In this document: positions 1-64,000 of the stretch, piece by piece | Layout of the letters: each line of letters opens with the position of its first letter | Numbering within the stretch: the stretch's first letter is position 1 | Assembly: GCF_001894785.1 (NCBI RefSeq) | Contig: NZ_BCWW01000008.1 | Location: 124,001 to 188,000 of the forward strand | Reading direction: 5' to 3' | DNA length: 64,000 nt | Source: Rhodococcoides fascians NBRC 12155 = LMG 3623 | Lineage (GTDB): Bacteria; Actinomycetota; Actinomycetes; Mycobacteriales; Mycobacteriaceae | The notes under the pieces: model-generated | The model's database searches: none | What the model was told of the DNA's origin: nothing | The model's input: the letters and a program-made list of their open reading frames with translations, nothing else | Translations under genes and position numbers: made by a program

Positions 1-590
1 TCGTCGCGTCGGACGTGGAGAACCCCCTGCTCGGCGATTCCGGTGCTGCTCGGGTGTTCGGGCCGCAGAAGGGTGCCGACACCGAGACGGTCGAGCGACT
101 CGAAGAACTGAACGCCGACTGGGCTGCCGTTCTGTCGGCTGCGGGCCACGACGTGGCAGACCGTCCCGGTGCGGGTGCCGCGGGCGGGATGGGGGCGGCC
201 CTGTTCGCGCTCGGTGGCAGGCAGGTGCCGGGTGCTGCCGTCGTGGCGGAACGAACCGGTCAGCGGGAACTCCTGGACTCCGTCGACCTGGTGTTGACCG
301 GGGAGGGAAAGTTCGATTCGCAGTCGCTGCGAGGCAAGTTGGTGACCAGGATCGCCGCTGCAGGCGGTGCCACCGGAATCGAGACCGTGGTGCTCGCCGG
401 CCAGGTGACGTTGAGCAAGGACGACTTGGCGTCGGCCGGTATCTCGGCCGCTCACTCGATCAGCGAGTTCGCCGGGTCTGTGGAGGTGGCCATGACCGAT
501 GCGGCCAATCAGCTCGAGAAGCTGGCCGCGCACGTGGCGAGCAGTGCTGTTGCCGGGCCCTCGAACAGGGGCGGCGCGCGCAAGGAATAG
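1..590 (+). CDS. Glycerate kinase, C-terminal part (5' end outside window)
   Basis: The reading frame is open from the first bases of the window, so this is the C-terminal ~195 residues of a longer protein (the family is usually about 370-390 aa). It would phosphorylate glycerate with ATP. The segment NPLLGDSGAARVFGPQKGA near the visible start is a signature of the GarK/GlxK glycerate kinase family, and GEGKFDSQSLRGK further on is the conserved C-terminal-lobe motif. A GTG at 15 is in frame but lies inside the conserved block, so it is not the real start. The gene ends 60 bp before the Fe-S carrier gene, on the same strand. The family call is safe; 2- versus 3-phosphoglycerate product cannot be decided. 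Confidence 0.85.
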   Translation, partial: VASDVENPLLGDSGAARVFGPQKGADTETVERLEELNADWAAVLSAAGHDVADRPGAGAAGGMGAALFALGGRQVPGAAVVAERTGQRELLDSVDLVLTGEGKFDSQSLRGKLVTRIAAAGGATGIETVVLAGQVTLSKDDLASAGISAAHSISEFAGSVEVAMTDAANQLEKLAAHVASSAVAGPSNRGGARKE

Positions 591-650
591 AGCAACCCGG
601 AGTACGGTTGAGTTTGTTCACGGGTTTGGTACGACTGATAGGGAGAGCCC

Positions 651-1016
651 ATGACCGTTTCGAATGAGACCACAACGACCGAAACCACGGCGCACAAGGT
701 CACCATGACGGAGACCGCTTCGGCCAAGGCCAAGGCGTTGCTGGATCAAGAGGGCCGCGACGACCTCGCGCTGCGCATTGCTGTACAGCCCGGTGGGTGT
801 GCAGGACTGCGCTATCAGCTCTTCTTCGACGATCGAAGCCTCGACGGCGACCTCGCGGTCGACTTCGGCGGCGTCACCCTCGCAGTCGACCGGATGAGCG
901 CTCCCTACGTGGAGGGTGCATCCATCGACTTCGTGGACACGATCGAGAAGCAGGGCTTCACGATCGACAACCCGAACGCGACCGGATCGTGCGCGTGCGG
1001 CGACTCGTTCAACTGA
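651..1016 (+). CDS. erpA: A-type iron-sulfur carrier (HesB/IscA/ErpA family)
   Basis: A 121-residue protein of the HesB/IscA family, which carries or inserts Fe-S clusters into apo-proteins. The three cysteines of the family are present: one in the GGCAGLRYQ segment (about residue 50) and two in the CACGD segment close to the C-terminus. An acidic, Thr-rich N-terminal extension of about 20 residues precedes the domain. The ATG is preceded by GGGAG. It corresponds in position to Rv2204c, close to the cytochrome bc1 genes. The Rieske protein encoded downstream is a plausible client, but that is inference. A strong hairpin follows 15 bp after the stop, so it probably ends a transcription unit. 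Confidence 0.85.
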   Translation: MTVSNETTTTETTAHKVTMTETASAKAKALLDQEGRDDLALRIAVQPGGCAGLRYQLFFDDRSLDGDLAVDFGGVTLAVDRMSAPYVEGASIDFVDTIEKQGFTIDNPNATGSCACGDSFN

Positions 1017-1030
1017 GCTGACTCGCTCTC

Positions 1031-2094
<1,064 letters not shown>

Positions 2095-2111
2095 GATCGG
2101 CTCCCCGCAGC

Positions 2112-2164
2112 GGGATCAATGCGGCTTTGTTGCAATCTGAGCAACTGAAATCCACATTGATCCC
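2112..2164. terminator. Bidirectional terminator between adoK and asnB
   Basis: GGGATCAATG at 2112-2121 pairs with CATTGATCCC at 2155-2164, and an inner GTTGC/GCAAC pair (2129-2133 with 2141-2145) closes a smaller hairpin. It sits between two convergent genes and can serve both. Confidence 0.6.
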
Positions 2165-2184
2165 GGGGGAGACGGGTGTACCAG

Positions 2185-4113
2185 TCAGATGTTGACCGGG
2201 TACTCCGGTTCGGCGATCTGCGGCACGATGCGCTTCTCCACGAAGATCCCGTGCCACACCATGAAGATGAGCAGCGTCCACAGGCGACGGCTGTGATCCG
2301 ATTTGCCTGCCCGATGGTCGTCGAGCATGGCGACGATGGCTGCCTTGTTCAGAAGGTGATCGGTCTGTGACTCGGCGATCTGCTGGTGAGCCCAGTCGAA
2401 GAGTTCGGTACCGCGCAGCCAGTGGCGAAGTGGCACCGGAAAACCGAGCTTGGCGCGGTGCAGCACATGACCGGGAACGATGCCTTCCAGCGCCTGGCGC
2501 AGCGCGTATTTGGTAGTGCTCTTGGTGATCTTTTGCTCCAACGGCAATTTCTCTGCCACGCGATAGACCTCGGAATCGAGGAACGGGACGCGCAGCTCGA
2601 GCGAGTTCGCCATGGTGATCTTGTCGGCCTTGACCAGAATGTCGCCGCGAAGCCAGGTGAACAGATCCAGATGCTGCATACGAGCCACGGGATCCCACCC
2701 CTGCGACTGCGCGTAGATGGGCGCGGTGACGTCCTGATGCGTCCACTCCGAACGGAACTCACGCAGCACCGATCGCAACTGCGCGTCGTTGAAGCTGCGT
2801 GCGTTGCCGTAGTAGCGCTCCTCGAGGGTCATCGATCCTCGGTGCAGCAAGCTCTTGCCGCGCGTGCCTTCGGGAATGCGCTCGCTCAACGATCCGGCTG
2901 CGCGGCGTAGAAATGCGGGTAGAGACTCGAACGGCTTCAACGACAGCGGCTCGCGGTAGATGGTGTAGCCGCCGAACAGTTCGTCCGCACCCTCTCCGGA
3001 CAGCACGACCTTGACGTGTTTGCGAGCTTCTTTGGCGACGAAGTAGAGCGGTACGAGCGCCGGATCGGCCACCGGGTCGTCCAGGTACCAGACGATCTCG
3101 GGAATGGACGCCGCGAACTCTTCCGGTCCGACCACTTTCACGATGTGCCGAGCACCTATCGCGGCTGCCGACTCCGCTGCAACGTCGACCTCGGAGTAAC
3201 CCTCGCGCTCGAAGCCGGTCGTGAAGGTGATCAAGTTCGGATTGTGTCGAATCGCCAGTGCCGCGATGGCCGTGGAATCGATGCCGCCCGAGAGGAAGGA
3301 ACCGACGGTCACGTCGGCTCGCATGTGCTTGGCGACCGAATCTTCGAGCGCCTCGGCAATCTCCTGGTAGCGAGCCTTCTCGCTGCCGGGAGCGAAAGGC
3401 TTCACCGGGAACGTCGGTGTGAAGTATCGGGTGATCTTCGGCGGCGTACCGGGGGAGAGGGTGGCGTAGCAACCCGACTCGAGCCGCCTGATCCCCGCGT
3501 GCAGCGTCTCCGGTTCCGGGACGTACTGAAGCACGGTGTAGTGCTCGATGGCCCGCGGGTCGAGGTCGAGATCGACGCCCAGCAGCTCCATCAGTTCGAG
3601 AACGCTCTTCTTCTCACTGCCGAACGCGGTTCCACCCGGGCCCGTGGCGTAGAACAACGGCTTGATGCCGAAGGGATCGCGCGCGATGAACATCTCGCGA
3701 GTCTCGGTGTCCCAGATGGCGAAGGCGAACATTCCTCGCAGACGTTGCACGGCGGAAGCGCCCCAGTAGTGAAATGCCGCGACGATCGACTCGCTGTCAC
3801 CTTCGGTGGCGAATTCTGCACCGTGATCGCGCGCGAGCTCCGCACGCAACTCAAGGTAGTTGTAGATCTCGCCGTTGAACACCAACGCGTACCGGTCGGG
3901 TGAACCCGGAGGTCCCCACCGCATCGGCTGATGCGAGTGTTCGATGTCGATGAACGAGAGTCGATTGAAGCCGTATACGACGTCGTCGTCGTGCCAGGTG
4001 CCACCGGGCTCGTCCGGGCCTCGATGGCGCATGCAGTGAGTCGCCGAGCTCACCAGCTCGACGCCGGCGGCGGTCGTTCCGTGAGATGTCAGTACTCCGA
4101 GCAGTCCACACAC
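2185..4113 (-). CDS. asnB: Glutamine-hydrolysing asparagine synthetase
   Basis: A 642-residue two-domain enzyme making asparagine from aspartate, glutamine and ATP in the cytoplasm. The start is fixed by chemistry: the GTG at 4113 is followed directly by TGT, giving the Cys2 that becomes the N-terminal catalytic nucleophile of class II glutamine amidotransferases. AAGAGG lies upstream. The RHRGPDEPG and FNGEIYN segments belong to the glutaminase domain. SGGIDST at about residues 275-281 is the ATP-pyrophosphatase loop of the synthetase domain. The neighbourhood matches Rv2201c. In corynebacteria a homologue (LtsA) affects wall amidation, so a DAP-amidating role is an alternative to free asparagine synthesis; the sequence alone does not settle it. 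Confidence 0.88.
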   Translation of the reverse strand: MCGLLGVLTSHGTTAAGVELVSSATHCMRHRGPDEPGGTWHDDDVVYGFNRLSFIDIEHSHQPMRWGPPGSPDRYALVFNGEIYNYLELRAELARDHGAEFATEGDSESIVAAFHYWGASAVQRLRGMFAFAIWDTETREMFIARDPFGIKPLFYATGPGGTAFGSEKKSVLELMELLGVDLDLDPRAIEHYTVLQYVPEPETLHAGIRRLESGCYATLSPGTPPKITRYFTPTFPVKPFAPGSEKARYQEIAEALEDSVAKHMRADVTVGSFLSGGIDSTAIAALAIRHNPNLITFTTGFEREGYSEVDVAAESAAAIGARHIVKVVGPEEFAASIPEIVWYLDDPVADPALVPLYFVAKEARKHVKVVLSGEGADELFGGYTIYREPLSLKPFESLPAFLRRAAGSLSERIPEGTRGKSLLHRGSMTLEERYYGNARSFNDAQLRSVLREFRSEWTHQDVTAPIYAQSQGWDPVARMQHLDLFTWLRGDILVKADKITMANSLELRVPFLDSEVYRVAEKLPLEQKITKSTTKYALRQALEGIVPGHVLHRAKLGFPVPLRHWLRGTELFDWAHQQIAESQTDHLLNKAAIVAMLDDHRAGKSDHSRRLWTLLIFMVWHGIFVEKRIVPQIAEPEYPVNI

Positions 4114-4341
4114 AGCGTCTGCTACCTCTTCTCGCAGTTGGGGACAATGCCGGGGGCCGGATCTCCGCGTGTCGTCAGCGGGACGGTCGATCAGCAACCG
4201 AGTATGCCGCAGACACGCTCGAACCTAGGTAACGACCCAAGGGTGGCTCCGCGTCAGCTTTGGTCTACGCTGCGTAGTACTCGGGCATCTCCATGTGGAA
4301 GCCCTTATTCTTCAGTGGTGGGCAATCAGGAAGGCGTGAAC

Positions 4342-5415
4342 GTGGCGCATAGTCGGATCCTTCGGCGAGCGGGGCTGACAGCATTTCTCGGTGTAGCCGC
4401 GTTGATGCTGTCGGGCTGTTCCATCAGCAGTGACAACGTACTCAATTTCGGTTTCGCCTCGGGCGTCACTCCGCAGGGACGACGCATCGGCGACCTGTGG
4501 ACCTGGTCGGTCATCGCCGCCCTGGTCATGGGCATCGTCGTGTGGGTCTTGATCTTCTGGGTGGTGCTCTTCCACCGTAAGAAGAAGAGCTCCCCGGAGT
4601 TCCCGCGTCAGACCGCGTACAACGTTCCGCTCGAGCTGTTCTACACGGCGGTTCCGTTCGTGATCATCGCCGTGCTCTTCTACTTCACCGTCGTGGTGCA
4701 GAACTACGTCGACGAGAAGCAGGCAGATCCCGACGTCCAGGTCGACGTGACCGCATACCAGTGGAATTGGAAGTTCGGATACCGGACGATCGACCTCAAG
4801 GACGGTGCCGCCAAGTACGAGGGCACCGACGAAGAGGAGCAGGCCGCCGCAGAAGCCGCCGCAACTCCCGGCGAAGGCGCCGAGGGTAGCGAGGACGGCG
4901 AGTTCGTGCCCGGCGCGATCCACGGTGCCATTCCCCAGGATCTGTCCTACCTGCACTACAACAAGATCGAAACGGTCGGTTCCAGCGCCGAGATTCCGGT
5001 GCTCGTCCTTCCCACCGGAAAGCGCATCGAATTCGTGCTGGCATCCTCGGACGTCATCCACGGCTTCTGGGTTCCGGAGTTCTTGTTCAAGCGTGACGTT
5101 CTCCCCAACCCCGAGGAGAACCATTCCGACAACGTGTTCCAGATCAGCGAAATCGAGCGCGAAGGTTCGTTCGTCGGTCGATGCACGGAGATGTGCGGCA
5201 CGTTCCACTCGATGATGAACTTCGAGGTTCGCGCCGTGTCCCCGGACAAGTTCGAGCAGTACATCGAGCTGCGCAAGCCGTTGTCCGAGGGTGGCGAAGC
5301 GCTGACCAACGCGCAGGCACTGGAAGCCATCGGCGAGAGCCCGCTCGCGACCAGCACCTCGCCGTTCGAGACCGATCGCACCGTCCGTACCGCCACCGTC
5401 GCCGAAGGCAACTGA
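4342..5415 (+). CDS. ctaC: Cytochrome c oxidase subunit II (aa3 type)
   Basis: A 357-residue lipoprotein subunit that accepts electrons from the bc1 complex and passes them to the aa3 oxidase core. A signal peptide ends in the lipobox LSGC (Cys about 26). Two membrane helices follow (about 54-78 and 100-120). The CuA site is complete: His in DVIHGFWVP and the cluster CTEMCGTFHSMM (about 281-292). GTG 4342 was chosen because CAGGAAGG lies 7 bp upstream; GTG 4336 is too close to it. An acidic, Ala/Glu/Gly-rich insert (about 153-195) interrupts the CuA domain. ctaF follows after 18 bp. It matches Rv2200c. Confidence 0.93.
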   Translation: MAHSRILRRAGLTAFLGVAALMLSGCSISSDNVLNFGFASGVTPQGRRIGDLWTWSVIAALVMGIVVWVLIFWVVLFHRKKKSSPEFPRQTAYNVPLELFYTAVPFVIIAVLFYFTVVVQNYVDEKQADPDVQVDVTAYQWNWKFGYRTIDLKDGAAKYEGTDEEEQAAAEAAATPGEGAEGSEDGEFVPGAIHGAIPQDLSYLHYNKIETVGSSAEIPVLVLPTGKRIEFVLASSDVIHGFWVPEFLFKRDVLPNPEENHSDNVFQISEIEREGSFVGRCTEMCGTFHSMMNFEVRAVSPDKFEQYIELRKPLSEGGEALTNAQALEAIGESPLATSTSPFETDRTVRTATVAEGN

Positions 5416-5433
5416 CCAAGGAAGCATGCTGAT

Positions 5434-5850
5434 ATGAAAATCGAAGCGAAGATCTTCGAGATCCTCACGGTCTTCTTCCTCCTGGTCGGCATCGTGTATG
5501 CGCTGTTCACAGGATTGAGCCGAACCGGCGTCGAGTGGGCAGGCGTCACGGCGATCTTCCTGTCGGTCGGCCTGACGCTGATCGTCGGAACGTACTTCCG
5601 ATTCGTCGCGCGACGGCTCGACACTCGGCCCGAAGACTTCGACGACGCCGAGGTAAGTGACGGCGCAGGCGACCTGGGCTTTTTCAGCCCCGGCAGCTTC
5701 TGGCCGTTCGTGCTGGCCGTGGCGGCGTCGATCACCGCTCTGGGCTTTGCCTTCTTCCAGCCCTGGTTGATTGCTCTGGGCGTCGTGTGCGTCATCGCCT
5801 CGGCCGCTGGATTGGTCTTCGAGTACCACATCGGTGCCGAACGCCACTGA
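5434..5850 (+). CDS. ctaF: Cytochrome c oxidase subunit 4, actinobacterial type
   Basis: A 138-residue membrane protein, an accessory subunit of the actinobacterial aa3 oxidase (Rv2199c counterpart). The N-terminus [15 protein letters not shown] is characteristic of the family. Four hydrophobic segments are visible (about 7-28, 32-52, 85-105 and 107-128), with a charged cytoplasmic-looking loop containing [12 protein letters not shown] between the second and third. It lies 18 bp after ctaC and is followed by a strong terminator, so ctaC-ctaF is a two-gene unit. The ctaD gene for subunit I is not in the window. Confidence 0.9.
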
Positions 5851-5863
5851 CCTGTAGACACCC

Positions 5864-5907
5864 GAAAAGGGCCCCGATCGTTCACGAGAGCGATCGGGGC
5901 CCTTTTC
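5864..5907 (+). terminator. Intrinsic terminator after ctaF
   Basis: A 17-bp perfect stem, 5864-5880 with 5891-5907, GC-rich in the middle, with a 10-base loop. The right arm ends in TTTTC, giving an A-tract/T-tract hairpin readable from both sides. It starts 14 bp after the ctaF stop. Confidence 0.9.
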
Positions 5908-5964
5908 TGTGCTGGAACGTGCACACCGGGGACATCGCTCGAGTGCAGGGGCATTCCGACCGGG

Positions 5965-6060
5965 TCAGCCGGCGGGGGTCGAGTGCTTTTCGGCCAGAAC
6001 TGTGGCGAGCTGACCGATGCGTTCGCGAGCTGCGGCTGGTGTGAGTACTTCGATTAGGAA
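5965..6060 (-). pseudogene. Probable C-terminal remnant of a WYL/YafY-type regulator
   Basis: On the minus strand the bases just before the VOC gene encode about 30 residues, IEVLTPAAARERIGQLATVL and on to a stop at 5965. This resembles the extreme C-terminus of YafY-like WYL-domain regulators (pattern V-L-x-P-x-x-x-R-x-R-I), which are often partnered with small VOC-domain genes. No start, HTH or WYL core is present. The frame runs straight into the VOC coding region, so this would be the tail left by a deletion. The assignment rests on a short segment and is tentative. Confidence 0.4.
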
Positions 6061-6066
6061 CCCTCT

Positions 6067-6432
6067 ATGCCTGCACCGAACCTGTTCTTGATCGGCGTCC
6101 GGGAGACCCAGGCCGCCACCGCCTTCTACAGCGACCTGTTCGAGATCGAACCGACTTTCACCAGTCCCCACTATGTTGCTTTCGACGTTGCCCCCGGTGT
6201 ACTGCTCGCGTTGTGGACGGGCTACGCCGAGCACTCTGTACCGAGCACACCCCGCATGAGCGAGATCGGACTCATGGTGCCCGGCCCCTCGGAAGCAGTC
6301 GACGACATATTCACCGATTGGGTCGCGAAAGGAGTTGCCGTAGTGCAGAAGCCACACGACGCCGTCTTCGGCCGCACTTTCGTGATCGCGGACCCCGACG
6401 GCAACCTCATCAGGGTCTCGCCGATCGACTGA
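6067..6432 (+). CDS. VOC family (glyoxalase/bleomycin-resistance fold) protein
   Basis: A 121-residue single-module protein of the vicinal oxygen chelate superfamily. The first beta-alpha-beta unit is NLFLIGVRETQAATAFYSDL and the closing strand is FVIADPDGNLIRV, where the DPDGN turn and following strand are typical. AGGAA lies 7 bp before the ATG. Family members range from metallo-enzymes to antibiotic-binding proteins, and nothing here fixes the activity. The gene is flanked by a likely regulator remnant and an XRE regulator, so this stretch looks like a small accessory insertion within the respiratory genes, which are otherwise conserved in order. Confidence 0.75.
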   Translation: MPAPNLFLIGVRETQAATAFYSDLFEIEPTFTSPHYVAFDVAPGVLLALWTGYAEHSVPSTPRMSEIGLMVPGPSEAVDDIFTDWVAKGVAVVQKPHDAVFGRTFVIADPDGNLIRVSPID

Positions 6433-6546
6433 GAAGCACCACGCCTACCTACTGCGGGTCGGTGAGAGACCGGCCGCACCCCGGTCTTTCGTCATGGACT
6501 GGAACGCATGAACGTCCCGGAAGACCACGGCGCGGATCCGAACCAG

Positions 6547-6822
6547 TCAGGACGCGTCTGCCTCCCGCAGGGTCGACGACGCATCCGCCGTGGATTCGAG
6601 CAGTGCATCGAGTGAGATCTCCAACGCAGTGCACAGTGCGGCGACGGTAAAGAATGCCGGGGTTGCGATACGCCCGGTCTCGATTTTTCTGAGCGTTTCG
6701 ACGGAGATGCCGGCGGCGTCGGAAACCTCGGTCATGGTCCGGCTACCCCGGAAACGGCGCAAAGCTGTGCCCAAGCGAGCACCACGCGCGAGTTCACCGG
6801 GACTGAGTGGGATACGGACCAT
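6547..6822 (-). CDS. XRE-family helix-turn-helix regulator
   Basis: A 91-residue protein consisting almost entirely of a Cro/C1-type HTH. The segment MTEVSDAAGISVETLRKIETG (about 30-50) carries the helix-turn-helix, and the following ATPAFFTVAALCTALEISLD forms the supporting helices. There is no ligand-binding domain. It is convergent with the VOC gene and may control itself or a gene elsewhere; no target is evident. Family members of this size are common chromosomal regulators rather than toxin-antitoxin partners, and no toxin-like gene is adjacent. Confidence 0.75.
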   Translation of the reverse strand: MVRIPLSPGELARGARLGTALRRFRGSRTMTEVSDAAGISVETLRKIETGRIATPAFFTVAALCTALEISLDALLESTADASSTLREADAS

Positions 6823-7075
6823 ACACCGATACTAATACCGGTCGAGGCCGACCGGGCCGATGCTCGTCACCGATGGGTCTGCAGGCTACCGGCAGGTGAG
6901 TGCCGACTCCGACTCGAGCATTACCGCGCTCTGAATCGGCAGTCCTCGGGCGGGGGAGGGGAGTGGAGCCTGTGAGAGTTGCGGCCTCCGTTCACAGGAC
7001 TCCCGCGGACCGATGGAGATCCAGCCGGATCGTCTCCGGACATGTGTCGAGCGGGTAGCACCGCCACCACACGAA
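6823..7075. other. Intergenic stretch with no supported gene
   Basis: About 250 bp between the XRE gene and the qcrB terminator. A possible promoter for the XRE gene may lie at its left edge. Short frames across it have no recognisable motif, and I see no gene. Confidence 0.5.
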
Positions 7076-7107
7076 GAAGTGCGGCACCGTTGCCGGTGCC
7101 GCACTTC
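7076..7107 (-). terminator. Terminator of the qcr operon
   Basis: A 14-bp perfect stem (7076-7089 with 7094-7107) around a TTGC loop, 21 bp after the qcrB stop in the direction of minus-strand transcription. There is no T-run. Confidence 0.75.
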
Positions 7108-7128
7108 AGCGGAATGCGTTGTCAGGAC

Positions 7129-8919
7129 TCAGTGATCGCGATCGCTGTCCTGACGACCCGAAGAAATCGAGGTGTCTTCGTGCCCGTTGGCATGGCCGTT
7201 GCCGTTGGCGTGGCCATTGGAATGACCGTTGCCGTTGGCGTGACCGTTGCCGTTCGTATGGCCGTTGCCGTTGGCGTGACCGTTGCCGTTCGAGTGGCCA
7301 TTGCCCAGAATGCCCGCCTGGTAGTTGCGAAGCATTGCCAGCTGCTCGTGCTCGCCCTTGTGGAGTGCATCCTCGAGGGCCTTGCTCTGCGCAACGGGGT
7401 CCGGGGTGAACAGTGAACCCGAGCCGGGCTTGCCGGCAGAACCGAGCTTGTTCATCTTCTTGGGGACCGCTGCACCCTGGTAATCGAGCGGGATCGGGTG
7501 ACCGTGATCGTCGACCGGTCCGAGCGGCTGGTGGATTTCCACGTACTGGCCGTGCGGGAGTCGCTTGATGATTCCGGTTTCGATGCCGTGCTCGAGAACT
7601 GCCCGGTCGCTGCGCTGTAGGCCGATGCAGAACCGGTACGCGACGAAGTATGCGATCGGCGGAGCAATGAGCACTCCGATTCGACCGATCCACGTCATCG
7701 CATTGAGCGAGATGTCGAACTTGTACGCGATCAGGTCGTTGACGCACGAGAGCGTCAGAACGACGTAGAAGGCGATGGACATTGCGCCGATTGCAGTACG
7801 GACCGGCACGTCGCGGGGACGCTGCAGCAGGTTGTGGTGTGCGTTGTCTCCGGTGAGACGCTTCTCGATCCACGGGTAGGCAATCATCACGGTGAAGACG
7901 AGGCCCATGATCACGGCCACCCAGAAGACTGCAGGAATCGTGTAGCGACCAGCGATGTAGATGTCCCATGCCGGCCACAGACGCGCCAGGCCGTCGGTCC
8001 ACATCATGTAGAAGTCGGGCTGCGAACCTGCGGACACCTGAGACGGGTTGTACGGACCGAGCGCCCAGATCGGGTTGATCTGCAGCAGTCCGCCCATGGC
8101 GGCTATCACGCCGAACGTCACGGCGAAGAACGCGCCGGACTTGACGGCGAAGACCGGAAGGATACGAACGCCGACGACGTTGGTTTCCGTACGACCGGGT
8201 CCGGGGAACTGCGTGTGCTTCTGGTACCAGACCAAAGCCAGGTGAGCTGCGATCAGCGCCAGGATGATGGCCGGTAGCAGCAGCACGTGCGCCACGTACA
8301 GGCGAGGAATGATGATCGTGCCGGGGAAGTCCCCGTCGAAGATCAACCAGTGCATCCAGGTGCCGACGATCGGGATGCTCATCGTGATTCCGGAGAACGC
8401 GGCGCGGAGGCCGGTGCCCGAGAGCAGATCGTCGGGGAGCGAGTATCCGAAGAAGCCCTCGAACATCGCCAGGATCAGCAGCAGGCAGCCGATGACCCAG
8501 TTGGCCTCACGGGGACGACGGAACGCACCGGTGAAGAAGATGCGCATCATGTGCACGATGATCGACGCGGCGAACATCAGTGCTGCCCAGTGGTGGATCT
8601 GGCGCATGAACAGACCGCCGCGCACCTCGAACGAGATGTCGAGTGCTGTCGCGTAGGCACGTGACATGGTCACGCCGTTCAGCGGGGTGTACGCGCCCTG
8701 GTAGACGACCTCGCTGAGCGAAGGATCGAAGAACAGGGTGAGGAAGACGCCGGAGATCAGCAGGATCACGAAGCTGTACAGCGCGATCTCACCGAGCAGG
8801 AACGACCAGTGGGTGGGGAACACCTTGTTGATCTGGCGGCGCAAACCTGGTGCCAAGTGGTAACGACTGTCTACGTCGTCCGCCTGCTTGGCGGCGAGGG
8901 TTTGCAGTGAAGGACTCAT
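7129..8919 (-). CDS. qcrB: Cytochrome bc1 complex cytochrome b subunit
   Basis: A 596-residue multi-pass membrane protein, the quinol-oxidising core of complex III and part of the actinobacterial III-IV supercomplex. Features seen include the conserved N-terminal [14 protein letters not shown] helix, the [11 protein letters not shown] haem-ligand region, the [13 protein letters not shown] segment of the quinone site, and the C-terminal cytoplasmic extension typical of Actinobacteria. The last part (about 539-580) is a run of Asn-Gly-His repeats not found in the mycobacterial protein as I know it. Its start overlaps the qcrA stop by 4 bases, so translation is coupled in qcrC-qcrA-qcrB. It corresponds to Rv2196. 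Confidence 0.93.
7180..7305 (-). repeat. In-frame NGH tandem repeat in qcrB 3' end
   Basis: Tandem copies, mostly 18 bp, encode [18 protein letters not shown] units; one unit is shortened to NGHA. They cover about residues 539-580 of QcrB. Nucleotide identity between copies is high, so the copy number is likely to vary between strains. Confidence 0.85.
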
Positions 8920-10109
8920 GAATCACGCTCCGGTCGACGTTCCCAGAAGGCGGGACCCAGTGCTTCGTGGAAGTCGTGCTGTGCCACTAGGTAACCCTCC
9001 TCGTTGACTGTGATGGGAAGCTGAGGCAGCGCGCGCGCAGCCGGTCCGAAGATCGGCTTGCCGTACTCGAGCGCGTTGAACTGCGACTGATGGCAAGGGC
9101 AGAGAATGCGGTTGGTCTGCTGCTCGAACAACGATGTCGGGCAACCCAGGTGCGTGCAGATCTTGGAGTAGGCGTAGTAATCGCCGTAGTTGTAGCTCTC
9201 CTGGCCCTTGCGCTTGATGACCGTGCTTGCGTCGTCGGGACGCAAACGGATGAGCATGACCGCGTTACGGATACCGCGGAGTGACATGAGCAGGTCGTGC
9301 TCGCTCTCGCGGTCCGCCTCGCGGAACGGGAAGACAGTTTCCATGGCACCAGCGTCCAAGTCCTCGGGCCGTACGAGAACAACATCTTCCGGTCGCCCGG
9401 TGTCTCGTCGGAGGTAGATCGTCTCTCCATCGTAGCGAGGCGTCCAGCCGGATACCCACAACGGAGAATCTTCGCCCTTGGCCCACGGATTCTTGATGAG
9501 GCCGCCGAGGGGGAGCAGTGCCATCACGCCGAGAGCGCCGCCGCCGAACAGAAGCGAACGCTTGATGACCTTGCGTCGTCCGATGGTCGACGTGTCGAGC
9601 GAATCGCCCAGCTCGGCGACCAGCGTCTTGCGGTCCGTTTCCGACGAACTTCCGTCGTGGCGGTCCTGGATGGAGACCTCTTCGGGGATGAACTTCTTGG
9701 TGAACTGCACGGCACCGACGCCGACGGCGAGGATCGCAAGACCCATCGTTCCGCCGATCAGCGGCGTGTACAGCGAGTACAGGTTGTAGTTGTCGTCACC
9801 GATGCCTGCGTACTGCCAAGGCCAGAAGAGGTAGACGCCGATGAACGCGACTGCCGACAGGCCGGCGATGGCAAACCAGATCGCCACGCTGCGCTCTGCG
9901 CGCTTCTCGGCGCGAGTACCTTCCACAGCCCAGCGATTGCGACGGAATGCGACATCCACACCGTCGAGATTGGTGCCGAGTTCGACCAACTCGTCCCGGC
10001 TGAGCGCTGCCAACTCCTCGTCGGTGTACTTCTTGTCGGGATTCACACCCTCGGCATTGGTGCCGTCGGTGTTGTCGGCGTCCTTACGGCCGGAATCGCC
10101 GTCGCTCAT
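8916..10109 (-). CDS. qcrA: Cytochrome bc1 complex Rieske iron-sulfur subunit
   Basis: A 397-residue protein carrying the 2Fe-2S cluster that takes electrons from quinol. Both cluster motifs are intact: CTHLGC (about 318-323) and CPCH followed by QSQFN (about 337-345). As in other Actinobacteria there are three membrane helices (about 74-96, 115-136, 185-205) rather than one, after a long acidic N-terminal cytoplasmic region. The start overlaps the qcrC stop by 4 bases (ATGA) and its stop overlaps the qcrB start in the same way. It corresponds to Rv2195. Confidence 0.94.
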
Positions 10110-10954
10110 GATCTAGCTCCGATCCACAATGTTGCGCCGACGACAGCGGCGATTCCGACAACCCACAGGGCGATCATCTCGGTACCGGGACCGAAGCCAC
10201 CGAGACCCCAGCCGCCTGCAGCCTTGGTTTCCTGGGCCGACTTGACGTAGGCGATGATGTCCGACTTCTCCTCGATCGTCAGCTGACGGTCGGAGAACTT
10301 GGGCATGTTCTGCGGACCGGTGACCATCGCGGTGTAGATCTCCTGCTCGTTGGCAGGCCCGAGGTCCGGCGCGAACTTGCCCGACGACAGTGCGCCGCCC
10401 TGGCCGGTGAAGTTGTGGCAGGACGCGCAGTTCAAGCGGAACAGCTCGCTGCCTCGGGCGATGTCGTCGCCGCGAAGCGACTCCTGCGCCACCTCACCGT
10501 TCTCGTCGAGAATGACCGTCGGGCCGCCGCCGTTGGCCTGGATGTAAGCACCGAGCGCGTCGATCTGCTTGTCGTCGAACTTCGGCGGCTTGCGCAGTGC
10601 CTGTGCCTCGTTGCGAACAGCCGGCATACGGCCACTCGACACCTGGAAGTAGACGGCAGCTTCACCGACACCGATGAGACTCGGTCCGCGATCCTGAACA
10701 CCCTGCAAATTGGCACCGTGGCATGTCACGCACGACGTGTCGTAGAGCTGCTTGCCTTCGCGGATCAGCGCCGCCGAATCGGTGTCGGCTGTTGCAACCT
10801 GGGGTGTAGGCGTCAGGGCCGACGCGAGGAAACCCGCGCTCAGAAGGCCCATCATCAGAACGAGTGCACCGGTGACGCGTCGACGCGTCTTACGCTTGCG
10901 TCGCGCCTTCGAGGCCGAAGTGTCGTCGGTTGCTGCTGGGGGAGATGTACTCAT
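10106..10954 (-). CDS. qcrC: Cytochrome bc1 complex diheme cytochrome c subunit
   Basis: A 282-residue membrane-anchored diheme cytochrome c that replaces soluble cytochrome c in linking complex III to the aa3 oxidase. The two haem motifs are CVTCH (about 75-79) and CASCH (about 176-180); candidate axial Met residues are in the SSGRMPAV and PQNMPKF segments. It has an N-terminal membrane helix after a very basic cytoplasmic stretch ([11 protein letters not shown]) and a C-terminal helix (about 259-279). First gene of the tight qcrC-qcrA-qcrB overlap unit, 83 bp after ctaE. It corresponds to Rv2194. Confidence 0.94.
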
Positions 10955-11037
10955 CTTCTATCCCTTGTCGTGTCGGGACGGGCCGAACGTCGGGGGCTGA
11001 ATCCGTTCGCTCGATATCTGTGGCTTGCTGACTGTCA

Positions 11038-11649
11038 CTAGCGGATGAAGTAGATCGTCGCGAAGAGGGCAATCCAGACGATGTCGACGAAGTGCCAGTA
11101 ATACGAAACGACGATGGCGGCGGTGGCCTGCGCGGGCGTGAACTTGCTGACCAGGGTTCTGGTGATCAGGAAGACGAAGGCGATGAGTCCGCCGATCACG
11201 TGCAAACCGTGGAAGCCGGTCGTGATGTAGAAGACCGAGCCGTACACGCTGCTCGAGAGCGTCGTGCCCTCGTGGACCAGGTGGTAGTACTCGTATCCCT
11301 GACCGGCGACGAAGAACGCGCCCATTGCCAGGGTGACGATGTACCACCGACGAAGCCCGAACACGTCGCCACGCTCGGCAGCGAACACGCCCAGCTGGCA
11401 GGTGAACGAAGAAGCGATCAGCACGGCCGTCACCGGAACAGCCAGCCCGAGGTTCAGCTCGGTCGGCTCCGGCGGCCAGTTTCCATTCGCCTGCGCGCGT
11501 GCGACGAAGTACATCGCAAACAGCCCGGCGAAGAACATGAGTTCACTCGACAGCCACACGATCGTGCCGACGCTGACCATATTGGGACGGTTCAGCGAGT
11601 GCACGCGTTGGGTGATTGCCGATCCTTGAGTCCCTACAGCGCTCGTCAC
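11038..11649 (-). CDS. ctaE: Cytochrome c oxidase subunit III
   Basis: A 203-residue membrane protein of the aa3 oxidase. The sequence beginning [20 protein letters not shown] and ending [21 protein letters not shown]-type helices is the standard actinobacterial subunit III, with five hydrophobic segments. GTG 11649 was chosen because family members start exactly at TSAVGT; the upstream extension has no homology and no better ribosome site, and the chosen start itself has only a weak one. It leads the minus-strand ctaE-qcrC-qcrA-qcrB unit, physically pairing complex IV and complex III genes. It corresponds to Rv2193. Confidence 0.92.
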
Positions 11650-11800
11650 AGAAAGAAGTATGACCCGTCGTAGTACGGAAGGCATATCCGGGTCCGGTCT
11701 TGGCGCGTCGCGGAGGAACGATTCCGAGCGCGCCGTTGTTCCCGCGCTGGTGGAGGGGCCTGTACGGGCCGGTAGGGTCCAGTCGTGCAAGGCTGGCCTC

Positions 11801-12277
11801 ATGGCAAAGAGCAGTGCAGGTGGGTGGTTTCGGCGGTTGTTCTCGCGGTCGACCGCGGAACGTCTGGACCCCACGCGCGAAGATCTGGTGGTAGTCGCGA
11901 GCTGCTTCGACGACGCGCGGGCGTGCTCCGCCGTTCTCGACGAGGCGGCGAACACGGAACCCACGTGGATCGAGTCCTCCGAGGTGCTGTTGCGGCATCA
12001 CCTCGTGCTGCCCGCGCACGAAGTCGACGATGCGGCAGCCGTCGCGGCGCAGGATGCGTACGAGGTCGGTCCGCAGGTCGAACTACCGGACGACACCGGG
12101 TATCGGCCGCAAGTCGATGACGGTGTCGCTCTGGTCCTGCAGCGGGTACAGGTGCTCGACGCGTTGCACTGTTCGCAGGAGAGGTCTCGCATGGCGGGTC
12201 TCGCGCAACGGCGTGGGGGAGCGGTACTGGGGTGGGATGCGCTGCAGCCCGCCTCACCCGCCGACACGTCTGACTAA
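11801..12277 (+). CDS. Conserved hypothetical protein
   Basis: A 158-residue protein that I do not recognise. It starts with a basic segment ([10 protein letters not shown]), then an acidic alpha/beta-looking domain including [20 protein letters not shown] and an 8-residue stretch LRHHLVLP. Three to four cysteines are not arranged as a metal motif. No signal peptide or membrane segment is clear. It is divergent from ctaE and 51 bp upstream of trpD on the same strand. A TAGGGT hexamer at 11772-11777 would place transcription start some 17 bases before the ATG. There is no good ribosome binding site, so the start is tentative. Confidence 0.6.
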
Positions 12278-12328
12278 GCTTCCACCGCACCGCGCGCATC
12301 GACAGCAGAAGGGCACGGCACATCCACC

Positions 12329-13390
12329 ATGACCGCAGGGACCAGTGACGAGCAGCCGCGAACGTGGCGTCGAATCCTCGGAGCGTTGACCACGCACGCC
12401 GACCTGTCGAGCGCCGATACCGGCTGGGTGATGGACGAGATCATGTCCGACAACGCCACAGCCGCTCAGATCGCTGCCTTCGGGGTGGCACTGAAGATGA
12501 AGGGCCCCACTCCCGCGGAACTGGAGGGTCTCGCCGACTCCATGCTCTCGCACGCATTTCTGGTCGAGACCGACCGTGACGCGGTGGACGTCGTCGGAAC
12601 CGGCGGCGATGGTGCGGACACGGTGAACATCTCCACGATGGCCGCGATCGTCGTCGCTGCCAGCGGAATACGCGTCGTCAAACACGGTAACCGTGCAGCG
12701 TCGTCCAAGAGTGGTACGACCGATGTGCTCGAGGCGCTGGGCGTGCGGGTCACCCTGGGGCCCGCCGGGGTGGCGTCGAGCGTCGAGCAGGTTGGGATCG
12801 GGTTCTGCTTCGCGCCGATCCACCACCCCGCACTTCGGTTCTCCGGTCCGGCGCGCAAGGAGATCGGCATTCCGACGATCTTCAATGTGCTGGGCCCCTT
12901 GACCAACCCGGGCCGCCCACGCGCCGGACTGATCGGCTGCGCATTCGAGAATCTGGTGCCCGTCGTCGCCGGCGTGTTCGCTCGACGCGGTAGTTCGGTT
13001 CTCGTCGTCCGTGGTGACGACGGGCTCGACGAAATCACCCTGTCCACCACGACCACCGTGCACGTGGTGTCCGACGGGACCGTCACTGTCGACTCGATCG
13101 ACCCTGCCGATTACGGAATCGCTCGGGCACCCATCGAGGCCCTCCGAGGCGGGGACGCGAAATTCAATGCAGCAGTGGCACATCGCGTGTTCGCAGGCGA
13201 ACACGGACCCGTCCGTGACGCCGTGCTACTCAACGCCGCCGCGGCCATGGCCGCGCATCGAGGAGTCTCAAGAAACCTGCACGAGCAAATCGAAGCCGGA
13301 TTGGCAACTGCGGCAACGGTTGTCGACAACGGTTCCGCGGCCCGCCTGCTTGCCGACTGGGCACGCTGCACCACCGCGCTGGCCGACTGA
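12329..13390 (+). CDS. trpD: Anthranilate phosphoribosyltransferase
   Basis: A 353-residue enzyme transferring phosphoribose from PRPP to anthranilate in tryptophan synthesis. The PRPP-binding glycine loop GTGGDGADTVNIST (about 91-104) is intact, followed by the KHGNRAASSKSGTTD segment and the HHPALRF(S)GPARKEIGIPTIFN region that holds the second metal and anthranilate sites. Length fits the family. It lies away from other trp genes, as does Rv2192c. It converges on the RAM-domain gene with 11 bp between stops. Confidence 0.94.
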   Translation: MTAGTSDEQPRTWRRILGALTTHADLSSADTGWVMDEIMSDNATAAQIAAFGVALKMKGPTPAELEGLADSMLSHAFLVETDRDAVDVVGTGGDGADTVNISTMAAIVVAASGIRVVKHGNRAASSKSGTTDVLEALGVRVTLGPAGVASSVEQVGIGFCFAPIHHPALRFSGPARKEIGIPTIFNVLGPLTNPGRPRAGLIGCAFENLVPVVAGVFARRGSSVLVVRGDDGLDEITLSTTTTVHVVSDGTVTVDSIDPADYGIARAPIEALRGGDAKFNAAVAHRVFAGEHGPVRDAVLLNAAAAMAAHRGVSRNLHEQIEAGLATAATVVDNGSAARLLADWARCTTALAD

Positions 13391-13401
13391 ATCACACCGA
13401 A

Positions 13402-13677
13402 CTACTCGCCGATCGAGAATCCTGCATCGACGTCGGCACTCGAATACGACTGAAACGCAATGTGAGTCGTCGTACTGCGAACACCACGAACACGATTGAT
13501 GTGCTTGGTGATGACCTCGGCTATCGACGCATGATCACGCACCTTGACGATGGCAATCAGATCGACGTCGCCGGCGCACGAATACACCTCCGACACACCG
13601 TCCACATCGGCAACCGCCTGCGCCGTCTCCGGAATCAGATCGGCCTCGGCGTCGATCAAGACGATGGCATTGATCAT
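13402..13677 (-). CDS. Stand-alone Lrp/AsnC ligand-binding (RAM) domain protein
   Basis: A 91-residue protein with the RAM fold of Lrp/AsnC regulators but no DNA-binding domain. The pattern is a ferredoxin-like beta-alpha-beta-beta-alpha-beta: MINAIVLIDAE, helix ETAQAVADVDGV, strand SEVYSCAGDVDLIAIVKV, helix SIAEVITKHINRV, strand TTTHIAFQSYS. Such proteins oligomerise and bind amino acids or modulate full-length Lrp proteins. Being convergent with trpD may hint at amino acid sensing, but that is only context. Confidence 0.8.
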   Translation of the reverse strand: MINAIVLIDAEADLIPETAQAVADVDGVSEVYSCAGDVDLIAIVKVRDHASIAEVITKHINRVRGVRSTTTHIAFQSYSSADVDAGFSIGE

Positions 13678-13768
13678 CTGTGCTCCTCACGCATCTCCGG
13701 GCTCACACACGACGCGAGCTCGACCCAACCGAGACAACACTAGTTGCTCGGCCGACTCCACTCTCGCT

Positions 13769-13896
13769 TCATCGGTCGTTCCGCGGGCTCCACTCCTGCC
13801 TCATCGGTCGTTCCGCGGACTCCACTCCTGCCTCATCGGTCGTTCCGCGGACTCCACTCCTGCCTCATCGGTCGTTCCGCGGGCTCCACTCCTGCC
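13769..13896. repeat. Four tandem copies of a 32-bp unit
   Basis: Copies lie at 13769-13800, 13801-13832, 13833-13864 and 13865-13896, identical except for a G/A change at one position of the unit and no spacers. A decayed partial copy precedes them (about 13751-13768). The last copy is the 3' end of the adjacent minus-strand exonuclease gene, supplying its final ten residues and stop codon. Confidence 0.9.
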
Positions 13897-15580
13897 GCGT
13901 TGCTTCTCGGGCCGTTCGACACCACTCCTCCCACGAACCCGCAGACCGAGCAGGGCTGCAGTAGCCACTGCTGGTGCGAACGATGCGCACTCCGTCCGTG
14001 TGGAGCCACGACACGATCAGGCCCACCTCTTCCGGAGGCGCACCGCGAAGTGGCGTCGCATCGGGCATCACCGTCTCGGCCGACGCCGTGATCGCATCGA
14101 CGACGGGCATCGGGTGCACCCCTCTCGGCGCGACGGCTGCCCCGGCCAATCGGCCGAAGCGCACCACCATCAGCTCCCAGCCACCGTCGGCCGTCCGCCT
14201 GGCCGCCACGAGCTCTGCGATGGCCGCAACGGCGGCTGCTCGGTGCATCCTGCGGAGCACGTTCACCGTCACCGCGATTCGATCGCGGAGACGCGCGGCT
14301 GTCTCGAACAGTTCACGCTCCGCGAGTTCGGCGACGCGGCGTCGCATCGCGAACAGCAGCTCGTCGTCGTGTCCACACACGAACGCCAGAAATTTCGCCG
14401 GGGCACCCGAGTACTCCTCGGCCGTCAGGGGCCCGGAGAACGCCGCTGGGCAGCCACCGACGTCCGTCGCGGTGCACTCGTCACCGTGTCGAACTGCGCG
14501 GCCCAACCGGCGGGTGCATGTACGAAGTCGACAGAATTCTGCGGCGAGGGCGGAGGCCTCCGCCGCGTCCGCCCGAACAGCGAACGGTCCGAGGCTGTTG
14601 GGTGCGGGAGTGCGCACGATCGACAGACGCGGAAACGCTTCGTCGGTGAGGGTGACCCACCACCCTTTGCGGGGAAACTTCGATCGGCGGTTGTAAGGCG
14701 GGACGTGAGCCGAGAGCAGCCGTAATTCGCGGACTCCTGCCTCGAGTGCGTGCGCACATTCGACGTGGTCCACGCGAGTAGCGAGCGAGACCATCTCCTT
14801 CATTCGCCCACGTGTCTCGGAACCGGTGAAGTAGTTGCGCACCCGACGCTTGAGGTTGTTCGAGGTGCCTACGTACAGGACCTCGTCCGACGGTCCTCGG
14901 AAGAGGTAGACGCCGGGTGTATCGGGCAGGTGTGCGGCCAGGCCGCGTTTGGCTCGTTGCCCCGCCGACACCGCAGGGAGGTAGTCGACCAGTTCCGCGT
15001 AACTGTGTACGCCCTGGTTGCCCACTCGTTCGATCAGGCCGTGCAACACGTCCACCGTGGCACGCGCGTCGTCCAATGCTCGGTGAGTCGGCCGAGTGCT
15101 GGATCTGAACAACGTCGACAGGGCGGACAGTTTCACCGAGGGTGCCTCGTCGCGCGTGAGCACTCGCCGGGCGAGTTTGACCGTGCAGAGCACCTGGAAG
15201 CGGGGCCAGGAGATGTCGAGTCGACTCGCTGCAGCCTTGAGAAATCCCGTGTCGAACCCGGCGTTGTGTGCCACCAGTACCGATCCGCGAGCGAACTCGA
15301 GAAAGCCGGGGAGAACGCGTTCGATGCGGGGAGCCCCGATCAGCATCGCCGTCGTGATGCCGGTCAACTCGACGATGTAGGGCGGGATCGATCTGCCCGG
15401 GTCGACGAGGGTGGCGAATTCGCCGATGATCTCGCCGCCTCTGACCTTGACTGCCCCGATTTCGGTGATCGCCTCCGTGTCAGCGCTGCCACCAGTGGTT
15501 TCGAGGTCGACGACGACGAACGTGGTGGCGTGAAGCGGGGTGTCGAGTTCGTCGAACGTCAGCTGGATCGGCAGGCTCAC
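13865..15580 (-). CDS. DEDDh exonuclease fused to a UvrC-like GIY-YIG domain
   Basis: About 571 residues with two nuclease-type domains, matching Rv2191. The N-terminal part is a DNA polymerase III epsilon-like 3'-5' exonuclease: [11 protein letters not shown] (Exo I), [11 protein letters not shown] (Exo II), [14 protein letters not shown] (Exo III with His). The second part begins [30 protein letters not shown], a GIY-YIG domain like the N-terminus of UvrC, and ends with a UvrC-like Cys-rich/UVR region. It probably acts in DNA repair. The start is uncertain: GTG 15580 was chosen over TTG 15610; neither has a good ribosome site. The C-terminal QEWSPRNDR comes from the 32-bp repeat. Confidence 0.85.
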
Positions 15581-15749
15581 TGCGACGACGTTAGGGCCGA
15601 CCTCCGACAAGAACGCCGAACACGGCGTCGGAGGGCATCGTGTCGGTCGGTGCCGATTGTCGAGTCGCGGAACCTGTCGGTGGCTGGCGCTACCTTTCTT
15701 TCGATCGGCCGATTACACCGTCCGACGCGACAAAGAGACAAGGATCACA

Positions 15750-16031
15750 ATGATCATCGACTGCAGTGACTGCCTGGTTCGTGACATCGCCTGCGCCGAC
15801 TGCGTTGTGACGGTGCTTCTGGGGGCTCCCGGGATGCCCGCGAGATCGGATGGGCAATGGGTCGGTTCACCGTCTCGTATCACCCTCGAGCAGGAAGAAC
15901 TCGGTGCCATGGGAGTACTCGCCGAGGTCGGTATGGTGCCCGCGCTCAAGCTCGTCGTGAACGACGACGGCACCGCGGATGTTCCCCTGTTATCGACTCG
16001 TGACACACCGGGCGATCAACGCGCCGGGTAG
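15750..16031 (+). CDS. Small four-cysteine protein of unknown function
   Basis: A 93-residue protein whose N-terminus carries two CxxC pairs within 15 residues (Cys 5, 8, 15, 18; MIIDCSDCLVRDIACADCVV), a likely zinc or Fe-S site. The rest is acidic with a helix-rich segment EQEELGAMGVLAEVGMVPALKLV. I know similar short proteins only as actinobacterial conserved hypotheticals. AAGGA lies 5 bp before the ATG. It precedes the riboswitch and NlpC/P60 genes on the same strand and is divergent from the exonuclease gene. No function is assigned. Confidence 0.75.
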   Translation: MIIDCSDCLVRDIACADCVVTVLLGAPGMPARSDGQWVGSPSRITLEQEELGAMGVLAEVGMVPALKLVVNDDGTADVPLLSTRDTPGDQRAG

Positions 16032-16071
16032 CGAGAACACGGCCGAATTCGGTCCGTTCGGCGCGTTGGGG

Positions 16072-16101
16072 TCGACACAGGGGTATGCCATTTCGTAACC
16101 T
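16072..16101 (+). promoter_or_regulatory. Putative promoter of the riboswitch-nlpC transcript
   Basis: TCGACA (16072-16077) and TAACCT (16096-16101) are 18 bp apart, and would start transcription near 16109, just ahead of the riboswitch. This is pattern matching only. Confidence 0.4.
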
Positions 16102-16139
16102 TCCTGAGACCTTGCGGAGTCTTGCCAGTCCAAACCGGA

Positions 16140-16305
16140 GTGGCGTCGCAAGTCACCGCCTAATCGATCACTCGCGAGAGTGTTCGTACCGGGAACCCGA
16201 TATTTACTGGGGTGAATCCCGCCGAGTCACCGATGGTGGCCGGTGGGTAGGGCTGCTCTTCCCAGCCCGAACCCGTCAGCTAACTCGGTCGGCGGACGAG
16301 TGGAA
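16140..16305 (+). ncRNA. ydaO-yuaA type (cyclic di-AMP) riboswitch
   Basis: The leader contains the recognisable conserved pieces of this class in order: CCGGGAACCCG (16188-16199 region), ACTGGGGTGAATCCCGCC (from 16206), GTGGGTAGGG (16243-16252), and CCCGAACCCGTCAGCTAAC (16266-16284) followed by a GGTCGGCGG closing strand. In Actinobacteria this riboswitch is found before wall-hydrolase genes, as here, where it ends about 20 bp before the NlpC/P60 start. Binding of c-di-AMP normally turns expression off. Outer boundaries are approximate. Confidence 0.88.
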
Positions 16306-16325
16306 GAAACGGAGCACCATCTTTC

Positions 16326-16880
16326 GTGGCGTCACAACTTTCCAACCGAACATTGCGGCGAGCTCTCGTAGCCGGAGCGCTCACGGCAGGCGTGGTGATT
16401 CTCCCCGCTGCACCGGCAATGGCGGCCCCAGTCACCATCCCCGGCGTCGGAACCTTCGAGATTCCTGACATCCCGGGTCTCCCTCCCCTCAACATTCCGG
16501 GCATGCCCGCTCCGGGTGCGCCCCTTGCCCCGCAGGTCACCCCGGCTGCCAAGGCCGTCCAGGCAGCGGAGTCCAAGATCGGCGCTCCGTACGTGTACGG
16601 CGCTTCGGGTCCGGATTCGTTCGACTGCTCGGGCCTGATCCAGTGGGCCTACAAGCAGGCCGGCGTCAGCCTGCCCCGTACGAGCTACGACCAGGCAGCC
16701 GCGGGCACTCCGGTCTCGCGTGACAGCCTGATGCCCGGCGACGTCGTCTCGTTCTACGGCGGCTCGCACTCGGGTATGTACATCGGCGACGGCAACGTCG
16801 TGCACGCATCCACGTCCGGCGTGCCGGTCAAGGTTGCTCCCGTGGACTCCATGCCGTTCGACGGTGCTCGACGCTACTGA
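16326..16880 (+). CDS. Secreted NlpC/P60 peptidoglycan endopeptidase (short form)
   Basis: A 184-residue exported peptidase predicted to cut D-Glu/mDAP bonds in peptidoglycan stem peptides. A signal peptide (RRALVAGALTAGVVILPAAPAMAA, cleavage about 34) leads into a Pro/Gly-rich linker and then an NlpC/P60 domain. The catalytic residues are Cys101 in DSFDCSGLIQW, His148 in GSHSGMYIG and His160 in NVVHAS. It resembles mycobacterial RipB/RipD-size enzymes. GTG 16326 follows the riboswitch, with ACGGAG upstream. It lacks the coiled-coil domain of the next gene, and the two C-terminal halves are similar, suggesting duplication. Confidence 0.9.
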   Translation: MASQLSNRTLRRALVAGALTAGVVILPAAPAMAAPVTIPGVGTFEIPDIPGLPPLNIPGMPAPGAPLAPQVTPAAKAVQAAESKIGAPYVYGASGPDSFDCSGLIQWAYKQAGVSLPRTSYDQAAAGTPVSRDSLMPGDVVSFYGGSHSGMYIGDGNVVHASTSGVPVKVAPVDSMPFDGARRY

Positions 16881-17192
16881 GCCGAGCGCTCCGACCGGAG
16901 TTGTGTACCGACCGACAGGGTCGATCCGTTTCGACGGTTCGGCCCTGTTGTCGTTTCCAGGGACGGTTTCCGGGCGACACGCCGGTACGGTGGACAGCAG
17001 AGCGTCCAGTTCGTAATCTGATCGAGACCTCTCCGACGTTTGGTTTGTGATCTGTCACGTGCAGACTGCGTCGATTTCGGACCGTGTTCACGTCCGCGCC
17101 CAGCTGAGCATGGGTATCGTTCGGTTCCGGTCACTTTTTCCAACCGCCACTCCAGCTGGAATGGCATATGTCAGGACGGAGAGTCGCTTTCC
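16881..17192. other. Intergenic region between the two NlpC/P60 genes
   Basis: 312 bp without a supported gene. An imperfect hairpin at about 16911-16953 (AGGG-CGA-CCG type stem) could terminate the first gene. No second riboswitch is recognisable, so the downstream peptidase gene is probably expressed independently of c-di-AMP. Confidence 0.5.
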
Positions 17193-18254
17193 GTGGCGAT
17201 ATCGAGAACCACCCGAGTTCTACGGCTAGTAGGTAGCTCGGTGACCACAGCCGTTGCGGCCGCGTGCATCATGGTGGTGCCGATCACGACGGCGACCGCC
17301 GATCCGGGCTTCGGCTCGGCTTCCGACGCGCAGGCGAAGCTGGCGGAGCTGTCCCGGGAGTCGGAACAGACCAACGAGTCGCTGCACAACGCGCAGATCG
17401 ATCTCGACGCTCGGGCTCGCGAGCAGCTCGATGCGCAGACCGCCGTCGATGCCAGTCGGGCGGCCCTCGACGCCGCCCAGTCGCAGCTGGCGCAGCTCAA
17501 ACCCGCCATGGACAAGGTGGCCAATGTCAACTACCAGGGCGCTCGCACCAACCGGTTGTTCGCGGTCATGGTCAGCGACTCCCCGCAACAGTTGCTCGAC
17601 CAAATGTCGGCCCTCGATGTCATCTCCGCCGAGACAGCCGGTCAGGTAGCTCGGTTCCAACAGGCCAGCGCGGATGCATCCGCGGCAGAGCAGGCCGCCG
17701 CGATCGCCGCAGAACAGGCCAGAGTCGCCGCCGAGCAGGCCAAAGCGGTCAGCGACGATCTGCAGGCGAAGCAGAGTGAACTTCAGGGCCAGATCGCCGA
17801 AGTCATGGCCGCGTACAGCGCGCTTTCCTCGTCCGAGCAGCTGGCCCTCGCGGGATCGGCGCTTCCTGAAGGTTTCGACCCCTCCACGATTCTGAAGAAC
17901 TTGACGCCGGGCTCCGGTTCCAGCGCGTTGCAAGCCGGTCTCACACAGATCGGCAAGCCGTACGTCTGGGGAGCGACCGGCCCCGACGGTTTCGACTGCT
18001 CCGGGTTGGTCGTCTGGGCCTACAAGCAGGTCGGAAAGACGTTGCCGCGGTCGAGTCAGGCTCAGGCTGCCGGCGGAACTCCCGTCGATCAGAAGGATCT
18101 GCAGCCGGGAGACGTCGTTCTGTTCTACCCGGACGCATCACACGTCGGTATCTACGCCGGTAACGGCAACGTTCTGCATGCCTCCACCTTCGGGGTACCG
18201 GTGAAGGTCCAGTCGATGGCGTCGTTCCCGTTCTACGGGGCCCGTCGATACTGA
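17193..18254 (+). CDS. ripC: Secreted coiled-coil NlpC/P60 endopeptidase, RipC-like
   Basis: A 353-residue exported peptidoglycan hydrolase, the counterpart of Rv2190c (RipC). After a signal sequence (to about residue 36) comes a long Ala/Gln/Glu-rich coiled coil (about 45-215, two helices around a conserved LFAVMVSDSPQQLLDQMSALD hinge), the region by which RipC answers FtsEX, then a linker and the NlpC/P60 domain. The catalytic residues are Cys269 in DGFDCSGLVVW, His317 in ASHVGIYAG and His329 in NVLHAS. GTG 17193 was chosen with GGACGGAGAG upstream and because homology begins with the signal peptide. It acts at the septum or periplasmic wall. Confidence 0.88.
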   Translation: MAISRTTRVLRLVGSSVTTAVAAACIMVVPITTATADPGFGSASDAQAKLAELSRESEQTNESLHNAQIDLDARAREQLDAQTAVDASRAALDAAQSQLAQLKPAMDKVANVNYQGARTNRLFAVMVSDSPQQLLDQMSALDVISAETAGQVARFQQASADASAAEQAAAIAAEQARVAAEQAKAVSDDLQAKQSELQGQIAEVMAAYSALSSSEQLALAGSALPEGFDPSTILKNLTPGSGSSALQAGLTQIGKPYVWGATGPDGFDCSGLVVWAYKQVGKTLPRSSQAQAAGGTPVDQKDLQPGDVVLFYPDASHVGIYAGNGNVLHASTFGVPVKVQSMASFPFYGARRY

Positions 18255-18283
18255 CTGTGCCGCGAACGACGACTGACGCCTGA

Positions 18284-19666
18284 ATGAGCGGTACGGAACG
18301 GCCGTCCGTTGTCCACGCTCTCACCGCGTCGGGGCGGGCGCGATGGGCGGCAGTCCTGGTCGTTCTGGCAGTGGCGTCGACGCTGCTGTTGGTTCATCGT
18401 CACGACGGTCCTGCATCGGGAGCGGCGACATCGAGCGCATCGACTTCGTCCGATCCGTCGGCCTCCCAGAATCCGCCGACCTACGACGAGCAGCGCCGCG
18501 CCGAAGTGACCGAGCTGCTCGAGCGCTGGGCGGCCGCCCTCCGTTCCGGCGACGAATCGGCGCTGCGTGGGTTGCTCGACCCCCTCGCGGATCCGACGTT
18601 CGTGGATGCGCAGGTTCGCCGGGCGACTGTCGTTCCGACGGTTCCTTTCTCGGACTTCGACTACGAGATCGGTGACGAACCCGAGACCCCCGTGCCGTCG
18701 TCGATTGCCGAGCAGCTGGATGCCACCGATGTGTGGGCTCCACCGGTGTACCTGCGATATGCCGTGCAGGGCCCGGATGCCTCGCCGACCCGCCGGCCGG
18801 TTTCGCTGGTGGTCGCCGAACGCGACGACCAGTGGCGACTGGTCGACGACGCCGACTTGCCGACCTATCGTCGCCACACCTGGCGCGGTCCGTGGGATTT
18901 CGGGCCCGTGACGGTGCGCTCGGTCGCCACTGCATCCGGCACGTCGGTGGTGTTGGGACATCCCGACCGTGAGCAGTTCGTGGCTGATGTGGCCGCCGAG
19001 CTGCCCGCGGCGACCGCTGCGGTCACCGACTTCTGGGGAGCCGACTGGGCCCGGGACGGACTGGTGTTCGTCAGTTCGACGGCCGAGGAGTTCGACGAAT
19101 CGACGGGGTCCTCGCCCTCGACGGACGTGGCCGCAGTGACCGTGTCCGACGCCGTGGCCGGCGGGTCGCGTCCGACGGGTCAGCGCGTGGTGTTCGGTCC
19201 CGATGCCGCGTCGCGGCTGACTCCGTTCACTCTTCGTTCGGTGCTTCGGCACGAGTTGACGCATGTGGCGGCGCGGGCGAAGACGGCGGAAGGCACCGCG
19301 TTGTGGGTGGCGGAGGGTTTCGCCGACTACTCCGGGTATCGCAGTTCCGGTGCCGACTTCCGGCAGCTGGCACCTAATCTGGCATCGATCGTGGCTGCCG
19401 GTGGCCCGCCGACCGTGTTGCCGAAAGACGAGGATTTCGGTGCAGGCGGCACCCGCTCCAACGTGGCCTACGAGTCAGCATGGTCGGTCTTCGCGTTCGT
19501 GGCCGACCGGTACGGCGAGTCCACGTTGCGCAGGTTCTACGAGGCGCTGGCGTCCGGACCCGGGTCGGACGGAGTCGTCGACGCAGCGATCACCTCGGTC
19601 CTGAGTCTGAGCCGAACCCGGTTCGTCGCGGAGTGGGGCAACTGGGTGGCCGCTCGGTCACGCTGA
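18284..19666 (+). CDS. Membrane-anchored gluzincin-type metallopeptidase
   Basis: A 460-residue protein with one N-terminal membrane helix (about 20-37), a Ser/Thr-rich linker, an NTF2-like middle region (about 65-200) and a C-terminal zinc peptidase domain. HELTH at 323-327 supplies two zinc ligands and the catalytic Glu, and WVAEGFADY (Glu344) is the third ligand in the gluzincin pattern. The orientation places the catalytic domain outside the membrane. It follows the RipC-like gene by 29 bp and precedes pimB, so a cell-envelope role is likely, but the substrate is unknown. Similar mycobacterial proteins are annotated only as hypothetical. Confidence 0.78.
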   Translation: MSGTERPSVVHALTASGRARWAAVLVVLAVASTLLLVHRHDGPASGAATSSASTSSDPSASQNPPTYDEQRRAEVTELLERWAAALRSGDESALRGLLDPLADPTFVDAQVRRATVVPTVPFSDFDYEIGDEPETPVPSSIAEQLDATDVWAPPVYLRYAVQGPDASPTRRPVSLVVAERDDQWRLVDDADLPTYRRHTWRGPWDFGPVTVRSVATASGTSVVLGHPDREQFVADVAAELPAATAAVTDFWGADWARDGLVFVSSTAEEFDESTGSSPSTDVAAVTVSDAVAGGSRPTGQRVVFGPDAASRLTPFTLRSVLRHELTHVAARAKTAEGTALWVAEGFADYSGYRSSGADFRQLAPNLASIVAAGGPPTVLPKDEDFGAGGTRSNVAYESAWSVFAFVADRYGESTLRRFYEALASGPGSDGVVDAAITSVLSLSRTRFVAEWGNWVAARSR

Positions 19667-19711
19667 CCCGGACGTGCGCGTCGTCGACACGAGCTGTCCG
19701 ATCGGGAGCGC

Positions 19712-19724
19712 TACGGTTGTTGTC
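19712..19724 (+). promoter_or_regulatory. Putative -10 element giving a leaderless pimB mRNA
   Basis: TACGGT (19712-19717) is followed by 7 bases and then the ATG, so transcription would start at or next to the start codon. No ribosome binding site lies before the ATG, which agrees. Confidence 0.45.
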
Positions 19725-20849
19725 ATGCGTCGGACTCTTCTGGTGACGAACGACTTTCCGCCCCGGCCGGGCGGAATCCAGTCCTACTTGCACAGCTTCG
19801 CCTCGCAGTTGCCCGCCGACGAGCTCGTGGTCTACGCGCCGCGGTGGCGTGGTGATTCGCACGTGAAGTTCGATGCGAAACAACCCTTCGAGGTCATCAG
19901 GCATCCGACTACGTTGATGCTGCCGACTCCGTTGGTGGCTCGCCGCGCAGCGCGCATCGTGAAGACCCGAGGGTGCGACTCGGTGTGGTTCGGTGCCGCG
20001 GCCCCGTTGGCGGTGATGTCGTCACACCTGCGCAAAGCCGGGGCGGATCGCATCGTGGCAAGCACACACGGCCACGAGGTGGGGTGGTCGATGGTGCCCG
20101 GTGGTCGCGCGACGCTGCGCACCATCGGGGAGAACACCGATGTGGTGACCTACGTGAGCAAGTACACGCGGAGCCGATTCAGCTCGGCGTTCGGGGCGTC
20201 GGCGGCACTCGAGCATCTGCCGCCGGGGGTCGACATCGATCGCTTCGTGCCCGACGATGCCGCGAGGACGGAGTTACGTGCTCGGTACGGCCTCGGTGAC
20301 CGACCGACGGTTCTGTGTCTGTCGCGGCTGGTGCCGCGCAAGGGCCAGGACTTTCTGATCCGGGCGCTACCGGAGATCCGGCGCGCGGTGGACGGGGCGG
20401 TTCTGGTGATCGTCGGCGGCGGTCCGTACGAGAACACGTTGCGCGAACTGGTTCGCTCCACCGGGATGGAGCAGCACGTGGTGTTCACCGGGACGGTGCC
20501 GTCTGCGGAACTGGCTGCCCATCACACGATTGCCGACGTGTTCGCGATGCCGAGCCGCACCCGAGGCGCGGGCCTCGACGTCGAGGGGCTCGGAATCGTC
20601 TACCTCGAGGCGTCGGCCTGTGGCGTTCCGGTGGTTGCCGGGATGTCGGGAGGCGCTCCGGAAGCTGTGCAGCACAACAAGACCGGGCTCGTCGTCGACG
20701 GGACGTCGGTGTCGTCCATCGCCGACGCGATTGTGACGATCCTGTCCGATCGAACACTGGCGACGCAGATGGGCAACGCCGGTCGGGCATGGGTCGACGC
20801 GGAATGGCGCTGGGACGTGCTGACGGAGAAACTGCGGTCGCTGATCTGA
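19725..20849 (+). CDS. pimB: GT4 mannosyltransferase PimB'
   Basis: A 374-residue GT-B glycosyltransferase, orthologous to Rv2188c, which adds the second mannose to phosphatidylinositol monomannoside on the cytoplasmic side of the membrane. The N-terminal acceptor lobe carries TNDFPPRPGGIQSYL; the C-terminal donor lobe has LSRLVPRKGQD, IVGGGPYENTL and the nucleotide-sugar motif GLGIVYLEASACGVPVV with E-x7-E spacing. ATG 19725 matches where homologues begin; an upstream in-frame GTG at 19674 adds residues without similarity. It is an essential early step of PIM/LM/LAM synthesis, linking to mptA and the GT87 gene further on. Confidence 0.9.
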   Translation: MRRTLLVTNDFPPRPGGIQSYLHSFASQLPADELVVYAPRWRGDSHVKFDAKQPFEVIRHPTTLMLPTPLVARRAARIVKTRGCDSVWFGAAAPLAVMSSHLRKAGADRIVASTHGHEVGWSMVPGGRATLRTIGENTDVVTYVSKYTRSRFSSAFGASAALEHLPPGVDIDRFVPDDAARTELRARYGLGDRPTVLCLSRLVPRKGQDFLIRALPEIRRAVDGAVLVIVGGGPYENTLRELVRSTGMEQHVVFTGTVPSAELAAHHTIADVFAMPSRTRGAGLDVEGLGIVYLEASACGVPVVAGMSGGAPEAVQHNKTGLVVDGTSVSSIADAIVTILSDRTLATQMGNAGRAWVDAEWRWDVLTEKLRSLI

Positions 20850-20888
20850 CCGGGCGGTCCGCTCGCACCACGGCTCACGCCACGCGTG

Positions 20889-22694
20889 TCACCTCGCGTA
20901 GATTGCCTCGATCTCGTCGGCGTACGCCTTGGTGATGACATTGCGCTTGAGCTTCATCGTCGGCGTCAATTCGCCGCTCTCCTCCGAGAAGTCGTGGGGG
21001 AGCAGGCGGTACTTCTTGATGGATTCCGCGTGCGAGACCGACTTGTTGGCGTCGGCGACGGCGGCGTCGATCTCGGCGACGAGATCGGGGTCGGCCTGCA
21101 GATCCGCTGCGGTGGCGTCGGAGTCCTTGCCGTGTGCGGACTTCCACTTGTCGAACGCATCCGGATCGAGGGTGATGAGGGCACCGATGAAGGGCTTCTG
21201 GTCACCGACCACCACGGCCTGACTGATCAGTGCTCCGGCACGAAGGTGATCTTCGAGGCCCGCGGGGGAGACGTTCTTGCCGCCGGCGGTGACGATCAGT
21301 TCCTTCTTGCGGCCGGAGATCGTGATGTATCCCTCCTCGTCGACGGATCCGAGATCGCCGGTGCGGAACCACCCGTCGTCGAGGGATTCCGCGGTCGCCT
21401 TCTCGTTTCGCCAATATCCGTCGAACACAACGGGTCCGCGTAGTTGGATCTCACCGTCGCCGGCGATGCGGACGGTGTTCCCGGGTAGCGGGCGTCCGAC
21501 GCTGCCCACACGTTGGAATCCGATGGTGTTCACCGCGAACGCCGCAGTGGTTTCGGTCAGGCCGTAGCCCTCGTAGATGGTCACGCCGATGCCGCGGTAG
21601 AAGTGACCGAGTCTCGCGCCCAGTGGTGCGCCGCCCGAGATGGCGAGTTCGCACTTGCCGCCGAGAGCGGTCCGCAGCTTCGAGTAGACCAGCTTGTCGA
21701 ACACGAAATGCTTGGCGCGCAAGATGATCGACGGGCCACCGGAGTCCTGCGCCTGGCTCCATGCCACTGCGCACTCGGTCGCGAGATCGAAGATCTTGCC
21801 CTTGCCGTCGCTGTGTGCCTTCTGCTTCGCAGTGTTGAAGACCTTCTCGAACACGCGTGGCACGGACAGAATGAAGTCCGGTCGAAATGTCCCGAAGGTC
21901 GCGACCAGGTTGGGAATGTCGTTGGTGTGGCCGAGGGTGACTCCGGCATCGAACGACGCGATACTCACCGCGCGAGCGAGGACGTGCGCCATCGGAAGGA
22001 ACATCAACGTACTGCGGCCCTGTGTCAGGAGAGCTTTCAACGACGTCTGGCGAATGCCGCGAGATTCCGCAAGGAGGTTCGCATGCGTCAATTGCACACC
22101 TTTGGGGCGGCCGGTAGTGCCCGAGGTGTAGATCAACGTGGCCGGATCGGACGAGCGAAGTGTCGAGACTCGTTCGTGCACAACGTCTTCGGGGACGTCC
22201 GCGCCGTTGTCGATCAGAGCCTGCACTGCGCCCGTGCCGGAAGAGGTCTCGATGACGAACGTTCGACGCACCGACGGCGCCGCAGCTACGACGGCTTCCG
22301 TCTCCCGTACGTGCGCGTCGTTCTCGAGGACCAACAGAACCGGCTCGGCGTCTTCGAGAATCCACTCGACCTGGCCCGCCGACGACGTCTCGTAGATCGG
22401 CACGGTCACTCCGCCCGCGGCCCAGATCGCGTAGTCGATGACCGACCACTCGAATCGCGTGGACGACATGAGCGCGACGCGATCGCCCTGCTCGATACCT
22501 GCTGCGACGAGGCCCCTGGCCACGTCGACGACCAGTCGCTCGAATTCTGCGGCACCGACATCGGTCCATCGGCCGTCGTCGAGCCGACGGAACACCACGG
22601 CATCCGGCGACGTCCGAGCGCGGGCGAAGACGCTGTCGACAGCCGAGTCGGTGTCCGCGATGTCGTACTCGGCGGAAACAGTGAACTCGCGCAC
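20889..22694 (-). CDS. fadD15: Long-chain acyl-CoA synthetase (FadD15 type)
   Basis: A 601-residue AMP-forming ligase that activates fatty acids to acyl-CoA, matching Rv2187. The P-loop-like A3 motif is TLIYTSGTTGRPKGVQLTH (about 190-208), followed by the YEGYGLTETTAAF motif (A5) and DGWFRTGDLGSVDEEGYITISGRKKE (A7/A8). The GTG start is preceded by GGAGGT at 6 bp spacing, the best ribosome site in this part of the window. It converges with pimB and is divergent from the SRPBCC gene. Chain-length preference cannot be read from sequence. Confidence 0.92.
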   Translation of the reverse strand: MREFTVSAEYDIADTDSAVDSVFARARTSPDAVVFRRLDDGRWTDVGAAEFERLVVDVARGLVAAGIEQGDRVALMSSTRFEWSVIDYAIWAAGGVTVPIYETSSAGQVEWILEDAEPVLLVLENDAHVRETEAVVAAAPSVRRTFVIETSSGTGAVQALIDNGADVPEDVVHERVSTLRSSDPATLIYTSGTTGRPKGVQLTHANLLAESRGIRQTSLKALLTQGRSTLMFLPMAHVLARAVSIASFDAGVTLGHTNDIPNLVATFGTFRPDFILSVPRVFEKVFNTAKQKAHSDGKGKIFDLATECAVAWSQAQDSGGPSIILRAKHFVFDKLVYSKLRTALGGKCELAISGGAPLGARLGHFYRGIGVTIYEGYGLTETTAAFAVNTIGFQRVGSVGRPLPGNTVRIAGDGEIQLRGPVVFDGYWRNEKATAESLDDGWFRTGDLGSVDEEGYITISGRKKELIVTAGGKNVSPAGLEDHLRAGALISQAVVVGDQKPFIGALITLDPDAFDKWKSAHGKDSDATAADLQADPDLVAEIDAAVADANKSVSHAESIKKYRLLPHDFSEESGELTPTMKLKRNVITKAYADEIEAIYAR

Positions 22695-22827
22695 GGGATT
22701 ACCTCCGGATCGAACGGGTTGGAGAAAGTCGATAGCTCGGCTTCACAGATACTCTAGACCCGGGGCGCGCGGTCCCGAATGTGCCTCGGCGGTCCTGGTC
22801 TCGGACCCGATATGTGAAGCTCTGACG

Positions 22828-23220
22828 ATGAGCAGTATTCAAGTTGCGGATCAGACATTCGTGGCAGCGCCCGGTGCGGCGGTGGCGCAGGCGTTCGTCT
22901 CGCCGGAGCGGTGGCGGCGGTGGTGGCCGGACCTGTCGCTGACCGTGACCGAGGATCGCGGCGAGAAGGGCATTCGGTGGTCGGTCCGCGGCGGCGTCGT
23001 CGGAACGATGGAGCTGTGGCTCGAGCCCGTACTCGACGGCGTGATCGTCCACTACTTCCTGCACGCCGAGCCGGCCTCACCAAGTGAGTCGGCCACCGAG
23101 CAGCATGCGCGTCGGGTGGCCGGCCGCGCCATGACCTTCGAGCTGAAGCGGGAGCTCGAGGCCGGGAGGTCAGCGGGCGAGGCACCCCACCACGTAGCGT
23201 CGAGTTCAGCTCCCGAATGA
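22828..23220 (+). CDS. SRPBCC-fold protein (Rv2186c-like)
   Basis: A 130-residue protein with the START/Bet v1-like SRPBCC fold: FVAAPGAAVAQAFVSPERWRRWWPDL at the N-terminus, central beta strands IRWSVRGGVVGTMELWLEP and a long C-terminal helix (AGRAMTFELKRELEAG). Such proteins bind lipids or other hydrophobic ligands. It corresponds by position to Rv2186c and is followed by a second SRPBCC gene and the ArsA-like ATPase gene, an arrangement conserved with mycobacteria. The ligand is unknown. It is divergent from fadD15, so a lipid-related job is plausible but unproven. Confidence 0.72.
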   Translation: MSSIQVADQTFVAAPGAAVAQAFVSPERWRRWWPDLSLTVTEDRGEKGIRWSVRGGVVGTMELWLEPVLDGVIVHYFLHAEPASPSESATEQHARRVAGRAMTFELKRELEAGRSAGEAPHHVASSSAPE

Positions 23221-23353
23221 ACCGCGCGGTACGGTCGGCCGGTTCGCGTTGTGCGTCGGCGGTTCGATCGTGTGAGATAGGCCTGCCGCGGGTTACACAG
23301 CAGGCAGCGAACGAAGCGGATCGAAGTACCCGAGAGGAAGCGGACCAGTAGTC

Positions 23354-23788
23354 ATGGCGGAGAAAACCCAGAGGTCGATCGTCGTCGAAGCCCCACCGAG
23401 TCGGGTCATGGACGTCATCGCCGATTTCGACGCGTATCCCACGTGGGTGTCCGCCGCGAAGTCCGTCGAGGTCCTCGAAGTCGGTGCGGACGGACGGGGA
23501 AAGCGGGTCAAGTTCGTGCTCGACGCCGGAATGGTGAAAGACACGTACGAACTCGAGTACGACTGGGCGGCGGACGGCAATTCGGTGTCGTGGAATCTCG
23601 TCTCGGGCGAAATGCAGAAATCTCAGAACGGGTCGTACTCGCTGCGTGAGACCGGCAACGGCACCGATGTGACGTACGAGCTCACGGTCGATCTGAACAT
23701 TCCGATGATCGGCCTGTTCAAGCGCAAAGCAGAGAAGGTCATCACCGACACTGCGCTCAAGGAATTGAAGAAGCGGGTCGAAGGCTGA
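23354..23788 (+). CDS. SRPBCC (polyketide cyclase/dehydrase-like) protein, TB16.3 type
   Basis: A 144-residue protein, counterpart of Rv2185c (TB16.3). It begins EKTQRSIVVEAPPSRVMDVIADFDAYPTW-type sequence, the standard start of polyketide cyclase/lipid-transport SRPBCC domains. The cavity strands follow (RVKFVLDAGMVKDTYELEYDW), and then a C-terminal helix (FKRKAEKVITDTALKELKKRVEG). Its stop TGA overlaps by three bases the proposed CTG start of the ATPase gene, implying tight coupling and possibly a joint function. Confidence 0.85.
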   Translation: MAEKTQRSIVVEAPPSRVMDVIADFDAYPTWVSAAKSVEVLEVGADGRGKRVKFVLDAGMVKDTYELEYDWAADGNSVSWNLVSGEMQKSQNGSYSLRETGNGTDVTYELTVDLNIPMIGLFKRKAEKVITDTALKELKKRVEG

Positions 23789-25044
23789 CCGACGCTCGCC
23801 CCGAACCCCGCACCACGGTATCGCTGTTCATCGGCAAAGGTGGCGCGGGGAAGACCACCCTGGCGTCTGCATCGGGTCTTGCGCTCGCGGCCTCGGGCCG
23901 GGAGGTGCTGATCGCCTCCCTCGACCAGGCACACTCGCTCCGCGACGCCCTCGGCGCAGACGGAGACACCGACGAGGACGCGGGCATCGGAGCGGTTGCT
24001 CCGAACCTGGACGTCGTCGAGATCGATACCTCGCGGCTGCTCGAAGAGCGGTACCGCGGTCTGGGTTCGATGCTGTCGGTGGCCTCGGCGGGCCACGAAC
24101 ACGGCGTGAGTTTCGGCGCGATCGAGCCGGAGGAGCTGATGGGGTTCCCGGGTATCGAGGAGCTGTTGGGATTGCACGAGGTGTCCCGGCTCGTCGACGA
24201 AAGTCGTTGGGACACAGTGATAGTCGATCTTCCGGCATCGGGGGATGCGCTGCGAACACTGCAGCTGCCCGGCACCGTCTCGTCCTACGTCGAGCGCGTG
24301 TGGCCGCGCCACGATCGCATGGTCGCCGGCACCGGAACCGACGTGCGGCTCACGCTCGTGGTGGCCATGATCGAGCGGATCCTCGGACAGATCGAATCGG
24401 TCCGGGCGCTGATCACCGATCCCGACCGGACCGGGGCAACCGTGGTCCTGACCCCCGAGCACCTGTCCATCGTCGACGCCGAACGCACGCTCTCCGCAGC
24501 GGCTCTGTTCGGCGTTCGCGTCGACCGACTGCTGGTGAACCGGATGCTCCCGGCTCTCAATTCCTCGTCGATCGGTCTGGTCGGAGCTCATCCTGCGGTG
24601 TTCTGGTTCGAGCGATGGCGGGCCACGCAGCTCGACGCCGTGGCCGAACTCCGAGGACGCGTCGGCTCGGTTCCGATCGTGGAGGTGGAGCACTGTGAAG
24701 TGGAACCGGTAGGGTTGGGCCCCTTGCAGGATGTGGCCGAGCACCTAGCACCGCACTCCCTCGAACGACGTGCGTCGAGCCCGGACGGTCGACCGTCGGT
24801 CGAACTCGAGTCGGGGAGCGGACTCGAATCCGTGTACGCGATGAGAATGCTTCTGCCGGTAGTCGATTCGACCACCTTGGGTCTGGGGCGAGTGGAGGAC
24901 GACTTGATAGTGAGTGCCGACGGTAGGCGGCGACGCATCACGTTGGCGTCGGTGTTGCGTCGGTGTATCGCCGATTCTGCGGAACTCGACGGCCCGTTCC
25001 TGGTGGTGCGTTTCCGACCCGACCCCGATGTGTGGCCGCTGTGA
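23785..25044 (+). CDS. ArsA/Get3-like P-loop ATPase (Rv2184c type)
   Basis: About 419 residues. The deviant Walker A motif FIGKGGAGKTTLA (about 15-27) is typical of the ArsA/Get3/MinD group; DTVIVDLPASGDALRTLQLPGTV provides the Walker-B-like region and the switch. No ATG, GTG or TTG occurs in frame between the preceding gene and the P-loop; the only candidate is CTG at 23785, overlapping the upstream TGA as CTGA. The first in-frame GTG (23905) lies after the P-loop and cannot be the start. It is the second gene of an SRPBCC-ATPase pair. No arsenite-binding Cys motif is evident, so arsenical transport is unlikely. The cargo is unknown. Confidence 0.8.
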   Translation: MTDARPEPRTTVSLFIGKGGAGKTTLASASGLALAASGREVLIASLDQAHSLRDALGADGDTDEDAGIGAVAPNLDVVEIDTSRLLEERYRGLGSMLSVASAGHEHGVSFGAIEPEELMGFPGIEELLGLHEVSRLVDESRWDTVIVDLPASGDALRTLQLPGTVSSYVERVWPRHDRMVAGTGTDVRLTLVVAMIERILGQIESVRALITDPDRTGATVVLTPEHLSIVDAERTLSAAALFGVRVDRLLVNRMLPALNSSSIGLVGAHPAVFWFERWRATQLDAVAELRGRVGSVPIVEVEHCEVEPVGLGPLQDVAEHLAPHSLERRASSPDGRPSVELESGSGLESVYAMRMLLPVVDSTTLGLGRVEDDLIVSADGRRRRITLASVLRRCIADSAELDGPFLVVRFRPDPDVWPL

Positions 25045-25087
25045 GCGGCCGAGCCATGACCGTAAGAGCTGTGAGCGGAGAGACGCT

Positions 25088-25507
25088 GTGACGGCCGGGC
25101 ATTCGGAGTTGGGCGCGGACCTGCTGGCGTTGGCCGACACCGTCCTGACACGTCTCGAGCCCATCCTGCGCCGAGTTGCCGAGACACAGCAGGACCGCGA
25201 TCAGCAGGGCTGCAGCTGGTGCCCGGTGTGTGCGCTCGCGGCGTTGGTGCGCGGTGAACGGCACGATCTCGTCGAACTCGTTGCCTCGGAAGGGGCCGTC
25301 GTCGTCGCACTGCTGCGTCAGTTGTTGATCGACCACACCGCGCCGGGCACCGAACACGCCGCTGGGGGTAGCAGCGAGCCCGGCACCGAGTCGACAGCGT
25401 CCGCTGCCGACCGGGTCGACGCCGCCGCGGACGTGTCGGAGGACACCTCTGCGCCGTCCGTTCGTCGACCGGAGTTCGTACCGATTACCGTTCGGGTCAA
25501 GGAGTGA
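25088..25507 (+). CDS. Conserved hypothetical protein with CxWCPVC motif (Rv2183c-like)
   Basis: A 139-residue protein. The N-terminal half is helical and contains GCSWCPVCALAALVRGERHDL, in which CxxCxxC spacing is a likely metal or redox site. The C-terminal half is low-complexity (Ala/Ser/Thr/Asp) and ends in VRRPEFVPITVRVKE. GTG 25088 is preceded by GGAG. It directly follows the ATPase gene, as in mycobacteria (Rv2184c-Rv2183c), so it probably works with it. I do not recognise a named family. Confidence 0.7.
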   Translation: MTAGHSELGADLLALADTVLTRLEPILRRVAETQQDRDQQGCSWCPVCALAALVRGERHDLVELVASEGAVVVALLRQLLIDHTAPGTEHAAGGSSEPGTESTASAADRVDAAADVSEDTSAPSVRRPEFVPITVRVKE

Positions 25508-25546
25508 CCATCGCCGTGGGGGGACGGCCGAGGAAGGCATGAACGA

Positions 25547-26521
25547 ATGAAGCGTCATCATCAGCGATTGACGGTCGGGATCGACGTGGGCGGCACGAGC
25601 CTGCGCGCCTCGGTTGTCGACGCGGACGGTCAGGTGCTCGACTCGACCGCAGCACCCACGCCCCACACTGCTCGTGCACTCGAGCGGGGTCTCGACCGCG
25701 CCGTGCAGGAGCTGGCCGGCCGACACGACATCGCTGCCGTCGGTCTGGCGGTGGCGGGTTTCATCGATTCCGACCGCACGACGGTCCGGTTCGCCCCGCA
25801 CCTGCCGTGGGTCGACACGCCGGTCGCAACCGAGATGAGCGAACGCATCGGACTACCGGTGCTGCTCGAACACGACGCCAACTCCGCCGCGTGGGCGGAA
25901 TACCGATTCGGAGCGGCATCGGGTGGCCGCAACGTGGTGATGGTGGCTATCGGAACGGGAATCGGCGCGGCGCTGCTGATCGACGGCCGAATCTATCGAG
26001 GGAGCCACGGGGTGGCACCCGAACTCGGTCACATTCAGGTGGTGCCCGACGGACGAGCGTGTCCCTGCGGCAAACGCGGGTGCTGGGAACGGTATTGCAG
26101 CGGTACCGCACTGGTGGATACGGCGGTGGAGTTGTTGGCCGCAGACCCGTCGTCCTCGACGAGGTTGGCGCGCGAGGTCTTCCTCGATCCCGGCTCGTTG
26201 ACCGGGCGTCGGATCGCGAGCGCCGCGCACGACGGCGACTCGATCGGCCGACGCACCATGGAGGATTTCGCACACTGGCTCGGCGTCGGACTCTCGATGG
26301 TCAGCGATGTGTACGACCCCGACCTGATCGTGTTGGCCGGCGGTGTGGCCACTTCGTCGAGCCAATTCCTCGCTCGTGCCACGGACAAGTACGCCGAGCT
26401 CGTCACCGGCGCGGGGCATCGCCCGCTGGCACGGATTCGCAGCACCGAACTGGGCGAGGCCGCGGGGATGATCGGTGCGGCCGAGCTCGCGCGAGCACAG
26501 TTCGTCACCACCGCACGATGA
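25547..26521 (+). CDS. ROK-family glucokinase
   Basis: A 324-residue sugar kinase. GIDVGGTSLRA (about 11-21) is the phosphate-1 motif. The sugar-binding and catalytic region includes EHDANSAAW with Asp110 as base. The ROK zinc site is complete: His162 in ELGHIQ and the CPCGKRGCWE segment (Cys172, 174, 179), with the GTGIGAALL phosphate-2 loop before it. The intact catalytic and zinc residues argue for an enzyme; there is no N-terminal HTH, so it is not a ROK repressor. Glucose is the usual substrate but other hexoses are possible. Confidence 0.85.
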   Translation: MKRHHQRLTVGIDVGGTSLRASVVDADGQVLDSTAAPTPHTARALERGLDRAVQELAGRHDIAAVGLAVAGFIDSDRTTVRFAPHLPWVDTPVATEMSERIGLPVLLEHDANSAAWAEYRFGAASGGRNVVMVAIGTGIGAALLIDGRIYRGSHGVAPELGHIQVVPDGRACPCGKRGCWERYCSGTALVDTAVELLAADPSSSTRLAREVFLDPGSLTGRRIASAAHDGDSIGRRTMEDFAHWLGVGLSMVSDVYDPDLIVLAGGVATSSSQFLARATDKYAELVTGAGHRPLARIRSTELGEAAGMIGAAELARAQFVTTAR

Positions 26522-26698
26522 CGGTCCGGACCCACCCCGTGTGATGTCGCACGACGACTCCTCGTCGATGTGGCTGGTGTCATAAACCCTGGGTACAGTT
26601 CACTACGCGGCACGGTTCGAGAACGCACGGCCGCAGTCGGTTCGCTCCGCGCGACCCGGCACACCATCGATTGCCGACCATGATCAGGGAGCACGTCA

Positions 26699-27427
26699 AT
26701 GTGGTACTGGCTGTTCAAATTCGTCATCGTGGGGCCCCTGCTCATTGCCCTGGGTCGGCCCACGATCGAGGGTGCGGAGAACATTCCGACGCACGGCCCG
26801 GTGATCCTGGCCAGCAACCACAAAGCGGTTCTCGATTCGTTCTATCTTCCGCTCAAGACCCCGCGGCGCATCACCTTCCTCGCCAAGAGTGAGTACTTCA
26901 CCGGCTCGGGTCTCAAGGGTGCGTTCCAGAAGTGGTTCTTCACCGCGGTGGGTCAGGTGCCCATCGACCGCACCGGAGCCGACGCGGCGCAGGACGCACT
27001 GAACGCCGGTGCCCGCGTGATCGAAGCCGGCAAGGTGCTCGGTATCTACCCCGAAGGCACCCGGTCGCCCGACGGCCGGCTCTACAAGGGCAAGACCGGA
27101 ATGGCGCGCCTGGCATTGCAGACCGGCGTTCAGGTGGTGCCGGTCGCCATGATCGGCACCGAGAAGATGAACCCGATCGGTTCGCGCGTCTGGCGTCCGG
27201 CAAAGGTCACCATTCGCGTCGGCAAGCCCATCGACTTCTCCCGGTTCGAGGGAATGGCAGGCAACCGATTCGTCGAGCGCGCCGTCACCGACGAGGTGAT
27301 GTACGACCTGATGCTGCTCTCGGGCCAGGAGTACGTCGACGTGTACGCGGCCTCGCTGAAGAAGGTTGCGACACCCGAAGATTCGGCTCCGTCCGCGCGC
27401 CGTATCCCCGATTCGAAGGCCAGCTGA
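26699..27427 (+). CDS. 1-acyl-sn-glycerol-3-phosphate acyltransferase (PlsC family)
   Basis: A 242-residue membrane-associated acyltransferase matching Rv2182c. The catalytic HX4D motif is NHKAVLDSF (His41, Asp46), and YPEGTRSPDG (about 115-124) is the glycerol-phosphate-binding motif. A hydrophobic N-terminus (WYWLFKFVIVGPLLIALG) anchors it. It makes phosphatidic acid or acylates a related lipid. The neighbouring mannosyltransferases make an acylation role in PIM biosynthesis imaginable, but phosphatidic acid synthesis is the default. AGGGAG lies 7 bp before the ATG. Confidence 0.9.
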   Translation: MWYWLFKFVIVGPLLIALGRPTIEGAENIPTHGPVILASNHKAVLDSFYLPLKTPRRITFLAKSEYFTGSGLKGAFQKWFFTAVGQVPIDRTGADAAQDALNAGARVIEAGKVLGIYPEGTRSPDGRLYKGKTGMARLALQTGVQVVPVAMIGTEKMNPIGSRVWRPAKVTIRVGKPIDFSRFEGMAGNRFVERAVTDEVMYDLMLLSGQEYVDVYAASLKKVATPEDSAPSARRIPDSKAS

Positions 27428-27436
27428 CGACGGCGG

Positions 27437-28729
27437 TCAGTGAACCGCGGTGTCGCTTTCCTTCGGGGTGACCCGAGGCGAGAGTTTCACGGCCGCGACG
27501 GCGACCACAGAGGCCAGCGCCCACCACACGTAGGCGGATGCGGCGAACTGATCGACCAACGGCCAGTCGAGTCCACTCCATCGACCTTCACCGAGTTTCC
27601 AGTGCGGTGCGTACACCATGATCGCCAGTCCGACGGCAACCAGAGCGAGTAGCAGTGCGCTTCGACGGCGGTATCCGACGGCGGCCAGCACCAACGCGAA
27701 CGGTATTGCCCACACCCAGTGGTGTGACCAGGAGACCGGCGAGACCAACAGGCCGAACATCGCGTTCACGGTCAGCGCCAGGGCGATCTCACCGGCGGCG
27801 AATGCTTTGCGCATCGCGATTCCCGCAACGAGCAGTACTCCTACCGACAGCGCGATCCACAGAATCGAACGGGGGAGCTCGTCCATTCCGAGGCGGGCCA
27901 GTACACCTGTGATGGACTGATTCGCCGGGTACGCCGGGCCGCCGATCCGATCGGAATCGATGATCGTCTCGGTCCAGTACTTCACCGAGTCCGACCACGT
28001 GAGCGCAAACCCGATCGCCGTGAACACCGCGAAGCTCAGTGCCGATACCACTGCAGCGCGAAAGTCCTTGCGCAGCAAGAAGAACAAGACGAAAACTGCG
28101 GGAGTGAGTTTGACGGCGGCGACCAGGCCGATCAGCACACCCCGAGGCCACGGAGTCTTCTTCGGCAAGCAGTCGAGCGCGACGAACATCATCAGAACGA
28201 TGTTGATCTGCCCGTAGTTCAACGTGGACGTGACCGGCTCCAGTACGAGGACGGACACCGCGAACACCGCGCCTGCACTCCACCATACGAGCGTGCGAGG
28301 GCGAACCCCCAACGAGATCAGCGTGAGCACAACGGTCGCCAGCAACGCGAGCATGGACAACGACGTCACCGTCATCGACGCGGCGTAGAGCGAGACCTTC
28401 GAGAGCGGGCTGAACAGAGCGGCAGCAATCGGGGGATACGTGAACGGCAACGTGGTACCGGTCGCGATGGGAGGAAGCTGGCCGTACAGATCCCCGCCCC
28501 GAGCGAACACCTCACCGCCGAGCCGGTAGACATCGAGATCCAGTCGGTAATGCTCACCCAACGTTCGCAGCCCGGGAAACCCGTTGAGATGGAAGAGCAC
28601 ACCGACCGCCGCGGCGACGACAACGACGACCCTGCTCGACGCCACCGCCCAACGCGGCCACCGGCGTCGCGTCGGGCCGGCAGGCTCCGACGCTTCGGCG
28701 ACCGGACGGTTGGTGTCGGACGAAGTCAC
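27437..28729 (-). CDS. GT87/GT-C polyprenol-dependent mannosyltransferase (Rv2181-like)
   Basis: A 430-residue protein with about ten membrane helices, counterpart of Rv2181, an alpha(1->2) mannosyltransferase that adds side branches and caps to lipomannan/LAM using polyprenyl-phosphate-mannose outside the membrane. The first extracytoplasmic loop carries LDLDVYRLGGEVFARGGDLYG, with the Asp residues expected in the GT-C active site, followed by PFTYPPIAAALFSP. GTG 28729 was chosen because AAAGGGAA lies 6-7 bp upstream; the longer frame has no homologous N-terminus. It converges on plsC with only 9 bp between stops. Confidence 0.82.
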   Translation of the reverse strand: MTSSDTNRPVAEASEPAGPTRRRWPRWAVASSRVVVVVAAAVGVLFHLNGFPGLRTLGEHYRLDLDVYRLGGEVFARGGDLYGQLPPIATGTTLPFTYPPIAAALFSPLSKVSLYAASMTVTSLSMLALLATVVLTLISLGVRPRTLVWWSAGAVFAVSVLVLEPVTSTLNYGQINIVLMMFVALDCLPKKTPWPRGVLIGLVAAVKLTPAVFVLFFLLRKDFRAAVVSALSFAVFTAIGFALTWSDSVKYWTETIIDSDRIGGPAYPANQSITGVLARLGMDELPRSILWIALSVGVLLVAGIAMRKAFAAGEIALALTVNAMFGLLVSPVSWSHHWVWAIPFALVLAAVGYRRRSALLLALVAVGLAIMVYAPHWKLGEGRWSGLDWPLVDQFAASAYVWWALASVVAVAAVKLSPRVTPKESDTAVH

Positions 28730-28796
28730 AACGTTCCCTTTCAGGGCTTGTTCGGCTCGGTTCTGCGGTGTGTGGGGGACGTGCCGGGGCACGCGC

Positions 28797-28809
28797 TAGG
28801 GTGAGCCGC
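28797..28809 (+). promoter_or_regulatory. Putative -10 element, leaderless exoribonuclease mRNA
   Basis: TAGGGT (28797-28802) plus 7 bases leads directly into GTG 28810, with no ribosome site of its own at suitable spacing. The same layout occurs before aroG, metF, pimB and the pknL-divergent gene. Confidence 0.4.
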
Positions 28810-29301
28810 GTGCGCTACTTCTACGACACAGAGTTCATCGAGGATGGTCGCACAATCGAGTTGGTCTCGATCGGTGTGGTGTCGGAGGACGGTCGCGAGT
28901 TCTACGCGGTGTCCTCCGAGTTCGACCCCGAGCGGGCGGGCCGGTGGGTCCGGCGGAACGTCTTACCCAAGCTGCCACCGTACTCGTCGCCGTTGTGGAT
29001 GAGCCGATCCCGAATTCGCGACGAACTGCTCGAATTTCTCGTTCCGCACTACGGTGCCGAGGTCGAATTGTGGGCATGGGTGGCGGCGTACGACCACGTG
29101 GCGCTCTGCCAGCTGTGGGGATCGATGACCGAGTTGCCGCGTTCCCTGCCTCGATTCACCCGTGAGCTCCGTCAGCACTGGGAGGATCGCGGCAGTCCCG
29201 AGCTTCCCGCGGTGCCCGACGACGCCCACGATGCTCTGGCCGACGCGCGCCATAATCTGGCCAAGTTCCAGGCGATCGAGGAGTACTCGTACCGCGGTTG
29301 A
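28810..29301 (+). CDS. 3'-5' exoribonuclease (Rv2179c/RNase AS type)
   Basis: A 163-residue DEDD-fold exoribonuclease. The first catalytic pair is in YFYDTEFIEDG (Asp and Glu of DTE), WAWVAAYDHVALCQLWG holds the second Asp, and DDAHDALADARHNL supplies His and the last Asp (DEDDh). The mycobacterial counterpart Rv2179c forms dimers and degrades RNA 3' ends, with a preference for adenylate. GTG 28810 is taken as start because homologues begin at R-Y-F-Y-D; GTG 28801 is an alternative adding three residues. It precedes aroG by 45 bp. Confidence 0.85.
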   Translation: MRYFYDTEFIEDGRTIELVSIGVVSEDGREFYAVSSEFDPERAGRWVRRNVLPKLPPYSSPLWMSRSRIRDELLEFLVPHYGAEVELWAWVAAYDHVALCQLWGSMTELPRSLPRFTRELRQHWEDRGSPELPAVPDDAHDALADARHNLAKFQAIEEYSYRG

Positions 29302-29322
29302 ACACCCGTTGTCCTGCGGTGA

Positions 29323-30732
<1,410 letters not shown>

Positions 30733-30786
30733 TCGCCGGCACCGCCCTGGTGGCTCAGGGCAGCCGGTGGTCAGGGCGGCCGGGGG

Positions 30787-32778
30787 TCAGGGCAGTGAGA
30801 CGACCATGACCTCGGAGTCCGGTTCCACCCGTGAACCGGCTCCGGGGCTCTGGGAGATGACCAACGAGCCGTCCGTGTCGACCACCTGACGAACATCGAT
30901 CGTCAGTCCCAGCGAGTCCAGAGTCGTGCGTGCGGATCCCACCGAACGGCCGAGGAGCGACGGCACGGTGACCGCGGTAGACACGTCGAGGACGGCGGTG
31001 GTGCCGGACTTGACGGTTTGGCCGGCCTTCGGGTTCGTGCCGATCGCTTTTCCGCCGTCGGTGTCCTCGTCGAACGTCTCGCGGACCTCGTCGACGGTGA
31101 TACCGACCGATTCGAGAGTCGTCCGTGCCTGATCGACGCTCTGTCCGCGGACGTCGGGAACCTGCACCGGCGGTGCACCTTTGCTGCGCAGCACGGTGAC
31201 TGCGGCACCGGTGTTCAACACCGTTCCCGGCGGGGGATCGAGCGCCGCGACGCCGCCGATCGGTGCGGTGGTGCTGAATGCCTCACCGCCGTCGACCGGG
31301 GTGAAGGTTCTGTCGCGCAATTGCTGCTGCATGTCTTCGACGGAGGCGTCGGAGTCGATGGAGGGGACGGTCGGGCTGCCCAGTGAGACGAGCAGGAAGA
31401 CGGTGTCGCCCTTGGCGATTCGGGAACCACCGACGGGGTCGGTGCCGATGAGCAGATCGGTCGAGACGGTGTCGGAGTACGTTCCCCGAACCGTTGCTTC
31501 CAAGCCCGACGCTTCGATCGCGCTCGTGGCACCGGTGGTGTCGAGACCGTCGACCATCGGAACTGCGGTGTATCGGCCCGAGCCCATCCACCAGCCGCCG
31601 AAACCGACCAACACGGCCAGCAGTGCAACGACCACCAACCAGACGACGATGGCCCGCCGGGACCGTTGGCGATCGGCGGCGAAGTCGGGAAATTCGTAGT
31701 GTCGCCGGCCCAGGGGTGCCGCCGGCTGCGGGTCGTCCGGTTGCGGTTCGTACTCGATTTCGCGGGATGTCGGTGACGTGACCACTCGGGTGTGGTGCAC
31801 GCCGTCGGGCGGTGGTACCGGGGGAGCGCTCTGCACCACCTGGGTGCGGGTGGGCGGCTGTCGATCGCCGGCGACTGTCGTCGGTGCGCCCGCAGCCGCC
31901 GAGCTCAGGTGCTGTGCCGAACGCTGGGGAGCGGGCACCCGGTACGCGGGAAGTGCCAGCGCCGACGCGGCGGTGCGCAGCGCGCGGGCCATGTCGTCGG
32001 CGTTGCGGTATCGGTGTTTCGGGTCGCGGACGGTGGCGTGTTGGACCACGTCGTCGAACTGTGGTGGCACGCCTGCGATGAGGGTCGACGGGAGCGGAAC
32101 GTCGTTGTCGATGCGCTGGTAGGCGATGGACAGGGATGTGTCGCCGGTGAACGGGGTGCGTCCGGTGAGCAGCTCGAACAGTACGACTCCGACGCCGTAG
32201 ACGTCGCTGCTCGCGGACGCGGAGCCGGTGGTGACCTGTTCGGGAGACAGATACGCGGCCGTGCCCAGAATCACACTGCTCGAGGTGACGGTGGAGGCGG
32301 CCACGGCTCGGACCAGCCCGAAGTCGGCGATCTTGACGTCTCCGTCGTCGCTGATCAGGATGTTCTCCGGTTTGATGTCTCGGTGCACCAGACCGGCGCG
32401 GTGTGCGACGGCGAGAGCTTCGAGCACAGGGCGAACCACGGCGACTGCGGCGTGCGGAGGCATGGGCCCGCGCTCCCGCAGCAGCTCGCGCAACGTTCCG
32501 CCCTCGACGAGCTCCATGACCAGGAATGCGTGATCGCCGTCCCGCCCGTGGTCGTACACGGCCACCAGACCGGGGTGGCTCAGCCTGGCCACCGCGCGTG
32601 CCTCGAACTCGAATCGCTGAACGAACTGCGGGTCCTCGGCGAACTTCGGATCCATGATCTTCACCGCGACAGGTCGGTCGAGCCTGGTGTCGAGTCCGCG
32701 GTAGACCGTCGACATTCCGCCCCGTGCGATCGGTGCGTCTATTCGATATCGACGATCGAGCATCGAACCCGGTATCAC
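30787..32778 (-). CDS. pknL: Serine/threonine protein kinase with four PASTA domains
   Basis: A 663-residue receptor kinase. Kinase domain about 13-275: Gly loop IARGGMSTVYRG, Lys40 in VAVKIM, HRDIKPEN (132-139), DFG (152-154), then the activation loop with several Ser/Thr before GTAAYLSPEQ. A Pro-rich juxtamembrane region leads to one membrane helix (about 376-396) and about 265 extracellular residues forming four PASTA repeats (starting near VPMVDG, VPSIDS, VPDVRG and VPSLLG). The position, divergent from the Rv2175c-like gene, identifies it as PknL. Mycobacterial PknL, as I recall, is about 399 aa without PASTA, so this one can sense peptidoglycan directly. Confidence 0.92.
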   Translation of the reverse strand: MIPGSMLDRRYRIDAPIARGGMSTVYRGLDTRLDRPVAVKIMDPKFAEDPQFVQRFEFEARAVARLSHPGLVAVYDHGRDGDHAFLVMELVEGGTLRELLRERGPMPPHAAVAVVRPVLEALAVAHRAGLVHRDIKPENILISDDGDVKIADFGLVRAVAASTVTSSSVILGTAAYLSPEQVTTGSASASSDVYGVGVVLFELLTGRTPFTGDTSLSIAYQRIDNDVPLPSTLIAGVPPQFDDVVQHATVRDPKHRYRNADDMARALRTAASALALPAYRVPAPQRSAQHLSSAAAGAPTTVAGDRQPPTRTQVVQSAPPVPPPDGVHHTRVVTSPTSREIEYEPQPDDPQPAAPLGRRHYEFPDFAADRQRSRRAIVVWLVVVALLAVLVGFGGWWMGSGRYTAVPMVDGLDTTGATSAIEASGLEATVRGTYSDTVSTDLLIGTDPVGGSRIAKGDTVFLLVSLGSPTVPSIDSDASVEDMQQQLRDRTFTPVDGGEAFSTTAPIGGVAALDPPPGTVLNTGAAVTVLRSKGAPPVQVPDVRGQSVDQARTTLESVGITVDEVRETFDEDTDGGKAIGTNPKAGQTVKSGTTAVLDVSTAVTVPSLLGRSVGSARTTLDSLGLTIDVRQVVDTDGSLVISQSPGAGSRVEPDSEVMVVSLP

Positions 32779-32910
32779 CGAACCTCCCCTCGTCGTCCTC
32801 GATGTGTCCGCGCGAAATCCGGACGCCTGACGACGATGGTATCGGCGCCGTGGGAGCTCACCGACGATCGTGGTTCGTGTCTTCGGTCTCCGTGGCGGGC
32901 CGCGTCACTT

Positions 32911-32947
32911 TTGAAGTCTGGACGCCGGACCCGTTAACGTTACCCGC
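32911..32947 (+). promoter_or_regulatory. Putative promoter of the pknL-divergent gene
   Basis: TTGAAG (32911-32916) and TAACGT (32935-32940) are 18 bp apart, and seven bases later comes GTG 32948. This is the best-formed of the apparently leaderless promoters. The -10 overlaps a small palindrome, TAACGTTA. Confidence 0.55.
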
Positions 32948-33319
32948 GTGAGTGCCATTCCCTACGCCGACGACGTGCTCGATCCGTCGGTTTCTCTGCT
33001 GCAGTTCGCCGACGTCGCCAAGATCCTGGACGTCCCCAAGACGCGCGTCGAGCAGCTCGTGCGGGATCGTCAGCTGTTGGCTCTCAAGCGTTCCCGCGTC
33101 CCCGGCGTGCCCGAGCAGTTCTTCGACACGACCAAGGGCGAAATCGTCAAGGGTCTGCCCGGCCTGCTGGCGGTGCTGCACGACGGCGGCTACGAGGACG
33201 AAGAAATTCTGCGGTGGTTGTTCGCCGAGGACGACAGTCTGCCCGGCACCCCGGTCGCAGCGTTGCACGGTGACCTGATGCGCGAAGTGATCAGACGCGC
33301 TCAGGCAATGGCCTTCTAG
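32948..33319 (+). CDS. Winged-HTH DNA-binding protein, Rv2175c-like
   Basis: A 123-residue protein with an N-terminal winged helix (VSLLQFADVAKILDVPKTRVEQLVRDRQL) and an acidic C-terminal half (GYEDEEILRWLFAEDDSLPG). The mycobacterial counterpart Rv2175c is a substrate of PknL, and phosphorylation of its N-terminal Thr lowers DNA binding. The gene is divergent from pknL here too, 169 bp apart. The mycobacterial N-terminal Thr has no obvious equivalent in MSAIPYADDVL, though Ser residues are present, so the phosphosite may differ. Confidence 0.85.
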   Translation: MSAIPYADDVLDPSVSLLQFADVAKILDVPKTRVEQLVRDRQLLALKRSRVPGVPEQFFDTTKGEIVKGLPGLLAVLHDGGYEDEEILRWLFAEDDSLPGTPVAALHGDLMREVIRRAQAMAF

Positions 33320-33337
33320 CAGCTGGAACAGCGGTCG

Positions 33338-34318
33338 TCAGCGGACCGTGGCGCGCTTCCAGCCGGTGACGGCGAACTGCGGCAGCGCGACGCGTGCGCG
33401 AGTCCACTGCGGCACGGTCGCACGCTGGGAGAGCACCCGGTAGCCCTGCGCCTCGACCTCGTCGAGAATGCGGCCGTACAGAATGGACGCCGTTCGCATG
33501 GACGGACGCACTCGCGGATCCAACATGTCGATCCCGGCGTCCGACGTCCGGTAGATCGACCGGGTGACGGCGATCGAGTGGGCGAGGGCGCGGGTGACTC
33601 TGGCATCGACCGAGCCGGTGGTCCGGCACCACCGCAACAGATCCTCGTCGACCCCGAAGGCCGCCAGTTCGTCGGTCGGGAGATAGATGCGGTCGCGGTC
33701 GAGGTCCTCACCCATGTCGCGGATGAAGTTGGTCAGCTGAAACGCCTCGCCCAACGCCGCAGCCGACGGCTCCGCCTCGGCTCGCGGAACCACCGTTCCG
33801 AGAATCGGCAACATCTGCAGTCCGATGACTGCGGCCGATCCGTACATGTACTCGTTCAACTGCTCCATCGTTCGGTACCGCGAGACGAACATCGCGCTGC
33901 CCGGGATGTCCATGCGCATCGAATGCATGAACGCGAAAAAGTAATCGTGGGGAATCTCGTACCGAGCGACCGTGTCGCACAATGCGCTCAACACCTGATC
34001 GGATGTGCTGTCGGACAGCGGTTTTCCGGCCAAGGCGTCGCGCACCCGGGATTCGATGATGTCGAGTTCGACGATTCTGCGGGCGTTCAGTTCGTCCGAA
34101 CCGACCGCGATGTCGGTGCCCTCGAGGTCGACGATGTCGTCGACCATCCGAGCGAAACCGTACAGAGCGTGCACGGCTGCGCGCTTGTCGACGGGCAACA
34201 GTCTGGTTGCCAGAAAATAGGTCTTGCCGTGCTGGGCGTTCAGTTCGCGGCAGATGCGATACGCCTCGTGCAGAGCAGGATCGATGTCGGTCAGTTCTCT
34301 CGATACGCGGGCACTCAT
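33338..34318 (-). CDS. crtB: Phytoene synthase
   Basis: A 326-residue head-to-head prenyl synthase joining two geranylgeranyl diphosphates to phytoene. The two Asp-rich magnesium motifs are DDIVD (about 60-64) and NFIRDMGEDLDRDRIYLP (about 188-205); YGFARMVDD and RVALPQFAVTGWKR (substrate-contacting tail) also fit. The ATG start at 34318 lies 11 bp after the mptA stop, so it is the last gene of idsA-crtI-mptA-crtB. No homologue is present at this place in M. tuberculosis, so it was gained here or lost there. Confidence 0.92.
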   Translation of the reverse strand: MSARVSRELTDIDPALHEAYRICRELNAQHGKTYFLATRLLPVDKRAAVHALYGFARMVDDIVDLEGTDIAVGSDELNARRIVELDIIESRVRDALAGKPLSDSTSDQVLSALCDTVARYEIPHDYFFAFMHSMRMDIPGSAMFVSRYRTMEQLNEYMYGSAAVIGLQMLPILGTVVPRAEAEPSAAALGEAFQLTNFIRDMGEDLDRDRIYLPTDELAAFGVDEDLLRWCRTTGSVDARVTRALAHSIAVTRSIYRTSDAGIDMLDPRVRPSMRTASILYGRILDEVEAQGYRVLSQRATVPQWTRARVALPQFAVTGWKRATVR

Positions 34319-34329
34319 GGCGCGGGACC

Positions 34330-35967
34330 TCACGGTGTGGCGTCGTCTTCGGTGGAGACGGGCGCGGTCTTGGGGGCGTTGGGTACGGCACGGTGTTCCC
34401 GGGAGCGGTCCGATCGCAAACGCAACGGGTCGACTCGGGTCAGCGCCAGCGCGGCAACGACACCAGCGAAAACTGCGAGGGCCACGTGCACGAACGTGTA
34501 CAGGCCGATGGATCCGTCGGGTTGGAACACCAGCATCAGCCAGGTCGACAGGCCGGTGAGAACCATCAGAGTTCGGCGGGACAACGCAAAGCCGGCCGCG
34601 ATCGCCAACGGCCACGAGTAGTACCAGGGCAGCGCGGCGGGGGAGAGAACGACAGTGGCGACAAGAGCGATCAGGATGCCCTTGACAGCGTCCCGCTCGG
34701 ATCGGCGGCCCAACCACCACGCCCCGGCCAGGATGACCACCAAGGCGATCGCGCACAGCAACCGGGTGACGTCGAGAACCGGTCCGAGACGCAGATCGAG
34801 GAACCACGAGGTGCTGACGGTCACCAGATGCGCGAGGATCGTCGGCAGCGACAGCCAGTTGATGATCTTCGCCGAGCCGGACAACGCCGTGAGCCAGCCG
34901 ATGCCGACTCCGGCGATCACAGACGCGACGGCGAACACCGCGACGAAAACGGACGCTCCGATGCCCGCGGTCTTCGTGAACGCCAGAATCGGTGCAGGCG
35001 GTGTGCGGCCTTCTTCGCGCGCCTTGTCGCGGAGGTGCAGCATCCAGATCCACACCAGGAACGGCAGAGCGAGACCGGCAGTTGCCTTGATGGCCACAGC
35101 GATCGCCACCAGCGCGATGCCGGCCACGTGGCGACGCTCGAGCGCGAGCACGATGCCCGCGGTCATCAGGCCGACCATGAGCAACTCGTTGTGCACTCCG
35201 CCGATGAGGTGGATCAGCACCAGGGGATTGAGCACGGCGAGCCACACCGCCGTCGTGGCGCGCCCGCCCAGATGGGTGGCCAGTCGCGGGACGGCCCACA
35301 TCATCAGAGCGAGCCCGGGGAGCATGGTCAGGCGAAGCAGCATGGTTCCGGCGATCACATTGTCACCGGTCAGGCTCGTGATGCCGCGACCGAGGAGTAG
35401 GAACAGTGGCCCGTACGGGGCAGTGGTCGTGGTCCACACGTTGCTGACGTTGTCGAGCAGGATTCCCGGATTGGCCACGGGCCCAACGGCATACGGGTCG
35501 AAGCCGTCCCGTAGCAACGCACCTTGAGCGAGGTACGAGTAAGCGTCGCGGCTGAACATCGGCACCGACAGCAGCAGCGGTGCCGTCCATGCGGGCACGA
35601 TCCACCGGAGCTCGCCCACCGTGGTGCGGCCGTGCAGCGTGGCTCGGCCGAGCCTGACCCAGGCGGTGATCATCAACAACACACCGGCCCAGACGATGAC
35701 GGTCGACATCACGAAGCCGTGGCCGAATCGCAGCCACGACAGATGCATCTCTTCGAGCAGAGGGTCACGACGGCGCACGCTGCCCGCGCCGAATCCACCG
35801 AACATGATGCAGACCGCACCGAGAACCCCGAGGATCGCTGCTTTGCCCTCGGGGCTTCGCAGGAAGTTTCCGGTGGTCGTCAGTCTCGACGGATGCCGCG
35901 CAGGCATGGGTGCAGACCCGTCCGACGAGCGCCCTTCGGAGGTGGAGTGCGACGAAACCGAAGACAT
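34330..35967 (-). CDS. mptA: Alpha(1->6)-mannosyltransferase, MptA type
   Basis: A 545-residue GT-C membrane enzyme, counterpart of Rv2174, which elongates the alpha(1->6) mannan backbone of lipomannan using polyprenyl-phosphate-mannose. About 13 hydrophobic segments are visible; the first large outer loop includes FSRDAYSYLAQGALLRDGFDPY with the conserved Asp and Tyr positions, and PYGPLFLLLGRGI follows. ATG 35967 was chosen because GAGGAGGAG precedes it by about 9-11 bp. It lies between crtI and crtB, an odd place for a lipoglycan gene, but idsA2-mptA adjacency is itself ancestral. Confidence 0.88.
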   Translation of the reverse strand: MSSVSSHSTSEGRSSDGSAPMPARHPSRLTTTGNFLRSPEGKAAILGVLGAVCIMFGGFGAGSVRRRDPLLEEMHLSWLRFGHGFVMSTVIVWAGVLLMITAWVRLGRATLHGRTTVGELRWIVPAWTAPLLLSVPMFSRDAYSYLAQGALLRDGFDPYAVGPVANPGILLDNVSNVWTTTTAPYGPLFLLLGRGITSLTGDNVIAGTMLLRLTMLPGLALMMWAVPRLATHLGGRATTAVWLAVLNPLVLIHLIGGVHNELLMVGLMTAGIVLALERRHVAGIALVAIAVAIKATAGLALPFLVWIWMLHLRDKAREEGRTPPAPILAFTKTAGIGASVFVAVFAVASVIAGVGIGWLTALSGSAKIINWLSLPTILAHLVTVSTSWFLDLRLGPVLDVTRLLCAIALVVILAGAWWLGRRSERDAVKGILIALVATVVLSPAALPWYYSWPLAIAAGFALSRRTLMVLTGLSTWLMLVFQPDGSIGLYTFVHVALAVFAGVVAALALTRVDPLRLRSDRSREHRAVPNAPKTAPVSTEDDATP

Positions 35968-36130
35968 TGCCGCCTGCTCCTCCTCTGCTGCTGCGAGTCG
36001 TGTGTGTCGAGATGTGGCTCCGCGCCGACGCGTTCTCGCTGTCGGCCGAAGGATCATGGTCGCAGCAAAGATCGCGACCGGCAAACGATCGCGCTCAGCT
36101 TAGTTGGTCGACGCAGTCGGTCGGACGAAC

Positions 36131-37714
36131 CTACCGCCCTTGCGGCCCTGTCACCCGTTCTGCCGCCAGTTTGCCTGAGACCAAGACGGTCGGCACGCCC
36201 ACACCCGGAGTGGTTCCGGAGCCGGCGAGAACCACGTTGTCGAGGCCGGCGACCATGTTCTTTCTCCGGAACGGCCCGGTCTGCCGGAAGACGTGCGCGG
36301 ACGAGAACGGCGAGCCCGACAACATGCCTTTGTCCGCCCACGTCTGCGGTGTGTCGATGTGATCGAGCACGAAAGCGTCGGCGAGTCCGGTGTATCCGCG
36401 GCCCTCCAGCGTCGCCAGAATCTCTCGGAGGTACGGCTGAGCCAGTTCGGCCCAGGCGAGGGGAGCGCTGTCGAGGTTGGGGCACGGGGCAAGGATCGAG
36501 ACCGGCTCGCTGCGGACCCCGTCGCGCACGACCTCGAGGCCCGAATCGCTCACCGACGGCCGCGTGATCAGCAGTGACGGATCGGCCATCAGAGATCCTT
36601 TGCCGGAGCGGGCGGTGATCCGGCGGAAGGTCTCGGCCCATTCGTCGCCGAAGTCGATGGTGTGGTGCGCCCGCGCAGGCCACGACGCCGTGAGTTCGAC
36701 CGGAACCGTTCCGTGGGCCACGACGGCGGACGGCGACACGACGCCGTACCCGTTGCGCCTGCCTTTCTTCGACACCGCGGCGCGATCGAGCAGGCGATCG
36801 ACGACGGGCAAGTCGGCGGTGAGAATCAATGCGTCGCAAGCGATTCGACGTCCATCGGCAGTGAGGACGGCATCGGCACGGCCGCGGTCGACGGTGATGT
36901 CGACGATGTCGGTGCCCAGTTCGAGCGTGCCGCCCGCCGTCACGAACGCGTCGGCCATGGCCCGGCCGATAGCCGCCATGCCTCCCTCGGGGAAGAACAC
37001 CCCGAGGGAGGTGTCCATGTGTGCGATCGCACCGTAGACGGCCAGCGCCTTCTGCGGTGCCATGCCGGCGTAGAGGGCCTGGAACGTGAACACTCGGCGC
37101 AGACGGGTGTCCTTCAGGAAACGATCGACCCGTGGCCCGAGGCGACCGAAGCCGCCCAGCTTCGTCAGCGTTGCGGTATCGGTGATCGCGGCCTTGGATC
37201 CCACGAGGTCCAGCGGCGAATCGAAGTTCGAGTCGATGAAGCGGTCGAATTCGGCGTCGAAGATGTCGGCGAGCCAGCGCCGAAGATCGCGGTAGCCCTG
37301 CGCCTCGGCCGTACCGCAGGTCCGCTCGACCTCGGCGGCCATTGCCTCCGGGTCCGAGTAGACGTCGATGGACGTGCCGTCGGCGTACCGCGTGTGGTAC
37401 GACGGCGACAGGGACGTCAGCCGAATCGGCGGCGTCGTGGACTCGAAGTCGGCACCCACGGCGGCCAACGCTTCGAGCACCAGGTTCGGCATCGTGAGTA
37501 CGCTCGCACCGTTGTCGATGTCGTAGAGATGCGTTCCGTCGGAGTCGGTCACCGGATACACCCCCACCCGGCCGCCCACGGTGTCGTCGCGCTCGACGAT
37601 CGTGACCTTCTTGCCTGCGCCCAGCAGGTGGAGCCCCGCGGCCAGGCCGGCCAATCCAGCTCCCACGACGACGACCGAGTCGGTGCGGCCGGGAACGGTT
37701 CGGATCGTAGACAT
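36131..37714 (-). CDS. crtI: Phytoene desaturase
   Basis: A 527-residue flavoprotein converting phytoene to lycopene through successive desaturations. The N-terminal dinucleotide-binding fold is VVVVGAGLAGLAAGLHLL, followed by VERDDTVGGRVG, and the C-terminal FAD motif is NVVLAGSGTTPGVGVPTVLVSG. Size and motifs fit bacterial CrtI. The stop of idsA is 11 bp upstream of the start. The number of desaturation steps cannot be told from sequence, but lycopene fits the downstream cyclic and glycosylated products predicted from neighbouring genes. Confidence 0.92.
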   Translation of the reverse strand: MSTIRTVPGRTDSVVVVGAGLAGLAAGLHLLGAGKKVTIVERDDTVGGRVGVYPVTDSDGTHLYDIDNGASVLTMPNLVLEALAAVGADFESTTPPIRLTSLSPSYHTRYADGTSIDVYSDPEAMAAEVERTCGTAEAQGYRDLRRWLADIFDAEFDRFIDSNFDSPLDLVGSKAAITDTATLTKLGGFGRLGPRVDRFLKDTRLRRVFTFQALYAGMAPQKALAVYGAIAHMDTSLGVFFPEGGMAAIGRAMADAFVTAGGTLELGTDIVDITVDRGRADAVLTADGRRIACDALILTADLPVVDRLLDRAAVSKKGRRNGYGVVSPSAVVAHGTVPVELTASWPARAHHTIDFGDEWAETFRRITARSGKGSLMADPSLLITRPSVSDSGLEVVRDGVRSEPVSILAPCPNLDSAPLAWAELAQPYLREILATLEGRGYTGLADAFVLDHIDTPQTWADKGMLSGSPFSSAHVFRQTGPFRRKNMVAGLDNVVLAGSGTTPGVGVPTVLVSGKLAAERVTGPQGR

Positions 37715-37725
37715 GACGCTCTCTT

Positions 37726-38805
37726 TCAGTACTGCCGTTGGATGGCGGCGGTGGCCATGGCACGAAGGTGTTCGGCGGCGATCGGATCGATGGAACTGTC
37801 GTCCAGCGCGGCAACGGCCCGGGTGCCCAGTTCGTCGATCTGCCGTTCGACGGCGTCGACGGCGCCCAGTTCGGTGAGTATCGATCGGATGTCGGCGACC
37901 TCGCTCTCGCTGAGCTCGGTACCGAGACTGGCTCGAATCCTCGCCGCGTGATCGGGACGGCTCGCATCCGCTTGCTGCAAGGCGACGGCGATGAGCACCG
38001 TGCGCTTGCCCTCGGTGATGTCGTCACCCGACGGTTTGCCGGTGATCTCCGGGTCGCCGAACACGCCGAGCAGGTCGTCGCGCAGCTGGAAGGCAATGCC
38101 GATGTCGGCACCGAAGCTGCGGTACGCCGCAGTCAGCGGTTCGCCGGCCCCGGCAAGAACGGCCCCGAGGTGCAGCGGGCGTTCGACTGTGTAGGCGGCG
38201 GTCTTGTACCGGTTGACGCGCATGGCTGCCGCGACGCTCTCGTCGGTCCCGGCTTCGGCCTCGATGTCGAGGAGTTGACCGCCGAGCACCTCGGTACGCA
38301 TCGCGGACCACACGGGCTGCGCCCGCCGCGCCGCGTCCGTGTCGATACCCGACTCGCGCAGCATGTCGTCGGCCCAGCACAGCGCCAGGTCGCCGACGAG
38401 AACGGCAGCGGAGACACCGAAGTGATCTGCCGAGCCCGACCACCCCGCATCGCGATGTCGCTGAGCGAAGCCGACATGCACGGTCGGAAAGCCTCGGCGG
38501 GTGCGGGACGAGTCGATGATGTCGTCGTGGATCAATGCGCAGGCCTGGATCAACTCGAGTGCCGAGCACGCACGCAGTACTGCGTCGGCGCGGTCCCCGG
38601 TGGGCTCACCGCCCGCGCCGAGCCACGCGGTCCACGCGAAGGCTGGGCGCATGCGCTTGCCGCCGCGTAGTACGAACGCCTCGAGGTCGGCCACTGCGGC
38701 CGGGTAGCCACCGCCGACGCTGTCGACGACCGCACGACGCGAGGCGAAGAACTCCGCGAGCTTCGCATCGACGGAATCCCGTAGCGACGTCGCATTCACG
38801 GACAC
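37726..38805 (-). CDS. idsA: Polyprenyl (geranylgeranyl) diphosphate synthase
   Basis: About 359 residues from the chosen start. The first Asp-rich motif is LIHDDIIDSSRTRRG and the second is FQLRDDLLGVFGDPEITGKPSGDD; RGGKRMRPAFAW and LALCWADDML also match prenyl synthases. The counterpart is Rv2173 (idsA2). Leading the crtI-crtB unit, it probably provides geranylgeranyl diphosphate (CrtE role). The start is uncertain: GTG 38805 has no ribosome site, while a CTG at 38838 has GGAGG exactly 6 bp upstream and would add 11 residues. It is divergent from metF. Confidence 0.88.
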   Translation of the reverse strand: MSVNATSLRDSVDAKLAEFFASRRAVVDSVGGGYPAAVADLEAFVLRGGKRMRPAFAWTAWLGAGGEPTGDRADAVLRACSALELIQACALIHDDIIDSSRTRRGFPTVHVGFAQRHRDAGWSGSADHFGVSAAVLVGDLALCWADDMLRESGIDTDAARRAQPVWSAMRTEVLGGQLLDIEAEAGTDESVAAAMRVNRYKTAAYTVERPLHLGAVLAGAGEPLTAAYRSFGADIGIAFQLRDDLLGVFGDPEITGKPSGDDITEGKRTVLIAVALQQADASRPDHAARIRASLGTELSESEVADIRSILTELGAVDAVERQIDELGTRAVAALDDSSIDPIAAEHLRAMATAAIQRQY

Positions 38806-38969
38806 AGAGTTGGTGGGCGCGGACAGGTCTCCGGACAGGACGATCCTCCAAGGTCTTCGTGGGAAAGACGCGTTACAGTCCCACAGTAATAGGCACCCGA
38901 ACCCGGCACCGACGAGCAGCGAACTACGCCGTCGGGGGATGCCCAGCGGGCCGGCGGCGCAGCGCAACC

Positions 38970-38981
38970 TATGATCTTCGG
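38970..38981 (+). promoter_or_regulatory. -10 element, leaderless metF mRNA
   Basis: TATGAT (38970-38975) is one base from consensus and is followed by six bases and GTG 38982. No ribosome binding site is present, so the transcript probably starts at the start codon. Confidence 0.55.
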
Positions 38982-39950
38982 GTGAGCGAAGATTCCGTCA
39001 GGGGGCGGTCGAGCCGAGGATTCGTGACGAGGACGCCGTCGATCGTCGACCGATTGCGGACCGAACCCGAAGCGAGGATCCCGTTCTCGGTGGAGTTCTC
39101 GCCCCCGCGCGACGAGGCTGCCGAGGCCAGGTTGTGGCGAGCAGTGCGAGAGTTCGAGCAACTCCAGCCCGCGTTCGTGTCGATGACGTACGGCGCAGGT
39201 GGTTCCACCCGCGATCGAACGGTGCGCGTCACCGGTCAGATCGCCGAGGAGACGACTCTGCTGCCAGTGGCGCATCTCACTGCCGTGTCGCACAGTGTCG
39301 CCGAGTTGCGCTCGATGGTCGGGTCGTACGCCGACCGCGGCATCACCAACATCCTCGTTCTTCGCGGTGACCCCCCGGGCGATCCACTCGGCGAGTGGGA
39401 GAAGCATCCCGAGGGAGTCGAGTACGCGGAAGAGCTGGTGCGCATGGTCCGCGAACTGGGCGACTTTCACGTCGGAGTGGCGTCGTTCCCGGAAGGCCAT
39501 CACCGCGCCGACGATCTCGAGCAGGACACCAGGTGCCTCGTCGGGAAGCTGCGTGCGGGAGCGGAGTATTCGATCACGCAGATGTTCTTCGACGTGGACG
39601 ACTACCTGCGGCTGCGTGATCGCGTCAGCGCATACGACCCCGAGCAGGGTGCCAAGCCGATCATCCCCGAGATCATGCCCATCACCTCGCTGCGTTCGGT
39701 GCGCCGGATGCTCGAGCTCTCGGGCACGACATTGCCGTCGCATCTGGACGAGAAGTTCACTCGCGCAGCAGGATCCGGAGCCGAGGAAGACAAGGCCGCG
39801 GTTCGAGAGGTGGGTATCGAGCTCGCCACGAACATCGGCGAGCGGCTCATCGCGGAAGGTGCGCCCGGGCTGCACTTCATCACGTTGAATTTCGCGCGCG
39901 CGACACGTGAGGTCCTGAGCAACCTGGGGCTGGCAGCCGCGCGCGTCTGA
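38982..39950 (+). CDS. metF: Methylenetetrahydrofolate reductase family protein
   Basis: A 322-residue TIM-barrel protein matching Rv2172c. Family blocks are PFSVEFSPPRDEAAEARLW (catalytic Glu region), FVSMTYGAGGSTRDRT, HLTAVSHSVAEL, NILVLRGDPPGD and YSITQMFFDVDDY. It reduces 5,10-methylene- to 5-methyltetrahydrofolate for methionine synthesis. The mycobacterial counterpart was reported to work without the classical flavin, so cofactor use here should not be assumed. It is divergent from idsA and converges on the GT2 gene. Confidence 0.85.
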   Translation: MSEDSVRGRSSRGFVTRTPSIVDRLRTEPEARIPFSVEFSPPRDEAAEARLWRAVREFEQLQPAFVSMTYGAGGSTRDRTVRVTGQIAEETTLLPVAHLTAVSHSVAELRSMVGSYADRGITNILVLRGDPPGDPLGEWEKHPEGVEYAEELVRMVRELGDFHVGVASFPEGHHRADDLEQDTRCLVGKLRAGAEYSITQMFFDVDDYLRLRDRVSAYDPEQGAKPIIPEIMPITSLRSVRRMLELSGTTLPSHLDEKFTRAAGSGAEEDKAAVREVGIELATNIGERLIAEGAPGLHFITLNFARATREVLSNLGLAAARV

Positions 39951-39963
39951 CTTGCGATCGGCG

Positions 39964-41112
39964 TTACGACGTCGGCATCGGACGCGACTTCCAACTCAGC
40001 GCGCCGCGGCGTCGTCGCACGTGGGATTCCGCAACGAGCCCCACGAAGGCGAGAATCGACAGCGGGTGCACCGCGGCGTCGACGACGTCGCGAGCGCCGA
40101 ATCGGGGTCCCGACTCGCGCCGACGAGATGCCACGCGCGAGATGGTCCCGGCGAGGTAACCGACGACACCCAGTCGCCGCGTCGAACCGGAACCGAAGAC
40201 TGCCGCGACCGGCGGCAACAGGTAGACCGTACTCAGCGCAAGGGCAGCCGTGGCCGAACCGACGGGCCCACCGAACTCGTTCCACAGCCACCGGCTGTAA
40301 CCCGCCCGAACATCGGCGGCCGAGCGGTACATCCGGCACCGTACGAACCCGGCACCGGAGGCAACCGACGTCGAGAACCCGCGTCGACGCAGGACACGCG
40401 CGATGTCCAGATCCTCGGTGGCACTCGACGCGACGCAGCTGTGGCCGCCGACGACGCGATACGCGGCGGCATCGAACGCCATGAACTGCCCACAGGCGAC
40501 GGCCATCGACGGCAGCAGCGTCGCATTGCCGACCGGCACGGGCAGCGTCGACATCCACGACCACGCGAGCAGCGGTTGAACGAGGCGTTCGGCGAGACCA
40601 CCCGCCACCTGCTCGGGCCAGGGGCACATCAGAGCGTCGCCGCGGCGGCGCAACCTCCTCGCCGCGGCGGCGAGGGCCTCGGGTTCGAGCCGGACATCCG
40701 CGTCGACGAACATGACGATCGTCGTATCCACGTCGACCGAGTCGGCCAGTTCGGCGCACGCGGCGGCTTTACCCGTCCATCCGGGCGGCGGCGACGCGTG
40801 GGAGGTCACGACGCGGAATCGCGGATCGCCGTTCGCCGCGGTGACGGCAGCGGCTGCCGTTCCGTCGGTCGAATCGTCGTCGAGGACGACGACCTGCAGG
40901 TCGGTGCAGAATCGTTGACGCGTGAGATCGCCGATCAACGCAGGCAGCGTGTCGACTTCGTTGCGCGCGGGGATGCACACTGCGACCCGTTCGGTGACGT
41001 CACGGCTCGGTCGACGCAAACCCGGCACGAACAGCGCATTGAACACCGCGACGGCAGCGGAGGTGGAGGCGAGAACGGCAGTCGCCCGAGTCGCCCGGGT
41101 CAGGACCGTCAT
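39964..41112 (-). CDS. GT2 glycosyltransferase, likely carotenoid (CruG-like)
   Basis: A 382-residue membrane-associated family 2 glycosyltransferase. The nucleotide-sugar fold shows VCIPARNEVDTLPALI, VVVLDDDSTDGT, the DVD metal motif in TTIVMFVDADVRLEPEA, and TEDLDIARVLRRRG; an N-terminal helix and two or three C-terminal helices anchor it. It is related to carotenoid glycosyltransferases (CruG, CrtQ types). Position near a CruF-like gene and crtO supports glycosylation of a 1'-hydroxylated carotenoid. ATG 41112 was chosen because the fold begins soon after; the upstream extension is Arg-rich and non-homologous. Confidence 0.75.
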   Translation of the reverse strand: MTVLTRATRATAVLASTSAAVAVFNALFVPGLRRPSRDVTERVAVCIPARNEVDTLPALIGDLTRQRFCTDLQVVVLDDDSTDGTAAAAVTAANGDPRFRVVTSHASPPPGWTGKAAACAELADSVDVDTTIVMFVDADVRLEPEALAAAARRLRRRGDALMCPWPEQVAGGLAERLVQPLLAWSWMSTLPVPVGNATLLPSMAVACGQFMAFDAAAYRVVGGHSCVASSATEDLDIARVLRRRGFSTSVASGAGFVRCRMYRSAADVRAGYSRWLWNEFGGPVGSATAALALSTVYLLPPVAAVFGSGSTRRLGVVGYLAGTISRVASRRRESGPRFGARDVVDAAVHPLSILAFVGLVAESHVRRRRGALSWKSRPMPTS

Positions 41113-41149
41113 TCGGCGAGATCTGTCGTGCGGGACGAGATGGGGGCGA

Positions 41150-41884
41150 TCACACCGACGTTCGGTCGTTCGACTCGCCCGTCTCGGCAGCGCGCTTACG
41201 ACGGTTGCCCAACGGTGGGTTCCGCGACACCCAGGCCATGGCACCGACGATAGCGGCCACTCCGACGGTCACGCCGCCCACGATGCCCGCCCAGCCGGCG
41301 AAGCTACGAGTGTTGGGGTCCGGGTAGTTGACCTCGGCACGCACCGAGGTGACTTCGCCTGCCGGCAGCTTCCACGAGATCGAGTTGTCGCTCTCGCGAG
41401 TGCCGTTGGTGGTCCCGATACGGGCGGGAAATGCAATAGTGAACTGCACGTCGGACCCCTGGACCGGTACCGACGACAGGTCGGCGTTACCGGCGAGCGT
41501 CACGGTGTCGCCCGAACGCTGCAGGGTCAGCTGAAACGATCCGGCCGCGTTCTGGAAGATCGAACCGAGTGTCTGAACATCACCGAACGAGAGGTCGTCG
41601 AAGATGGCCTGCGACCCGACGTACCCGTCCTGGTTGTACGGCTCGACGCGGACCTTGTCCTCGATCGAGGAGGGCACCACGAGTTCGGGGCCGGTGTCGG
41701 TGTCGGAGGTGGGGACCGTCGCCGCGACGATCTGACCCGCCACCCGGTCGTTGGCCGACACACCCATCGTGACCTGGACCCGCAAGCAGCCGGCCAGCAT
41801 CGGCGCGACCAGCAGCGTCAGGGCGAGCACCGAGAGAACTCGGCGTCGGCGGGTACGAGCGGATGTTCGTGATGTCGACTGCAC
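41150..41884 (-). CDS. lppM: LppM-family lipoprotein
   Basis: A 244-residue lipoprotein counterpart of Rv2171. A basic start (RTSARTRRRR) is followed by a signal helix with lipobox LAGC, a folded outer domain of about 150 residues (beta-rich, including SSVPVQGSDVQFTIAF) and a C-terminal membrane helix (AGWAGIVGGVTVGVAAIVGAMAW) with a short basic tail. LppM of M. tuberculosis takes part in phagosome traffic; the function in a non-pathogen is not known. GTG 41884 is the first start that leaves a normal signal peptide; no ribosome site is seen. Confidence 0.82.
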   Translation of the reverse strand: MQSTSRTSARTRRRRVLSVLALTLLVAPMLAGCLRVQVTMGVSANDRVAGQIVAATVPTSDTDTGPELVVPSSIEDKVRVEPYNQDGYVGSQAIFDDLSFGDVQTLGSIFQNAAGSFQLTLQRSGDTVTLAGNADLSSVPVQGSDVQFTIAFPARIGTTNGTRESDNSISWKLPAGEVTSVRAEVNYPDPNTRSFAGWAGIVGGVTVGVAAIVGAMAWVSRNPPLGNRRKRAAETGESNDRTSV

Positions 41885-41915
41885 AGCGACATCGTGCCAG
41901 GGCGTCGCGTCGGTG

Positions 41916-42740
41916 TCAGTCGGCAGGGGTTGCCATCGGTGCGTGTCGGCTACGTAGAGATCCGCGACGACGTGCGATCCACAGCAACGGGATTCCGACA
42001 CTACCCATGACGACGAATCCGTAGACGGCCGAGAATCGTAGTTCGGGGCCGTCGAGGAACACCGCGTGCGCGAGCGCCGAACCCAGCCACGTCCACAGGA
42101 ACAGCCCGAGGGGAACGACGTCGTCGGACGCGCGCGGGGCCACCACGCGGTTCACCGCTTCCATGACTGCGGCCATCAATGTCGCCACCAACAGCCAACC
42201 CGCGTAGTTGGTCAACGGGATCGACGACACACCCGGCAGTCCGACGGCACCGGACGTCCAGGTCCACTGGCCGTCGGTGACCATCTGAGGATCGAGATAC
42301 AGGTCCCAGCCCACCATCCCGACGGCGACTGCGGCGATTCGGAATGCAGACGCTCGGAGCCGTGTCGCACCGAGATGGCCGACGATGAACGTGACCGCGC
42401 ACCAGATCGGATAGAACCCCGCCGTCCAGGCGAGTGGAACCACCACGGGGACCTCGAACAGGCTGGGGCCGAGTCGATTCTGCGCGTAGAAGTACTCGCC
42501 GAAGGGAAACCCGGTGGCCGTGCCGACGAGCTCGGACACGAATCCCGTTCCTGCAGTCAGGATCACGAGAGCCGCCGCCCACAGCTTTCCGCGGTACAGC
42601 ACGGCGTGCGCGATCGACGCCAGCGCGAGTAGCGCGACCACCGCGATGGTCACCGCGTCCCGCGTCGAACCCGATACGAGCGGATAGCAGATCTGGGCGG
42701 CGACGGCACCGATCGCGAAGACCGTCGGGGCAATCTTCAT
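41916..42740 (-). CDS. cruF: Carotenoid biosynthesis membrane protein (DUF422, CruF-like hydratase)
   Basis: A 274-residue protein with seven or eight membrane helices of the DUF422 family. Conserved polar positions are in SELVGTATGFPFGEYFY, WDLYLDPQMVTDGQW and PLTNYAGWL. Characterised members are carotenoid 1',2'-hydratases (CruF) or related C50-pathway hydratases. Its ATG overlaps the crtO stop by four bases (ATGA), with GGAGACGAGC upstream, so the two are co-translated and should act on the same molecule. It is expected to add water to the open psi end of gamma-carotene, giving a 1'-hydroxyl for glycosylation. Confidence 0.8.
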   Translation of the reverse strand: MKIAPTVFAIGAVAAQICYPLVSGSTRDAVTIAVVALLALASIAHAVLYRGKLWAAALVILTAGTGFVSELVGTATGFPFGEYFYAQNRLGPSLFEVPVVVPLAWTAGFYPIWCAVTFIVGHLGATRLRASAFRIAAVAVGMVGWDLYLDPQMVTDGQWTWTSGAVGLPGVSSIPLTNYAGWLLVATLMAAVMEAVNRVVAPRASDDVVPLGLFLWTWLGSALAHAVFLDGPELRFSAVYGFVVMGSVGIPLLWIARRRGSLRSRHAPMATPAD

Positions 42741-44344
42741 GCTCGTCTCCTGCTGAAGAATGCGCGACGACGCCCCGCGCGTGCGTCCGCGAGTGCGATT
42801 CTCGCCGCCGAACGGCCGCTGGCCGCTGTGACGCCGCCTCCCGGGTGAGTCGACGCGCCGGTGAGATAGAGACCGTCTGCTCCGGGAACGCGGTGGCCGG
42901 CCAGTTGGGGATGAGGACGCCACATCATCATCTGGTCCAGTGACATGTCCAGGTGCATGATGTTGCCTCCGATCAGTCCGAGTTCCTGCTCGATGTCCGG
43001 CGGCGACTGTACGTACCGATCGAGGACCGACGCGGCGAATCCAGGGGCGTAGCGATCGAGCTCGGCGACGATTCGATCACCCTCGACCTCGGCCAAAGAA
43101 CGTTGCCCCGGTACGTTCGAGCGCCACCGGCGGCCATCGGCGAGAGTGTGCGGATGCCACTGCGACCACAGGGAGATCTGATGCTGACCCGGCGGCGCGA
43201 TCGTCGGATCGAGGGCGCTGAACGACATGCCGAGAACAGCGGGTTTCGGCGGCAGCTCCCCGGCGAGAGCGTGCCCGTGAGCCAACCGCAATTGCGCGCG
43301 GTCGCGGACGAGCAGCGCGAGACCGTGGGTACCGTCCTCGATGCAGTCGGCGCTCGGGTACTGCGGCAGCGCGTCGGTGGCCAACCGAACCGCGGTACCG
43401 ATCCCCGGACCCACCCGAATGGTGGAGCGCCACCGGGCCAGCTGCGCCGCGTCGTGTCCGCCCTCCGCCAGCAGGTCGAGCGTGGTCAGGATGTGACACC
43501 CGGCCACGACGATCGTGCTGTCGATCTCCCGTCCCGACGCGGTCCTCGTCGTCCAGCCGTGCGCGCGACGCGTCAGCGATACGGCGGCATCGCCGAGCGT
43601 CAGCGCTGCCCCGTCCCGGTGCAGCCGGGCGATCATCGCCTCGGTCAGTGCGCCGCTACCGCCGACGGCGCGGCCCGGTGGGAGCGTGTGCATCAGAGCC
43701 GCGAACCCGACCATCGGGGCGGTGCCGGGCTCGGACATCGGCGGGCCGGACTGCGCTCCGAACCATGCCAGCGCAGCCTTGAGTCGCTCGCTCGTGAACA
43801 TTTCGTCCAGCAGGGAATCGCCGGTGGCAAGAAACTCGCGCGAGAGCGCGCTGCCGCCGTCGGGCGCACCGAGTCCCCAGAAGGATCGGAGCAGTTTGGA
43901 CCCGGTGGGCGGCCCACCGAATGCGCGCATGGTGCGTTCGCTGCGCGGACCCCACACCGAGACGAAGGAACGGTAGGCGCGCGCATCGACGGGCCCGCAG
44001 GCGGCAGCGATGGACTCGCACGTTCGATCGAGGCTGCGATGGAAGACGATGGCGCGTTCGGCGGTGTCGACGTCGCCCGGGGCGAATGCCCACGGATCGC
44101 AGTCGATGTAGCGCAGCCCGAACTCCTCGAGTCCGAGCTCTTCGACGATCCCGGTGTGCCTGATCATGATGTGCGCGGACGAGCCGCGGTCGACTCGATG
44201 GCCGGGGAAGCGCTCCACCGTCGACACCGCACCGCCCGCGACGGTGTCGCGTTCGACGATCTCCACCGACATTCCGGCATCGGTCAGGTAGCAGGCAGAA
44301 GTCAGGGCATTGTGGCCGGAGCCCACCACCACAGCATCGATCAC
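42737..44344 (-). CDS. crtO: Beta-carotene/gamma-carotene ketolase, CrtO type
   Basis: A 535-residue FAD enzyme related to CrtI but of the CrtO branch. The N-terminal FAD motif is AVVVGSGHNALTSACYL, followed by GGAVSTVERFPGHRVDRGSS. Long blocks such as YIDCDPWAFAP, AWFGAQSGPPMSEPGTAPM and GADGLYLTGASTHPGGGV match my recollection of Rhodococcus erythropolis CrtO closely. That enzyme puts a single 4-keto group on a beta ring. It overlaps the CruF-like gene by 4 bases and follows the GNAT gene by 4 bp, forming GNAT-crtO-cruF-lppM-GT2. Confidence 0.9.
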   Translation of the reverse strand: MIDAVVVGSGHNALTSACYLTDAGMSVEIVERDTVAGGAVSTVERFPGHRVDRGSSAHIMIRHTGIVEELGLEEFGLRYIDCDPWAFAPGDVDTAERAIVFHRSLDRTCESIAAACGPVDARAYRSFVSVWGPRSERTMRAFGGPPTGSKLLRSFWGLGAPDGGSALSREFLATGDSLLDEMFTSERLKAALAWFGAQSGPPMSEPGTAPMVGFAALMHTLPPGRAVGGSGALTEAMIARLHRDGAALTLGDAAVSLTRRAHGWTTRTASGREIDSTIVVAGCHILTTLDLLAEGGHDAAQLARWRSTIRVGPGIGTAVRLATDALPQYPSADCIEDGTHGLALLVRDRAQLRLAHGHALAGELPPKPAVLGMSFSALDPTIAPPGQHQISLWSQWHPHTLADGRRWRSNVPGQRSLAEVEGDRIVAELDRYAPGFAASVLDRYVQSPPDIEQELGLIGGNIMHLDMSLDQMMMWRPHPQLAGHRVPGADGLYLTGASTHPGGGVTAASGRSAARIALADARAGRRRAFFSRRRA

Positions 44345-44348
44345 ACCT

Positions 44349-44966
44349 TCAGGCTACGGGCCCGTCGAGCGGCAACCGGCGGCCCAGCACCGCGAAGGGG
44401 CGCCGGTCGCCGGCGAACGTGAAGTGCCGCAGTACGTCCTCGAAGCCGAGCCGTCGATACAACCGCCAGGCGCGGTTGTCCTCCTGCGCGACCTCGGGTG
44501 TGGACAACATCACAGAGTGCGCTCGAACACCGTCGAGCAGCCTGCGACAGAGACGCCCGCCGAGTCCGTGTCCTTGCGCGCTCGGTAGTACGTGCAATTC
44601 GGTCAGTTCGAAGTAGTCGCCGAGGGTGGCGTCGACGTGCTGTGTCGAGTGTCCGGCGCGGCGCAATCCGTCGCGGACCTGCTGATGCCACCACTGATGG
44701 TGCGCGCCGTGATACCCGTACGCAACGGCGACCAGCGTGTCCGGCTGCGTCTTGTCGGGATTGGGCACCATGGCTCCCACCGCTCGCCAGCCCGGCCGGT
44801 GCAGATGCTCCGTCCACATCGGTGCGCGGCTGTGCTCGGTTCCGCGGGGATATCCCATGGCCTCGACGTAGATCGCCAGAGCTTCGAACAAGCGCCGACG
44901 GAATTCCTGGGGCGTCAGATCGACCACGTAGGGGGTTGTCTGCGCATCGGTGACGACGGTTCTCAC
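44349..44966 (-). CDS. GNAT family N-acetyltransferase (Rv2170-like)
   Basis: A 205-residue acetyltransferase. The acetyl-CoA motif is ELTELHVLPSAQGHGLGGRLCRRLL (Q-x-x-G-x-G/A), and RAWRLYRRLGFEDV is the C-terminal motif B. It matches Rv2170, reported to acetylate isocitrate dehydrogenase in M. tuberculosis; whether the target is the same here is unknown. It heads the crtO-containing minus-strand unit. The GTG start at 44966 has AAAGG immediately next to it, too close for normal initiation, so the start is not certain. The SOS box at 45012 lies 46 bp upstream and could affect this gene too. Confidence 0.82.
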   Translation of the reverse strand: MRTVVTDAQTTPYVVDLTPQEFRRRLFEALAIYVEAMGYPRGTEHSRAPMWTEHLHRPGWRAVGAMVPNPDKTQPDTLVAVAYGYHGAHHQWWHQQVRDGLRRAGHSTQHVDATLGDYFELTELHVLPSAQGHGLGGRLCRRLLDGVRAHSVMLSTPEVAQEDNRAWRLYRRLGFEDVLRHFTFAGDRRPFAVLGRRLPLDGPVA

Positions 44967-44998
44967 CCTTTCTTCGGCAACTTGTCGGTGGGCACAGC

Positions 44999-45004
44999 TA
45001 TATT
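44999..45004 (+). promoter_or_regulatory. Putative -10 hexamer of the HEPN gene
   Basis: TATATT ends 7 bp before the SOS box, which would put the transcription start at the box edge, a usual arrangement for LexA repression. A matching -35 is not clear. Confidence 0.45.
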
Positions 45005-45011
45005 GAATGTG

Positions 45012-45027
45012 TCGAACGGGTGTTCGA
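45012..45027. promoter_or_regulatory. Perfect LexA/SOS box
   Basis: TCGAAC-GGGT-GTTCGA matches the actinobacterial (mycobacterial) LexA operator consensus TCGAAC-N4-GTTCGA in all 12 fixed bases. It sits between the divergent GNAT and HEPN genes. Confidence 0.8.
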
Positions 45028-45141
45028 TGATCGGGGCCGAGCGCGCCGGTGGATCACCTCGACGAACGAGGCGGATTCTCCCGGAGTTCGACTGTAAGGC
45101 TTCATCACGGTTCCAGGCGTGTCGGTAGCGCGCCCGGAGAT

Positions 45142-45160
45142 TCGAACTGGAGGTGTTCGA
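45142..45160 (+). promoter_or_regulatory. Inverted repeat with the ribosome site in its loop
   Basis: TCGAAC (45142-45147) and GTTCGA (45155-45160) flank TGGAGGT, which holds the GGAGG ribosome binding site of the HEPN gene. The spacer is 7 rather than 4 bases, so it is not a normal LexA box. In RNA it forms a 6-bp stem with the ribosome site as loop. Confidence 0.6.
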
Positions 45161-45162
45161 GT

Positions 45163-45618
45163 ATGACGATGACGAAGACATTCGATGTCGGCGTGCGGTC
45201 GCCGGTGTCGCGTCAGGCGCAGGTCCTGCTCGGTCGAGCCGATGCGTTGCTGTCCGAATCCATCGGTGAGCGCGATGCGGGGGACCGCTTCCTCGGAAGC
45301 TACATCGCCGCACTCAAGGGTGCTGCCGCAGTCCTGGCATCGCTGCCCAATTCGATCGGCTCGCGGCCACGTTCACGCAACGCCTGGGTTCTGATGGCGA
45401 AGGCTGCGCCGGATCTGGCGATCTGGTCCGAGTACTTCTCGTCCTTCTCCGCAACCCGCGCGGCAGTCGAGGCGGGTGCCTCGTCCGCTGTCGGAGACGT
45501 CGACGCCGACGACTTCTATCGACACGTCAGTCGTTTTCTGAACGCGGTCGAGGACCGGTTGGGCGGTCAGTCGAGGTTCCAGCCCGTCGATCCGATGGCG
45601 GCACCGCTGTCCGCATAG
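45163..45618 (+). CDS. SAV_6107-type HEPN domain protein
   Basis: A 151-residue all-helical protein of the actinobacterial SAV_6107 HEPN family. The visible helices include SRQAQVLLGRADALLSESI, GDRFLGSYIAALKGAAAVLA, RPRSRNAWVLMAKAAPDLAIW and DDFYRHVSRFLNAVEDRLG. HEPN proteins are often RNases or partners of nucleotidyltransferases, but the canonical R-x4-6-H motif is not clearly present, so nuclease activity is not claimed. ATG 45163 is preceded by GGAGG (9 bp). The perfect SOS box 136 bp upstream predicts induction by DNA damage, in line with a repair role suggested for this family by gene neighbourhoods elsewhere. Confidence 0.78.
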   Translation: MTMTKTFDVGVRSPVSRQAQVLLGRADALLSESIGERDAGDRFLGSYIAALKGAAAVLASLPNSIGSRPRSRNAWVLMAKAAPDLAIWSEYFSSFSATRAAVEAGASSAVGDVDADDFYRHVSRFLNAVEDRLGGQSRFQPVDPMAAPLSA

Positions 45619-45689
45619 CCCGCCGCGTCGATTCCTCGAGTTCGAACGGACGTGAACGGCCACGTCACACGGTGTTCGACAAGTGTTTC

Positions 45690-45705
45690 CGAGACGTCCG
45701 TCTCG
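45690..45705. terminator. Small hairpin after the HEPN gene
   Basis: CGAGAC-GTCC-GTCTCG with flanking TTT and AAA extends the symmetry to about 22 bp. It may be a weak terminator or an operator for the DUF3040 gene. Confidence 0.35.
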
Positions 45706-45856
45706 AAAACTTGGTCGTTTCTCAGGAACACATAGTGCGAGTAGGTGGTAAGCGGCCGATTCAGCTCGTATCATCGTCAGTAGGTAGCCGCCAAGGTCAG
45801 CTTCCCGTCGCTTCTGAACCGAAACGACTCTCATTATCTGTGCAGGGGGAGGTACC

Positions 45857-46291
45857 GTGCCACTCTCCGAGCACGAGCAGCGCATGCTCGATCAAATCGA
45901 GAGCGCTCTCTACGCCGAGGATCCCAAATTCGCGTCCCATGTGAGGGGCGGTCGCGTTCGCGCGGCGTCGAGCAAGAGGCGTTTTCAGGCTGCCGCGTTG
46001 TTCGTCGTGGGACTCGTGTTGCTCGTCGCCGGTGTAGCACTGTCGACGAACAGTCTGGGTTTTCTCGTCGTCAGCCTCATCGGCTTTCTCTTCATGTTCG
46101 GTGCCGGGGCACTGTTCTTGTTCGGCGGCTCCAAGAAGGGAGCTGCCGCGACCGGCGAAGAAGGTAGCGCAAGCGACCGAGCCGGCACGCAAGGTCGTAG
46201 TGCTCAGCCGAAATCGAGTGGTGGCCGCAAGGGCGGCAGCTTCACCTCTCGAATGGAAGACCGTTTTCGTAAGCGGTTCGATCAGGAGTGA
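45857..46291 (+). CDS. DUF3040 membrane protein
   Basis: A 144-residue protein, counterpart of Rv2169c. The N-terminus PLSEHEQRMLDQIESALYAEDP is the DUF3040 signature, followed by two membrane helices (about 44-62 and 69-89) and a basic, Gly/Ser-rich cytoplasmic tail ending RMEDRFRKRFDQE. No enzymatic motif is present. GTG 45857 has GGGGGAGG 6 bp upstream. Function is unknown; proximity to the division cluster is conserved in Actinobacteria and suggests an envelope role. Confidence 0.85.
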   Translation: MPLSEHEQRMLDQIESALYAEDPKFASHVRGGRVRAASSKRRFQAAALFVVGLVLLVAGVALSTNSLGFLVVSLIGFLFMFGAGALFLFGGSKKGAAATGEEGSASDRAGTQGRSAQPKSSGGRKGGSFTSRMEDRFRKRFDQE

Positions 46292-46352
46292 TATGACTCC
46301 GCCGTCCGGATCTCCCTGGGCCTGACGGTCACCCACCACAACTTCACCGATT

Positions 46353-46392
46353 CGACAGCAGCACCTCACCCTCGGGTGAGGTGCTGCTGTCG
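46353..46392. terminator. 18-bp hairpin terminator after DUF3040 gene
   Basis: 46353-46370 pairs perfectly with 46375-46392 around a CTCG loop, 62 bp after the stop. It separates the DUF3040 gene from the mraZ control region and is symmetrical enough to stop transcription from either side. Confidence 0.8.
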
Positions 46393-46526
46393 TTCCACGG
46401 CTCTTCGATACGGCGAGCATTCCGTAGCCCCTGTCGCGCGGCGTGCTCGATCAAGTGCGCCCCAGCGACGACGCGGGGCGATCGTTCCCGTGCGGTGGTT
46501 CCCGGGTGGTGGTTCCGGGGCGAACT

Positions 46527-46583
46527 CCCCACTTCCCCCCACAGCCGCCATTGTCCCCACTTCACCCCACCCAGTCCCCACTT
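46527..46583 (-). promoter_or_regulatory. Upstream array of MraZ-type boxes, reversed
   Basis: Read on the minus strand, GTGGGG occurs five times (plus-strand CCCCAC at 46527, 46537, 46555, 46565 and 46576), with 10-11 bp steps inside each of two groups; three are the fuller AAGTGGGG. These match the boxes in the mraZ promoter but point the other way. No gene starts here on either strand. Confidence 0.6.
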
Positions 46584-46739
46584 TCAGGGTCCAGCTGCGC
46601 TTGTCAGGCGGGTTGTCGCACAAAGTGCCTGCTCGCGACGCCGCGCGCCCCGGGGGATTGCGTCGGCCAGATCAGGGCCGACGTCGAACGCGGCAACCTG
46701 AACGGGCAATCTTCTTGCGTCTGAGCTGCGGATATGTGG

Positions 46740-46748
46740 TTGTCCACA
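46740..46748 (+). promoter_or_regulatory. DnaA-box-like 9-mer upstream of mraZ
   Basis: TTGTCCACA equals the high-GC actinobacterial DnaA box. It lies 26 bp before the MraZ boxes and 85 bp before the mraZ start. A single 9-mer can occur by chance. Confidence 0.45.
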
Positions 46749-46773
46749 AAGTTTTCGGGCTGTGAATGGTTCG

Positions 46774-46800
46774 AAGTGGGGGAGAGTGGGGTAAAGTGGT
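46774..46800 (+). promoter_or_regulatory. MraZ operator: three AGTGG boxes with 10-bp period
   Basis: GTGG cores begin at 46776, 46786 and 46796, each within an (A/G)AGTGG context. MraZ proteins bind short direct repeats of this type spaced by one helical turn in their own promoters. The array ends 32 bp before the mraZ start codon. Confidence 0.75.
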
Positions 46801-46832
46801 CCGCAGCGGAGAGTCGAGGCTGGAGGTGGCGA

Positions 46833-47264
46833 GTGTTTCTCGGTACCTACACGCCGAAGCTCGACGACAAGGGTCGACTCACGTTGCCGGCCAAGTTTCG
46901 GGACGCGCTTGCGGGAGGTGTCATGGTGAGCAAGGGGCAGGATTTCAGCCTTGCTGTCTACACCGCGGCAGACTTCGCAGAGCGTTCTCGAAAGTTGACG
47001 GCGGCCTCTCGTGCCAACCCCAAAGCCCGTGCCTATGTGCGCCAGTTCTTTTCGGGAACCGACGAACAGCGGCCGGACGGACAGGGCCGTATCACCATCA
47101 GTCCCGAGCACCGTCGGTATGCGGGACTCGAACGCAACTGCGTGGTGATCGGATCGATGGACTTCATCGAGATCTGGAACGACGAAGCCTGGGCCCGCTA
47201 CTCCGCCGAGAACGAGCAGGATTTCTCCGACGCGTTCGACGAATCCCTCGGAGGGATCTTGTAG
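46833..47264 (+). CDS. mraZ: Transcriptional regulator MraZ
   Basis: A 143-residue AbrB-fold regulator made of two SpoVT/MraZ repeats. The first begins [23 protein letters not shown]; the second carries [20 protein letters not shown], each with the D-x-x-G-R DNA-contact motif. It forms ring-shaped oligomers that bind repeated boxes in the dcw promoter. GTG 46833 is preceded by GGAGG at 6 bp. Three matching boxes lie just upstream, so autoregulation of the division operon is likely. It corresponds to Rv2166c. Confidence 0.93.
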
Positions 47265-47304
47265 ACCACCGAGGCCGGCTGCGAGTGCAGCGAGGCCTCT
47301 GCCC

Positions 47305-47381
47305 GATCAGAACCCTGACGTTCTTCCCCAACGCCAGGTTTCGCAGATCAGGACCCTGACGTTCTTCCCCAACGCCAGGTT
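47305..47381 (+). ncRNA. Two-hairpin leader RNA before rsmH (mraW RNA-like)
   Basis: Two 36-base copies (47305-47340 and 47346-47381, one mismatch, 41-base period) each fold into CCTGACGTT-CTTCCCC-AACGCCAGG, a nine-pair stem with one A/C mismatch and a CUUCCCC loop. They lie in the 219-bp gap between mraZ and rsmH (mraW), where the actinobacterial mraW RNA motif is known; I recall CUUCCCC hairpin loops as its hallmark but cannot compare with the model here. Confidence 0.7.
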
Positions 47382-47483
47382 CCCTATCGGACAGGGACCT
47401 CGAAGCATTCGCACCGGCCGCAATGGACGACCCGCAGGGCCCGGACCCGGGCGAGAAGTACGTATACGCAACCGGGAGGGACC

Positions 47484-48524
47484 ATGACGGAGGGAGCCGG
47501 GCCGGACGAGAACGACGCGTCCGCCGACCGCACTCACCGTCGCTCCGGCGGCCCGATCCACGTCCCCGTTCGACTCGAGCGTGCCGACGAGCTTCTTGGG
47601 CCCGCAGTGGAATCGGCGGACGACCCCGACACGACTCGGGTCATGATCGACGCCACGCTCGGACTCGGCGGTCACGCCGAACACTTTCTACGGAAGTATC
47701 CCGGTCTGCACCTCATCGGACTCGATCGCGATCCTGACGCGCTCGACAAGGCGGGTGCCAGACTGGCCCCGTTCTCGGATCGAACGACTCTGGTGCACAC
47801 CACATACGAGGGCATTGCCGCCGCCCTAGACGAGGCCGGACTTCCCGCGACCTATTCCGTTCACGCCATCCTGTTCGACCTCGGAGTGTCGTCGATGCAG
47901 CTGGACGAGTCGGACCGCGGCTTCGCGTATTCCGTCGATGCACCGCTGGACATGCGGATGAATCCGACGCAGGGCATCACGGCAGCCGACGTGCTCAATA
48001 CGTACTCGCACGGCGATATCGCTCGCGTGCTCAGCACCTACGGAGAAGAGCGGTTCGCAGGCAAGATCGCGTCCGCAATTCTGCGGCGACGTGAGCACAC
48101 GCCGTTCACGACGAGCGGCCCGTTGGTCGAATTGCTGTATGCCGCAATACCGGCCGCGACTCGCCGCACCGGTGGGCATCCGGCAAAGCGAACTTTCCAG
48201 GCGCTGCGTATCGAGGTCAACGGGGAGCTCGATTCGCTCAAAGCCGCGGTGCCGGCCGGACTCGACGCCTTGGCCGTCGGCGGCCGCGTCGTCTTCATGT
48301 CGTATCAGTCGCTCGAAGATCGAGTTGTCAAGCAGGAGTTGGCCCCTCGGATCAAGTCTCGAAGTCCCGAGGGGTTGCCGGTCGAACTTCCCGGGATGGG
48401 TCCGGAATTTCGGCTGTTGACCAGAGGTGCGGAACGCGCCTCGGACGAGGAAATCGAAGTCAACCCACGCTCGGCCCCGGTGAGGTTGCGCGCCGCCGAA
48501 CGGATTGCAAGGAGAGCGGAATGA
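47484..48524 (+). CDS. rsmH: 16S rRNA (cytosine(1402)-N4)-methyltransferase
   Basis: A 346-residue SAM-dependent methyltransferase (formerly mraW). The SAM motif I is [16 protein letters not shown], followed by [29 protein letters not shown] and [11 protein letters not shown] are family signatures, and [14 protein letters not shown] lies near the C-terminal half. It methylates C1402 in the ribosomal P site. ATG 47484 has GGGAGGG upstream. An N-terminal acidic/basic extension of about 25 residues precedes the domain. Its stop overlaps the ftsL-like start (ATGA). It corresponds to Rv2165c. Confidence 0.95.
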
Positions 48525-49303
48525 CGGTTCCAGGCACAACTGTTGGAACACAACGCAATCGGGTTCCGGCTACTCGACCCGAGCGGGCCGGCCGCGGTGG
48601 TCGGTCCGGAGCCGCATTGCGCGCCTACGAGCGCAGGCAGCAGCGTGCCTCGATACATACGTCGGATTCTGCTCGCGGTTCAGCGGCCTCACTTCGTCCG
48701 ACGCTCAACGGCAGTGCCATTGCGGCTCGAATCCCGTTCGTAGCCTTGGTCATCGGTCTGCTTGCCCTGGGGCTCGGCTTGACGTTGTTGTTGACGACGC
48801 GCTCGGCGGGCGACTCCTACGACCTCAGTGCCGCCAAGGCCGTCAACGCCGAGCTCGCACAACAGCGTGCCTCCTTGCAGCGTGACGTCGAGCTCGCGGA
48901 ATCTGCGCCCGAGCTCGCGCGCAAAGCCGCCGCGATCGGAATGGTCCCCGCCAAGAACCCCGCCCGCCTCGTCGTAGCCCCCGAGGGCGGTGTGCAGGTC
49001 GTCGGCACGCCCGCTCCCGCCGACGGTGCGCCGGTTGCACCCCTCGATCCGCCTCCCGCCACCGGCTCGGGGGAGGGCTCGGTTCCGAGTGCGTCGACAC
49101 AGAATCCCGCACGACAGTCGGCGCAGTCGCAGACTCCGAGGAGTGCGTCGCAGCCCACCAGGCCGACGGGCGCAGGTGACACCCGTGCCGCCACGCCGAG
49201 TGCGCCCAATGGTGCCGGAACTGCCGCGCTTGCTGAACAATTGGTTCCCATGAGCACCCCCTCGGCTCCCGCCCCCGGCGAATCCTCCGGTGACGAGCAG
49301 TGA
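48521..49303 (+). CDS. ftsL: FtsL-like bitopic septum protein
   Basis: A 260-residue protein with a basic N-terminal cytoplasmic region (about 70 residues, Arg-rich), one membrane helix ([19 protein letters not shown]), a short leucine-rich coiled coil ([21 protein letters not shown]) and a long Pro/Ala/Ser-rich tail. The topology and position between rsmH and pbpB identify it as the actinobacterial FtsL-like protein (Rv2164c). It would scaffold FtsQ/FtsB and septal synthases. Overlaps of 4 bases on both sides (ATGA, GTGA) couple it to rsmH and pbpB. Sequence similarity to E. coli FtsL is low. Confidence 0.85.
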
Positions 49304-51171
49304 CCAGGCCGTCGCCTGCGTCACGTCCCCGGCCCGCAGATCGAGCGCGGCCGGGACGAAAGCGTTTGGACTCGTCCACATTTCGTTTTCGGCACGGTAC
49401 GGGCCGCATCTTGATGTACGTGGCTTTGGCGGTCGTCGCGGCACAGTTGCTCTGGATTCAAGGATTCGATGCGCCGACACTGTCGGCCGAGTCCGCCTCG
49501 CAGCGCACCACCACCCTCGTCGATCCGGCGATGCGCGGCTCGATCCTCGATCGCAACGGAAACCCGATCGCTTTCACCATGGAAGCGAAAGCGCTGACGT
49601 TCCAGCCGGTCCGGGTTCGTAGAGAACTCGACGAGGCACGCGCGAAGGATCCGACGAAGCCGGAAACCGACAAGTACCTCGACGACATCGCCGAGCGGAT
49701 CCACAGCGATCTCGGTGACGTCGTCAGCAAGAAGGATCTGCTCGCGAAACTGAAGAGCAACGACGAATTCACCTATCTGGCACGGGGTGTGGACGCCACC
49801 GTGGCGTCGAACATCAGCAAGGAATTCAAGCAGGTCGGGCTCGAACGTCAGGACATCCGCGAGTACCCGGGTGGCTCGCTCGCCGCGAACATCGTCGGGG
49901 CCACCGGGTGGGACGGACACGGCCTGCTCGGGCTCGAGGATTCGCTCGACGCCACGCTCGCCGGTACCGACGGATCGCAGACCTACGATCGCGGTTCCGA
50001 CGGGGCCGTCATTCCCGGCAGCTGGCGCGACAAGCAGCCCGCGGTCAACGGCTCGAACGTGGAACTGACCATCGACGCGGACCTGCAGTACTACGTACAG
50101 CAGCAGGTGCAGCTGGCGAAAGATCTGTCCGGGGCCAAGAATGCGTCTGCCTACGTTCAGGATTCGCACACCGGCGAAGTGCTGGCCATGTCGAACGACA
50201 ACACCTTCAACCCCGGAATCGGCGTCGGAAACAACGAACGGACCAAGGAGATGGGCAATCTGCCCGTCACGACGCCGTTCGAGCCCGGTTCGGTCAACAA
50301 GATCATCACTGCTGCAGCCGCTATCGAGTACGGGCTCACCACACCCGACGAGGTGCTGCAGGTACCGGGCAACATCTTCATGTCCGGTGTCTCGGTCCGG
50401 GACGCCTGGGAACACGGAGTTGCGCCGTACACCTCCACCGGAGTGTTCGGTAAGTCCTCCAACGTGGGGACTCTGATGCTGGCTCAACGTGTCGGCGAGG
50501 ATCGGTATGCCGACATGCTGAACAAGTTCGGCCTGGGCCAGCGCAGCGACGTCGGCCTCCCCAACGAGAGCGCAGGCAGCGTGCCCAGCCGCGATCAGTG
50601 GTCGGGCGGTACCTTCGCCAACCTGCCGATCGGGCAGGGTCTGTCGATGACGCTCCTGCAGATGACCGGGATGTACCAGGCGATCGCCAACGACGGTGTG
50701 CGCATCCCGCCGCGGATCGTCGCGGCAACGGTGGACGCCAACGGCGAACGAACCGAGACGCCGCGACCCGACGGGGTGTACGTGGTCAGTCCCGATACGG
50801 CGAAGACGGTCCGCAACATGTTCCGGTCGGTCACCCAGGACGACACTGGAAATCAGCGCGGTACCGGAGTCGCCGCAGGTGTCGAGGGCTACCAGATCAG
50901 TGGTAAGACCGGCACGGCCCAGCAGGTCGATCCCGAGTGCAAGTGCTACTCGAACTCGAAGTACTGGATCACGTTCGCGGGTATCGCTCCGGCAGACGAT
51001 CCTCGCTACGTGATCGGGATCATGCTGGACGCGCCGTCCCGCAGCGCCGACGGCTCGGGAGGGCAGTCGGCCGCACCGCTGTTCCACAACATCGCCAGCT
51101 GGCTGTTGCAGCGCGACAGTGTTCCGATGTCCGCAGACCCGGGCCCCAAGTTGGTTCTTCAGGCCGACTGA
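49300..51171 (+). CDS. pbpB: Septal penicillin-binding protein (FtsI/PbpB)
   Basis: A 623-residue class B penicillin-binding protein, the septal transpeptidase. One N-terminal membrane helix (about 32-50) is followed by the pedestal domain with [15 protein letters not shown], then the transpeptidase domain: SxxK in FEPGSVNKI, SxN in FGKSSNVGT, and KTGT in [10 protein letters not shown]. The start GTG overlaps the ftsL stop. There is no C-terminal PASTA domain. After its stop a 157-bp gap, with a weak hairpin near 51174-51200, breaks the chain of overlaps before murE, so a second expression unit may start there. It corresponds to Rv2163c. Confidence 0.95.
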
Positions 51172-51328
51172 GGCCCGAATCTTCCAGTCTGGGAATCGGG
51201 GCGGCAGCATGCCGATCACGGTCGCCGGTAATCTGACACATCGGCTCGAGGCGTGTTCGTCGATCAGCCACCGCAGCGTGTTCGAGCTGACGCAGTGTGC
51301 GGTGGAAGTACAGAGGAAGGGAGCAGGA

Positions 51329-52930
51329 GTGACTGTGTCATCGGATTCACAACCCGCTCCGGGGTCTCGGCCGGCGAATCCGCCGCACACCGACGTATCC
51401 GACGTGGCGTCCGCTGTCGGTGCAACGATCGAGTGGGGACACCTCGACGGAGTGCAGGTCACCGGAATCGATCTGCGAGCGCAGTCCGTTCGTCCCGGCG
51501 ATCTCTTCGCCGCGCTACCCGGATCCGCTCGGCACGGAGCCGAGTTCACCGCCGACGCGATCGAGCGGGGTGCAGCGGCGGTCTTCACCGACCCATCCGG
51601 TGCCGACGTCGTCCGCGGCGTCCTCGCCACCGCCGATCGCCATGTTCCTGTCCTCGTGCACGACCGACCACGCCAGGTGCTCGGAACCGTGTCCGCCCTC
51701 GTGTACGGCAATCCGTCGTCGAAGATGACGGTCGTCGGAATCACCGGCACGTCGGGCAAGACGACGACCGCGTACCTCGTGGAGGCCGGCCTGACAACCG
51801 CCGGCCGCCGCTGCGGACTGATCGGCACGATCGAGACCCGCGTAGTGGGCCAGCACGTACCGAGCGCTCTCACCACCCCCGAGGCTCCGCAGTTGCATGC
51901 GCTCTTCGCCGTCATGGTCGAGGCCGGAGTCGACACCGTGGTGATGGAAGTGTCCTCCCATGCGTTGTCCCTCGGCCGAGTCGACGGCACCGACTTCGCG
52001 GTCGGCGCGTTCACCAACCTGTCCCAGGATCATCTCGACTTCCACGACTCGCTCGAGGACTACTTTCTGGCCAAGAGCCGGCTGTTCGGGGTCGATTCGC
52101 CGGTACGGGCAGACACAGCGGTCGTGTGCGTCGACGATGCCTGGGGAGTGCGGATGGCCGATATCGCCCGGTCGGCCGGATCCACGGTCGTCACGGTGTC
52201 CACCGGTGCCGACTCGCAGTGGACCGTCTCCGAGTGGGCCAAGCACGACGACGGAACGCAGTCGTTCACCGTTGCCGATCCGAACGGAACGTCGTTGCCG
52301 GTGTCGGTGCGTCTGCCGGGTCGCTACAACGTCGCCAACGCCGTGCTCGCGCTCGCGACCTGCGAAGCGGCAGGCGTGGATGCCGCGACGGCGGCGCCCG
52401 GAATCGCGACCGTCGACGTGCCCGGTCGAGTGCAACGAATCGATCGTGGCCAGGACTTCCTCGCGGTGGTCGACTACGCCCACAAGCCCGCTGCGGTCGA
52501 AGCGGTGCTGGCGACTCTGCGAGAGTCGTCCCGTGGACGTATCGCCGTCGTGTTGGGTGCCGGCGGGGATCGAGACACCGCCAAGCGCCCTCTGATGGGT
52601 GCGGCCGGAGCGCGCGGTGCCGATCTGCTCGTGGTGACCGACGACAATCCGCGCAGTGAGGATCCGGCCGCGATACGGCATGCCGTCGAAGACGGTGCAC
52701 TGTCGGTGCCCGACGACGCTCGTGGCGAAGTACGAAATGTCGAAGGCCGCGCAGCGGCGATAGAACAAGCCGTGGCGTGGGCACGTGAGGGGGACGTTGT
52801 GTTGATCGCAGGTAAAGGACACGAGACGGGCCAGGAGGTGGCGGGGGTGAAGTATCCGTTCGACGACCGAGTGGTACTCGCATCGGCCATCGACGCACGA
52901 CTGGTCACCACGAGCGCAGGCGCACGGTGA
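51329..52930 (+). CDS. murE: UDP-MurNAc-tripeptide synthetase
   Basis: A 533-residue Mur ligase adding the third residue (meso-diaminopimelate in this group) to UDP-MurNAc-L-Ala-D-Glu. The ATP loop is [30 protein letters not shown] gives the metal and carbamoyl-Lys region, and the DDNPRSEDP motif in the C-terminal domain is the meso-DAP recognition pattern (DNPR). GTG 51329 was chosen, with GAAGGGAG upstream; GTG 51335 is close. Its stop overlaps the murF start. It corresponds to Rv2158c. Confidence 0.94.
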
Positions 52931-54446
52931 TACCGCTCTCGATCGCTCGCATCGCCGAGATCGTCGGCGGCGAACTGCACGACGTGGCGGACCCGACGGT
53001 GCTGGTCGCCGGGCCGGTGGAGTTCGACTCACGCAAGGTCACACCCGGCAGTGTCTTTCTCGCCCTGCCCGGTGCCAAGGTGGACGGCCACGAGCACGCG
53101 GCCGACGCCGTGGCCGCAGGCGCTTCTGTCGTTCTCGCGGCGCGTCCGGTGGGCGTCCCGGCTGTCGTCGTTCGGCCGGCGCCGCACGCGAGCCGTGCGA
53201 TGGCACTCGAACACGACCCGGAGGGGGCCGGCGCTGCGGTGCTGACCGCGCTCGGTGCATTGGCCCGGGAATCGGTGCTCGAACTGACCGCGCACCACGA
53301 CCTGACCGTGGTGGGCGTGACGGGGTCGTCGGGCAAGACGTCGACGAAGGATCTCATCTCGGCTGTGCTGCGTCCGCTCGGATCCGTGGTGGCCCCACCC
53401 GGATCGTTCAACAACGAACTCGGGCATCCATGGACTGCTCTGCGGGCCGACTCCGATACCGACTTCCTCGCCCTCGAGCTGTCCGCCCGGGGAATCGGCC
53501 ACATCGCCGAACTCGCCAGGCTCGCGCCGCCCCGGATCGGGGTGGTTCTCAATGTCGGAACCGCGCACCTCGGCGAGTTCGGTTCACGTGCCGCCATCGC
53601 GCTGGCCAAGGGCGAACTGGTCGAGGCATTGCCCGCTGCTGCGGACGGCGGCGTGGCGATCCTCAACATCGACGATCGTCTGGTCGCCGAGATGGCGACA
53701 CGCACGAAGGCGGCCGTCGTCACCGTCGGACTCAACGCGGACGCCGACGTCCGGGCTGTCGACGTCGTGGTCGACACCGATGCGCGGGCGTCGTTCACGC
53801 TCGTGTGTGCGGCAGGCTCGGCGCACATCACCCTGGCGGTGCACGGTGAACATCAGGTGGGCAACGCCCTGGCTGCCGCGGCCGTCGCGCTCGAGTGCGG
53901 GGCCGGCGTGGCCCAGGTTGCCGAAGCGCTCTCGACCGCGGTACCCACCTCGATCCGCCGGATGGATGTACGCACCCGCGCGGACGGCGTCACCGTCATC
54001 AACGACTCGTACAACGCGAATCCCGATTCGATGCGGGCCGCCCTCAAGGCGCTGGTGTCGATGTCGCGGCGTGATGACGGGCCGAAGCGGCGCAGTTGGG
54101 CGGTGCTGGGGGAGATGGGCGAGCTCGGCGGCGAATCGGTGGTGGAGCACGATGCGATCGGTCGGCTCGCCGTCCGCCTGGACGTCGATCGGTTGATCAT
54201 CGTCGATTCGGGTCGGCCCACGCGTGCGCTGCATCAGGGCGCCGTCATGGAAGGGTCCTGGGGCGAGGAATCGATGCTCGTACCCGACCGCGAGACCGCC
54301 ATCGCCGTGCTCGAGGACGAGGTTCGCGCCGGCGACATCGTTCTGGTCAAGGCCTCGCAGTCGGGCGCGATGTGGACCGTTGCCGACGCCCTGTTGGCCG
54401 AACCGTCGGCCGACGCCCTGTTGGCCGAACCGTCGGAGGGCGAGCA

Positions 54447-54450
<4 letters not shown>
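52927..54450 (+). CDS. murF: UDP-MurNAc-tripeptide-D-Ala-D-Ala ligase
   Basis: A 507-residue Mur ligase adding D-Ala-D-Ala. The P-loop is [37 protein letters not shown] and [17 protein letters not shown] are MurF signatures. GTG 52927 and the murE stop share bases (GTGA), and the murF stop overlaps mraY in the same way. The last 18 residues come from a 27-bp tandem duplication that repeats DALLAEPS; since the duplication keeps frame, it only lengthens the tail. It corresponds to Rv2157c. Confidence 0.94.
54385..54438 (+). repeat. 27-bp tandem duplication at the murF 3' end
   Basis: 54385-54411 and 54412-54438 differ only in the last two bases. The in-frame duplication repeats nine residues just before the murF stop and mraY start. 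Confidence 0.9.
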
Positions 54451-55532
<1,082 letters not shown>

Positions 55533-55535
55533 GCA

Positions 55536-56996
55536 ATGACCGAAGCCTCGACCCATCTGTCCTGGTTGCGCGATAGTTCGGTGCTGGTCACCGGTGCGCG
55601 CATCTCCGGGCTGGCCGTCGTACGCCCACTGCTGGACCTCGGCGCACTCGTGACCGTCACCGACTCGAACCGAGCTGCGCTCGACGAGGCGTCGGCGCTC
55701 GGTGCTGCCGTGGTGGTTCAGGACGATCTGCTCGCCGATCCGGACGCGATCGCGGCCTTTGCGCTCGTCGTCACCAGTCCCGGGTTCCGGCCGGACTCTC
55801 CGGTGCTGGCTGCGGCCGCCGACCACGCCGTCCCGGTGTGGGGCGACGTGGAGTTCTCGTGGCATCTCGACCGCGCCGAGGTGTACGGCCCGCGCGCTCG
55901 TTGGCTGGTTGTCACCGGTACGAACGGTAAGACGACCACCACCTCGATGCTCGCGTCGATCCTCGACGCTGCCGGAATCGACTCCGTCGCCTGCGGAAAC
56001 ATCGGCCTCCCCATCGCCGACGCGTTGCGCGGTACCCCGCATCCGCGCGTACTCGCGGTCGAGCTGTCGTCCTTCCAGTTGTTCTGGGCACCGTCGGTTC
56101 GTCCCGCGGCGGGGGTGGTGCTCAACATCGCCGAGGACCATCTGGACTGGCACGGGGGCATGGACGGGTACGTCCAGGCCAAGGCGCGCGCGTTGAGCGG
56201 GGACGTCGGGGTCGTCGGACTCGACGACGCGGTGGCGGCCGGTCTGCGGGCGGGGGCACCGGCAGCGACGGTCGTCGGTTTCCGCCTGAACGAACCCGCC
56301 GCGGGCGAGCTGGGAGTGCGGGCGGGAATGCTCGTCGACCGTGCGTTCGGGGACAACGTCGAGTTGCTCCGGGCCGACGAGGTGGAACCGAGTGGCCCGT
56401 CCGGTGTGCTCGACGCGTTGGCCGCGGCTGCGTTGGCGCGATCGATCGGTGTCGACGCCGAGGCCGTCCGAAACGGATTGCGGACGTACCGGGTGGGACC
56501 GCATCGGGCCGCAGTGGTGCGTGAGCTCGGTGGGGTGACGTTCGTCGACGATTCCAAGGCGACGAATCCGCATGCCGCGCGCTCGTCGATCCTCGCGCAC
56601 GATCGGGTCGTGTGGATCGCGGGCGGGTTGTTGAAGGGTGCGGTGATCGACGATCTGGTCGTCGAGATCGCCGATCGGCTCGTGGCTGCGGTGGTGTTGG
56701 GCCGCGATGGGATGCAGATCGCAGAGGCTTTGGCGCGACACGCCCCCGATGTTCCGGTCGTCAGGCTCCCTTCGGGAGACGATGCTGGTGTGACTCATGA
56801 GGCTGAAGATGCAGATGCGGTGATGCGAGCGGCCGTCGACCACGCTGCGGGGTTCGCCGCCTCCGGCGATACCGTCCTGCTGGCCCCCGCGGCTGCGTCG
56901 TTGGACATGTTCGTCGATTACGGCCACCGCGGCCGAAGCTTCGCCGAGTCCGTCGAGCGCCTCGACATCGCCGCCCTCGGATCGCCGCGATCGTGA
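55536..56996 (+). CDS. murD: UDP-MurNAc-L-alanine-D-glutamate ligase
   Basis: A 486-residue Mur ligase adding D-Glu. The N-terminal Rossmann-like domain has VLVTGARISGLAVVRPLLDLG, the ATP loop is VTGTNGKTTTTSML, NIAEDHLDWHGGMDGYVQAK carries the metal/Lys region, and VDDSKATNPHAARSSI the C-terminal signature. ATG is 3 bp after the mraY stop; its stop overlaps the ftsW GTG. It corresponds to Rv2155c. Confidence 0.95.
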   Translation: MTEASTHLSWLRDSSVLVTGARISGLAVVRPLLDLGALVTVTDSNRAALDEASALGAAVVVQDDLLADPDAIAAFALVVTSPGFRPDSPVLAAAADHAVPVWGDVEFSWHLDRAEVYGPRARWLVVTGTNGKTTTTSMLASILDAAGIDSVACGNIGLPIADALRGTPHPRVLAVELSSFQLFWAPSVRPAAGVVLNIAEDHLDWHGGMDGYVQAKARALSGDVGVVGLDDAVAAGLRAGAPAATVVGFRLNEPAAGELGVRAGMLVDRAFGDNVELLRADEVEPSGPSGVLDALAAAALARSIGVDAEAVRNGLRTYRVGPHRAAVVRELGGVTFVDDSKATNPHAARSSILAHDRVVWIAGGLLKGAVIDDLVVEIADRLVAAVVLGRDGMQIAEALARHAPDVPVVRLPSGDDAGVTHEAEDADAVMRAAVDHAAGFAASGDTVLLAPAAASLDMFVDYGHRGRSFAESVERLDIAALGSPRS

Positions 56997-58573
56997 CCAC
57001 CGCAGCTCGACCGGCGCGTCCACCTCGTCGCACCACCACGCCGCGCACCCGAATCGGACTGTGGTTCGGTCGGCCGCTGGCGTCGTTCCACCTCATCGTC
57101 ACGATCGCGGTGCTGCTCACCGTGCTGGGACTGGTCATGGTGCTGTCCGCGTCGTCGGCCGAATCGTTCGCAGCCGACGAGTCCGGCTACGCGCTGTTCA
57201 CGCAACAGCTGATCGGTGTCGCACTGGGTGTGGTCGCGTTTTATGCGGCGCTTCGGCTGCCGGTGCGATACCTGCGCAAATTGTCGTTCCCGCTCTTCCT
57301 GGTCTCGATCACGATGTTGATGCTGGTGTTGATCCCCGGTATCGGTGCCGAGCGTCAGGGCGCACGGCGTTGGTTCGACTTCGGTGTCGTCTCGTTCCAG
57401 CCGTCCGAGCTGGCGAAGGTCGCGTTGGTTCTGTGGGGAGCGCACCTGCTGGCCTCCCGTCGCAGCGAGCACGGCAACATCAAGTCGCTGCTGGTGCCGT
57501 TGCTGCCTGCGGGCCTGCTCATGTGTCTGCTCGTCGTGCTCCAGCCCAACCTCAGTACCGCGATCGCCCTGGGCATCATTCTCGTCGCACTACTGTGGTT
57601 CGCCGGCCTCAACGCCCGGCTGTTCGGAGCAGTCCTGGTGACCGGTTTGGCTCTGGCGACCGTGCTCGCGTTCACCGCCGGCTACCGCTCGAACCGCGTC
57701 AAGGCCTGGCTCAACCCGGGGGAGGACACCCAGGGTCTGTCGTATCAGTCCACCCAGGCCAAGTACTCCTTGGCCGACGGCGGACTCTTCGGTCGCGGAT
57801 TGGGACAGAGTCGCGCGAAATGGAGCTACCTCCCCAACGCGCACAACGACTTCATCTTCGCGATCATCGGCGAGGAGCTCGGAATGATCGGCTGCCTTGC
57901 CGTCATCGGATTGTTCGGTCTCTTCGTCTACACCGGCCTACGCATCGCGATGCGGTCGGTCGATCCGTTCCTGCGTCTGTTGACTGCAGGCGCAACGTGC
58001 TGGGTGTTCGGTCAGGCCATGATCAACATCGGCTATGTGGTCGGGCTGCTGCCGGTGACCGGTCTGCAGCTGCCGCTGGTGTCCTACGGCGGTACGTCCA
58101 CGGCCATCACGCTGTTGATGTTCGGGATCATCGCCAGTGCGGCCCGACACGAACCGGAAGCCATCGCCGCGCTGCACGCCGGGCAAGAGGGTCGTATCGC
58201 CCGAGCTCTGAGATTGCCGCTGCCTGCTGTCTTCTCACCGAAGCGGGCCGCGATGGCACGCTCCAAATCCACCCGTCCCACGTTGGCGGCGCAGGATCGC
58301 ACACGTCTCGAGTCCCGCAAGAACAAGGACGGCCGCGGGGCACGGTCACCCGAGCCCGGACGTACCCGGGTGTCGAGTTCACGGGTGGACACGGCCGGCC
58401 CCAACGGGTCGGCCAGGAACGCACCCCGTGGCCACGCCCGCCGTGCCGAGCCCCAACGCCGAGACACCGGCAGCGGGTACGCCGCCGGACCACGGTCGCC
58501 GTATCGGCCGCGTCCGGAACCGCAACCCGGTCGTCCGCCGGTCCGCTCGGGTGAGCGAGGATATCGACGGTGA
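56993..58573 (+). CDS. ftsW: Septal peptidoglycan glycosyltransferase FtsW
   Basis: A 526-residue SEDS-family polymerase, partner of PbpB at the septum. Ten membrane helices are visible; [48 protein letters not shown] and [11 protein letters not shown] are SEDS/FtsW signatures, with the catalytic Asp expected in the large outer loop. A basic disordered cytoplasmic tail of about 120 residues (Arg/Pro/Ser-rich) follows, a mycolata feature likely used for interactions with FtsZ or others. The start overlaps murD and the stop overlaps murG (both GTGA). It corresponds to Rv2154c. Confidence 0.94.
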
Positions 58574-59712
58574 AGCAGACATCGAGGCCGATATCCGTGG
58601 TGGTGGCCGGAGGCGGAACCGCCGGACACATCGAGCCCGCGCTCGCCGTGGCCGACGCCCTGCGCGAGCTCGACCCCACCGTCACCGTCACCGCCCTCGG
58701 CAGCAGCCGGGGGCTCGAAACGACACTGGTACCCGCCCGCGGCTACGCGCTGGAACTGATACCGCCCGTGCCGCTGCCTCGCAAGCCCACTCTCGACCTG
58801 GTGAAGTTACCGGTTCGGGTCGCACGGTCGGTGCGTCGAACCCGGGAGATCTTCGCTGCGGTCGAGGCCGATGTACTGGTCGGCTTCGGCGGTTACGTCG
58901 CGCTTCCTGCGTATCTCGCTGCCCGCGGTCGACTTCTCGGTCGCGGCGGCCGTATTCCGGTGATCATTCACGAGGCCAATGCCCGCGCCGGCATCGCGAA
59001 CAAGGTCGGTGCACGCAGCGCCGAACGAGTCCTTGCCGCCGTCGCCGGATCTGGTATCTCTGCACCGGGGTCCGAGGATGCAGAAGTGATCGGAATTCCG
59101 GTGCGGCCCACCATCACCGGTCTCGATCGCGCAGCGATGCGGTCGCAGGCTCGCGCTCATTTCGGTCTGCCCGAACACGGGCCGGTGCTGCTGGTGTTCG
59201 GCGGTTCACAGGGCGCGCGTTCACTCAACGACGCAGTGTCCGGTGCCTCGGCCGCCCTTGCCGCCGCCGGCATCTCGGTTCTGCACGCACACGGTCCCAA
59301 GAACACACTGGACGTGGAGCAGAGCAATCCGGATGCTCCGTACGTCGCAGTGCCCTACATCGACCGGATGGACCTGGCCTACGCGGCGGCCGATCTCGCG
59401 ATCTGCCGGTCCGGTGCCATGACGGTCGCCGAAGTCTCCGCGACCGGGCTTCCTGCCGTGTACGTGCCTCTACCGCACGGCAACGGTGAGCAGGAGCTCA
59501 ATGCCCGTCCCGTCGTCGACGCCGGAGGTGGCATCCTGGTAGCCGACGCGACGCTGAGCGCGCAGTACGTGACCGACACGGTCGTCGCTTTGGTGGCCGA
59601 CACCGAGCGCATCGCCGCGATGTCCCGTGCTGCGGCAGGAGCCGGTCACAAGGGTGCTGCGGCTGCCGTCGCGCAGATCGTGCTCGATACCGCGCACGCG
59701 GCGCGGCGCTGA
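58570..59712 (+). CDS. murG: Lipid II synthase MurG
   Basis: A 380-residue GT-B glycosyltransferase that transfers GlcNAc to lipid I on the inner membrane face. The N-terminal G-loop is [21 protein letters not shown], followed by [16 protein letters not shown] and [12 protein letters not shown]; the C-terminal G-loop and donor site appear as [16 protein letters not shown], and [26 protein letters not shown] and [13 protein letters not shown] complete the donor pocket. GTG 58570 overlaps the ftsW stop. It corresponds to Rv2153c. Confidence 0.95.
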
Positions 59713-59756
59713 ACCGGGCGGCGGCGAGAATGCCACAGAACGAGGGAGACGTCCGC

Positions 59757-61280
59757 GTGACAACTGAGGGTGCGGCGATGTCGGAGTTGCCGGCAGAGCT
59801 CGAACGGGTGCACATGGTGGGAATCGGCGGTGCCGGGATGTCCGGGATCGCACGCATTCTGCTGGCGCGCGGTGGTCAGGTGTCCGGATCGGATGCCAAG
59901 GAATCGCGCGGGGTGTTGGCGCTGCGAGCCCGCGGTGCGCTGGTGCGAATCGGGCACGATGCAAGCGCGCTGGACATGATCGACGGCGGCCCCACCGTGG
60001 TCGTGACGACCCACGCGGCCATACCCAAGACCAACCCCGAACTCGTCGAGGCTCGCGATCGCGGGATTCCGGTGGTGTTGCGGCCCGCCGTCCTCGCGTC
60101 GTTGATGGAGGGGTACCGCACCCTGCTGGTGTCGGGCACGCACGGCAAGACGTCGACCACATCGATGTTGGTCGTCGCACTGCAGCACTGTGGGTTCGAC
60201 CCGTCGTTCGCCGTCGGCGGTGAGCTCAACGAGGCCGGAACCAACGCGCATCACGGCAGTGGCGACGTCTTCGTCGCCGAGGCGGACGAGAGTGACGGTT
60301 CGCTGTTGCAGTACTCCGCGAACGTGATCATCGTGACGAACATCGAGGCCGATCATCTCGATTTCTTCGGTACGACCGAGGCCTACGTGAAGGTGTTCGA
60401 CGATTTCGCCGCGCTGCTGCACCCGGGCGGTGTGCTGGTGGCATGCATGGACGATCCGGGTTCGGCAGCTCTGGCCCGCCGCGTGGTCGAGAAGAATCTC
60501 CCCGGAGTGACGGTGCTCGGCTACGGGTCGTCCGACGTCGACGCCGGACCGGTCGAGATGGCCGTTCGCCTGTTGGCCTGGGAGCCCGAGGACATCGGCG
60601 GCGTCGCGCAGTTGCAGATCGCCGGTGAGGACTCTGCCCGCACGGTTCGGCTGGGAGTACCGGGACGGCACACCGCCCTCAACGCCCTGGCGGCGTTCGT
60701 GGCTGCCCGCCAGGTGGGCGCGGGGGTCGAGGAGTTGCTGGCCGGGCTGACCGGATTCGGGGGAGTGCACCGGCGGTTCCAGTTCACCGGACGCGAGCAC
60801 GGAGTACGAGTGTTCGACGACTACGCCCATCACCCCACCGAGGTGCGGGCCGTGCTGACCGCTGCGCAGGCGTTGGTCGCGGGTCAAGCACTTCCGGGCG
60901 AGCGGGGGCGGGTCGTGGTGGTGTTCCAACCGCATCTGTACTCACGTACTGCGACGTTCGCCGAGGAATTCGGTACCGCACTGTCGTTGGCCGACGAGAT
61001 CGTGGTGCTCGACGTCTACGGCGCTCGCGAGGAACCCCTGCCCGGTGTGACCGGGGCCTTGGTCGCAGCGTCGGTGACCAAACCGGTGAACTACCAACCG
61101 GATCTGTCGTTGGTCGCCAAGCAGGTGGCCAATCTCAGCCGTCCCGGCGACGTGGTGATCACGATGGGTGCGGGCGACGTGACCATGCTCGGCGGTCCCA
61201 TTCTCGACGCCCTTCGTTCCAAAACCGATTTCGGTGCCACGACCGGCCGCGCGGTACCGAAGGATCGGCCGTCGACGTGA
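59757..61280 (+). CDS. murC: UDP-MurNAc-L-alanine ligase
   Basis: A 507-residue Mur ligase adding the first residue, L-Ala. [19 protein letters not shown] is the MurC N-terminal motif, [18 protein letters not shown] the ATP loop, [14 protein letters not shown] and [11 protein letters not shown] the catalytic region, and [16 protein letters not shown] the C-terminal signature. Possible starts are ATG 59730, GTG 59757 and ATG 59778. GTG 59757 was chosen with GAGGGAG 9 bp upstream, though ATG 59778 also has GAGGG upstream. Its stop overlaps the ftsQ GTG. It corresponds to Rv2152c. Confidence 0.94.
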
Positions 61281-62071
61281 CTCGTCGGTCCGATCGAGAC
61301 CGCGCTTCCAGATCGGAACCCGTTGCCGGGCAGGGTGATTCGACGTCGTCGGTCACAGACAGGCAAGCTCGCGCGCAGGCCAGGGAAGAAGAGCGCGCTC
61401 GCGTGAAACGGTCACGCCGTCGCGCGGTGCTTGCCGTCGTGGCGGTTGTCGCAGTGATCGTCGGGTCGGCAGTACTGGTCTACTTCACGCCGCTGCTGTC
61501 GGTTCGGACGATCTCGGTCGTGGGAGCCTCGTCGGTGTCCGAACAGGAGATCCTCGACCGACTCGAGGTGCCGACCGGCCTGCCGCTGGTCCGTGTCGAC
61601 GCCGCGGCCGCGGCCCAGCGTGTTGCGTCGATACCGGAGCTGGCATCGGTTCGGGTACAACGGAAATACCCGTCCACCGTGCAGGTCACCGTCGAAGAAC
61701 GTGTCCCGGTGGCGTTCGTCGATTCTCCCGACGGCACTCACTTGCTCGATGCGACCGGCGTGGACTTCGCCGTCGCACCGCCTCCGCCCGGGGTGGTCCG
61801 ACTGGTGACCGACAATCCTGTCTTCGGCGATCCGGTGACGAAAGATGCACTGGCTGTACTCGATTCGCTGCCGCCGCTGATTCGAGGTCAGGTCGGCGAA
61901 GTGCGCGCGAGCACGCTGTCCGACATCTCGATCCTGCTGTTGGACGGGCGTACCGTCGTGTGGGGGAACAAGGACAACTCCGAGCGCAAGGGGGCGGTGG
62001 CCATCGCGCTGCTGTCGCAACCGGGTCAGATTTTCGACGTGTCCAGTCCCGATCTTCCGACCACGAAATAG
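61277..62071 (+). CDS. ftsQ: Cell division protein FtsQ
   Basis: A 264-residue bitopic protein. A basic cytoplasmic region (about 50 residues) is followed by one membrane helix ([20 protein letters not shown]), a POTRA domain ([20 protein letters not shown] through [20 protein letters not shown]) and the beta-rich FtsQ C-terminal domain. It links early and late divisome proteins with FtsL-type partners. GTG 61277 overlaps the murC stop. A 175-bp gap with a promoter for ftsZ follows. It corresponds to Rv2151c. Confidence 0.93.
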
Positions 62072-62166
62072 CAACGGGTCCGAAAGGCTCATATTTTCGG
62101 CGCGGCATCGGCGCGCCTAATGGCGATCGTGGCCGTCGGTGAATAGCGTTCCGATCAGTCGAGTAC

Positions 62167-62197
62167 TTGACATAACTCTAAGCCTGTGGTTTAGGTT
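62167..62197 (+). promoter_or_regulatory. ftsZ promoter
   Basis: A consensus -35 TTGACA (62167-62172) and TAGGTT (62192-62197) or the overlapping TTAGGT (62191-62196) as -10, spacing 18-19 bp. CTAAGCC/GGTTTAG (62179-62185 and 62189-62195 region) forms a near-perfect inverted repeat over the -10, a possible operator. Confidence 0.7.
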
Positions 62198-62202
62198 GAG
62201 GG

Positions 62203-62211
62203 TTTTCCACA
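62203..62211 (+). promoter_or_regulatory. DnaA-box-like 9-mer in the ftsZ leader
   Basis: TTTTCCACA fits the relaxed DnaA box TTWTNCACA and lies just after the ftsZ promoter. It is suggestive mainly because a similar 9-mer lies before mraZ. Confidence 0.3.
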
Positions 62212-62246
62212 TTTTTCGAGCAACAATCCACGGAAGGCGAGAGCCC

Positions 62247-63521
62247 ATGACGCCCCCGCACAACTACCTCGCCGTAATCAAGGTCGTCGGCATCGGCGGC
62301 GGCGGCGTGAACGCGGTCAACCGGATGATCGAACAGGGACTCAAGGGAGTCGAGTTCATCGCCGTCAACACCGACGCTCAGGCCTTGCTGATGAGTGACG
62401 CCGACGTCAAGCTCGACGTCGGCCGTGAGCTGACTCGCGGACTCGGTGCCGGTGCCGACCCCGAGGTGGGTCGCCGCGCAGCGGACGACCACAAGGACGA
62501 GATCGAAGAGGTCCTCAAGGGTGCCGACATGGTCTTCGTCACCGCAGGTGAGGGTGGCGGAACCGGTACCGGCGGTGCTCCCGTCGTCGCCAACATCGCG
62601 CGCAAGCTCGGCGCGCTGACCGTCGGCGTCGTGACGCGTCCGTTCTCCTTCGAGGGCAAGCGCCGTGGTGGCCAGGCCGACACCGGTATCCAGCAGCTGC
62701 GTGAATCCTGCGACACGCTCATCGTCATCCCCAACGATCGTCTGCTTCAGCTCGGCGACGCAGCCGTCAGCCTCATGGATGCGTTCCGCAGTGCCGACGA
62801 GGTCCTGCTCAACGGCGTTCAGGGCATCACCGATCTGATCACCACCCCCGGGCTGATCAACGTCGACTTCGCCGACGTCAAGGGCGTCATGTCCGGCGCA
62901 GGCAGTGCGCTGATGGGCATCGGTTCCTCCCGCGGTGAAGGCCGCGCGATCAAGGCCGCGGAATCCGCGATCAACTCGCCGCTGCTGGAAGCGTCCATGG
63001 AAGGTGCCCGCGGAGTGCTGCTCTCCATCGCGGGTGGCTCGGATCTCGGCCTGTTCGAGATCAACGAGGCCGCCTCGCTGGTCCAGGAAGCTGCGCACAT
63101 CGACGCCAACATCATCTTCGGAACCGTCATCGACGACTCTCTCGGCGACGAGGTTCGTGTCACCGTCATCGCCGCCGGGTTCGACGGAGGAACGCCCACG
63201 CGTCGTCCGGTCGAGGCAGCGGCATCCACCCGCGGCCCGATCGGATCGGCGCGCTCGGGGGAGGTCTCCTCACGCTCGAACGACAGCTCCGAGGGCGCTG
63301 TGTTCCGCGACCCGGTCGGCGCACCCAGCGGATCGAGCCTGCCCCCGCTGAACTCGTCCAGTTCGTCGAACCGCGAATCGTCCAGCCGCGAGTCCGCAGC
63401 CGGTCACGGCCGGGATTCCGGCGGTCAAGGCCGCGAGTCGGTCGGATCCGGACGCCGCGTTCCCGTCGCCGAGGACGACGGCGAAGACGAGGTCGACGTA
63501 CCGTCCTTCATGCGGCGGTGA
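62247..63521 (+). CDS. ftsZ: Cell division GTPase FtsZ
   Basis: A 424-residue tubulin homologue that forms the division ring. The N-terminal domain starts [20 protein letters not shown]; the tubulin signature [15 protein letters not shown] and the T7 synergy loop [18 protein letters not shown] are intact. A variable Ser/Gly/Arg linker (about 320-410) leads to the conserved C-terminal peptide [11 protein letters not shown], which binds FtsW, SepF and others. ATG 62247 was chosen (GGAAGGCGAG upstream), not the earlier in-frame ATG at 62139, which lies before the promoter. Its stop overlaps the pgeF GTG. It corresponds to Rv2150c. Confidence 0.96.
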
Positions 63522-64000
63522 GTGACTCCTTTCGGGTCAGGCGGGTGTCGACGACGCGAGCAGGCGGCGTGTCGGCCCCGCCGTTCGACACCTTCAATCT
63601 CGGTGACCACGTAGGCGACGACCCGGCTGCTGTCGAGGCCAACCGTCGACGCCTCGGTGACCGTTTGGGTATGGGCATCGAACGCATGGTGTTCATGGAG
63701 CAGGTCCACGGCCGCACCGTCACGGTGGTGGACGGGCCGGTGTCCGAGCCCGTTCCCATGACCGATGCGTTGGTGACGACGCAACGCGATCTCGCGCTCG
63801 TGGTGTTGACGGCCGACTGTGTTCCGGTGTTGCTGTCCGACGAAGAGGCGGGCGTGATCGCCGCGGTGCACGCCGGCCGTGTCGGTGCCCGCATCGGCAT
63901 CATTCCTCGAGTACTCGCGTCGATGGTCGAGCTGGGCGCGGTCCCGGAGAGGATCGGGGCCCTCCTCGGCCCGGCGGCCAGTGGGCGTCAGTACGAGGTA
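63518..64000 (+). CDS. pgeF: Peptidoglycan editing factor PgeF (YfiH/DUF152), 3' end outside window
   Basis: The visible 161 residues begin [20 protein letters not shown] at GTG 63518, overlapping the ftsZ stop (GTGA). [27 protein letters not shown] and [14 protein letters not shown] carry the His and Cys residues of the YfiH/laccase-domain metal site (His of VHG, Cys of ADC, His of VHAG). In E. coli the relative removes wrongly incorporated L-Ser from UDP-MurNAc; other members have purine nucleoside phosphorylase-like activity. It runs off the window, so the C-terminus is not seen. It corresponds to Rv2149c. Confidence 0.88.

Follow-up and report, generated by a model that had tools for sequence, protein, structure and literature searches.

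The window, by which the whole 64-kb stretch of DNA analysed is meant, carries mraZ directly downstream of an array of short repeated boxes. The mraZ product is a clear MraZ member, scoring above the TIGR00242 cut-off. A codirectional gene of another family lies upstream and is followed by a hairpin.

45857..46291, + strand: DUF3040 / SCO2097-family gene, upstream of mraZ, assigned by profile matches
46353..46392, no strand assigned: hairpin 3' of the DUF3040 gene, from the sequence
46822-46826, + strand: GGAGG, ribosome-binding-like site of mraZ, from the sequence
46833..47264, + strand: mraZ, GTG start, matching PF02381 with 123.1 bits and TIGR00242 with 105.3 bits (cut-off 98.35)

The hairpin that the sequence-only reading had reported at 46353-46392 is present and stands directly after the + strand DUF3040 gene. 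It is likely to be a + strand terminator. Comparable hairpins are seen by eye at the same place in close relatives.

The array next to mraZ (the near array) coincides with a predicted promoter. The claim that three AGTGG boxes, repeated at exactly 10 bp, precede mraZ is borne out.

46770..46775, + strand: predicted -35, TTCGAA in the window, often TTGAAA or TTGACN in relatives
46775..46799, + strand: near array, three AGTGG boxes starting at 46775, 46785 and 46795
46792..46797, + strand: predicted -10, TAAAGT in the window, TANNGT in relatives, 16 bp from the -35 and overlapping boxes 2 and 3

The near array is flanked by the imperfect boxes AATGG (46765) and AGCGG (46805). With up to two mismatches allowed, the three-box pattern has three overlapping matches in the 64 kb, all situated at the near array, where 0.11 would be expected. 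The column consensus of the near arrays over 203 loci is TTGAAA - GTGGGGGAAAGTGGGG - TANNGT, with the TTGAAA columns at 52-70%, and at many loci in other orders of the class TTGAC replaces TTGAA. Actinobacterial -10 elements often have the form TANNNT. The near boxes are predicted to fill the 16-bp spacer between the -35 and the -10 and to overlap a -10 of this type, so that a regulator bound to them would be expected to occlude the promoter. The position of the near array was anchored at the TA of the -10 in each locus. The TA frequency of 100% in the near arrays is therefore a product of this construction; 3 of the 281 loci of sufficient length gave no anchor.

Further upstream there is part of a second conserved element.

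46723-46729, + strand: GAGCTGC, 62-64 bp upstream of the anchor box

A loose GA[CG]CTGC-like motif occurs in 107/248 loci; a stretch used as control has it in 24/248. The first match falls 62-64 bp upstream of the anchor box in 91 of the 107 loci. The element is possibly a site of another regulator, for example MtrA. Dietzia MtrA bound a 100-bp fragment upstream of mraZ, according to a passage of PMC9602371. This resembles the arrangement here in being another input at the mraZ promoter and differs from it in that the protein is not MraZ.

A second array (the far array, 46527-46581) of the same box type and with the same 10-bp period as the near array is situated on the opposite strand.

46527..46542, - strand: outer far pair, GTGGGGGGAAGTGGGG, with the anchor box (46786) 257 bp away
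46555..46570, - strand: inner far pair, GTGGGGTGAAGTGGGG, in phase, with the anchor box (46786) 229 bp away
46576..46581, - strand: single additional far box, 11 bp away from the inner pair
46344-46565, - strand: small ORF of 73 aa from the ORF list, overlapping the far array
46366-46623, - strand: small ORF of 85 aa from the ORF list, overlapping the far array

Five minus-strand GTGGGG cores, at 46527, 46537, 46555, 46565 and 46576, are separated by steps of 10, 18, 10 and 11 bp. The far array is thus composed of two 10-bp pairs and one extra box. The number and strand of the cores agree with what had been read from the sequence alone, as does the separation of the arrays, put earlier at about 190 bp (the gap from 46581 to 46775 is about 194 bp); the uniform 10-11 bp steps of that description are broken by the 18-bp step. 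No gene had been thought to begin there, and indeed none of an annotated type does; two small ORFs overlap the far array.

The GTGGGG core by itself is not enriched, with 39 occurrences in the window against 46 expected, and it is the ordered clustering that stands out. The pair motif GTGGGGNNAAGTGGGG (14 specified bases, at most one mismatch) has 3 matches in the 5.77-Mb genome, one in the near array and one at each far pair. The same pattern read backwards also has 3 genome matches, showing that the number of matches is ordinary and that their concentration at one locus is unusual.

The far array is oriented as a leftward promoter array would be, with a strong hairpin to its left and two small minus-strand ORFs overlapping it. 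These features would be expected if the far array drove a leftward antisense or small non-coding transcript ending at the 46353-46392 hairpin. Such a transcript is nevertheless very improbable. Of 326 far pairs, only 1 has a TA where the near array has that of its -10; the sequence-only reading had likewise seen no convincing -10. The four columns preceding the far boxes have no TTGAAA-like consensus. The hairpin directly follows a + strand gene. A homologue of that DUF3040 gene lies upstream in the rightward direction in 169/203 loci and in the leftward direction in 0/203 (it was not found in 34/203), and in none of the 169 does a far pair fall inside it. Both small ORFs have a full-length match only at their own locus among 60 genus loci; matches of any kind occur in 21 and 9 loci, own copies counted, the rest being partial or weak. 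A generic sigma-70-like scan of 46200-47000 also gave no site, which is weak evidence, as the scan is insensitive and misses the near promoter too. The transcript, which the sequence-only reading had already placed second to looping, is disfavoured by the -10 count and the direction of the DUF3040 homologues. A leftward promoter at the far array was rejected on the near-absence of the -10 TA, the missing TTGAAA-like columns and, for the leftward genes covered (DUF3040 homologues and the two small ORFs), on the direction of the former and the lack of full-length conservation of the latter.

A known RNA family at the far array was also rejected, because an Rfam scan of 46000-47600 gave no match above the gathering score, only sub-threshold ones. 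One of these is a match to the mraW RNA (RF01746) at 47277-47420 (+) in the mraZ-rsmH gap, scoring 47.2 bits (gathering score 50) with an E value of 2e-8. Within it ctgacgttcttccccaacgccaggtt is seen by eye to occur twice, in the window at 47305-47385 (+).

Conservation of the far array in relatives had been set beforehand as a possible point of refutation. The array is kept: a minus-strand pair is found upstream of mraZ in 37/37 distinct Rhodococcoides loci, where plus-strand pairs number 0/37, and in 176/182 loci of the family Mycobacteriaceae, drawn from a part of the 396 genomes (of 401 in the family) in which mraZ was found. In Rhodococcoides, inspection by eye shows that the DNA around the conserved boxes has widely diverged. 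Among the loci L050-L111, which are mostly Mycobacterium and Corynebacterium by name, far pairs are present in 60 of the 61 that are sufficiently long, and most further genera of the family likewise carry them. The genus names of the named loci, the nearest 80 of 553, were assigned by us from record titles and GTDB naming, and the organism names for g1, g3 and g29 depend on this assignment.

Chance or composition might explain such pairs, given that the genomes are rich in G+C, the intergenic DNA is C-rich and the GTGGGG core is not enriched. In the family-level set of 183 distinct loci, the one set for which shuffle controls were made, a minus-strand pair lies 60-450 bp upstream of the anchor in 177 loci. 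The shuffled sequences gave a mean of 3.1 and a maximum of 7 in 30 shuffles. Plus-strand pairs occur in 8/183 loci, compared with 2.7 in shuffles. The probability of a chance origin is accordingly negligible, and this explanation was rejected at the family level by the shuffles together with the strand control. The 6 loci of 183 that lack a far pair (L053, L142, L187, L205, L213 and L216) all belong to family members.

With a stricter motif, minus-strand pairs are found in 203 and plus-strand pairs in 4 of 248 distinct loci. The minus-strand pairs are divided into 172/182 in the family, 23/43 in other families of the order (43 of 54 order-search genomes, those left out being mostly the most divergent) and 8/23 in other orders of the class (23 usable of 26 taken from 51 mraZ-bearing genomes, those left out again being mostly the most divergent); the plus-strand pairs are divided into 2/182, 1/43 and 1/23. 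The far array is thus conserved in the family, and beyond it, in the other families and orders of the class, it is less frequent. Loci without a far pair are numerous outside the family and include 4/4 loci of genus g42 in family f12.

The set of 248, used for the strict motif and for the phasing described below, was obtained from 287 loci by removing 6 with short upstream sequence (L217, L080, L154, L171, L144 and L278), then 3 of the remaining 281 without a near-array anchor (L135, L274 and L288), and finally 30 duplicates. In L135 a GTGGGGTA box and a minus-strand pair are present, yet the anchor pattern failed. Loci L219-L223 stand outside the set: L219-L221 are pieces of the genome studied here, and L222 is from the same genome as L216, which has no minus-strand pair; L223 has pairs.

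The distances between boxes are sharply defined. A spacing of 10 bp was counted 305 times, followed by 23 bp (109), 13 bp (66) and 33 bp (61), while a GTGG control was flat; spacings of 9 or 11 bp were counted only 22-23 times. Far pairs in family loci often come in twos 23 bp apart. In many Rhodococcoides beyond the closest relatives of the window, the far pairs are 40-41 bp apart. The preference for exactly 10 bp bears on a proposal made for the Staphylococcus aureus mraZ promoter in a passage of PMC11796246, in which G-rich runs form G-quadruplexes. Both arrays contain GGGG runs, which might do the same. A quadruplex, however, has no need of an exact 10-bp period, nor of helical phasing between the arrays, and this origin of the far array is extremely doubtful.

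The distance from the far to the near array is mostly 85-400 bp across the loci. The distances have a period of 11.2 bp, which was equalled in strength by 0 of 3000 null sets under either of two nulls, with the qualification that the loci are related by descent and the kinship corrections are approximate. As a control, the distances of the far pairs to the start codon were analysed, and no period was found. The spacing of the putative operators follows the DNA helix across loci. In the window only the inner far pair fits the common phase; at a period of 11.2 bp the outer one departs from it by about 0.4 turn. The Rhodococcoides subset (g1) prefers a period of 10.35 bp, unlike the 11.2 bp found overall, and no phasing was found in the Corynebacterium subset (g3).

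The far pairs might also serve to titrate or store MraZ, as additional sites having no contact with the promoter. Any conserved site would account for their presence in this way, and the number of far pairs does differ among species. Titration is improbable, since it gives no reason for the near-fixed orientation, nor for a period of 11.2 bp that is seen relative to the near array but is absent from the distances to the start codon.

The near-fixed strand, the exact 10-bp pairs, their restriction to one locus and the phasing, all observed directly, argue that the far pairs are auxiliary operators of the regulator that acts at the near array and that the complexes assembled on the two arrays touch each other. 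In the model that we favour and consider probable, the far array consists of auxiliary MraZ operators on the strand opposite to the near array, MraZ binds to both, and the intervening DNA loops, resulting in repression. An MraZ ring would occupy the near boxes within the -35/-10 region of its own promoter, and MraZ would also occupy the inverted far pairs. The far-bound MraZ would contact the promoter-bound complex through DNA looping, and the effect of the loop would be repression of the mraZ promoter. Binding of MraZ to the far boxes, formation of the loop and its repressive effect are what we infer from the arrangement of the sites. The inverted orientation of the far sites may reflect the geometry of the assembly. 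The looping idea of the sequence-only reading has in this way gained strong support from comparison of the loci, in the conservation of the far array, its strand and its period relative to the near array.

MraZ is described as an octameric ring in a passage of PMC7761207; for E. coli and M. genitalium, a passage of PMC8475190 reports it to be a repressor. Both properties suit a repression loop. A sequence search of the PDB returned MraZ entries 1n0e, 9qlr, 9sx6, 9sz7, 9qlg and 9r4j, among others; the recent ones (9qlr, 9sx6, 9sz7, 9qlg and 9r4j) contain from 4 (the mean for 9qlg and 9r4j) to 36 (9qlr) MraZ chains per entry.

The partner of the far-bound MraZ might also be RNA polymerase at the mraZ promoter, in which case the far pairs would be an upstream activator site. 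Since the near boxes keep the same position with respect to the predicted -35 and -10, a far pair in phase with the boxes is in phase with the polymerase too, and the phasing does not separate an MraZ-MraZ contact from an MraZ-polymerase contact. Overproduction of MraZ in Mycoplasma gallisepticum goes together with raised FtsZ, as stated in a passage of PMC8475190. Nevertheless, activation appears unlikely in view of the repressor role reported in the two species named above, and of the near boxes overlying the -10, which fits repression.

The near array resembles the MraZ operators at the head of the dcw cluster in E. coli, Mollicutes and Burkholderia in having GTG direct repeats, a 10-bp period and mraZ just downstream. 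According to the passages of PMC7761207, the Burkholderia operator has four 7-nt repeats with 3-nt spacers, and the fragment bound by Burkholderia MraZ was the proximal one, to which its site was assigned. These passages put the Burkholderia and E. coli arrays downstream of the -10, with the Burkholderia array covering the start site, whereas the array here is predicted to occupy the spacer and to overlap the -10. Distal inverted MraZ operators do not appear in the literature passages from PMC9602371, PMC8475190, PMC3605390, PMC11796246, PMC7761207, PMC5089854, PMC5138195, PMC8247434 and PMC1762422. They are likewise undescribed in the titles and abstract openings of the open-licence MraZ literature among the matches listed. 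MraZ boxes at its own promoter and auxiliary operators of the lac type were already known; the inverted, phased distal sites appear to be new.

The proposed arrangement is similar to the loops of the lac type in having a second site at a distance and a spacing tied to the helix. MraZ belongs to another protein family. The lac operator is a palindrome, the sites here are arrays of short direct repeats, and the far sites, unlike those of lac, are inverted relative to the near ones. Fits to lac loops in vivo gave helical periods of 10.95-11.60 bp, as quoted in a passage of PMC1762422, against 11.2 bp here. The lac value was obtained from engineered spacings, whereas that for mraZ comes from a cross-species comparison and refers to a putative loop.

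MraZ is highly conserved, yet in our judgement its control of the division and cell-wall cluster is little understood. Our broader proposal is tentative and could easily be wrong. Across Mycobacteriaceae, and patchily in Actinomycetes, MraZ may join inverted distal operators to the dcw promoter in a DNA loop. This loop would be old, its spacing having evolved largely in whole turns while the intervening DNA diverged. Because the helical period in vivo depends on supercoiling, such a loop could make the cluster respond to supercoiling. Looping predicts that insertions of a full turn are tolerated and those of half a turn are not. A further suggestion of the analysis is that, for a regulatory loop, the helical period in vivo can be read from evolutionary spacing data alone. 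If the proposal is true, the family-wide phased operators would mean that MraZ regulates by forming loops and does more than simply block a promoter.
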